Assembly: GCA_027623995.1 (NCBI GenBank)
Contig: JAQBUF010000031.1
Span: 1-36,258 of the forward strand
From: Nitrospirota bacterium
GTDB lineage: Bacteria > Nitrospirota > Nitrospiria > Nitrospirales > UBA8639
Length of the DNA stretch: 36,258 nt
Reading direction: 5' to 3'
The notes beneath the pieces are model-generated. The model did not search any database, was not told where the DNA came from, and saw only the letters and a list, made by a program, of their open reading frames with translations. Positions 1 to 36,258 of this stretch are shown here, piece after piece; position 1 is the first letter of the stretch; every line of letters starts with the position of its first letter. Both the position numbers and the translations under genes were made by a program.

Positions 1-11
1 CGCTTTTTCAT
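1..11 (-). mobile_element. Start of a transposase-like gene leaving the left edge
   Basis: On the minus strand an ATG at 11-9 is followed by codons giving Met-Lys-Lys-Arg before the window ends. A strong AGGAGG lies 7 bases upstream. This start resembles IS3-family OrfA proteins, but four codons cannot identify a family. The neighbouring response regulator has lost its N-terminus, which fits an insertion sequence whose end lies somewhere between about 70 and 100. Transposase identity is inference. Confidence 0.4.
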
Positions 12-67
12 GGCGTATCCTCCTTTTGTCTGAAAGGTTGGTGATGTGCTTATCACCAGGATACGCC
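12..67 (-). promoter_or_regulatory. Three-way-junction leader hiding the ribosome binding site
   Basis: Read on the minus strand, the leader directly before the ATG at 11 folds completely. The outer stem pairs 67-58 with 21-12 (ten perfect pairs). Inside it are a 6-bp hairpin (57-52 with 45-40) and a 5-bp hairpin (37-33 with 26-22). The AGGAGG ribosome site is split between the last two strands, so it would be sequestered. Some insertion sequences use fold-back of this kind to stop translation of read-through transcripts. The pairing is seen; the role is inferred. Confidence 0.55.
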
Positions 68-96
68 GCCTTTGATTTTCAGATCATCCCCAACTT

Positions 97-669
97 TTGA
101 GTATAACTCTCCGTTTGGTGGGTTGTGCCAGAACGTATCAAGAAGCCGTAACCCAATTAAAATTATCACGGCCTGACGTACTTCTCACGGATGTGATTCT
201 GCCTGATCGTACGGGCGCGGAAGCTTGTCGAGAAATTACAGAAACATTTCCAGGGATTCGTGTGCTGTTTTTAGCCCTGCACCAAGAAAAGGCTGCGGTC
301 TATTCTGCGGTGTTGGCCGGGGCATCCGGATATGTATTGAAAGAGTCAGCAAGGGATCGATTAATCCCGACGATTGAGTTGGTAGCCGATGGCCATTCGA
401 TATTTGAGCAGGATACATTAATGGAAGTTCAGAATTGGGTGAGGAAAACACAAGATCCAGACGGGTTATTGGATTGGAATTTGAGTCCTCAACAATCCAG
501 ACTGGTCGAATTGTTGGCGAAGGGCCGTAGGAATAAAGAAATTGCGGAAGCCATGGATTTATCTGAAAAAACTATCAGGAATTACCTTGCCACCGTGTTT
601 AAAAAACTACATATCACGCATCGTTCTCAGATCATCTCGCTGTATGAGAAACGGCATGTCGATGAGTAG
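97..669 (+). pseudogene. LuxR-type response regulator, N-terminus lost
   Basis: A NarL/FixJ-type response regulator of 190 codons. Residues 1-105 match the second half of a receiver domain: the phospho-acceptor Asp is in LLTDVILPD (about residue 32), followed by the LFLAL and YVLKES strands. Residues 125-185 are a complete LuxR helix-turn-helix (LSPQQSRLVELLAKG, KTIRNYLATVFKKL). The first beta strand and the acidic pair that binds magnesium are missing, and the only start is a TTG with no ribosome site. The bases just upstream belong to an apparent insertion-sequence end. The gene is therefore probably a 5'-truncated remnant, although the DNA-binding domain is intact. Confidence 0.75.
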
Positions 670-743
670 CGCGACATATCGCATTTCTTAAGGACGGCAT
701 TGGCTGTTCTCCTCCATACTTGTCTTTTAGAGTTCTTGTTTTA

Positions 744-2492
744 CCTAAATTGAGCGATTCTTTCTTGAACAACGTTCCCGAAACGTGAGCATGTCCGCGC
801 GAGCCTAGGGTATACTCATTCGGACCACCCCTCTCATCCGATCACCCGATCACCCGATCACCCAACAAGTGAGTGTGACCCCGATGCCTGAGACCCAGCC
901 CACCTACCGAATGGCTCATGTCGCCACCACCTCGGATACGCTGACGAGCCGCGGCGGCTTAGCCCTCTTCGTCCGCGACCGCTCGCAGATCCAGATGGCG
1001 CCGCTCTTGGAGCAGGCCTTTGGCCCGCTCCGCAAAAGCCGCAAAGGCCTGCCCCTTTGGTCCCTCTTCCAGCCGCTCTTCTGTTTCTTCCTCGATGGCA
1101 CCAGCCGGCATCTGCGGTACGTTGATCACCTGAAAGCCGATCCGGGGTATGCGGCCACCCTGGAGAGCCCCCAAGCCCAACTGGCGTCGTCGCATGCGAT
1201 GAAACGGTTCTTCAAAGCCTTGGCCTGGACGGCGGGCGGAAGCTTCCGCACGATCCTCAATCAATTGTTTGTCTGGCGGCTCAAGCTGGTGGGCCCTCGG
1301 GTGATCGAGGCGACCATCGAGACCATGGTGCTGGATCACGACGAGGCCCCGAAACGACATGGCGTCCAGCCCACGTACAAACAAGTCAAAGTTTTCAGCC
1401 CTTGCAGATGATCTGGGCGGGCAAAATTGTGGACGCGGTGTTTCGTGGCGGACGCAAGCACAGCAATGCCGGCCATACCGTGATCAATATGCTCCAGCGG
1501 ATGGTCCCCCTGATGCGCGAGGCCTGTGGGGCTCACGTGGTGATCATCATCCGCTTCGACAGTGGCTTTTTCGATGAAGCCATCCTGCAGGCTTGTGACG
1601 AATTGCAGGGGGGCGTCATCATGACCGGCAAGATGTCCCCGACGATCAAAACGTATGTCAGAGCCCAAGACCCGGCTCAGTGGGCGATCTATGACAATGG
1701 GCACCAAGAGTGGGAGTATCTGGAGTTCGGGTGGCGGTGCGAGAGCTGGGCGCGGCACGACCGGGCGCTGTCTACACGAGCCGTGACGGAAACGAATGGG
1801 CAGCGCCTGCTGGACTTTGCCCGTCCCGATAATGTCATCCTGACAAACCTGGGCGTGAACGCTGTGGTGCTCGCCTCCGCGTCTGTCGACGAGCAGATCC
1901 ACTGGACCCAGCCTGAGACCCTCATTGCCAGCCATCATCGCCGGGGGGCGGATGAACTCCCGCATCGTGGGCTGAAAGATTTTGGCGTCGAGGCGCTCCC
2001 CTTCAAGCGGTTCCCAGCCAATGCCGCGTTCTCCTCCTGCATGCTGATCGCCTTCTTCTTCTCGGAGACCTTCAAGGAGGATGTGCTGGTCGAGGTGCTG
2101 CCGGTGACCAGTTACGCCACCACGGTGCGGCGCATGGTGATCGACATCGCGGCCAAGGTGGTTCGGACAGGAGGCCAGGTCATCTTGAAAGTCACCCACT
2201 CGGTCATGGCCACGCTGCGATTCGCCCAGCTCTGGGTCCGCTGTCAATCGCCCCCGCCGATTCTCTCGGTCTCACGACGTCAGTAGCCTCATCTCCTCCC
2301 CGTCCAGCCATCCAGTCCACCCGTTTGTCCAAATGCTGGCAGGAACAGGTGGAGGACCAGTCTCATCCTCGTTTGGCACGGCCCAAGCTCCTATAATTTC
2401 CAAGATTCGGCATCTCGATGGCTCGCTCAGCCTGACTGGTGATGTTCCCGGCTGAAAAACCGACTGGCTGAAAGAGAATCGCTCAATTTAGG
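744..2492 (+). mobile_element. IS1380-family insertion sequence
   Basis: An element of about 1.75 kb bounded by inverted repeats: CCTAAATTGAGCGATTCT at 744-761, and its exact complement ending at 2492. It carries one transposase reading frame, frameshifted at about 1391. The flanks (TTTA on the left, TATT on the right) do not form a target duplication. The element may therefore have been rearranged, or one flank replaced. Its right end supplies the last 22 codons of the neighbouring XRE gene. A GATCACCC motif is repeated three times just before the transposase. Confidence 0.8.
869..2286 (+). pseudogene. IS1380-family transposase with a single-base frameshift
   Basis: The first part (869 to about 1390) ends LVLDHDEA-like and RHGVQPTYKQVK; the second continues QMIWAGKIVDAVFRGGRKHSN in another frame. 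The join is at 1388-1395. Adding one base after AAA restores K-G-F-Q-P-L-Q-M-I-W, the expected family sequence, so one base (probably a G) has been lost. The rest is full length, including FDSGFFDEAILQACDEL. The DDE Asp in VLDHDEA and later motifs are present. A few IS families use programmed frameshifting, but I see no slippery heptamer here, so a decayed copy is more likely. The start is GTG at 869. Confidence 0.85.
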
Positions 2493-2493
2493 T

Positions 2494-3029
2494 ATTAATA
2501 AACGTCGAACTGAAACGGCCCTTTGAATGGCACTCTGATTCACCAACAAATAATTGGGATAGAACGGTTCGCCCTTTCGCCAAAGATGCCAACGCTCCAT
2601 CACAGAATCCACCGATCGTTGTGTGGTTTCCATCAATCGGACGGCCTCAGCATGGGCCAATGCCCCATCATACAACAGCACTTGATTGGTCAGCTGTCGA
2701 AGCTCCTGGCCAATAGCCTTGACCTTGAGAGGAAGATACCGAGGGCGCTTCGGCATCTGCGACAGGACATCAACCGCGGTTAACGCCATACTCCAATACG
2801 GTTTCACGGATGTGGGCGCTTTATCTTTTTGCGCAACCAGTAGCAGTTCGACTGGATTGAGACCTAACAGCTCGGCGATCCTGACACACAATTCAGGATT
2901 CGGCGTTTTGCGCCCACGACGAATCAAGTTGGCTTCAGGCTGGGTAATGCCCAAACATTTTGCCAACGCATAATCACTGCGTAAACCACACTGCGCTTTC
3001 ACTTGCTCTAAATATTTGGCGCTCTCCAT
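2494..3029 (-). pseudogene. XRE-type helix-turn-helix regulator, C-terminus cut by the IS
   Basis: The ATG at 3029 follows a good AGGGAGG site. Residues 1-66 are an XRE-like helix-turn-helix (YALAKCLGITQPEANLIRRG, then CVRIAELLGLNPVELLLV). The remaining part has no family I recognise and is rich in basic and aromatic residues. The open frame runs to 2427, but after about residue 178 it reads through the IS1380 inverted repeat, so the native C-terminus is missing. It may still bind DNA. There is no receiver or enzyme domain. Confidence 0.65.
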
Positions 3030-3245
3030 AGCGCCTCCCTGGGAGACCGATCATATCGATGGAATGAAGAGCAGGGCAAGCGTCCAGGGTTATCTATTAT
3101 GAACAGGATTGGGTATTGAGGATGGTCATTCAGAGGAAAATGAAGAGAAAATAGGAAGGAGAAGAGGGCAACATTCAAACTATACGCACCGCCTCAGGCA
3201 CACATTCTTCGCACACATCCACAGCATTTGAGGATTATCAAGGAC

Positions 3246-3590
3246 CTACTGGCGAAGAGGATTGGGAAACACAAGCGTATAGCCTTTCATTTCCATGCAT
3301 CGACCGGCTTCCATTCCCAACGTGACCAGGGTGCTAAACCATTCGCCGTACACATCGAGATCCTGCTCACATTGTGCATAATCTACAATCGTGTCAATCT
3401 CAGATTTACCCACTCGTTGCCATTGACCTTGTTGGCAATCCCAATACGGATGACACAACCGCTCGCCTAGACTAGGCCCATAGTCAGCTTCTGCATATTG
3501 ATTCAATGAATCTGAAATGCACCCAGAAAGTCCCACACAGAACCCGACGCTCAAAAATAGTCCGAGATTCAAAGTTCGACTTAATCTCAT
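3246..3590 (-). CDS. Small lipoprotein, unknown function
   Basis: A 114-residue precursor. The start at 3590 (MRLSRTL) is preferred over the upstream ATG at 3602, because GGAGGGG lies just before it. A hydrophobic signal is followed by the lipobox GLSGC, so the mature protein probably begins at that cysteine and is anchored in a membrane. The mature part has several further cysteines (ERLCHPYWDC, YAQCEQD, GRCMEMKGY). The end, GRCMEMKGYTLV, resembles the C-terminus of other small lipoproteins of this kind. No enzyme motif is visible. Confidence 0.75.
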   Translation of the reverse strand: MRLSRTLNLGLFLSVGFCVGLSGCISDSLNQYAEADYGPSLGERLCHPYWDCQQGQWQRVGKSEIDTIVDYAQCEQDLDVYGEWFSTLVTLGMEAGRCMEMKGYTLVFPNPLRQ

Positions 3591-3769
3591 GATCCCCTCC
3601 ATACCGACGACTCCAAATACCTACCGAAAGGCTAGACCTCTTTCGCGAGATCAATTACATTGTATTTTCGGTTTGCAGGCGGTCAAACAACAGGGATGTT
3701 GAGATTTTGCTGCCCCAAGGCATAAAAGGCCTTCATCGCGCCACCTGCCAAGGGCCATCTTTTTGGAAA

Positions 3770-4249
3770 ATGCCTGTCAAGAAAATGCCTACCAAGAAAC
3801 TTCCTATACAAAAAATTGTCTCTGGTGGCCAAACCGGTGTGGATCGAGCTGCTCTTGATTTCGGCCTGGCCTTCAACATTCCCATTGGCGGATGGGGCCC
3901 AAAAGGTCGTCAAGCCGAAGACGGTTCCATCCCGTCTCACTACCCACTGCAAGACACACCATCGTCAAAACTTTCCCAGCGAACCGAATGGAATGTACGG
4001 GACTCGGATGGAACCCTCGTGCTGACCTGCGGCAACCCAACGGGTGGGACCGCGCTCACCATTCGCCTCGCGAAACATCATCACAGACCGCACCTTGTCA
4101 TTGACCTCAATACACATCCCAAGCCATCCGAAGCTTTCCCTTGGCTCATTCAGCACAACATTCACGTTCTCAATATTGCCGGTCCTCGGCAAAGCACTTT
4201 CCCCGCCATCTATCAATTGGCATATGCCTTTCTTAAAACCCTACTATAA
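3770..4249 (+). CDS. Putative molybdenum-carrier / SLOG-family protein
   Basis: About 159 residues beginning MPVKKMPTKK. The motif IVSGGQTGVDRAALD followed by GGWGPKGRQAEDG is the signature of the cpYpsA / 'putative molybdenum carrier' family, a Rossmann-like SLOG fold that binds nucleotide-type ligands. NPTGGTALTIRLAK and the C-terminal LNIAGPRQS segment also fit. Binding of molybdenum cofactor is known for one related carrier protein; the ligand here cannot be read. The start is uncertain: ATGs at 3770 and 3785 are both possible, neither with a strong ribosome site, and the frame opens at a TTG at 3707. Low-complexity Lys/Pro residues precede the domain. Confidence 0.75.
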   Translation: MPVKKMPTKKLPIQKIVSGGQTGVDRAALDFGLAFNIPIGGWGPKGRQAEDGSIPSHYPLQDTPSSKLSQRTEWNVRDSDGTLVLTCGNPTGGTALTIRLAKHHHRPHLVIDLNTHPKPSEAFPWLIQHNIHVLNIAGPRQSTFPAIYQLAYAFLKTLL

Positions 4250-4382
4250 TGTTAAGGAAGAAAGGGTATTGAAAAAATGGGGTAAAAAAAAGAGAGTTGC
4301 GGGCCTAGGTGGGAAGACAAAGACGCAGAGAGCCTTCAGGGGATCATGCACCAAAAGTCCTGTCACAAGAAGTGCGGATGAT

Positions 4383-4586
4383 CTATGTTGGACGAGTGCG
4401 TATGGTTAAAGGAGGCCGTCCAGGTCCACCTGGATGCCAGGGTCGGCTTCCTTTCCGCTCCCTCATCATCGTCCGTCGCTTCCGCAAATGGATTTCACAA
4501 AACCATTGGCTCACGGCTTTGCGAGGACAATAGATACACAGGCCCGCTTCCTTGTGGCGCTGTTGATATCGTTGCTGCCTCGTCAT
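4383..4586 (-). CDS. Small basic zinc-finger-like protein
   Basis: The ATG at 4586 gives MTRQQRYQQRHKEAGLC and a protein of 67 residues. CIYC and CEIH, 11 residues apart, could bind one zinc ion. The remainder is strongly basic, ending in a Gly-Pro-rich tail. Small proteins with this arrangement (Gln/Arg helix, then a CxxC...CxxH finger) occur in many genomes without known function. An extended frame starts at a TTG at 4625, but the extra residues come from a palindrome and promoter-like DNA. There is no Shine-Dalgarno site, so translation may be almost leaderless. Confidence 0.5.
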   Translation of the reverse strand: MTRQQRYQQRHKEAGLCIYCPRKAVSQWFCEIHLRKRRTMMRERKGSRPWHPGGPGRPPLTIRTRPT

Positions 4587-4595
4587 AGTATAAAA

Positions 4596-4616
4596 ATGAT
4601 AACAGGTTGTTATCAT
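4596..4616 (-). promoter_or_regulatory. Perfect 9-3-9 palindrome over a promoter-like sequence
   Basis: ATGATAACA (4596-4604) and TGTTATCAT (4608-4616) are exact complements with a 3-base centre. On the minus strand TTGAAT at 4625-4620 and TATCAT inside the palindrome are 18 bases apart, a reasonable -35/-10 pair. A repressor bound here would cover the promoter of the small zinc-finger gene, whose ATG is only about ten bases further on. The cognate regulator is unknown. Confidence 0.5.
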
Positions 4617-4670
4617 ATAATTCAATTTTTTAATTACTAACCCAGCTAGGCCTTTTGCCTCAGGCGTGAC

Positions 4671-5198
4671 ATGAACATCCTCACACTCTTTCTCTCCACA
4701 TCAGCTTGGATACTTGGGCAGGGACTCTTCTTCGACTCCATTCCCACGCAAAATCATTCCCTGAGTCACCGGACATCTTCCGGTTATTTCACACCACCAC
4801 ACACCAGGATGCCGAAACAAACCAAAGATACAGGCGATCTGATTTCCATTCCTCACCTATTACAACACCCTGATACATATCATCAGAAAATCATTCGCCT
4901 GCGAGGCACCGTCACGCGACTGGAATTGCATCTTGATGAAACGAATCACTTCATCGATTTTGTGTTTTTTGTACAAGAAGAAGATCAGCGCGTACTAGTA
5001 TTTGGACGGCACGACCGGACCAAAGGAGACATTCAATTAACCAGCGACCGAACAGTCGAAGTCCAAGGACTCTTTTGGAAGGAACGACTCGCTAATGGAC
5101 ACGTGCTCAAAAACAATCTGGAAGCCCAGGCTGTGTGGTTTTACCCCCCACTCATTCCCGATCACGCCAAGCACACTAGCCTTGACAAAAACACGTAG
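4671..5198 (+). CDS. Exported OB-fold-like protein
   Basis: A 175-residue precursor with a hydrophobic N-terminal signal (residues 1-20). The conserved-looking part is residues 60-165. ISIPHLLQHPDTYHQKIIRLRGTVTRLE, then FVFFVQEEDQRVLVFGRHD and TVEVQGLFWKE, has the strand pattern of bacterial nucleic-acid-binding-like OB folds found in periplasmic proteins. No catalytic residues are evident. It converges with the glycosyltransferase gene; the two stops are only a few bases apart. Function unknown. Confidence 0.6.
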   Translation: MNILTLFLSTSAWILGQGLFFDSIPTQNHSLSHRTSSGYFTPPHTRMPKQTKDTGDLISIPHLLQHPDTYHQKIIRLRGTVTRLELHLDETNHFIDFVFFVQEEDQRVLVFGRHDRTKGDIQLTSDRTVEVQGLFWKERLANGHVLKNNLEAQAVWFYPPLIPDHAKHTSLDKNT

Positions 5199-5200
5199 AA

Positions 5201-6286
5201 CTATTTTGAAAGGTAAGAGTCAATAATATCAGCCGCAGCCATGATACCAGACTCAAGTGGCAACTCGACTGGATCAGGAAGAGCAAAGGCCGCGTCCAGA
5301 GCTTCACGCCAAGCACCAGCATAAAACTCTTCTTTTGAAAGTTCATACGCCCTGCCATATCGATGAGCATAATCCGCCAACACCCCTTCATCGGAAAAAT
5401 TGTAACGCCGCACATACACGAGAGGTTTTCTGGCAGCGACCGCTTCAATCACGGTTCCATATCCAGGCTTGGACAGAATAATATCTGCCGCCTCAAACAA
5501 TTCATCAAAACTTTCTGACATATGACGCATCGACTTCAGCCGTGTATAGTTCGTTAGAAGATCCATGTCCAAAAGAAATTGATATGGGGCAAGTCGATCA
5601 ATCTCGTCAAAGGGCAAGGAGTCCAAAGGCACGCCACCCAGAGCGACGAGAACCAAAGGCCCCTCGGTTGCACGAGCTGCGGTCGCTTTCACTGGTCGCA
5701 GGTCATCAGGTAATCGATGACCAATAGGCCCAACATCAACATGTCGAGGAAACGATTGCATAGGTAACGATGGGGCAAGTCGAACGACAAGTTCGGCTCG
5801 CGTATAGGCTGCCTGAATATGCTCCATTATTTTACCTTGCTCAGGCGTAGGAACATCCACCAACTCTTGCAGGACCTGGTCCCAAGACAGGGAGCCAAAG
5901 CCAATCGTCGGGACCCCAACGTGCGCTCCAGCGTCTAAAGCAAGATAGGAAATATTGGAAAGCATGAGGTCAGGACGGAAGTGCTTGATGGCATCACATT
6001 CTTCTTGCAGCCGGCCATCCCAGGTATTGTGAAAATCACGGTAGGCTTTCCAGGTCGCAGGGACATCAATGGTCAACGGTCCCTGTTGCACGCAACCTAC
6101 ATCCTGCTCCTGCACACTCAGGTCCCAAGGGACTGTGAGTCGAGTCTCAAAAAAATAACTCGGAACGGTCGTGCGGAGCAGGACCTTCAAAGAAGGGTTC
6201 CGCCGACCCAACTCATTAAGCACCGGCACCACTTGAGCCGCATGCCCAAACCCATGACCTGAAATTGCGCACCAAATTAAAGACAT
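5201..6286 (-). CDS. GT-B type glycosyltransferase
   Basis: About 361 residues starting MSLIWCAISGHGFGHAAQ. The N-terminal GHGFGHA motif and the C-terminal ADIILSKPGYGTVIEAVAARKPLVYV are typical of the GT-B fold (MurG / family 28 and related UDP-sugar transferases). In that fold the second motif contacts the donor nucleotide and the first lies near the acceptor. No transmembrane segment is visible, so it is probably cytosolic or peripheral. The acceptor cannot be predicted. The start at 6286 is preferred over a TTG at 6298 because the motif begins immediately. No other sugar genes are nearby. Confidence 0.75.
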   Translation of the reverse strand: MSLIWCAISGHGFGHAAQVVPVLNELGRRNPSLKVLLRTTVPSYFFETRLTVPWDLSVQEQDVGCVQQGPLTIDVPATWKAYRDFHNTWDGRLQEECDAIKHFRPDLMLSNISYLALDAGAHVGVPTIGFGSLSWDQVLQELVDVPTPEQGKIMEHIQAAYTRAELVVRLAPSLPMQSFPRHVDVGPIGHRLPDDLRPVKATAARATEGPLVLVALGGVPLDSLPFDEIDRLAPYQFLLDMDLLTNYTRLKSMRHMSESFDELFEAADIILSKPGYGTVIEAVAARKPLVYVRRYNFSDEGVLADYAHRYGRAYELSKEEFYAGAWREALDAAFALPDPVELPLESGIMAAADIIDSYLSK

Positions 6287-6405
6287 GACGAATTCCAAAT
6301 TTCACTCAAGACTCTTACCTTTACTAGGGTGCTTGACGATTCTCAAGAAAAGAGTTATTCCACCTTTGAGAGGTACAACTTCCACACAGCGACATGCTCC
6401 AAGCC

Positions 6406-6882
6406 ATGAAAAAACCTACTTGCCATACAACATGGCTCTACAAGCTTTTTGTTTTAGGATTGCTGTTTGGGCTAGTGAGCTGCAGTAGCGCTCCGCAAAA
6501 ACCCAGACCACCTCAGTCGCAAGCACCCTCAAAGATCACGAATACAAAAGAACACCATGGCATAGAAACCCAACTGTTGAACACCATGGCTGAGGCTCGT
6601 AAGTTGGGACCAGCCAACCCTCTCTTACTCAGTACGATGTATAGCTTGGCATCATATTATCGTGAACACCAGGAATTTGAAAAAGCCGAGGGCATGTATC
6701 AGGAAGCGATTTCATTAAAAGAACACGTCTCTGGACCTCATCACCAGGACGTCGCCATCATTCTCAACCAATACGCGGCAATGCTTCGAGATGCCCATCG
6801 CATGCAAGAAGCCACGGCATTGGAACATCGAGCCCGCAAAATCCAATCATCGAACACTCCACACACCGTTTCCCGTCAGTAA
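6406..6882 (+). CDS. TPR-containing lipoprotein
   Basis: About 158 residues. A basic N-terminus and hydrophobic stretch lead to the lipobox LVSCSS, then a Pro/Gln-rich linker (residues 30-50). Residues 70-150 hold two tetratricopeptide-type repeats (LLLSTMYSLASYYREHQEFEKAEGMYQ, then DVAIILNQYAAMLRDAHRMQEA). The repeat connector SGPHHQDVA is the form common in TPR_12-type proteins. It is probably an envelope adaptor binding other proteins. An ATG at 6394 is an alternative start. Confidence 0.75.
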   Translation: MKKPTCHTTWLYKLFVLGLLFGLVSCSSAPQKPRPPQSQAPSKITNTKEHHGIETQLLNTMAEARKLGPANPLLLSTMYSLASYYREHQEFEKAEGMYQEAISLKEHVSGPHHQDVAIILNQYAAMLRDAHRMQEATALEHRARKIQSSNTPHTVSRQ

Positions 6883-6906
6883 CCTACATTTATCCGCCCC
6901 TACCTC

Positions 6907-6940
6907 GGCAAAATTTCTAGCTCATCGAGCCAGAAATGCC
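6907..6940. terminator. Hairpin between genes, possible terminator
   Basis: ATTTCT-a-GCTC, then ATC, then GAGC-c-AGAAAT form a 10-pair stem with one mismatch, and GGC/GCC extend it. It lies 25 bases after the TPR lipoprotein gene. No clear run of T follows on either strand, so it may be an RNA-stabilising hairpin rather than an intrinsic terminator. Confidence 0.35.
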
Positions 6941-7092
6941 GCATCACTAGGAATCTTTTTCCGAGCAGGAAACACAAACGAGAAAGAACATGAAAAGACG
7001 AGTGGCAAAAGGCTCTGACGTTCACTGATAAAACCTGGCATGCGACTTGAATGTATTTGTAGCAGGACCACTCTGCACACAGGAGATGCCGC

Positions 7093-7386
7093 ATGAAAAC
7101 GAAAGCCAAGTCTTCCCCTAAACCAGCCCGTCGCACTAAAAATACGAGCCGAGAGGTTGCCGCAACTGCGGCCCCACAAACACGAACGGTTCCTCGGTGC
7201 ACACGATGTGGATCACGGACTATCCGCTTGGAGCAGTTGAACCAAGAACTGTTAGCCGTCTTAGCCATTCATTGCCTGATTTGCGGCCATCATGCCTTCG
7301 TTGGCAAACCCATGGTTCGCCTCATTCGCAAACCTGAAATCCCTCAACAACGCCCCGTCATTTCAAAAGACGCCGTTCAAGCCTAA
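7093..7386 (+). CDS. Small zinc-ribbon protein with a basic N-terminus
   Basis: A 97-residue protein; ATG after a good AGGAG site. Residues 1-35 are Lys/Arg/Ser/Pro-rich (MKTKAKSSPKPARRTKN). CTRCGSR at about 36 and CLICGHH at about 63 form a CxxC...CxxC zinc ribbon, followed by VGKPMVRLIRKP. Such proteins often bind nucleic acid or act as adaptors; the partner is unknown. It converges with the flavoprotein gene 16 bases downstream. Confidence 0.6.
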   Translation: MKTKAKSSPKPARRTKNTSREVAATAAPQTRTVPRCTRCGSRTIRLEQLNQELLAVLAIHCLICGHHAFVGKPMVRLIRKPEIPQQRPVISKDAVQA

Positions 7387-7402
7387 CATCCCAGATATTG
7401 GC

Positions 7403-8311
7403 TCACCACACCTCCGCGCGAAAACTCAACGGAGAAATGTCCAGCTGACGCAACCCGAGGGTCAGCTGGTCACGCGCCTTGGCATTTCCACACAACCGAA
7501 TATGACATTGCTCAACATTCGGAACTAACGCGAGCAATGGCTCTAGATTGACTTGGGATTCAGAGCCACCATCTTCTTCTATCGTCATGACCCGACCCTT
7601 GGTGAATGGCCAACCTTCTGGCCATTCACGGGTTAACACGGGGTGGTATTGGAAGTGATCAGGAACAGTACGAGCCAGCTCTAACAACTCGTCATGCTCC
7701 ATCAATTGTCGAGGATTTCGTACAGTCGCCACCAAGGTGACCTCCACTCCACGACACGTCCTTGACTTCCCAAACCCCTGTTTCCGCATATAACGAAGAT
7801 GGGACAAGAACGGCGTGATTCCCGTAGAAAACGACAAGGCCAAGAACCGCATAGTCGGCCAGACAATGTCGGGTTCCAAAATCAAATTATTGGGTTGTAT
7901 CTTTTGACTATTTTCATAGACCACTAATTCTTTGGCTTCCTCATCGACATCCACACGAACATCAATTGTTCCGCTGCTCAGCATTATTTCGGGGATAGCC
8001 TCGCTTTGCCACCAAGGGGACGTATCTGCCTTTTCTCGATGGGTATCATTCACAATGGTTTCCAATGCTCGAGGTGCATCCATGGCACAATTCGATCGGG
8101 TATACATTCTCCGTCTGAACTTTCCAGTCCGTTGCCCAAACGGGCGAGCCAGAAACGCGCTTCCCGGATGCATCCGATCTTGGATAGGAAAAAGGCGGCC
8201 CTCGACCTCATAGGTTTCTGGCAGGGTGAGCACAACTTTCCGAACCTCCCCTGGTTCATAGGTGTTAATCTCTGTGACCGTGGCCGGAACAAATACCTCG
8301 CGTGGCATCAT
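7403..8311 (-). CDS. Ferredoxin-NADP reductase-like flavoprotein
   Basis: 302 residues, starting MMPREVF after an AAGGAGCAGG site. The FAD-binding signature RRMYTRSNCAMD (R-x-Y-T) is near residue 66. FSTGITPFLSHLRYM near residue 161 is the nucleotide-binding motif of the FNR superfamily. LCGNAKARDQL near 272 and the C-terminal FRAEVW match the usual ending, where the last aromatic residue stacks on the flavin. It probably moves electrons between NAD(P)H and a small carrier protein. No ferredoxin or oxygenase gene is adjacent, so the partner is unknown. Confidence 0.75.
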   Translation of the reverse strand: MMPREVFVPATVTEINTYEPGEVRKVVLTLPETYEVEGRLFPIQDRMHPGSAFLARPFGQRTGKFRRRMYTRSNCAMDAPRALETIVNDTHREKADTSPWWQSEAIPEIMLSSGTIDVRVDVDEEAKELVVYENSQKIQPNNLILEPDIVWPTMRFLALSFSTGITPFLSHLRYMRKQGFGKSRTCRGVEVTLVATVRNPRQLMEHDELLELARTVPDHFQYHPVLTREWPEGWPFTKGRVMTIEEDGGSESQVNLEPLLALVPNVEQCHIRLCGNAKARDQLTLGLRQLDISPLSFRAEVW

Positions 8312-8510
8312 GAATAATCCTGCTCCTTGTCGAAAAATCCCCAGGTTGACTGCCTCAGCATTTCCTCATCATCTTACCCTCTTGCCATCATTGACGTAAG
8401 GTCAACTCTCGTTCCTCAACGTGAATCTCTTGTCGCCAACAGATGAAGAGAGTAAGATTCTCGGAGGCGTTGGGTAAAATTTACTTTTCTGTTCAAGGCA
8501 GGCATACACG

Positions 8511-8864
8511 ATGGCAGGACCAGATAAACTCCAAGGGCTTCCCCAACCGCCATCACATCTTTCATCATCAAAGACTATACCTTCAGAATCGCAAATCGCA
8601 AAAAAAGCCTCTGCCCCCTCGCCTCGCACCGACAGCGTTAACCTTTCCCCGCAGAATACTGAATACGCCCAAGTGTTGAAACGCATAGATGAGTTCCCGG
8701 ACATTCGCCACGACCGCGTAGAACACATCAGAAAAGCCCTGGAAGCCGGCACCTACGATATCGACCCTCACCTTGTGGCCGAACGGATCATTCAGGAAAT
8801 CGTCAGCGAGAACACACCGCAAAAAAATCCACCAAATGCGCCTAACACCCCCAAAGCCTCCTAA
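8511..8864 (+). CDS. flgM: Anti-sigma-28 factor FlgM
   Basis: 117 residues. The N-terminal half is Pro/Ser-rich and probably disordered. DSVNLSPQ near residue 42, then VLKRIDEFPDIRHDRVEHIR and AGTYDIDPHLVAERIIQEIV, match the FlgM sigma-binding helices. FlgM holds the flagellar sigma factor FliA inactive until the hook is finished, then is exported. The ATG has AAGGCAGG upstream. The neighbouring PilZ protein also points to motility control, but no structural flagellar gene is in the window. Confidence 0.9.
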   Translation: MAGPDKLQGLPQPPSHLSSSKTIPSESQIAKKASAPSPRTDSVNLSPQNTEYAQVLKRIDEFPDIRHDRVEHIRKALEAGTYDIDPHLVAERIIQEIVSENTPQKNPPNAPNTPKAS

Positions 8865-8998
8865 CCACTATATTTAATTTTCAAGTTCCGACACTTGCTC
8901 TCGCTTCTTCGTTCTTTCACTACATTGGCGAACAATCAGCTTTTTCTCCTTTGGGCACATGGACCCACCTGTAACGCCAACGAACATCAACATCCAAC

Positions 8999-9736
8999 AT
9001 GTTCCACGGCCTCGGCATTCCCAAAAAAATCAAGACTGAAGCCTTTGGGAAAACAACCGAATACTTTCAGAAGATGTATCAAACCTCGCAGACCACCTCA
9101 ATCTCATCCGTGAATACCGTATGGCTCCGCGTGGAAGATGGGGCCAACCCCACCATGTTGCGAGGACACCTCATCGGGATGGGATCGGATCACTCCATGC
9201 TTTGCGGCATTCCCACACACACAACCTGGAAACAATTCAAAGTCGGCATGACATGCCATGGGCATACGGTGATTGAAGGAGAAACATATCAATTTCAAAC
9301 CACCATCAAAGAGGTACGACAGGATCAGCCCGCATTACTCTTACATAATCCCCCAAGAATCACCCGAAGACCGCCGCGAACGCATCCACGTGTGCCCGTA
9401 GACATCTCTGGCACCATTCGCCCAACTGATCCTAGTGGAGCTGTCCTTGCCGTTCTCCCAGCCACCCTCATTGATCTGTGTACCATGGGGTGCCAACTGA
9501 CCACCTCCGAAACCACATGGCCGAATCTCGCCACCTTAACGGTGATCCTATCTTGTCGTCTACCGAACATTGATCATACCTCTAAATTTCATGGCAGAAT
9601 CGAATGGATCACTCCAAACCCTGAACTACAGATGGGCATCCAATTTCAATTTTCCTCGTTTGAGGATGTAGCGTGTCGTGACCTAGAACGATGGTTTGGT
9701 TCTCAGCAAGCCAAGCTGATTAATACCGTCGCATAA
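8999..9736 (+). CDS. PilZ-domain protein, YcgR-like
   Basis: 245 residues. Residues 30-115 resemble the N-terminal YcgR-type barrel. RRPPRTHPRVPV (residues 121-132) contains the RxxxR motif of PilZ domains, and LIDLCTMGCQL is the DxSxxG motif with Cys in place of Ser. PilZ domains bind cyclic di-GMP; with the YcgR module they act as a brake on the flagellar motor. The Cys substitution may change affinity. Its position after flgM supports a motility role. The start (MFHGLG) lacks a strong ribosome site. Confidence 0.8.
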   Translation: MFHGLGIPKKIKTEAFGKTTEYFQKMYQTSQTTSISSVNTVWLRVEDGANPTMLRGHLIGMGSDHSMLCGIPTHTTWKQFKVGMTCHGHTVIEGETYQFQTTIKEVRQDQPALLLHNPPRITRRPPRTHPRVPVDISGTIRPTDPSGAVLAVLPATLIDLCTMGCQLTTSETTWPNLATLTVILSCRLPNIDHTSKFHGRIEWITPNPELQMGIQFQFSSFEDVACRDLERWFGSQQAKLINTVA

Positions 9737-9982
9737 CTCTCTACTCACTTTCCAAAATTTGAAATTGTCGAATACCCCACGAACGATGGGGTCCAAGGCT
9801 CGGCCACCACTCAATTGAGCCAATTTCCCCCCTTGCAGGTAAACCAGCAGATTCCTTAAAATACGTCACTCTCACCTTTCGGCACTGTGAATCTTTGAAA
9901 CAGCATGCCAAATGGGAGGAAACAATTTTATTCATCAAGGAGTTGGCCCTGCCCTCACCATTCCCGGAAGAAGGTCGTCGTC

Positions 9983-11059
9983 ATGAAAGAACTCATCAAT
10001 AATCGGCACATCATTGAGATCAAAGAGTTAGTCACGCCCCGACAGATCAAAGAAAAGCAACCCTTGACGCCAACAGCCGAACGCGTCGTACTTGAAAGTC
10101 GCAACGCTATTCAAGATGTCCTGTATGGTCGTGACCAACACCGCCTGCTCGTTGTCGTCGGCCCGTGCTCCATCCACGACCCGGAACAAGCCTATGCCTA
10201 TGCTGAATCCTTGAAACGTATTGCCGATGCCACCAAAGATCATTTACTGATCATCATGCGAACCTACTTTGAAAAACCACGGACGACTGTTGGATGGAAA
10301 GGCCTCATTAACGACCCACATTTGGATGGATCCTGCGATATTGCTGCAGGGTTTGAATTGGCCCGAACTATTTTATTACATATCAATAATTTGGGGATGC
10401 CCTGTGGGACAGAATTACTCGATCCCGTGACACCACAATACATTTCGGACTTGCTCAGTTGGTCCGCCATTGGCGCACGTACCACAGAGAGTCAAACTCA
10501 TCGGGAAATGGCAAGTGGACTCTCCATGCCCATCGGCTTCAAAAATGGCACAGACGGCAGCCTACAAGTCGCACTCAATGCCATGGTCACGGCCAGCCAG
10601 CCGCACAGTTTTGTGGGGATCAATGTGGATGGCGTGACGTCCATCATTAAAACCAACGGAAACCCCGATCGTCATATTGTCTTACGAGGCGGCGGCGGAA
10701 AAACAAACTATGGACGTGAACATATCAAGCAAGCCCTTGATGGCCTCACGAATGAAGACATCACCCGCCCAATCATGGTGGATTGTTCGCACGGCAATTC
10801 AGACAAAGACCATACCCGACAAATACCCGTCGCGCATTCCGTACTCAAGCAGCATTGTGAAGGACAAAATGGGATTCTTGGATTGCTGCTGGAAAGCAAC
10901 CTCAACCCCGGCAAACAATCCTGGGGACTAGGAAAAACCCTCGACTACGGAGTCTCGATTACTGATGCCTGCATTGGCTGGGAAGACACGGAAACCTTGC
11001 TACATGAACTCGCCGAAGGACTGGCCAGAACGTCACAAGCACACACCGTATCCAAATAA
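9983..11059 (+). CDS. aroG: DAHP synthase, class I (AroG/F/H type)
   Basis: 358 residues, typical length. The first step of the shikimate pathway: condensing phosphoenolpyruvate with erythrose 4-phosphate. Signature motifs in order are VGPCSIHD, KPRTTVGWKGLINDP, GTELLDP, GARTTESQTHREMASGLSMP, GFKNGTDG, LRGGGG and DCSHGNS (metal and substrate residues present). The ATG at 9983 follows GGAAGAAGG; an upstream GTG/ATG frame from 9905 adds unconserved residues. Which aromatic amino acid inhibits it cannot be read. The next gene starts 12 bases after the stop. Confidence 0.95.
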   Translation: MKELINNRHIIEIKELVTPRQIKEKQPLTPTAERVVLESRNAIQDVLYGRDQHRLLVVVGPCSIHDPEQAYAYAESLKRIADATKDHLLIIMRTYFEKPRTTVGWKGLINDPHLDGSCDIAAGFELARTILLHINNLGMPCGTELLDPVTPQYISDLLSWSAIGARTTESQTHREMASGLSMPIGFKNGTDGSLQVALNAMVTASQPHSFVGINVDGVTSIIKTNGNPDRHIVLRGGGGKTNYGREHIKQALDGLTNEDITRPIMVDCSHGNSDKDHTRQIPVAHSVLKQHCEGQNGILGLLLESNLNPGKQSWGLGKTLDYGVSITDACIGWEDTETLLHELAEGLARTSQAHTVSK

Positions 11060-11071
11060 AGGAGGAGAATC

Positions 11072-11419
11072 ATGACCGACCATCACATGCATGAACCTCA
11101 CGACCACATTCATGATGACACATGTGGCCATACCAAAGTTCAGCACGAGGGCCATACTGATTTTCTTCATGATGGACATCTTCACCACCTCCACGACGGA
11201 CATATTGATGAACATGTGGTTCCCATCACTGATCAAAACCCACAACATTGCACACCCAGCCATTCATGTACCGGACATGATTCCGCACATATTCACGGAC
11301 CAAGCTGTGGCCACGAAGCCATTCCCCACGGCGATCACACCGATTACCTCGTAGATGGGCATCTACACTTCGCCCACGATTCCCACTGTGACAACCATGG
11401 AGTAGTAAAAACACACTAA
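11072..11419 (+). CDS. Histidine-rich metal-binding protein
   Basis: 115 residues, about 30 of them His (26%) and 5 Cys. A strong AAAGGAGGAG precedes the ATG. Two repeats are visible: GHTDFLHDGHLHHLHDGH (about 27-44) and DHTDYLVDGHLHFAHDSH (about 89-106), plus two CGH motifs (TCGHTK, SCGHEA). No signal peptide or membrane span, so cytosolic. Such proteins store or chaperone zinc, nickel or cobalt. It lies 12 bases after the DAHP synthase gene and faces a Fur-family/MerC-like operon, which supports a metal role. The specific metal is unknown. Confidence 0.75.
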   Translation: MTDHHMHEPHDHIHDDTCGHTKVQHEGHTDFLHDGHLHHLHDGHIDEHVVPITDQNPQHCTPSHSCTGHDSAHIHGPSCGHEAIPHGDHTDYLVDGHLHFAHDSHCDNHGVVKTH

Positions 11420-11482
11420 ACCAATAGGGAGTTGAAACTCAGGAGTAAGGGGGAAAATTGCGAGCGGGCCCACCAGGACAAA

Positions 11483-11641
11483 CTAGTGGGAGTTGCGGTT
11501 ACCACGAAAGAGGGGAAAGATCATCGTCACGATAAGACCACAGAGATATAAAAAGAGAACCCCCACCACAAGGACAGCCAGAAACGGGACGCCCTGGCCA
11601 GATCTAAAAAGTTCAATAATAAAGGTTAACCACTCCGGCAT
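11483..11641 (-). CDS. 52-residue membrane protein
   Basis: The frame from ATG 11641 to TAG 11483 encodes MPEWLTFIIELFRSGQG followed by a single hydrophobic helix (about residues 19-43, VPFLAVLVVGVLFLYLCG...) and a basic end, FRGNRNSH. One transmembrane segment with positive residues after it suggests N-out topology. It lies 58 bases downstream of the MerC-like gene on the same strand and could be the third gene of that operon. The ribosome site is weak (TTGGG). No family recognised. Confidence 0.5.
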   Translation of the reverse strand: MPEWLTFIIELFRSGQGVPFLAVLVVGVLFLYLCGLIVTMIFPLFRGNRNSH

Positions 11642-11698
11642 TTTCAACCCAACAATAACTCACTAAACTATACAGTTTACCAACCTCCGCAAACAAAA

Positions 11699-12178
11699 TT
11701 ACCGAATCGTTGAGGCAGAAACCTGACGCGTTTCACCGCCCTCAGAAAATGTCACATCATCTTCTTCATGGCAGCCATGACAATGGCAGAGTGACCGATT
11801 GAGAAAACCGCCCCAGGCAATAATTGATGCTCCGATGAGATCTCCAGAGATTTCCAACGATGTCCCGGGCTCAGCAAAAAGCCGAGTCGACAGGAGCACG
11901 AGAAAACCTGTAATCGTTAACATGGCTGGACGACGATCGCCATGAACCGGATAGGTCGCCAATACACCAAACCCAGCAATCACCACGATGACCCCTAAAA
12001 ATACCCATTCAAACGAATGAGAAAAGACCGCCCCAAACACCCCCTCAAACGCCCCACCATATTGCGCCGCCAGTAAGGGAATCGCGAGTAGAGCCAATGG
12101 CGTCAATGCGCAATGTACCGCGCACACCAAAGAGATCATCGAACCGGCCTTGGATAATCTGACACCTAACGTAGACAT
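11699..12178 (-). CDS. MerC-domain membrane protein
   Basis: 159 residues with four probable membrane helices (residues 12-32, 48-70, 78-98, 105-125 roughly). The first helix has CAVHCALTPL, the MerC-type cysteine pair. The C-terminal tail CHCHGCHEEDD adds a second cluster of metal ligands. MerC proteins carry mercury in mer operons, but many chromosomal members occur beside Fur-family genes and probably move other metals. It starts 22 bases after the Fur-type gene with an AGAGGAGAT site, so the two are almost certainly co-transcribed. Confidence 0.8.
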   Translation of the reverse strand: MSTLGVRLSKAGSMISLVCAVHCALTPLALLAIPLLAAQYGGAFEGVFGAVFSHSFEWVFLGVIVVIAGFGVLATYPVHGDRRPAMLTITGFLVLLSTRLFAEPGTSLEISGDLIGASIIAWGGFLNRSLCHCHGCHEEDDVTFSEGGETRQVSASTIR

Positions 12179-12200
12179 GCATCTCCTCTTATTTTAATTT

Positions 12201-12620
12201 CTACTGGCATTTGGGACACCACCCACTAAATTCCAACGAATGATCTCCAACCACGAAACGTGTTTCTTGCTCAATCAATGCGGTCAATTTTTTCAAAGGA
12301 CACAAAAGAAGGTCCACGATACGCCCACAAATCTTGCACCGAATATGATGGTGGTGCTCACGGCCTTCTTTAATTTCATAGCGAAACTGGCCCTCTTGAT
12401 GCAATTCCAATTGGGTCACCATTCCCAGTTCTTTTAATGCGGTTAAGTTGCGATAGACCGTCACCAGGTCAATAGCCACATTACCGTTTGTCAGCTGGGT
12501 ATAGAGCTCAGTGGCGCTTAATGGAAACTGTGACGCCTCCAAAACCACCAATACCGCTTTTCTGGTGCGCGTCATACGCTTACCGGCAGCCCGCAATTCA
12601 TCTGTGAGGGAGGTTTTCAT
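12201..12620 (-). CDS. Fur-family metal regulator (Zur-like)
   Basis: 139 residues. N-terminal winged helix (RMTRTRKAVLVVLEAS, then DLVTVYRNLTALKELGMV), then the metal-binding part with REHHHHIRCKICG and a final SGWCPKCQ. The two CxxC pairs are the structural zinc site. Family members sense iron, zinc, manganese or peroxide. The Cys-rich end and linkage to a MerC-like protein and a His-rich protein favour zinc or another divalent metal (inference). A Fur-type palindrome lies upstream. Confidence 0.85.
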   Translation of the reverse strand: MKTSLTDELRAAGKRMTRTRKAVLVVLEASQFPLSATELYTQLTNGNVAIDLVTVYRNLTALKELGMVTQLELHQEGQFRYEIKEGREHHHHIRCKICGRIVDLLLCPLKKLTALIEQETRFVVGDHSLEFSGWCPKCQ

Positions 12621-12668
12621 TATCTATCGCGACTACAAATATTGAACAAGTTTTAAATGCTACGCTAG

Positions 12669-12683
12669 TGCAAGTCTCTTGCA
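12669..12683. promoter_or_regulatory. Fur-type palindrome upstream of the Fur-family gene
   Basis: TGCAAG-TCT-CTTGCA is a perfect 6-3-6 palindrome about 50 bases upstream of the Fur-family start. Its outer TG...CA and 15-base size match the 7-1-7 pattern of Fur-family operators. It is a candidate autoregulatory site; binding is inferred. Confidence 0.45.
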
Positions 12684-12765
12684 AATAACATGACAAGACC
12701 CCAGAAGTCAACGAAGCCTTGAGTTGTCTCGATTTAAAGTAAATATACCTAATTGATACTAATTA

Positions 12766-14283
12766 TTATAAGTGTAAGTGGGAAAAAATACGTGAGACTT
12801 GAATATGTTGCTCCATGTGATCAGCCCATCGATCCAGAGCCGATGCCAAACGCCCAGAAACCGCTTGAGAGACTGACACATCAAGACCTGACAATCCTTT
12901 ACGCCGGCGAATGCGATTAAGCCAGGCTCGCCGAAAACCCGGTTGGTCAAACACACCATGAAGATACGTTCCCCAAATACACCCATCACTCGACACGACC
13001 CCATCGTGTGATGCTTCACCACCACGACTATTCTGTCTGTGTATTACTTCAAAACACGGAGCGCCAGACAATCGATGCGTGAGCCCCATGTGAATTTCAT
13101 ACCCTCGCACCTCGCAATCCCATGAGTCTGATACAAATAACGGTTTAGCCGTCACTTGTGTCGTTTGCTTATCCAGCAGCAACTCGGAGGTGATATCCAA
13201 CACACCAAGCCCTTGGATTTCACCACCCTCTTCCGCGTTCTGATGATCTGAGATCATCTTTCCCAACATTTGGAAACCACCGCAGAGCCCCATGAGTTCC
13301 CCAGTGTTCTCTCGAACACGGGCTTGAATTTTTTCGCCAAACCCCATTCCAAGTAAGTACCTGAGATCACCAAGGGTATTTTTCGTACCAGGAATGATCA
13401 CCACATCGGCTCCCTCAAGTTGCTCAGGACGTTTGATATAATGAAAAGCCACATCGTCTTCAGCAGCCACTGCGTTAAAATCTGTAAAGTTGCTCATGTG
13501 CGGGAGTAACACCACAGCTACGTTCACCGTCTCAGCCGAAAAGGGTTTGGCATCATGCGAGTCGACGGTCACGCTATCTTCCTGATCCAATTCAAGTTGT
13601 CGCATGAACGGAAGGACGCCTAAGACAGGCACACTTCCTCGCTCTTCAAGAATTTGTACGCCATCATCAAACAGCCGCCGATCCCCTCGAAACTTGTTGA
13701 CGATAATACCCATGACCCGCTGCCGTTCGTGTGACTCCAACAAATCTAGCGTGCCAAGGATTTGGGCAAACACTCCACCCCGATCAATATCTGCAACCAA
13801 GATCACGGATGCATCAGCCATTTCTACCACCGGCCAATTGACCAAATCACGATCTCGCAAATTAATCTCGGCCGCACTCCCCGCGCCTTCAATGATAATT
13901 ACATCATGTCGTGCCGCTAAGCGGCCATAGCTTTCTTTGACAAAACGAAACAGCTCAGGCCGACAGCCAAAGTATCCCTTCGCATCATAACGACCCCACA
14001 CTTTTCCCTGCACAATCACTTGGGAACGATGATCAGCCTCCGGCTTGAGCAAGATGGGATTCATATCGACATGAGGCAACAAGCCACAGGCATGGGCTTG
14101 TAATACTTGCGCTCGTCCCATCTCACCGCCATCCACTGTCACAAAAGAATTCAAGGACATATTCTGCGACTTAAACGGCGCAACATTGACCCCTTTCCGA
14201 TACAACAGTCTCCCCAGCCCAGCGGTCACGAGGCTCTTCCCAACATCAGACGACGTTCCTAAAATAGCTAAGGCTTTTGGCAT
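12766..14283 (-). CDS. cobQ: Cobyric acid synthase CobQ
   Basis: 505 residues from the preferred start MPKALAILG. It amidates adenosylcobyrinate a,c-diamide at four side chains in cobalamin synthesis. The N-terminal half has GTSSDVGKSLVTAGLGRLL, the ATP-binding loop, then FKSQNMSLNS. The C-terminal half is a class I glutamine amidotransferase: GLCGGFQMLGK holds the catalytic Cys and GTYLHGVF the His. The open frame begins at a TTG at 14346, but the extra 21 residues look unconserved. No other cob genes are in the window, and I see no cobalamin riboswitch upstream. Confidence 0.93.
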   Translation of the reverse strand: MPKALAILGTSSDVGKSLVTAGLGRLLYRKGVNVAPFKSQNMSLNSFVTVDGGEMGRAQVLQAHACGLLPHVDMNPILLKPEADHRSQVIVQGKVWGRYDAKGYFGCRPELFRFVKESYGRLAARHDVIIIEGAGSAAEINLRDRDLVNWPVVEMADASVILVADIDRGGVFAQILGTLDLLESHERQRVMGIIVNKFRGDRRLFDDGVQILEERGSVPVLGVLPFMRQLELDQEDSVTVDSHDAKPFSAETVNVAVVLLPHMSNFTDFNAVAAEDDVAFHYIKRPEQLEGADVVIIPGTKNTLGDLRYLLGMGFGEKIQARVRENTGELMGLCGGFQMLGKMISDHQNAEEGGEIQGLGVLDITSELLLDKQTTQVTAKPLFVSDSWDCEVRGYEIHMGLTHRLSGAPCFEVIHRQNSRGGEASHDGVVSSDGCIWGTYLHGVFDQPGFRRAWLNRIRRRKGLSGLDVSVSQAVSGRLASALDRWADHMEQHIQVSRIFSHLHL

Positions 14284-14370
14284 AAATTTTCGATCCAACG
14301 ATACATTTTTTTCACCATAAAGGATCAACAACTTTCGCTCAAACACGATGAGACACGAAGTCTAAGGCAC

Positions 14371-14407
14371 AAAAAAAAGGCCTCATGCCGCTCCTCAGCA
14401 TAAGACC
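14371..14407 (-). terminator. Intrinsic terminator of the first PEP-CTERM gene
   Basis: On the minus strand GGTCTTATGC and GCATGAGGCC pair along all ten positions (two or three G-U pairs), with a 9-base loop and then eight or more T. It lies about 40 bases after the PEP-CTERM stop and separates it from cobQ. Confidence 0.85.
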
Positions 14408-14445
14408 CTTTTACGACAGGCAAAGAAATATGACTTGCCGTCAGA

Positions 14446-15132
14446 TTAGGCTTTTCTTTTTCTCATCTGCCAGCCCACGAGGCCGACAAGACCTGACCCC
14501 AATAGGAGCATCGTGCTCGGTTCAGGCACGGGATTAGGATTAGGATTTGAATTTTGAGGTGTCCATTGCCCAGTTCCGGTCAAGAGAAATTCTCCGAAGT
14601 TATTGTCATCGGGGCCATTGCTTAAAGCCCCAGCAAGCACGGCCTCACCAAAAAATCCCAGGACTTCCCAGTCATCGCCATTAAATATCGTAGCAGCTAA
14701 GACCTGCACTAACTCTGCACCAGGTTCCGCACCCTCATATATCCAAGTGCACGCGTCCGCGACGTTCTCGGCACAACCAAGATTATCAGGAGGACCCACT
14801 TCACCAATAGGCGCATTCATATCTGGAAAAGGAAAGGTAAAGGTAAAATGTTCAAACGTGAACGACCCTGGGGTAAATGAAGACGTTGTGACACCCGTGT
14901 CAAACACCGGTCCAGAAATTGTAAATTGAGAATTCACCACACTGAATGTTGTAAACGGTGTCACAGCCCCCACAGGAAAATCAAAATCCAATTCCAAAAA
15001 TGCCGTCACGGTATGGCCATCACCAGAACCTGCATAATTCCAGATAGAATTGGCCTGAACTTGAGGGACCCCTACCCCACAAATAACCAAAGCCCCGAGC
15101 ACGAATTGGGGTAACCTTGATCTCCACTTCAT
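14446..15132 (-). CDS. PEP-CTERM exported protein
   Basis: 228 residues from ATG 15132, which follows GGGAGG. A signal peptide (residues 1-28, ending VQANS) leads to a beta-rich, Thr/Phe-rich domain. The C-terminus has VPEPSTMLLLGSGLVGLVG followed by RKRKA, the full PEP-CTERM sorting tripartite signal. Such proteins are sorted and trimmed by exosortase in bacteria that make exopolysaccharide. The passenger domain has three or four cysteines and no enzyme motif. A sigma-54-like promoter lies 310 bases upstream. Confidence 0.9.
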   Translation of the reverse strand: MKWRSRLPQFVLGALVICGVGVPQVQANSIWNYAGSGDGHTVTAFLELDFDFPVGAVTPFTTFSVVNSQFTISGPVFDTGVTTSSFTPGSFTFEHFTFTFPFPDMNAPIGEVGPPDNLGCAENVADACTWIYEGAEPGAELVQVLAATIFNGDDWEVLGFFGEAVLAGALSNGPDDNNFGEFLLTGTGQWTPQNSNPNPNPVPEPSTMLLLGSGLVGLVGWQMRKRKA

Positions 15133-16142
15133 AACGAATACCTCCCTAGATAATATGGAAAACAACAGCCAATAATCTTGAGTCTTGGAGCACCGCACCA
15201 GGATAATTTGATAACCCCGACGGAAATCCTCTTCCCTCTGGGCCGAGCGGCTGAGTGATGGATGAATGTTGAGAAGCGCGGAATACCCAACATTGTTCCC
15301 GAATCACCAGTCCCGTTTGACGCGGCCATCGGAAACACCATTTCGATATTTTGCCCTAGCGTAAGACCTCCAAGATTCGACTGTCCTTCCATAATTAATG
15401 TTGATGAAAAAACATGAGCCATAGTGCTCTAATCTAAAAATACAAGTTTCGTGCCAGTTCAAAATTACAATCAATTTCCAACATAAATCCACGCTCAACA
15501 CATTGATTTAATGGGTCAATTTATTTAGGCGTGAGCATATTTGTCTAAAAAAAGATGATTGAGATTCATTCGAGTTTCGTAAAGTTCTCCGACGTTTTTT
15601 CCTAGGTATCCCTTCCACGGCCAAGACTTATACGTACGCATACGCGGCATGAAAATATCTCAAGATCATAGCGCAATTCTCTCCTAGCCTGGGTTCAACA
15701 CCCCAAAGATGCCCCTAAGTTCTTCAAGAGATTTACCCACGTCTACTTCAGCTAACGTATTGATTGTCATATTGAATTTATCAATGACAGACAAACATGA
15801 CGGACGACCAAATGTCTGGTGAGTGAGAAAACAAAGATCATAATTTTCTATAAACATCAGCAAAAAAAGGAAGCAAAATTTTGAATTTTTTGAAGAAAAA
15901 GCCACCAAAATCGCTTGTGTAAACTTATCCGACACCAAAATCCAAAATTATTCCGTAAAGTATCGTAACTGTCTAAAACTAAAAGCAATTTCGACCAAAA
16001 CAAAATTGCAAAATTTTCTGACACCAAAAGAAAACACTTGGGACAAAGGGATGATTGGAGAAATATTTCAGCAGACTTCTCCCTCAAAAGTAGGGAGGCC
16101 ACCGAGGGAGACTCCTGAGAAGGGAAAAAGAAACGAGGCTCT
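15133..16142. other. Long AT-rich non-coding stretch
   Basis: About one kilobase between the PEP-CTERM gene and the esterase. Frames exist on the minus strand, but they overlap each other and lack ribosome sites, so I treat them as chance. It holds the sigma-54-like promoter and a dense AT-rich part from 15,480 to 16,080. CxGACACCAAAA occurs at 15929 and 16018. I see no tRNA or riboswitch; the length suggests an upstream regulatory region. Confidence 0.5.
15441..15456 (-). promoter_or_regulatory. Sigma-54-like promoter for the PEP-CTERM gene
   Basis: On the minus strand TGGCAC-GAAAC-TTGTA matches the -24/-12 consensus at every position except the final C of TTGC, which is T. It points toward the PEP-CTERM gene. 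Regulation of PEP-CTERM genes by sigma-54 and a PrsR-type activator is known in other bacteria. The leader would be about 300 bases. Confidence 0.5.
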
Positions 16143-17468
16143 TTACTCCGGGATATCTAAAGTCAATTTGGCAGGAAACAATTGGGAAGTATCGTGCCGA
16201 CGACGAACCTCCCGTAGCAACATCTCTACCTGAGGCACAATCTTGTTTTCAAAGCTAACAACACCATTGGTCACTACCGTGATGGGCCGTGAAAAATCAA
16301 CCAACGCATCATTGAGAAACAGCGTGTACCGGCGAACATGCGTCGTCGTGACTTCAATACGATTGTCATCGCGATGTGTGACATCCAACCGCGCATAGAC
16401 ACGAGCCTTCATCAAATCATCTTGGTAATCAACAAGCTGTTCAGTAAACATCGCAATCCGGTCGGTGCTATCAATACGCACCCAACCAAACGCTGAGAGA
16501 TGGCTCGCATCTCGAACCAGCGATACTGTTGTTGGATAACGCTCACGACGCTGCTGCCCAAACCATTTCACTAAATCGGGCAATTCTTGACGCGGGAAGA
16601 AATGCCCACCCGCATGCGGATGCGACCATTCATGCTCCCGATAGACATGTGCGATACCAAGTTGCGTCAGTTCCTTAGTAATATTACGACTCAACCACAC
16701 CGGCATGATTTGATCATTCGCTCCGTGGATCACATACAATGGCGTCTGCCGAAGATTCCGTAGAAATGGAAAGAGTACGTCATCGATGCCACTTGCCATG
16801 GGAGCCACCGCTGCGAAACGCGGGGCATGGTGCATGCCAATGATCCACGCACCAATTCCACCGTTGGACATGCCTGTAAGATATATTCGATCAGGATCAA
16901 TGTGATACCGTTCCTGAACAACTCGCATCGTCGCCAACACCAACTCCTCGCCCTGCCGAGACCACCACGCCCCCATGGAAATCGTCGGACAAGCCAGGAT
17001 ATGCGCATCGCCCAGCCGCTCAGCCCACCGCTCCAAATACGAATCCCCCGTAAACCCAGCGCCATGCAAACACACCACCAGCGGGTACGCTTTCGTTGAC
17101 TCATAAGTCGGTGGGACAAATACCCCAAACGACATTTCTTTCCCACGAACCTGAACCGATTGGTTCGGCTGGCGACCGACTGGTGCTGGCTCAAATACGC
17201 GAGTAATCCCAATAAGATTGGATACATGGACGATACTGGCATCGGGATGAGAAACAATCGTGTCCAACAACTTCTCTGCCAATCCCCTATCCGTCGTCGT
17301 AAGATAGGTTTGGAGAAAGTTCTCCAAAGACTCGTGAGCATCTGAAAGAAATTGTGCACTCGATGCTCTTTGCTCCCCCCCTGCAAAAGAAGGCGACATC
17401 TCAATCAGAGGAACAAGAAGACTCAGCAGAAAAACTGTGACGGTTTTGGTTATGGCAGGCATGTGCAT
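16143..17468 (-). CDS. Secreted alpha/beta-hydrolase (feruloyl esterase / PHB depolymerase-like)
   Basis: 441 residues with an N-terminal signal peptide (residues 1-29, ending SFAGG). LVVCLHGAGF is the oxyanion-hole strand, and GMSNGGIGAW near residue 198 carries the nucleophile Ser. HGANDQIMPVW holds the acid Asp, and HAGGHFFPRQ the His. This arrangement is the LpqC / polyhydroxybutyrate-depolymerase-like esterase family, acting on polymeric esters. The C-terminal 120 residues form an extra beta-rich region. It acts in the periplasm or outside; the substrate is unknown. It lies between two PEP-CTERM genes. Confidence 0.8.
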   Translation of the reverse strand: MHMPAITKTVTVFLLSLLVPLIEMSPSFAGGEQRASSAQFLSDAHESLENFLQTYLTTTDRGLAEKLLDTIVSHPDASIVHVSNLIGITRVFEPAPVGRQPNQSVQVRGKEMSFGVFVPPTYESTKAYPLVVCLHGAGFTGDSYLERWAERLGDAHILACPTISMGAWWSRQGEELVLATMRVVQERYHIDPDRIYLTGMSNGGIGAWIIGMHHAPRFAAVAPMASGIDDVLFPFLRNLRQTPLYVIHGANDQIMPVWLSRNITKELTQLGIAHVYREHEWSHPHAGGHFFPRQELPDLVKWFGQQRRERYPTTVSLVRDASHLSAFGWVRIDSTDRIAMFTEQLVDYQDDLMKARVYARLDVTHRDDNRIEVTTTHVRRYTLFLNDALVDFSRPITVVTNGVVSFENKIVPQVEMLLREVRRRHDTSQLFPAKLTLDIPE

Positions 17469-17610
17469 TCAAAAGGCACTTCACAACTGAGACCGAAATG
17501 GCGAATCACTTCACACTAACAATCACACTCCCAAAGGTCAAAACACCAATCATAAACGTTTGAGATTGTCGGTTGCCGTCCTGAAGCATCTATGGCCAAT
17601 GAACAGGAAA

Positions 17611-17640
17611 TATTCAACAGGCCCACTATTCAACAGGCCC
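17611..17640. repeat. Tandem 14-bp repeat
   Basis: TATTCAACAGGCCC occurs twice, at 17611-17624 and 17627-17640, two bases apart. This is probably a local duplication just beyond the PEP-CTERM terminator. No array continues from it. Confidence 0.8.
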
Positions 17641-17654
17641 TTAGTGACAAACAG

Positions 17655-17683
17655 AAAAGCCCCACCGCCGGAACGATGAGGCT
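17655..17683 (-). terminator. Intrinsic terminator of the second PEP-CTERM gene
   Basis: On the minus strand AGCCTCATCG and CGGTGGGGCT pair at all ten positions (two G-U), with a 6-base loop, then TTTTCTGTTTG. It lies 35 bases after the PEP-CTERM stop. Confidence 0.8.
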
Positions 17684-17718
17684 CACTGTTTTGTGTACTG
17701 CGGGTATCGACTAATGAA

Positions 17719-18396
17719 TTAGGCTGAGGCCTTCTTCTTCATTCTGTAGCCGATGAGACCCGCTAAGCCTGAACCGAACAATAGAATGGTAGAAGGTTCG
17801 GGGACCGGTGCCGATGTTGGCGGTAATTCATTTGTTTCTGCCAATGGCGTCAGGCCCCAGAGTGCCCATACGTCAATATCCTGAATTCCGAAATCATCTG
17901 ATTCGCTATATTTCACCAACCGGACCTTATCTGAACTCTCATTCGCGGAGTTGGCTGCAGTTCTTGCCCTGAGGTCTGTTTCGTTTCTTTTTCTATAGGG
18001 AATGGCTGCGCGGCATAGGTCTCCGCTGTCACATCCAAAGATGAGGGAGGGCAATGAATCGAAATTGCCAAGTCCGCTGTCGAGGAAAACCTGATCCAGT
18101 AATGCTTGTGCCGCTAATACTGGGGTGGGATAGTCTTGCCACTGGAAGTCAGACTGCTGGCACCCATTGAACACATCCAGACAGGTTCCGTCCACAAACG
18201 TCACATCATATAAGGTCCCGCCAACGTCCACTCCAGAGGCCCCGGTCAACTGGCCGCCTCCATTAATCTGTAATATTGGAGACGCGAATACCGCAGGGGC
18301 TGCGAAAAGGACGGCCGAAATCGTGAGACAGAAAACGGAAAGGCGATGGCCAAGCATTTGTTTGAATGGTTTTGGCTGTGAATGGCAAGTCATCAT
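17719..18396 (-). CDS. PEP-CTERM exported protein
   Basis: 225 residues from ATG 18396, preceded by AAGGAGGA. Signal peptide to about residue 38 (AVFASP). The middle has four or more cysteines in CLDVFNGCQQ and FGCDSGDLC. The C-terminus, VPEPSTILLFGSGLAGLIG followed by RMKKKASA, is a PEP-CTERM sorting signal nearly identical to the gene at 14446, though the passenger domain differs. It is probably an exported matrix or surface protein sorted by exosortase; none is encoded here. It has its own terminator and a sigma-54-like promoter. Confidence 0.9.
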   Translation of the reverse strand: MMTCHSQPKPFKQMLGHRLSVFCLTISAVLFAAPAVFASPILQINGGGQLTGASGVDVGGTLYDVTFVDGTCLDVFNGCQQSDFQWQDYPTPVLAAQALLDQVFLDSGLGNFDSLPSLIFGCDSGDLCRAAIPYRKRNETDLRARTAANSANESSDKVRLVKYSESDDFGIQDIDVWALWGLTPLAETNELPPTSAPVPEPSTILLFGSGLAGLIGYRMKKKASA

Positions 18397-18500
18397 TGAG
18401 ATTCCTCCTTGGTTAGAAATAGTGTTTGAGTGATGAGGGGGCAGATCAGCCTGCCCACCTGTGTCAGTTTCTCTTTCCTGATAACTTTGCAAAGTTGGTT

Positions 18501-18515
18501 CCAAAATTTGTGCCT
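18501..18515 (-). promoter_or_regulatory. Weak sigma-54-like promoter
   Basis: On the minus strand AGGCAC-AAATT-TTGGA keeps the -24 GG and 10-base spacing but has GG instead of GC at -12. It lies about 105 bases upstream of the PEP-CTERM start, oriented toward it. The parallel with the first PEP-CTERM gene strengthens it. Confidence 0.35.
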
Positions 18516-19034
18516 ACGCCAAATGACGTAAAAAGACAGGGCGTTCATATTTTTTGATTGGAATTCCTGTTCGTTGTTACTCAAATCAAAGCTTCTCACC
18601 TCAAACGGGTTGCACCAAACTTGTAAAATTTCCTGACACTTTCTTAGAGCCAACGACTCAGCAAACTGAGAAACGCCACTGTTCATCAATTAGCGGTCCA
18701 CATTTCGTTCTTTGAAAAAATACCTGACACTATTTCCAGCGACCTTCACACAAGACCGTCAATGACCACTATCCATAGTGCTAGGAGGCACTTCTGCGCA
18801 TTGTCAAATCGACTGACGGTGGTAGGAAAAGTGTTACACAGGGAAGGGTTGGAGTGAATGGGTGGTGATCAGTAAGGAAAGGTAGAAATTTGTGTTTCAA
18901 TAGAGGAATAATTCATTTCCTTGTGTTTCGACAAAAGGGCCTCGGTCTATTTGCTAGAGTCCGGGCAAAGGAAAATTAAACATTACCAGACACACGACAG
19001 AGTCAGATTTAATCAGGTAAGGTAGGAACTGCAT
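18516..19034. other. Intergenic region with possible structured RNA
   Basis: No coding frame with a ribosome site. CCTGACACT occurs at 18632 and 18723. Between 18756 and 18819, CCGTCA and TGACGG could close a structure. Inside it CACTAT-cc-ATAGTG (18767-18780) and AGTGC-taggag-GCACT (18777-18792) overlap and exclude each other; the second holds AGGAG in its loop. Confidence 0.35.
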
Positions 19035-19289
19035 ATGGACACTATTGCCAATTACGCCATTCAAATTAAACCTCTATTATGGATTGTCCTTTCCATATTC
19101 GGAGGCATAGCCCTCCAACGTACCCGAACCGTGTCCGTCCTTATAATTGCTATCGGCCTTTGGATAGAGACCATAATTATTGTGTTAACACCAATATTTC
19201 CATATGAGATGCACCTTTCAAATGAAGGAGAACTATTGGAACAGAGTATGGGAATTCTGTTAATCGATTTTCAGATGATCGGAGATTAA
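19035..19289 (+). pseudogene. Small membrane protein interrupted by an insertion
   Basis: 84 codons: a hydrophobic protein with helices at about 12-28 and 34-53, then a polar part (LSNEGELLEQ) and another hydrophobic stretch. TAGGA precedes the ATG. The frame stops three bases into a short mobile element. Skipping from the first ATGATCGGAG (19275) to the second (19658) continues in frame as GGSVALFIIVIGTRLLNF and stop at 19720. This gives a 100-residue protein with a completed last helix, so the gene is disrupted. Function unknown. Confidence 0.75.
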
Positions 19290-19657
19290 TCGCAATTTTG
19301 GTGGAGTGAGGTGAACGCGTTGCTTGGTTATTCCTGTGACGGGGTCCTCCAGATCATGGCACCACGCCTCCTCTTTCGCACCCATCGCGTCGTCAAGTCT
19401 TTTCTGTAGCTGCAGCATCTCATGCTGCCTCTTCCAGACGTCAGCGGCCCATGATACGTAGAAAGAGGCGCGACCTGCCTGCGCGAAGCCGCTTCGGCGG
19501 AGGCTGGTGAAGATCGTGCAGCGACACAAAAAAGCCCACCGGAGGTGCCACCTCCACCAAATTTGCAACTGGTCCTTTTCCTCTACTGCCTCGCGAAGAT
19601 TTACGGCTAGGAATATGAAGGATGGGACCCTTGCTCCACCAAAATTGCGATTGATCC
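19285..19657. mobile_element. MITE-like element with inverted repeats and target duplication
   Basis: AATCGCAATTTTGGTGGAG at 19288-19306 is repeated as its exact complement at 19634-19652; with one mismatch the match extends about four bases outward. ATGATCGGAG lies in direct orientation on both sides (19275-19284 and 19658-19667), a 9-10 bp target duplication. A related inner copy of the end (CTCCACCAAATTTGCAA) is near 19549. The minus strand has a 139-codon frame across it that reads through the repeats; I do not trust it as a gene. The transposase family is unknown; 9-bp duplications occur in several families. Confidence 0.75.
19406..19527. repeat. REP-like pair (BIME-like), one half decayed
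   Basis: GTAG at 19406 is followed by the 7-3-7 palindrome GCAGCATCTCATGCTGC (19412-19428) and CTCTTCC. A reverse-oriented partial relative, GTGTCGCTGCACGATCTT on the minus strand, lies at 19527-19510. The same two types, also inverted, occur at 29508-29597. REP units (GTAG plus hairpin) are usually moved by RAYT transposases; none is here. Confidence 0.65.
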
Positions 19658-19794
19658 ATGATCGGAGGCAGTGTTGCACTTTTCATCATCGTAATTGGAA
19701 CAAGGCTTCTTAATTTTTAACCATAAAAAAATAGGGGAGCATTTCCAGACACCCGAGTCTCGAATTCGAGTCTTTTGTTGAGCGTTTCAAATTG

Positions 19795-20072
19795 ACAACC
19801 CTAGGCCTGTTTTTTTTGAGCTAGCCTCGCCTTCGGACGCGGCGGAGCTGGAGCCCCGAATCGACCTTTCCGGCGAGGGATGTTTGAGTCCTTCGGTAAT
19901 ACTCAGGATAGACTCCGCGAGTTCCCGAGCCCTCTTATTCGGGGCGGAAATGTAGGAACCCTGGAGGACCTGCTTCTCAGCAGGTTCGGAGGGGCTGCGT
20001 ACGGGCGAACATGGTTTTTGGCACTGTTGCCGAAACAAAAGTGCCTCTTCACGCGGGGACGAAATCCCGCTC
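19795..20072 (-). repeat. Structured repeat, copy 1, 3' of elbB
   Basis: On the minus strand, starting just after the elbB stop, the DNA forms a hairpin GCGGG/CCCGC (20053-20070). A second hairpin, GGCACTTTTG...CAACAGTGCC (20045-20020), has loop TTTCGG. Further on are AACTCGC, GGACTCAAACA and CGATTCGGGG. The same order and loops appear at 33781-33985 after another gene. A frame across it encodes EALLFRQ-like residues, a common artefact of this element. Confidence 0.65.
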
Positions 20073-20075
20073 AAA

Positions 20076-20729
20076 TCAAGCCATTTTAATTAGCCCAGCT
20101 ATCGCCCCACTCACACCCTCAAAGATTTGATGGGGTTTGGCGGTGCCGTACATGTAGGCGGGGGTGGTGATGACTTTGTTGGCAGAATCTACCACGAACT
20201 TTTCGACGGCACAGTTCGAATGTTTGGCTCCGGTTTTTTCGACTTCGGAGGCTGTGCCCTGATCGTCACCAATGGTGACATTGACGCCTTTATCACCAAA
20301 GGCTAAGGCCATGATAGCTGGGGCGATGCAAATCGCGGCAATGGGTTTACGGGCCTCATGGAATTCCTTCACGATGCGCAGGACCTGCGGATCGATCTCT
20401 CCACCACTGCCTTTTTGGGCAAAGTCACATAAATGTAACGCTGCGCCAAAACCTCCCGGGAAGGCCAATGCATCAAAGTCTTGAGCCTGTAACTCTTCGA
20501 GCGGTTGAATCTCACCACGCACGATGCGGGCGGCTTCTTGTAGCACATTTCTATTTTGACCAGTGGGCTGTTGAGTCAAATGATTGGTTTCAGCCACATC
20601 TTTATTCGGGGCAAAGCACTTGTACTCTGCGCCTTGTTGTCCAATCGCCACCAAGGTGCTAATCGCTTCGGTAATCTCTGCCCCATCTAAAAATCCACAC
20701 CCCGATAAAATGACCGCGACTTTTTTCAT
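20076..20729 (-). CDS. elbB: ElbB-type glyoxalase (DJ-1/PfpI family)
   Basis: 217 residues; GGAGGGG precedes the ATG. KKVAVILSGCGFLDGAEITEA, AFPGGFGAALHLCDFA and AAICIAPAIMALAFG carry the DJ-1/PfpI fold with the nucleophile Cys in ICIAP. GVSGAIAGLIKM ends the protein as in ElbB. Escherichia coli ElbB has been linked to isoprenoid synthesis and glyoxalase activity; its physiological role is unsettled. It is 47 bases downstream of ribD and probably co-transcribed with it. Confidence 0.9.
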   Translation of the reverse strand: MKKVAVILSGCGFLDGAEITEAISTLVAIGQQGAEYKCFAPNKDVAETNHLTQQPTGQNRNVLQEAARIVRGEIQPLEELQAQDFDALAFPGGFGAALHLCDFAQKGSGGEIDPQVLRIVKEFHEARKPIAAICIAPAIMALAFGDKGVNVTIGDDQGTASEVEKTGAKHSNCAVEKFVVDSANKVITTPAYMYGTAKPHQIFEGVSGAIAGLIKMA

Positions 20730-20776
20730 GATTCCCCTCCGAAAGGCTAAGCGTTTCTCTCCGCTATAGTTTACTC

Positions 20777-21907
20777 TTATCGTTCCCTAGATTTCACATC
20801 TCCGATGATTAAGACGTCATCACCAAGAACCTGAATATGAAGATTGGATACCGTATTTTTTTCGGCCAAGCGTTTTGGTGAGAGACCACCAATCAGGCCT
20901 TTGGCATTACTTCCCCCTAGCAGTGTTGGAGCCATATACAGATAGACCTGGTTGACCAAACCCTCACGTAAAAAACTAGCGTTCAACTCGCTGCCTCCTT
21001 CCACCAACACACTGGTGATGCCCATGTTCCCAAGTTCTTGAAGGCATCGGCGAATAGAAACTTGCTTGCGCTTCTGAGGAAGTACCAACACTTCCACCCA
21101 CTTCGAGCGCAATTGTTCCACCTTTTCAGGGTCAGCCTCTTTGGTCGTGACCATGGCAGTAGGATTTTGCTCAATACCCTGTAGGACTCGTGCCGTGAAA
21201 GGAATGCGAAGGCGGCTATCGAAGATTAATCGAACGGGTTGACGTGTGGCTTGCCCTTTGCTACCTGAAAGCCGAGCCGTCAGTTGTGGATCATCTTTGA
21301 GAACGGTATTCACGCCAACCGCAATCGCATCAACTCGGCTTCGAAGTTGATGCACATGTTCTCGGGCTTTTGGTCCAGTGATCCACTTCGACTCTCCTTT
21401 GGCGGTGGCGATCTTTCCATCCAACGTCATCCCAGATTTAAGAATGACGAACGGCAGACCCGTCTTCACCCAGTGAATGTATATCTCATTGAGCTTGGTC
21501 GCTTCCTGTTTCAGACACCCGACATCGACGACAATCCCTGCTTGCTTCAGCTGTCGAATGCCGCGGCCCGCAACTTGGGGATTGGGATCTCGCATCGCCA
21601 CCACGACACGGCGTACACCAGACTCAATAATATCAGGAACACAGGGTGGAGTTCGCTTCTCCGTATGGCAGCAAGGTTCTAAGGTAAGATAGAGGGTCGC
21701 CTGACGAGATTTGGATTTGGCGTGTTGAAGAGCAAAGACTTCGGCATGAGGACCACCGGCTTGCTTGTGATAACCAGACCCGACGACCTTTCCTTTGGCC
21801 ACAATGACTGCACCGACCATGGGGTTGGGACTCGTGGTTCCTTGCCCTCTGGCTGCCAGCCGGAGGGCGTGCTTCATAAATTTGACGTCTTGATCGACGT
21901 CACTCAC
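20777..21907 (-). CDS. ribD: Bifunctional riboflavin enzyme RibD
   Basis: 376 residues. It deaminates and then reduces the pyrimidine intermediate of riboflavin synthesis. The N-terminal deaminase has GGPHAEVFAL and LEPCCHTEKRTPPC (zinc ligands and catalytic Glu). The C-terminal reductase has KSGMTLDGKIAT, SKWITG, DAIAVGVNTVLKDDPQLTAR and VEGGSELNASFL. The GTG start overlaps the ppdK stop as GTGA, so the two are translationally coupled; an internal ATG at 21877 is an alternative. Other rib genes are absent, and no FMN riboswitch is seen. Confidence 0.95.
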   Translation of the reverse strand: MSDVDQDVKFMKHALRLAARGQGTTSPNPMVGAVIVAKGKVVGSGYHKQAGGPHAEVFALQHAKSKSRQATLYLTLEPCCHTEKRTPPCVPDIIESGVRRVVVAMRDPNPQVAGRGIRQLKQAGIVVDVGCLKQEATKLNEIYIHWVKTGLPFVILKSGMTLDGKIATAKGESKWITGPKAREHVHQLRSRVDAIAVGVNTVLKDDPQLTARLSGSKGQATRQPVRLIFDSRLRIPFTARVLQGIEQNPTAMVTTKEADPEKVEQLRSKWVEVLVLPQKRKQVSIRRCLQELGNMGITSVLVEGGSELNASFLREGLVNQVYLYMAPTLLGGSNAKGLIGGLSPKRLAEKNTVSNLHIQVLGDDVLIIGDVKSRER

Positions 21908-24777
21908 CGGCGGGCTTTAGTGTTTCGTGGCTGCGCTTTGGCTTTCGGCTTGGACTTAATTTTCGTGGAGGTGGCAGCCACACGAGGCGCATGAGTTTTC
22001 ACTTTCACCGAAGTTTTTGCCGACGCCTTTACAGCTTTTTTCTTTGGCTTGGTCTTCGCCCCAGGTTTTTGACCTTGGTCGTTGAGTGCTGCTTGAGCGG
22101 CGGCGAGCCGTGCAATGGCGACTCGATAGGGGGAACAACTCACATAGTCCAGTCCAAGGATATGACAGAACTCGACGGAACTCGGCTCTCCCCCATGCTC
22201 GCCACAAATGCCAAGCTTAATATCTGGACGAGTAAGGCGCCCTTCATTCATGGCCAAACGCATCACCGCGCCGACCCCTTCTCGGTCAAGAACGGCAAAA
22301 GGGTCGAAATCAAGCAAATGGTGATCTCGATAAAATCCCGTAAACCTCGACGCATCATCACGCGAGAACCCATAGGTGGTTTGGGTGAGATCATTGGTGC
22401 CAAAGGAAAAGAACTCGGCGTCTTCGGCAATTTGACGCGCGGTCACAGCCGCACGCGGCAACTCAATCATGGTGCCGACTAAATAGGACAACTTCTTCCC
22501 ACACCGCTTCATCGTTTCCTCAGCCACTTCTGTGATGATGGCTTTTTGGGCTTTCATTTCTGACGACATACCGACCAAGGGAATCATGATTTCGGGGATG
22601 ATTTTTTTGCCTTCTTTGGCCACTTCACAGGCCGCTTCCATAATTGCTCGGACCTGCATACGAGTGATCTCCGGCATCGTGATGCCCAAGCGACAGCCTC
22701 GTAATCCGAGCATAGGATTAAATTCATGCAGCTCTTCCACGCGCGCCAATATTTTCTTTTTCTCTTCTATCTCGGTGGGATCGCCATTCGTTAATTCCAA
22801 ACGGGTCACCTCCACCATGAGATGCTCACGTTTGGGGAGAAACTCGTGGAGAGGCGGATCCAGCAATCGAATCGTGACGGGGAACCCCTTCATCTCTCGA
22901 TAGAGACCGATAAAGTCTTCCCGCTGCAAGGGAAGAAGTTGGGCCAAATATTTTTCCCGTTCTTCGAGAGTCGAAGCGAGAATCATTGCTTGCATAATCG
23001 GCGCACGTTCTTCGGCAAAAAACATATGCTCGGTTCGACACAGGCCAATACCTTCGGCCCCGAAGCCACGGGCGATTTGCGCTTGGTCGGGAGCATCCGC
23101 ATTGGCACGAACCTTCAGATGTCGAATTTCATCAGCCCAACTGAGAAGCGTGGCAAACAGACGATACTTTTCCGATTCCTTGGCGGACATCTTTCCTTGG
23201 ATCACTTGCACGACTTCTGATGGGACAACCGACAACATTCCCCCATAGACAAATCCTGTAAATCCATTGAGGGAAATATTGTCGCCTTCTTTAAAGACAG
23301 AGGGTCCGATCCTCACCTTGCCTTGGCCTTCCAAGACCTCGACGTCATCGCAGCCAGCCACACAAACTTTCCCCATTTGACGTGCCACCACCGCCGCATG
23401 CGAGGTCATGCCACCAGTCGCTGTTAAAAACCCCTCCGACGCATGCATGCCATGAATATCATCAGGGCTAGTTTCTTTTCGCACGAGAACGGATTTTTCA
23501 CCACGAGCTTTCATTTCAACCGCGCGTTCCGGCGTCAAGGCAATCTTTCCACAGGCCGCACCAGGCCCCGCAGGCAACCCCTTACCAATCGGTTGAAATT
23601 TTTGTTCATCGGCTTGTTCGAAAATTGGATACAGATATTGTGCAATTTGATCAGCATCCACCCGACGAACGGCTTCTTTTTTATCGATAAGACCTTCCTT
23701 CACCATTTCAACCGCAATGCGCACCGAGGCAATCCCCGTTCGCTTCCCCACGCGAGTTTGTAACATATAGAGCTTGCCTTCTTGAATGGTAAACTCCATA
23801 TCCTGCATGTCGCGATAATGTTTTTCTAAAATCTTTTGGGTGGCCATCAAAGTTTTATAGGCTGGAGGCAGCTTGTCTTTGAGCGCTGTCACAGGAAGAG
23901 GCGTGCGAATGCCGGCGACCACATCCTCGCCCTGAGCGTTCAACAAACATTCGCCAAAAAATGTTCGAATCCCTGTCGCGGGATCTCGGGTAAACGCCAC
24001 ACCCGTTCCGCTCGTCTCCCCCATATTCCCAAAAACCATGGATTGCACATTGACGGCCGTCCCCCACGTATCAGGAATGTCATAAATTTTTCGATAGGTG
24101 ACCGCACGATCCCCAAACCAGGAGGTAAACACGGCATTGATCCCCATCTTCAATTGCACCAAGGGATCATCAGGAAATTTCTTCCCTGTTTCCCGCAACA
24201 CAACGCCTTTATATTGGGTGACCAGATCAGCCAAACCTTCCGCTGGGATATCAGTATCACTCTTCACACCAAAAGACTTTTTGGTTTCATTCAGCACAGC
24301 CTCAAATTTATCACGATGGATATCCATGACCACGGAACCAAACATCGTAATAAACCGGCGATACGCATCCATGGCGAACCGAGGATTATTAGTTTTTTGA
24401 GCCAAGGCCTTGACCGTCACGGGATTCAACCCGAGATTCAGGACCGTATCCATCATGCCGGGCATCGAAGCCCGCGCACCCGAACGCACGGACACGAGCA
24501 AGGGATTCTTGGAATCGCCAAATCCAGCCTTCATGGATTTTTCCACGCGCTTCAATCCCAGGAGCGTCTGCTCCCACATGCCGGATGGATATTTTTTCTT
24601 GGAATGAAAATATTCGAGGCAGGCTTCAGTGGTGATCGTGAACCCGGACGGGACGGTAATGTTCAAGTTCGTCATTTCTGCAAGACCCGCACCTTTTCCG
24701 CCAAGGAGCTCTCTCATTGAGCCCTTTCCTTCGGCTTTCCCATCACCAAAGTAGTAGACGAACTTCTTGTTCCGCAT
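21904..24777 (-). CDS. ppdK: Pyruvate, phosphate dikinase
   Basis: 957 residues, somewhat longer than the usual 870-900. It interconverts pyruvate and phosphoenolpyruvate using ATP and phosphate. GGKGAGLAEMTNLNITVPSG starts the ATP-grasp domain; GGMTSHAAVVARQMGKVCVAG holds the catalytic His; FSFGTNDLTQTTYGFSRDD and KLGICGEHGGEP form the pyruvate site. Residues 899-957 are an added tail with 16 Lys and 4 Arg among 59 residues, not part of the enzyme. GGGGGAG precedes the ATG. It probably serves central carbon flow, such as gluconeogenesis or reductive carbon fixation. Confidence 0.96.
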   Translation of the reverse strand: MRNKKFVYYFGDGKAEGKGSMRELLGGKGAGLAEMTNLNITVPSGFTITTEACLEYFHSKKKYPSGMWEQTLLGLKRVEKSMKAGFGDSKNPLLVSVRSGARASMPGMMDTVLNLGLNPVTVKALAQKTNNPRFAMDAYRRFITMFGSVVMDIHRDKFEAVLNETKKSFGVKSDTDIPAEGLADLVTQYKGVVLRETGKKFPDDPLVQLKMGINAVFTSWFGDRAVTYRKIYDIPDTWGTAVNVQSMVFGNMGETSGTGVAFTRDPATGIRTFFGECLLNAQGEDVVAGIRTPLPVTALKDKLPPAYKTLMATQKILEKHYRDMQDMEFTIQEGKLYMLQTRVGKRTGIASVRIAVEMVKEGLIDKKEAVRRVDADQIAQYLYPIFEQADEQKFQPIGKGLPAGPGAACGKIALTPERAVEMKARGEKSVLVRKETSPDDIHGMHASEGFLTATGGMTSHAAVVARQMGKVCVAGCDDVEVLEGQGKVRIGPSVFKEGDNISLNGFTGFVYGGMLSVVPSEVVQVIQGKMSAKESEKYRLFATLLSWADEIRHLKVRANADAPDQAQIARGFGAEGIGLCRTEHMFFAEERAPIMQAMILASTLEEREKYLAQLLPLQREDFIGLYREMKGFPVTIRLLDPPLHEFLPKREHLMVEVTRLELTNGDPTEIEEKKKILARVEELHEFNPMLGLRGCRLGITMPEITRMQVRAIMEAACEVAKEGKKIIPEIMIPLVGMSSEMKAQKAIITEVAEETMKRCGKKLSYLVGTMIELPRAAVTARQIAEDAEFFSFGTNDLTQTTYGFSRDDASRFTGFYRDHHLLDFDPFAVLDREGVGAVMRLAMNEGRLTRPDIKLGICGEHGGEPSSVEFCHILGLDYVSCSPYRVAIARLAAAQAALNDQGQKPGAKTKPKKKAVKASAKTSVKVKTHAPRVAATSTKIKSKPKAKAQPRNTKARR

Positions 24778-24990
24778 GCGTTGGCTCCCCCTTCTTGGCT
24801 AGGCGCTATCCAGCCAATATGTTGACTTAACCACCTCGTGTCGACAAGGTACAAAATGTAGCATAAATTAATGATTTCTCAAAAAAATTTCTGACAGACG
24901 GATGATCGATTTTGAAATGCGGCACAGACCTGAATATTGCCAGCATAGATTCTTCCAAGGCTACGCATGTCTCAAGGATATATGGGACCA

Positions 24991-25440
24991 TTACTGGCCT
25001 CCTGGATGAAGGCGCAATTGATACCAATTGAGAAGAGACCGCTTTAAGCGCATGCCTGCAAAAATTACCACCACCACAAACCCCAGTAAGCCAAGCATGT
25101 GATAATCGGCATTTCTGGCATTCTGATAGTACAAATTCCCATCCGCGCCCATGGCCAATGGTTCATGGACCCTCAACTTATGAACTTCCCCGGTCGGATC
25201 GTTGGTATCCAACCATTCGGAACACACTTGAAGCGGGCTATCGACCCCTGCCACCTGAATCACCTGCAACCCGATACAATGCCCACTCGTCGGGTCATAC
25301 AGGTCAGAATTCGTCAATACAAAATCCAAGTCCAACCCGCTGGCCCAGAGACCTCCCAGCAGCAAACCATTACACACGATGATTAAGGTCAGCGTGATCC
25401 AGAAACTAAACCATCGAAACCGCGATTCAGAAAAGATCAT
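24991..25440 (-). CDS. Two-helix membrane protein, unknown
   Basis: 149 residues. Hydrophobic helices at about 10-34 and 112-130 (MLGLLGFVVVVIFAGM) enclose an exposed domain of about 80 residues. That domain has two cysteines (GHCIGLQVIQ, LQVCSEWLDTND) and a VHEPLAMGADGNLYY stretch. No known domain. It starts 53 bases after the glyS stop and may be co-transcribed. The ribosome site is weak. Confidence 0.55.
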   Translation of the reverse strand: MIFSESRFRWFSFWITLTLIIVCNGLLLGGLWASGLDLDFVLTNSDLYDPTSGHCIGLQVIQVAGVDSPLQVCSEWLDTNDPTGEVHKLRVHEPLAMGADGNLYYQNARNADYHMLGLLGFVVVVIFAGMRLKRSLLNWYQLRLHPGGQ

Positions 25441-25493
25441 GGGAGATGGGCGTCCCTCTTGATGAACGGCAGTCTGCGTTAACTCACCAACGA

Positions 25494-27716
25494 CTATTGC
25501 CCTTGGACGTGAATCTGGGACAGGTCACCAATGCCTAAAAATAATTCATCCACTTTCCGTAGCAACGATAAACGATTGGCGCGCACCTCAGGTTCAGGCG
25601 CATTGACCAATACCCCATCAAAAAACGCATCGATGGGAGTTTTCAGCTCAATCAGCGTCTGCAAAGCCCTAGAGTAATCCATTGCAGCAATTGAGGCGGC
25701 TACGGTTTCTTGAGCCAGATCAATGGCCTGGATCAAGGCCTGTTCGGATTGATGGACCAAAAGGTCAGGATTGACATCGTGTGAGGTCCATTGCTCCTTT
25801 TCGACTAACCGATGAGCCCGCTTAAATCCCACCATCAACGGATCAAACTCCTCCAGATAGGTGATGGCTTGCAGGGCTTTCATCCGCGAGAACAAGTCAG
25901 TCATCAAGAACTGCCCGACGGGTCGCCCCTTAAGCACGGCCTCCATCACATCTTCTCGAAACCCATGAACCGTTCGTCCATAAAATCGCAGTCGATCAGC
26001 CAGAAATTCGAGTAGTAAGGGAAGCGGCACCTGGCTACTCTTATCCTGCTCTTTTTCCACAAGTTGAATTGACGGCACGCCCTGTTTTTCTAATAATTGT
26101 TCGGTCTGGCGAAGAAGATCCACGAGATTAAGGTTGATCCCACTTTCCACCAAAATCCGAACCAGACCAAACGCCTGGCGTCGAAGTGCAAACGGATCTT
26201 CGGATCCCGACGGCACCATGCCCACATGAAAAAATGCCGCAAGCGTATCCAAGCGATCGGCCAGGGAAAGCAACCGACCGACAGGCGTCGCTGGAATCGT
26301 ATCCTCGGGGGTGCGAGGTTGATAATACTCCCCTAAGGCCTGGCAAACATCGGAAGGCTCACCATTGTACTCGGCATAGACTCTTCCCATCACGCCTTGC
26401 AGCGTGGGAAACTCCCCAACCATTCCGGTTGAGAGATCCGCCTTACTCAACAAGGCGGCCCGTTGAGAGATCTCTCGAAGATCTGCAAACCCCGCAGCAT
26501 CAGCCATGCCCCCAATCAAGGACATGGTTCGTTCCGTCTTCCGGTACAACGTACCAAGTTTTTTATGGAACACGACCCCACTGAGGCGATTAACGCGATC
26601 AGCAAGTTTACCTTTGCAATCATCTTCAAAGAAGTACCGCGCATCTGACAGACGAGCGGACAACACACGTTCATTCCCCACGGTAATTAAATCCATGTTC
26701 GGAATCCGCATATTTGTCGGTGCAAAGAATTGTGGTAACAAACTGCCCTTCGCATTGACCACAGAGAAAAACCCTTGATGCTCCTTCATCGAAGTAATGA
26801 GCACTTCTGGAGGCAAGGCGAGATATTTTTTATCAAATGACCCACACACCAAATTAGGACATTCCAGGGAGAACACCGCTTGTTCTAATAACTCGTCATG
26901 ATTGGCCTGAAAGGCCTGCCCCTTCACGGACTTCCCCAGCGCCTTAATGAGACCCTGTAGTACCACACGACGCCGAAGAGGATCTGCCACCACACCCGCT
27001 TTTTCGAGTGTCCCCTCATAGGCTTCAGGCCCTTTCACTTCTATTCCCTTCACGGCCGTTGCCGATGGTATCTTGCCCGTCATGAATCGATGTCCCCAGG
27101 TCCGATTCCCCGACTTCACCCCAGCCAATTCAATCGATATCGTACGGCTTCCCAGGAGGGCAACAATCCATCGGATGGGTCGAGGATATCGAACGCCCGA
27201 GGCATTCCATCGCATGGTCTTGGGAAAAGAGAGTCGTTGAATAAGAAGGGAAAGCATCTCAGCTAACACCACATCCGTGCGACGACCTTCTTGGCGTTGT
27301 ACCGCGCAGACATATTCGCCTTTCGGTGTTTCTCGAACCTCGAGAGACTTCGCATCGAGGCCTTGGGACTTGGCAAACCCTTCCGCAGCTTTCGTGGGTT
27401 GCCCTTGCGCATCAAAAGCCACGGCCTTTGATGGCCCGAGGACTTCTTGAGAGATCGACGTTTGTTTGAGGGCCACGTGTTCCATGATCACCGCTAAACG
27501 ACGTGGGGTCCCGAATGCCCGAATGGCCCCATGAGCAATACGTTGTTCGGTAAAGGTCGTATCAAGTAATTGTGCCAATTGTGTCATCGCTGGCTGAATC
27601 ATTTGCCAGGGCAATTCTTCAGAGCCAATTTCAAAAAGAAACGAAGAGGTGGCAGGAACCGAGGATTTGGGCTTTGGCTTGGAAGATTGAGACTTTTTGT
27701 TTGGTGATGTTTTCAT
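25494..27716 (-). CDS. glyS: Glycyl-tRNA synthetase beta subunit
   Basis: 740 residues, against the usual 690 or so. It forms the tetramer with GlyQ that charges tRNA-Gly. SSFLFEIGSEELPWQMIQPA opens the conserved domain, then GTPRRLAVI, EGFAKSQGL, GVRYPRPIRWIVALLG and EHQGFFSV. FGLVRILVESGINLNL lies in the helical part, with the anticodon-binding-like end LVNAPEPEVRANRLSLL. The first 25 residues (MKTSPNKKSQSSKPKPKSS...) form a basic low-complexity extension unusual for GlyS. It starts 9 bases after glyQ, so it is clearly one operon. Confidence 0.96.
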   Translation of the reverse strand: MKTSPNKKSQSSKPKPKSSVPATSSFLFEIGSEELPWQMIQPAMTQLAQLLDTTFTEQRIAHGAIRAFGTPRRLAVIMEHVALKQTSISQEVLGPSKAVAFDAQGQPTKAAEGFAKSQGLDAKSLEVRETPKGEYVCAVQRQEGRRTDVVLAEMLSLLIQRLSFPKTMRWNASGVRYPRPIRWIVALLGSRTISIELAGVKSGNRTWGHRFMTGKIPSATAVKGIEVKGPEAYEGTLEKAGVVADPLRRRVVLQGLIKALGKSVKGQAFQANHDELLEQAVFSLECPNLVCGSFDKKYLALPPEVLITSMKEHQGFFSVVNAKGSLLPQFFAPTNMRIPNMDLITVGNERVLSARLSDARYFFEDDCKGKLADRVNRLSGVVFHKKLGTLYRKTERTMSLIGGMADAAGFADLREISQRAALLSKADLSTGMVGEFPTLQGVMGRVYAEYNGEPSDVCQALGEYYQPRTPEDTIPATPVGRLLSLADRLDTLAAFFHVGMVPSGSEDPFALRRQAFGLVRILVESGINLNLVDLLRQTEQLLEKQGVPSIQLVEKEQDKSSQVPLPLLLEFLADRLRFYGRTVHGFREDVMEAVLKGRPVGQFLMTDLFSRMKALQAITYLEEFDPLMVGFKRAHRLVEKEQWTSHDVNPDLLVHQSEQALIQAIDLAQETVAASIAAMDYSRALQTLIELKTPIDAFFDGVLVNAPEPEVRANRLSLLRKVDELFLGIGDLSQIHVQGQ

Positions 27717-27725
27717 GCCGAAGCG

Positions 27726-28694
27726 TTATTTCTTTTTCGAGGATGGCGCAACGGTCCTAGAGCCAGATTTGGCCCGTTTGATTGTTGAAGTGCGCGTGGC
27801 TCCCTTTGATGGAATTTCCGCACTAGCTTTCTTTAATAACGGAAACCCCATACTCTCTCGACGTTCAACATACGCCGTAGCGCAGGCTCGAGCTAAACCC
27901 CGCACTCGTCCAATATACCCCGTTCGTTCCGTCACACTGATTGCCCCACGAGCATCCAACACATTAAACAGATGTGAGGACTTCATGCAGTAATCATAGG
28001 CCGGAAGGACCAGACCCCGTTCCAAGAGTTTGCGACATTCCGTTTCACTGGATGTAAACATCTCACTCACCATGCTGACATCAGCGACCTCAAAATTATA
28101 TGTCGAGAACTGCACTTCGGCATCATGAAAAAGATCACCATAGGTCGTGCCTGGGCTCCAAATGAGGTCATAGACGTTATCGACTTCCTGAATATACATC
28201 GCAATACGTTCGGTCCCATAGGTCAGCTCAACGGTGATAGGATCAAGAGCTTGTCCGCCAGCTTCTTGGAAATAGGTAAACTGCGTGATTTCCATACCAT
28301 CCAATCGCACTTCCCATCCCAAACCCCATGCACCGAGTGTTGGAGACTCCCAATCATCTTGGATGAATTGAATGTCATGTTTTCTAGGATCAATCCCAAG
28401 GGCCGCTAAACTTTCGAGATAGAGAGATTGAATATTATCCTGGCAAGGTTTCATGACCACTTGATATTGGTAGTAATGTTGAAGGCGGTTTGGATTTTCG
28501 CCATACCGGCCATCAGTCGGACGGCGACAAGGTTCAACATAGGCGGCCCGCCAAGGTTCAGGACCTAAGGCACGAAGAAACGTGGCAGGATTAAAGGTGC
28601 CGGCACCCTTTTCCACATCATAGGGTTGGCAAATAATGCACTGTTGTTTTGCCCAAAAATGATGGAGGGTAAGAATGAGATCCTGGACGGTCAC
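27726..28694 (-). CDS. glyQ: Glycyl-tRNA synthetase alpha subunit
   Basis: 322 residues, a little longer than usual (about 300). It is the catalytic class II partner of Gly[19 protein letters not shown] opens the protein, then [43 protein letters not shown] and [18 protein letters not shown], all standard. After [30 protein letters not shown], the last 36 residues ([19 protein letters not shown]...) are basic and Ser-rich. The start is GTG without a clear ribosome site. Confidence 0.96.
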
Positions 28695-28844
28695 AGGGGG
28701 TGTTGGAAACCTATGTTGAAGGGTCAGATGAGCGATCGGAATGAGTAAAAAAACATCAAGATCTTTGTTTCAATCAACGAATTTTGAAAGTAGCAATAAA
28801 GGGTGGTAGTGTCAAGATAACAGGTTGATAAATCAGGAGAACAC

Positions 28845-28873
28845 TTGCCTTTTTATCAAGGCTTGATTATATT
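28845..28873 (+). promoter_or_regulatory. Sigma-70-type promoter for the lipoprotein
   Basis: TTGCCT and TATATT are separated by exactly 17 bases, about 34 bases before the ATG at 28907, and a perfect AAGGAGGAG follows. Confidence 0.6.
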
Positions 28874-28906
28874 GCCCACTCGTTCAGCATTAAGGAGGAG
28901 AATTTT

Positions 28907-29215
28907 ATGAAGATCACGCTTTCTCTGTTTCGTAGTTTCTTAGGTATTTCTGCTGCGGCGCTACTTATGTTTGGTTGTGCAGAAATACAAATGGAAGGTG
29001 GAGGCTCTGGGTCCAGTGGGTCTGGGTCAAGTACAGCAACCCCTGCTCCAGTCTCTAGTGCAGATGTCGCCTCGGGTCACTATGGCGATGATCTCAATGC
29101 CTGTCTCAGTCGGATCCCAAGCAGTTCCACGGACGCACAACGAATGCTAGCGACAAGCACCTGCCAACGTGACGAAGCTGCCCGAAAATCCATTGATGCT
29201 GTCCCAGGAAAGTAA
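28907..29215 (+). CDS. Small Gly/Ser-linker lipoprotein
   Basis: 102 residues; strong AAGGAGGAG ribosome site. Signal peptide with lipobox LMFGC (Cys near residue 24), then a Gly/Ser/Thr/Pro linker (residues 30-52). A short C-terminal domain has two cysteines (LNACLSRIPSSS, TSTCQRDEAARKS) that could form a disulfide. No enzyme motif. It is transcribed away from glyQ from its own promoter, with a hairpin after the stop. Confidence 0.75.
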   Translation: MKITLSLFRSFLGISAAALLMFGCAEIQMEGGGSGSSGSGSSTATPAPVSSADVASGHYGDDLNACLSRIPSSSTDAQRMLATSTCQRDEAARKSIDAVPGK

Positions 29216-29229
29216 CTGGACACGTCACG

Positions 29230-29264
29230 GCTGGAATTGAAGATCTAGCCTTCAAGCCTCCAGC
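29230..29264 (+). terminator. Hairpin after the lipoprotein gene
   Basis: GCTGGA-a-TTGAAG and CTTCAA-gcc-TCCAGC form 12 pairs with a small bulge and a 7-base loop, 15 bases after the stop. Only TTCCTT follows, so it is a weak terminator or an RNA end. A second 10-bp inverted repeat (AGGCAGGTAG/CTACCTGCCT, 29293-29341) follows. Confidence 0.5.
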
Positions 29265-29507
29265 TTCCTTACAAGACATACGCACGCAATACAGGCAGGT
29301 AGCGAAGACACCTTGCACAAAGGATTATTCTCTACCTGCCTCTTCTCCCACAAACACCCCCCCTCATTCCCCTGTGCCCTTGGATAGGACATTGAAAGGT
29401 GTAAATCGGATCATACCGAAAACATCGGGTTATCCCTACGGCCATCCAATCCTGGATTCATGGAATTTCTTCTCCCTGCCTCCTAATTCCTGCAAGCATT
29501 TTTTCTT

Positions 29508-29597
29508 GTGTAGCTGCACGATCTTATCGTGCCTTCTTCACATGCATCAAGGGCTCATGACGCCCGGAAGAGGCAGCATGAGATGCTGCAACTACAC
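29508..29597. repeat. REP-like inverted pair (BIME)
   Basis: The left unit reads GTGTAGCTGCACGATC with palindrome GCACGAT-CTT-ATCGTGC (29516-29532). The right unit, on the minus strand, reads GTGTAGTTGCAGCATC with palindrome GCAGCAT-CTC-ATGCTGC (29589-29573). Flanks and loops match while stems differ by paired changes, the hallmark of REP hairpins. The GTAG tetranucleotide is the standard REP head. The same two unit types occur at 19406-19527. Confidence 0.75.
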
Positions 29598-29702
29598 AGA
29601 AGACTTGGCAACGCGTTTGCCTAAAAAAAAGAGAGTAGCAAGCACCCATGAAAGCTGGCACAAAATTATTGGCAGCGGATGGTATTGTGCTGCCAGAACC
29701 AT
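29592..29702 (-). CDS. Possible 36-residue membrane protein
   Basis: The frame from ATG at about 29702 gives MVLAAQYHPLPIILCQL and a hydrophobic helix ending LFFLGKRVAKSSV. Its TAG stop is the GTAG of the REP unit, a common position for REP insertion. No good ribosome site, so only a weak case. Confidence 0.25.
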   Translation of the reverse strand: MVLAAQYHPLPIILCQLSWVLATLFFLGKRVAKSSV

Positions 29703-29879
29703 AAATTCTGTATGATCCTGTAAATCCCCCGCTTCAAGAAACATATCTGAATTTGACCGTCTAAGACCCTGATGATACAGTCCATTCGCTCGATAAAACC
29801 GCAAAAAAATTCCCTTCTTCGTTGAATCCCTAGAATCCATGATTCTCAAGATACTTTTAGATATTGCCCGGACTTCACC

Positions 29880-30665
29880 ATGAAACAAGTCTTAACCATC
29901 GCGGGCTCCGATTCCGGGGGAGGCGCTGGCATTCAGGCTGATCTCAAAGCCATGTCGGCCAATGGTACCTTTGCGATGTCGGTGATTACTTCGATCACGG
30001 CACAAAACACCAAAGGCGTCACGGCCATCCATGATCTTCCCGATACGATTATTGAAGCGCAAATCGATGCGATCTTCGACGACTTTGAAGTCGCAGCAGT
30101 AAAAACCGGAATGCTTTCAACCGCCACGATCACGGCACTGGTCGGTCGAAAAATGAAACAGTACGGAGTCACTAAGCTTGTCGTCGATCCCGTGATGGTC
30201 TCGAAAAGTGGCCATGACCTGTTACAACCCAACGCCATTGATTGGATGAAGCAAGACCTCATCCCTCTGGCCTACCTCCTCACCCCGAATATTCCCGAAG
30301 CTGAACGTTTGACCGGCACGACTATTCGGACTCTCAAAGAGGCCAGGGAAGCCGCGAAAATCCTGCACCAATTGGGCTGCCAACATGTCCTCATTAAAGG
30401 TGGCCATTTACTCGAACGTCCAGCCACCGATCTTTTGTATGATGGGCGCTTCTTTCGAATGTTTCCCGGGGACTTTATCGACACCAACACCACCCATGGA
30501 ACCGGATGCACCTTTGCCTCAGCCATTACCGCACAACTCGCTTTGGGAAAACCCATCACCGAGGCCATTGAAGCGGCCAAAACCTATACCACATCGGCCA
30601 TTCGTCATGGACTAAACATTGGCCATGGGCATGGTCCCACCAACCATTTCTTTTTTCTGTCCTAA
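29880..30665 (+). CDS. thiD: Hydroxymethylpyrimidine (phosphate) kinase
   Basis: 261 residues. It phosphorylates HMP and HMP-P in thiamine synthesis. TIAGSDSGGGAGIQADLKAM, VKTGMLS, DPVMVSKSGHDLL, TPNIPEAERLTG, VLIKGGHL and THGTGCTFASAI (anion hole, catalytic Asp implied in the TGC loop) all fit the ribokinase fold. The C-terminus GHGHGPTNHF is typical. No other thi genes are nearby. Confidence 0.95.
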   Translation: MKQVLTIAGSDSGGGAGIQADLKAMSANGTFAMSVITSITAQNTKGVTAIHDLPDTIIEAQIDAIFDDFEVAAVKTGMLSTATITALVGRKMKQYGVTKLVVDPVMVSKSGHDLLQPNAIDWMKQDLIPLAYLLTPNIPEAERLTGTTIRTLKEAREAAKILHQLGCQHVLIKGGHLLERPATDLLYDGRFFRMFPGDFIDTNTTHGTGCTFASAITAQLALGKPITEAIEAAKTYTTSAIRHGLNIGHGHGPTNHFFFLS

Positions 30666-30710
30666 CTCACACTTCCTCTTTAGCCACTAACGCGCTAAAA
30701 TCCTCCTGTG

Positions 30711-30828
30711 AATGTTGAAAAAAGCCACCAGCGGCGTTCTCGCCATTTTGCCGTGCTCACGTACTACATGTACGCTCCGCTCGTCAAAATGACTGCGGCC
30801 TTGCTGGACGGACTTTTTTGAACATTCC
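30711..30828. repeat. 118-bp palindromic repeat, full copy
   Basis: It begins GAATGTTGAAAAAAG and ends CTTTTTTGAACATTC. Inner matches include CCAGC/GCTGG, CATTTTG/CAAAATG and ACGTAC around TACGT-like centres, so both arms pair over most of their length. It lies 45 bases after thiD. A 29-base start of the same element recurs at 32716. Similar palindromes are familiar to me from Nitrospira-type genomes, but no name is certain. Confidence 0.7.
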
Positions 30829-30877
30829 CAATCTAAGTTAATCGACAACCACCACTTTCGTTGTTCAGGATTTCCTG

Positions 30878-31678
30878 ATGGAAGCCACACAGACGACACT
30901 TTCCCTTGAATACCCATTGGGGCAAACCTCGGCCCTATTCACCGAACCTGGCGAAGGCTCAAGCACCGTAGTCATCCTCTGCCATGGTTTTTTGTCCAAT
31001 AAAAATAGTCGCACCAATCTTCGACTCACGGAGTTACTCGTTCCGAAAGGAATCAGCACGATTTCCTTTGATTGGTGTGGCATGGGGGATTCCAGCGGAA
31101 CATTTGCAGACCTCACGATTGGCAACTGCCAGATTCAGCTAGAATCCGTCATAGAGGATATGAAGAAAAAAGGCTACCAATGCATTGGACTCATCGGCTC
31201 AAGCTTTGGAGGACTACTAGCGATCTTGGTAGGAGCCAGTCACCCCGAGTTGTTTGCCATCGGACTCAAATGTCCTGTGCCGGACTTCCCGGAAATGCTC
31301 GAATTGGAATTTGGGCAAGCTGGCCTGAATAAATGGAAGCAGACAAACACCATCCCGAATGTGACCGGCGGACCAGAGCCCACGGCATTGAATTTCGAGT
31401 TTTTTCAGGAGTGCAGCCAATTCAATGCCTATGCACAAGCAAAAGCCATCACAGTGCCCTGCCTCATTGTCCACGGAAAACAGGATGAATTGGTTCCACT
31501 CCACCAAATTCCCCAATTACATGAGAGCCTAGCGGGAGAGAAGAAACTGCTCTTACTCCCCGACGCAGATCATCACTTTGGGCGACCTGAGGATTTCCGT
31601 ACCATGAGTATCGCATTAAAAGATTGGATGGTGACGCACAGCACCTCCTCCCTCACGACTTCGCGGAGTCCTTCATGA
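30878..31678 (+). CDS. Alpha/beta hydrolase
   Basis: 266 residues, cytosolic. VVILCHGFLSNKNS is the oxyanion strand, GLIGSSFGGLLAI holds the nucleophile Ser (GSSFGG), VHGKQDELVP the Asp, and DADHHFGRP the His. This is the serine aminopeptidase / acyl-esterase-like group; the substrate is unknown. Its TGA overlaps the next ATG (ATGA), so the two are translationally coupled. Confidence 0.8.
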   Translation: MEATQTTLSLEYPLGQTSALFTEPGEGSSTVVILCHGFLSNKNSRTNLRLTELLVPKGISTISFDWCGMGDSSGTFADLTIGNCQIQLESVIEDMKKKGYQCIGLIGSSFGGLLAILVGASHPELFAIGLKCPVPDFPEMLELEFGQAGLNKWKQTNTIPNVTGGPEPTALNFEFFQECSQFNAYAQAKAITVPCLIVHGKQDELVPLHQIPQLHESLAGEKKLLLLPDADHHFGRPEDFRTMSIALKDWMVTHSTSSLTTSRSPS

Positions 31679-32145
31679 AAGACACCGCACCCCCTCTTCG
31701 CGAAGAACAACTAGAAGTGGTGCGGGTTCTGTATCCTTGGTACAAAGAAGAAGTTTATCGCCGGCGAGAACAGATGGTACGTCTCACTGCCTTTGGAAGC
31801 GCCTTCCTCGTGCTTCTGCTCATCACGATCTTGGCACTCGCACCACCGTATCCCGTGGACCCCATCGTAAGAATTTTCTCAATGTCAGGCGTCGCCTTAT
31901 TCTCGGCCTTATTCATCTACCTCATCTTGCAACAACGAGACCGCCATCGCCTGGCAAAGAAAACGTTGATCGAAATCGAAAAAGTCCTCGGGCTCTACGA
32001 TGAAGGCGTCTACCTGGAAGGCAAAACACTCTACCCTGAAGATTGGCAAACCGCCTGGCTGAGTGATCGAAGCGTCACCGTCTACATCGCCGTAATCGCC
32101 GCACTCGCCGTGCTTGTCATTGCGTCGGTACTGGCAAAAGGGTGA
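31675..32145 (+). CDS. Two-helix membrane protein with cytoplasmic loop
   Basis: 156 residues starting MKDTAPPLREEQLE, after GCGGAG and overlapping the hydrolase gene by ATGA. A basic N-terminal helix is followed by membrane helices at about 38-55, 66-83 and 135-153 (VYIAVIAALAVLVIASVLA). EIEKVLGLYDEGVYL lies between the second and third. No known domain. Coupling suggests it works with the hydrolase (inference). Confidence 0.65.
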   Translation: MKDTAPPLREEQLEVVRVLYPWYKEEVYRRREQMVRLTAFGSAFLVLLLITILALAPPYPVDPIVRIFSMSGVALFSALFIYLILQQRDRHRLAKKTLIEIEKVLGLYDEGVYLEGKTLYPEDWQTAWLSDRSVTVYIAVIAALAVLVIASVLAKG

Positions 32146-32203
32146 AGTCTCCAAATACGACTAAGAGTAATAACCTAACGTTTCATCGAAAAGTGATGGC
32201 ATC

Positions 32204-32713
32204 ATGATTAAACCCTACCGTGGAGTTCTCCCGACCATTGCCACAAGTGCCTTTGTTGAAGACACCGCCGTGGTTGTTGGTGATGTCGTGATTGATTCAG
32301 AATCAAGTGTCTGGTTTAACACCGTCATTCGTGGAGACGTGCATTACATTCGCATCGGACATCGGACCAACATTCAAGACCTGAGTCTCCTCCATGTGAC
32401 TCATGACACCCACCCTCTCATTATTGGCGATGATGTGACCGTAGGCCATCACGTCACCTTGCACGGATGTACCATTCGCAATCGAGTACTGATCGGGATG
32501 GGAAGTATCGTCATGGACGGCGCCATCATTGCAGACGATTGCATCATTGGTGCCGGATCATTAGTAACGGAAGGAACAATCATTCCCTCCCATAGCTTAG
32601 CGATAGGCTCACCGGCTCGCGTCAAACGCCCACTCAATGAAAAGGAAGTCGCCTGGCTCAAGGAATCCGCAAGCAACTATGTGCAATATGCCAGCCAATA
32701 CCTAACAGATTAG
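32204..32713 (+). CDS. Gamma-class carbonic anhydrase-like hexapeptide protein
   Basis: 169 residues, a left-handed beta helix (VVVGDVVIDSESSVWFNTVIRGD, IRIGHRTNIQDLSLLHVTHD, IIGDDVTVGHHVTLHGC). The repeated I/V-x-x-x-x pattern and histidines in LHVTHD, GHHV and LHG match the zinc ligands of the YrdA/PaaY/CamH group. Many members lack measured activity. The C-terminal helix (EKEVAWLKESASNYVQ) packs on the trimer. Independent of the upstream pair (58-base gap). Confidence 0.85.
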   Translation: MIKPYRGVLPTIATSAFVEDTAVVVGDVVIDSESSVWFNTVIRGDVHYIRIGHRTNIQDLSLLHVTHDTHPLIIGDDVTVGHHVTLHGCTIRNRVLIGMGSIVMDGAIIADDCIIGAGSLVTEGTIIPSHSLAIGSPARVKRPLNEKEVAWLKESASNYVQYASQYLTD

Positions 32714-32715
32714 GG

Positions 32716-32744
32716 GAATGTTGAAAAAGAGCGTCAGAGGCGTT
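32716..32744 (+). repeat. Partial copy of the 118-bp palindrome
   Basis: GAATGTTGAAAAAGAGCGTC and the following AGAGGCGTT match the left start of the element at 30711. The right half is absent. It begins three bases after the carbonic-anhydrase-like stop. Confidence 0.6.
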
Positions 32745-32754
32745 TTTTGTAGAC

Positions 32755-32865
32755 GTGAAGCGTAACCCGTGATGCGTGAAGCGTCTAGAAAAGGAACAAG
32801 GTGAAGAAGAACAGATAAAGGGTACAACATTTTTTATTCCTAACGCATCACGCATTACGCTTCAC
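32755..32865. repeat. 23-bp inverted-repeat element
   Basis: GTGAAGCGTAACCCGTGATG... (32755-32777) and its complement, ACGCATCACGCATTACGCTTC... (32843-32865), agree at 21 of 23 positions around a 65-base centre. The unit GTGAtGCGTGAaGCGT repeats. It abuts the 5' end of the SDR-like gene. Confidence 0.7.
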
Positions 32866-32885
32866 ACATTACGAAATTCGCCCTA

Positions 32886-33743
32886 CTGAACGAAATCTTT
32901 GAACCTCCGGCCTTTGCGGTTGTAGGAGAACTCGATATTTCCTCCCCACATCCACTCCCTCTCGTCATCCTAGGTGCTGGCTATACCGGAAGGTATCTCT
33001 ACCAACAAGCCATGCAGGATTGCTGGCAAGTCTTTGCCACGAGCCGATCCCCCGAAACCCACTTGCCATATGTCGAGCCTTCAGCTCGCATTCATTTTGA
33101 CTTGGAGCAACACGACACTTGGAACAACCTTCCCACTCCCGCGAATATCGTCTGGTGCTTCCCAGCCCTTCCACAAAACACCGCCTCGATATTTTCCAAA
33201 GAAATGACCGGAAAGGGATCTCGGATTCTCCTCCTAGGTAGCACCTCTGCCTATTCTCCAAAAGAGGAGGACCTCACAGATGAACAGGATCCACTCAACA
33301 TGACCCTCCAGCGTGTCCAGAGCGAAGAACATCTACGCGAGACCTACAACGCCATCGTCCTCAGACTCGCCGGCCTCTACGGCCCAGGCCGTCACGTATT
33401 GAATTGGATCAGAAAAGGCAAAATCAAAAACACCACCCGCTACGTCAATCTCATTCACATCGAAGACGTCGCCGCCCAATGCCTTGCCGCCTTAGAACAA
33501 GCTCCTCCAGGATCAAGCTATATCGTAAGCGATGGCACCCCTCGCCTATGGTCAGACATCTGTGAGTATGCTACGACTCAGTGGAACATCCCAAACCCCG
33601 AGCCAACCCTTCCTAAAGACCAAGGCAAACGCCTGTCCCCTCAAAAAATTTTGAATGAGCTGAACTATGAGTTGAGACATCCGAATCTGTTTGAAGAGTT
33701 GGATAAGATTGAGGGGAACGAGGATGGAACTGTTGACGCATGA
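32886..33743 (+). CDS. SDR/epimerase-like protein without a standard start
   Basis: The first ATG in this frame (33012) follows the sequence PLVILGAGYTGRYLYQQ, the Rossmann GxGYxG nucleotide loop of SDR/NmrA-like enzymes, so the protein must begin earlier. No ATG, GTG or TTG exists between the stop at 32841 and 33012. CTG at 32886 (LNEIFEPPAF) or ATT at 32868 are the only plausible starts. LLLGSTSAYS near the catalytic position, VLRLAGLYGPGRHVL and YVNLIHIEDVAAQCL match YeeZ-like epimerases. The repeat just upstream may have replaced the original start. Coordinates assume CTG. Confidence 0.7.
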   Translation: MNEIFEPPAFAVVGELDISSPHPLPLVILGAGYTGRYLYQQAMQDCWQVFATSRSPETHLPYVEPSARIHFDLEQHDTWNNLPTPANIVWCFPALPQNTASIFSKEMTGKGSRILLLGSTSAYSPKEEDLTDEQDPLNMTLQRVQSEEHLRETYNAIVLRLAGLYGPGRHVLNWIRKGKIKNTTRYVNLIHIEDVAAQCLAALEQAPPGSSYIVSDGTPRLWSDICEYATTQWNIPNPEPTLPKDQGKRLSPQKILNELNYELRHPNLFEELDKIEGNEDGTVDA

Positions 33744-33778
33744 AGAAGGAATTTATTTGAAATTTTTACTAGTTTGTA

Positions 33779-33985
33779 AATGCAGGGTTTCGCCCCTGCA
33801 GACGAGGCCCTTTTGTTTCGGCAAAAGGACCCAAAACCATTCTTGCCTGTGCGCGGCCCTACGGGTGAACTCCGCCACCTTGCCGAATTAAGATGGCTCA
33901 GAAACTCGCTGGGCTCAAACAGTCTTCGCCAAAAAGTCGAATTCGGCAAGGCGGCTACGCCGCGCCCAAGGCGGGAGACCAGTAT
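33779..33985 (+). repeat. Structured repeat, copy 2, 3' of the SDR gene
   Basis: TGCAGGG-tttcgc-CCCTGCA (33781-33800) and CCTTTTG-tttcgg-CAAAAGG (33809-33828) are hairpins, followed by CCATTCTTGCC, AACTCGC, GGGCTCAAACA, TCGCC and TCGAATTCGGC. This order matches copy 1. In both copies it starts within 40 bases of a stop codon on the same strand. The remaining interval to 34060 has no gene. Confidence 0.65.
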
Positions 33986-34103
33986 TAATCAAGTCAATTG
34001 TTCAAACGTGGGTCAGAAAAAACAGCCATTTCTAAAGTTCAATACTCATATTTGTACTATTGGAGTGCCCCCCGAAATTTGGCCACCTGATATGTTAGGT
34101 TTT

Positions 34104-34116
34104 CCTCAACCTGAGG
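34104..34116 (+). promoter_or_regulatory. Hairpin overlapping the OrfA ribosome site
   Basis: CCTCA-acc-TGAGG, with GGT/ACC outside it, would pair with part of GAGGAGG before the ATG at 34126. This may limit translation of read-through transcripts, as at the left-edge element. Confidence 0.4.
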
Positions 34117-34125
34117 AGGACCGAC

Positions 34126-34389
34126 ATGAAGAAGCAGCGATTCACAGAAGAACAGATTGTCCGGATTTTACGGGCGGCGGAAACCACGACGATCGACGCG
34201 GCCGCTCGACAACATGGGGTATCTGAGCAGTCCATCTATCGGTGGAAGCGACAGTTTGGACAGATGGAGGTGGCCGACGTGCGCGAATTGCGGCATCTCC
34301 GGCAGGAGAATGCCCGGCTAAAGAAGGTTTTAGCCGAACGGGACCTCGAAGTCGAGGTGATGAAAGAGCTGCAAGCAAAAAAGTGGTAA
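34126..34389 (+). CDS. IS3-family OrfA
   Basis: 87 residues. KKQRFTEEQIVRILRAAE and SEQSIYRWKRQFG form the HTH_Tnp_1 DNA-binding motif; the rest (RHLRQENARLKKVLAERDLEV) is a leucine-zipper-like coiled coil for multimerisation. A GAGGAGG ribosome site lies upstream. It ends TGG TAA just past the slippery site. Confidence 0.92.
   Translation: MKKQRFTEEQIVRILRAAETTTIDAAARQHGVSEQSIYRWKRQFGQMEVADVRELRHLRQENARLKKVLAERDLEVEVMKELQAKKW
34377..34383 (+). other. Slippery heptamer A-AAA-AAG
   Basis: In the OrfA frame the codons are GCA AAA AAG. A shift of -1 continues as KKVVSPRARR into OrfB. This is the classic IS3 programmed frameshift signal producing OrfAB transposase. Confidence 0.85.
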
Positions 34390-35363
34390 GCCCTCGGGCG
34401 CGGCGGCAGGTGGCCCAAGCCGCCGGTGCCCGGGGGCTGAGCCTGAGACGGGCAGCCTGGCTCTGTACGACGGCGCGCTCGGGGATTGGGTATCGGACCA
34501 AGCGTCCGAAGCGAGATGCCCGGCTGGCCCAAGCCCTCCGGGGAGTGGCGAAACGCTATCCGCAGTGGGGCTATCGCTTAGCCGAAGGATTTTTGCGGCG
34601 TCGCGGATGGCGCGTCAATCTCAAGCGGGTGCATCGAGTCTGGCGGCAGTGCGGCTTGCAGGTGCCAAAGCGGAAGACACGGAAGAAAATCAAGACCGGG
34701 CTGACGCTGCAGCCGACGGCCCGGACGAAAAACGCCGTGTGGAGCTGGGATTTTGTGCACGATGTGACCACGGACGGCCAGGCGTTTCGTTGCCTGACCG
34801 TAAAGGATGAGCACACGCGCTGGTGCTTGGCCATTGAAGTGGCCCGCTCCTTCACGCATGAGCGCGTCATCGAGGTCCTTACCCGGCTGATCGCGCGATA
34901 TGGGTGCCCACAGTATGTTCGCAGCGACAACGGCCCGGAGTTCATCGCTGGGGCCTTGCTCAAGTTTTTTCAAAGCCAGGGCATCATGCCGAGTCGCATC
35001 ACACCAGGGAAACCCTGGCAAAACGGGAGCAACGAAAGCTTGAATGGGACCTTTCGGCGCGAATGTCTTGATGCGGAACGATTTCACAGTTTGACGGAAG
35101 CGCGCGTGGTCATCGAAGATTGGCGACAGCAGTATAATCACGAGCGGCCTCATAGTGCGTTGGGCTACCAGACGCCTGGGACGGTCTATGGGGGCGGTGC
35201 AAGGCACAAGACCGCCGCTGGGGATTTCGCACACGTTGCAGGGGGAAATTCATCGCATACAACTGGCCGTCAGGCGACGATCAGCGAGCCACATGACCGA
35301 GAGGTCGGAAAACAACCAGGCTCCGTGACGACCACGGAGACAATTATGATCCAGAAAACCTAA
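34383..35363 (+). CDS. IS3-family OrfB transposase (expressed as OrfAB)
   Basis: About 326 residues after the shift. HTH_21-type part (RYPQWGYRLAEGFLRRRGWRVN), then the integrase core: WSWDFVHDVT (first Asp), RSDNGPEFIAG (second Asp), and QNGSNESLNGTFRRECLD with the Glu. RPHSALGYQTP ends the core, and a poorly conserved tail follows. The stop lies in the right inverted repeat. All catalytic residues are present. Confidence 0.92.
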   Translation: MVSPRARRQVAQAAGARGLSLRRAAWLCTTARSGIGYRTKRPKRDARLAQALRGVAKRYPQWGYRLAEGFLRRRGWRVNLKRVHRVWRQCGLQVPKRKTRKKIKTGLTLQPTARTKNAVWSWDFVHDVTTDGQAFRCLTVKDEHTRWCLAIEVARSFTHERVIEVLTRLIARYGCPQYVRSDNGPEFIAGALLKFFQSQGIMPSRITPGKPWQNGSNESLNGTFRRECLDAERFHSLTEARVVIEDWRQQYNHERPHSALGYQTPGTVYGGGARHKTAAGDFAHVAGGNSSHTTGRQATISEPHDREVGKQPGSVTTTETIMIQKT

Positions 35364-35478
35364 CATTCCGAATGGCCAAAGAATGGGGGGCATGTCACTA
35401 TCTCATGCGCAATAAAAAATGGAAGAGTCCCCTTTACGGGTCCTCGACGATCCGCTGCATGCAGTGGTTAGAGGGCGA

Positions 35479-35961
35479 CTATTCAACGAAGTCCTCAACA
35501 TACCCGGAAAACTTCTGGCAAAAGAGCGCAAGTCGATCTGCGCGAATAGACGCCTTCCAATCTAGCTCGTCGCTGCCCTTGGGGTAGTTCTCGAACGTAA
35601 CGGTTACCTCAGACGGAAGTTTGGAATCCGAATCGAAAGTAACATTTCCATGGACAACAGAATTCCGTAGGAGTTCGAGAAGGTTTCCGATTGTCTTTAC
35701 TTTGTTGGAATCAATCCGACTGCCGGACATCAGCCACGGGGGCCACCCCTCCGAATGAGCAATTGCAAGGTGCTTGGTTTTGACCGCATGGAAGGCACCC
35801 TTCTCCCAAGGAAATACAACGATGCCTAGAAGCGCGCTAATCGTCTGGGTTACGGGGTGGACGTCCGCGTCAGGTCCAACATCCAACACGAACTGAAGAT
35901 TCTTCATCGATCGACGTGCGAACTTACTACTCCCATTTCGTCCCTGTAATAAGTCCAGCAT
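35479..35961 (-). CDS. HEPN-domain protein, pEK499_p136-like
   Basis: 160 residues. ISALLGIVVFPWEKG, then NLLELLRNSVVHGNVTF with R99-N-S-V-V-H104, match the HEPN Rx4H motif of ribonucleases, and the length suits the standalone 'HEPN family nuclease' type. Such proteins act in toxin or defence settings, but many are uncharacterised. An ORF ending 23 bases upstream on the same strand may be linked. It lies beside an IS3 element in an otherwise accessory setting. Confidence 0.65.
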   Translation of the reverse strand: MLDLLQGRNGSSKFARRSMKNLQFVLDVGPDADVHPVTQTISALLGIVVFPWEKGAFHAVKTKHLAIAHSEGWPPWLMSGSRIDSNKVKTIGNLLELLRNSVVHGNVTFDSDSKLPSEVTVTFENYPKGSDELDWKASIRADRLALFCQKFSGYVEDFVE

Positions 35962-35984
35962 TCGCGCAACCCTCTAACGCCCTG

Positions 35985-36179
35985 CTAAGATGCGCCGTCT
36001 GAGGCATCATTCTTGAGCGGCTTTTTAGCACTCTCGCCAACAGCTCCTCTACCTACAGGATGCATACCTATTAAATCATTTAATGCCTTTTTACACACAG
36101 ACTCTACTGATGGCATTAATTGAACAGCTGAGATACCCATTAAAGCCAATTCAGTTATAGCTTTGGGCCTTTCTGACAC
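35985..36179 (-). CDS. Small hypothetical protein near the right edge
   Basis: A GTG start gives 64 residues (SERPKAITELALMGISAVQL, then VCKKALNDLIGMHPVGRG). The frame stays open upstream to 36224, but no better start appears. No family recognised. It lies 23 bases before the HEPN gene on the same strand, so co-transcription is possible. It may be the end of a disrupted gene. Confidence 0.3.
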   Translation of the reverse strand: MSERPKAITELALMGISAVQLMPSVESVCKKALNDLIGMHPVGRGAVGESAKKPLKNDASDGAS

Positions 36180-36258
36180 ACTTAAATACTTGAGAGTACC
36201 GAGTTCTTCCAGCTTCTTACGCCACTAATTGCATCCCTTCGGCTCTTTGAAGGTCAAT

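Follow-up and report, generated by a model that had tools for sequence, protein, structure and literature searches.

At position 19,283 of a Nitrospirota contig, a small hydrophobic open reading frame runs into a block of DNA that is bounded by inverted repeats and framed by direct repeats. What is this block, what brought it there, and did it break a gene when it arrived? The window analysed here is a stretch of 36,258 nucleotides (contig JAQBUF010000031.1 of assembly GCA_027623995.1), and an earlier sequence-only reading of it had proposed that a MITE-like element lies inside a small membrane protein gene that its removal would restore. The explanation that we favour, with considerable confidence, is a non-autonomous MITE that has ISL3-type ends and a REPIN for its cargo, the hairpins of which have recurrently gained or lost further palindromes at their tips. 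The insertion itself is genuine, if of an ordinary kind; the features discussed below are collected in Table 1.

A MITE with an 8-bp target duplication

Both the inverted repeats and the 10-bp direct repeat ATGATCGGAG (19275-19284 and 19658-19667) are present in the sequence. They had been read as 19-bp inverted repeats within a 9-10 bp duplication, but comparison with sister copies, by which we set the boundaries of the element (MITE-A), gives 24 bp for the inverted repeats and 8 bp for the duplication, ATGATCGG; the AG that follows the latter constitutes the first two bases of MITE-A, which match the flank by chance. The two arms are identical at 22 of 24 positions. Their consensus is GGATCAATCGCAATTTTGGTGGAG, mutated to AGATTAATC... 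in the left arm of the window copy, whose first base has changed from G to A. The extra DNA at the right end of the long form has a 94% identical counterpart in genome G027 that terminates in the same repeat. Neither an Rfam search of the window nor a Pfam search of the frames inside MITE-A returned a match.

Table 1. Positions of the features discussed in the text, in window coordinates
Feature	Start	End	Strand	Remarks
Hydrophobic open frame, 84 codons	19035	19289	+	Runs into MITE-A; gene status unproven
Continuation of the 84-codon frame	19666	19720	+	Reaches a stop once the flanks are joined
Target duplication, left copy	19275	19282		8 bp, ATGATCGG
Target duplication, right copy	19658	19665		8 bp, ATGATCGG
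MITE-A copy, long form	19283	19657	+	375 bp; alignment with nine other full copies
Left terminal inverted repeat	19283	19306	+	24 bp, AGATTAATCGCAATTTTGGTGGAG
Right (outer) terminal inverted repeat	19634	19657	-	24 bp
Inner second right-end repeat	19552	19575	-	True right end of short-form copies
Extra right end	19576	19657	+	82 bp; only in the window, C41 and C44 copies
REPIN core	19405	19526		Two inverted GTAG-type hairpins
Left REP hairpin	19412	19428		GCAGCAT-CTC-ATGCTGC; tip empty in window copy
Right REP hairpin	19468	19519		Tip occupied by REP1
REP1	19474	19507	+	34-bp palindrome within right hairpin tip
MITE-B copy	29408	29718		Exact target duplication TGTAAATC at 29400-29407 and 29719-29726

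The host genome holds eight further full copies of MITE-A (contigs C41, C44, C43, C65, C90, C13, C105 and C51) and several more ends that are truncated by contig edges. Outside this assembly, a public MAG contig filed as Phycisphaerae (L078, OFTM243) has one more full copy. An intergenic repeat of the host genome recurs on that contig, which makes misbinning probable; IS4-like transposase genes are present on it as well. That intergenic repeat is interspersed, occurring in the window at 19828-20070 and 33782-33859 and also in L004 and L018, with copies that are 73-78% identical and tend to read as spurious open reading frames (LFRQKDPKPF...).

A sister family, MITE-B, has ends of the GGATCATACGCAATATATGGTTCT type, unlike those of MITE-A, but shares the core of that family and resembles it in the inner flanks. 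Its copy in the window carries the REPIN core with empty tips. In total, 8-bp duplications flank ten full copies of MITE-A and 15 of MITE-B. Across these 25 elements of two families, the paired flanking 8-mers differ on average by 1.0 mismatch, compared with 5.34 for unpaired flanks, and 17 of the 25 pairs have at most one mismatch, a level of agreement reached by 0.33% of unpaired combinations. The matching drops at once beyond the 8 positions, and the flanking repeats exceed chance. The element has terminal inverted repeats, no transposase gene, multiple copies and a constant 8-bp duplication, as expected of a MITE, and the earlier proposal of an inserted, transposase-free element with REP-type DNA, including its expectation of further copies flanked by duplications, is supported.

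Several variants were seen alongside. In MITE-B copies at L020, L162, L164 and L165, the terminal repeat is followed 26 bp further out by another one, paralleling the doubled right end of the window MITE-A. At two loci (L019:955-1345 and L026:2158-2290) MITE-B ends directly adjoin REPIN hairpins at GGCATAAGATG, which suggests that the MITEs also insert into REPIN hairpins. Another non-coding element of 520-540 bp with related ends, GGATCAGTTGCAAATTTGGTGGAG, occurs in G004, a genome of the same family (L062:1501-2018, L064:1501-2042).

Was a gene interrupted?

Joining the direct repeats yields a 303-nt frame of 100 residues that ends in FQMIGGSVALFIIVIGTRLLNF followed by the stop. To this extent the restoration that had been proposed is correct, as the frame does rejoin and reach its stop at 19720, but the gene itself did not gain support: there was no homologue, codon usage was ambiguous and chance frames of this kind proved common. 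The 100-residue frame found no homologue among 60 relatives, viral contigs, plasmids, Pfam or NCBIfam, and the 396 genomes of the phylum gave one weak partial match of 31% identity and no uninterrupted homologue. With no homologue found, neither the uninterrupted 100-residue homologues that the earlier reading called for nor the homologues ending at residue 84 that would have refuted it were encountered. Given these results, we put at about even the chance that the insertion is intergenic, the 84-codon frame having arisen by chance with no gene being broken. The empty searches favor this reading, as do a synonymous codon bias that resembles that of non-coding frames and the fact that frames of at least 60 codons cross 11 of 17 joined insertion sites, even though other copies sit between genes. 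On the opposite side, the frame has an ATG start preceded by a purine-rich AGG site, its three hydrophobic stretches have a hydropathy profile that would suit a small three-helix membrane protein, and its overall codon score of 0.053 falls between those of real genes (0.187) and non-coding frames (-0.097). We regard an interrupted gene at this site as no more than a possibility.

A REPIN as cargo

The core of the element exhibits the characters of a REPIN, namely a GTAG head, palindromic stems, an inverted pair of hairpins, compensatory changes, and a cognate RAYT flanked by such REPINs in a genome of the same genus (G002, locus L147; NF047646 at 85.4 bits against a cut-off of 80). Among 19 copies whose tips are empty, pairing holds in 97.2% of cells across both hairpins and the outer stem, and four REPIN stem pairs show compensatory changes where shuffling predicts 0.8. 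As single strands, both the window copy (z -3.3) and an empty copy (z -4.7) fold far better than shuffled DNA, the minimum-energy fold pairing the REPIN halves with each other and not as two hairpins. None of the four Y1 genes of the host is flanked by REP1 or REPINs. Because many host copies of the REPIN sit inside MITE-A or MITE-B, REPINs have travelled with DDE-type elements, and the inverted GTAG-headed hairpin pair, of the RAYT-associated kind, would have moved as cargo.

Palindromes gained or lost at one point of the hairpin tip

In the window, REP1 sits between CGA and TGA at the tip of the right hairpin, and in two other copies (C90 and C13) the left tip is occupied by a REP2-like palindrome. 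Across the host genome, REP1 is located at REPIN hairpin tips in 21 of its 25 copies. Twenty filled hairpins retain both stem arms intact. The inserts consist of REP1 in either orientation, of the 24-nt REP2, or of a REP1 whose loop in turn encloses a third palindrome, and the insertion point is the same across differing stems (GCACGA, GCGTCA, GCGCCA, GCGGCA). Filled and empty tips differ by neither a duplication nor a loss of target bases; in relatives, a test of the complementarity of the sequences flanking REP1 was weak when based on run length alone, and it was the direct comparison of filled with empty copies that settled the matter.

Repeated gain or loss has affected both the 34-nt REP1 and the 24-nt REP2, always at this one exact point. 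When 24 MITE copies are arranged in a tree computed with the inserts left out, at least 10 changes of tip state are required, about as many as with shuffled labels, and at least seven changes of REP1 are forced by well-supported branches. Close sisters with different tip states include C65 and C51, C107 and C86a, C69 and C20, and the window copy with C41 and C44. The REP1 palindrome also occurs in an unrelated hairpin, at GGCGA^GAACGCC, at 12 loci of other genera, beside 20 empty copies that we examined; this hairpin repeat is abundant, with up to about 150 matches per genome.

It is conceivable, although on balance unlikely, that the tips came to differ through conversion of one copy by another, or through REP1 being lost precisely, instead of by repeated insertion. 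The MITE copies are 75-98% alike and could convert, and parsimony alone cannot separate gain from loss. However, the point occupied by REP1 stays the same across REPINs with four stem sequences and in both orientations, REP2 takes its place there, other genera have REP1 at the tips of an unrelated family of hairpins, and REP1 is not surrounded by direct repeats that would promote its precise deletion. Gene conversion or precise loss could explain part of the tip changes. Repeated insertion into the tip without target duplication would fit an IS200/IS605-like HUH enzyme, and the most likely mechanism would be that such an enzyme, of the RAYT type, joins a hairpin, as single-stranded DNA, into the tip of another that is extruded. 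We put at roughly even the odds of the broader proposition that a hairpin-tip-specific process operates in this order, placing palindromic repeats of 24-34 nt into apical loops regardless of the stem and without target duplication, the nested hairpins then being spread by ISL3-type MITEs.

Which transposase moves the MITEs?

Members of the ISL3 family start with GG and generate 8-bp duplications, and the MITE ends show both properties. The terminal repeat of MITE-B matches the end of a 1427-bp element in the same-genus genome G002 (L106) at 22 of 24 bases, and this element encodes a 454-aa ISL3-family transposase (PF01610, E=1.1e-44; ISAon1 group NF049917, E=4e-120), although this particular copy is not clearly flanked by a target duplication. 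The match points to a DDE transposase of the ISL3 type as the likely mover. The MITE-A repeat shares the GGATCA..CGCAAT pattern with the ends of MITE-B and of the ISL3 element, with 15 of 24 positions identical when counted by eye. No autonomous element with MITE-A ends was present in 236 genomes of the order or among ISAon1-type hits, and the host genome yielded no transposase cognate to the MITEs; we rejected its only ISL3 gene as a source on account of the different ends of that gene. For these reasons the assignment to ISL3 is better supported for MITE-B, whereas for MITE-A it is one that we infer. Matches resembling the terminal repeat, GAATCAATCGC, beside a helicase gene in G227 and G035 turned out not to be bounded elements. 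An ISL3-family transposase of the ISAon1 group would presumably recognise the GGATCA..CGCAAT repeats in trans and paste the element into a staggered 8-bp cut, in this case within the hydrophobic open frame of unproven gene status.

The element might be mobilised not by ISL3 but by some other DDE family whose ends are G-rich and whose duplications measure 8 bp, although this is improbable. IS256 duplicates 8-9 bp, genes of this type are present in the host and the MITE-A ends have no exact cognate; nevertheless, matching ends were absent from the 30 IS256-type loci that we retrieved from the family, so that we rejected IS256 as the mover, and the ends of the sister family MITE-B match the ISL3 element. 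It is scarcely credible that the whole block is a REPIN moved by a RAYT with incidental outer repeats, for although its core is a REPIN and Y1/RAYT genes are present in the genus, it is the outer repeats, in 25 copies drawn from both families, that the 8-bp duplications adjoin, and not the REPIN.

Relation to known systems

The elements described here resemble IS-derived MITEs of the ISL3 family (ISAon1 group) in being short, non-coding, multi-copy and mostly intergenic, with terminal repeats that start with GG and an 8-bp duplication. They differ in that the host genome yielded no cognate autonomous element, in that a REPIN is carried as cargo, and in that the ends are sometimes doubled, as by the extra 82 bp at the right end. 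Their cores share with REPINs or BIMEs and their RAYTs (PMC3116915, PMC2817692, PMC3733652) the GTAG-headed imperfect palindromes, the inverted pairs of about 90 bp, the compensatory stem changes and a RAYT that is flanked by them, here in a same-genus genome; in contrast to those systems, many copies in this genome reside within MITEs of the DDE type and accommodate additional palindromes at the tips of their hairpins.

Nested palindromes have precedents. REP dimers within palindromes have been described (PMC3733652, section 7), as have palindromes within palindromes in Volvox organelles (PMC2670323), and insertion sequences target REPs at fixed points (PMC1525189). Common to these cases is mobile or repeated DNA landing in palindromes, sometimes at a fixed point. 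In our case, however, the inserted unit is itself a palindrome of 24-34 bp, the insertion point is exact, empty and filled alleles occur among near-identical copies, and two unrelated hairpins serve as hosts. In the searchable open-access literature we found no description of recurrent insertion of palindromes into hairpin tips in bacteria or of ISL3 MITEs carrying REPINs, and no mention of an ISL3 MITE or of the palindrome sequences.

While MITEs and REPINs are each known, here a REPIN is the cargo of a MITE, and therefore a DDE transposase can spread REP sequences in place of their own HUH enzyme. The recurrent insertion at hairpin tips is the notable part of this locus, and the nested insertions raise its interest above that of an ordinary MITE insertion. 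Filled and empty tips in near-identical copies constitute a natural experiment on the insertion of REP-type palindromes, a step that is poorly understood, and they predict a structure-guided, duplication-free insertion that would be testable in vitro.
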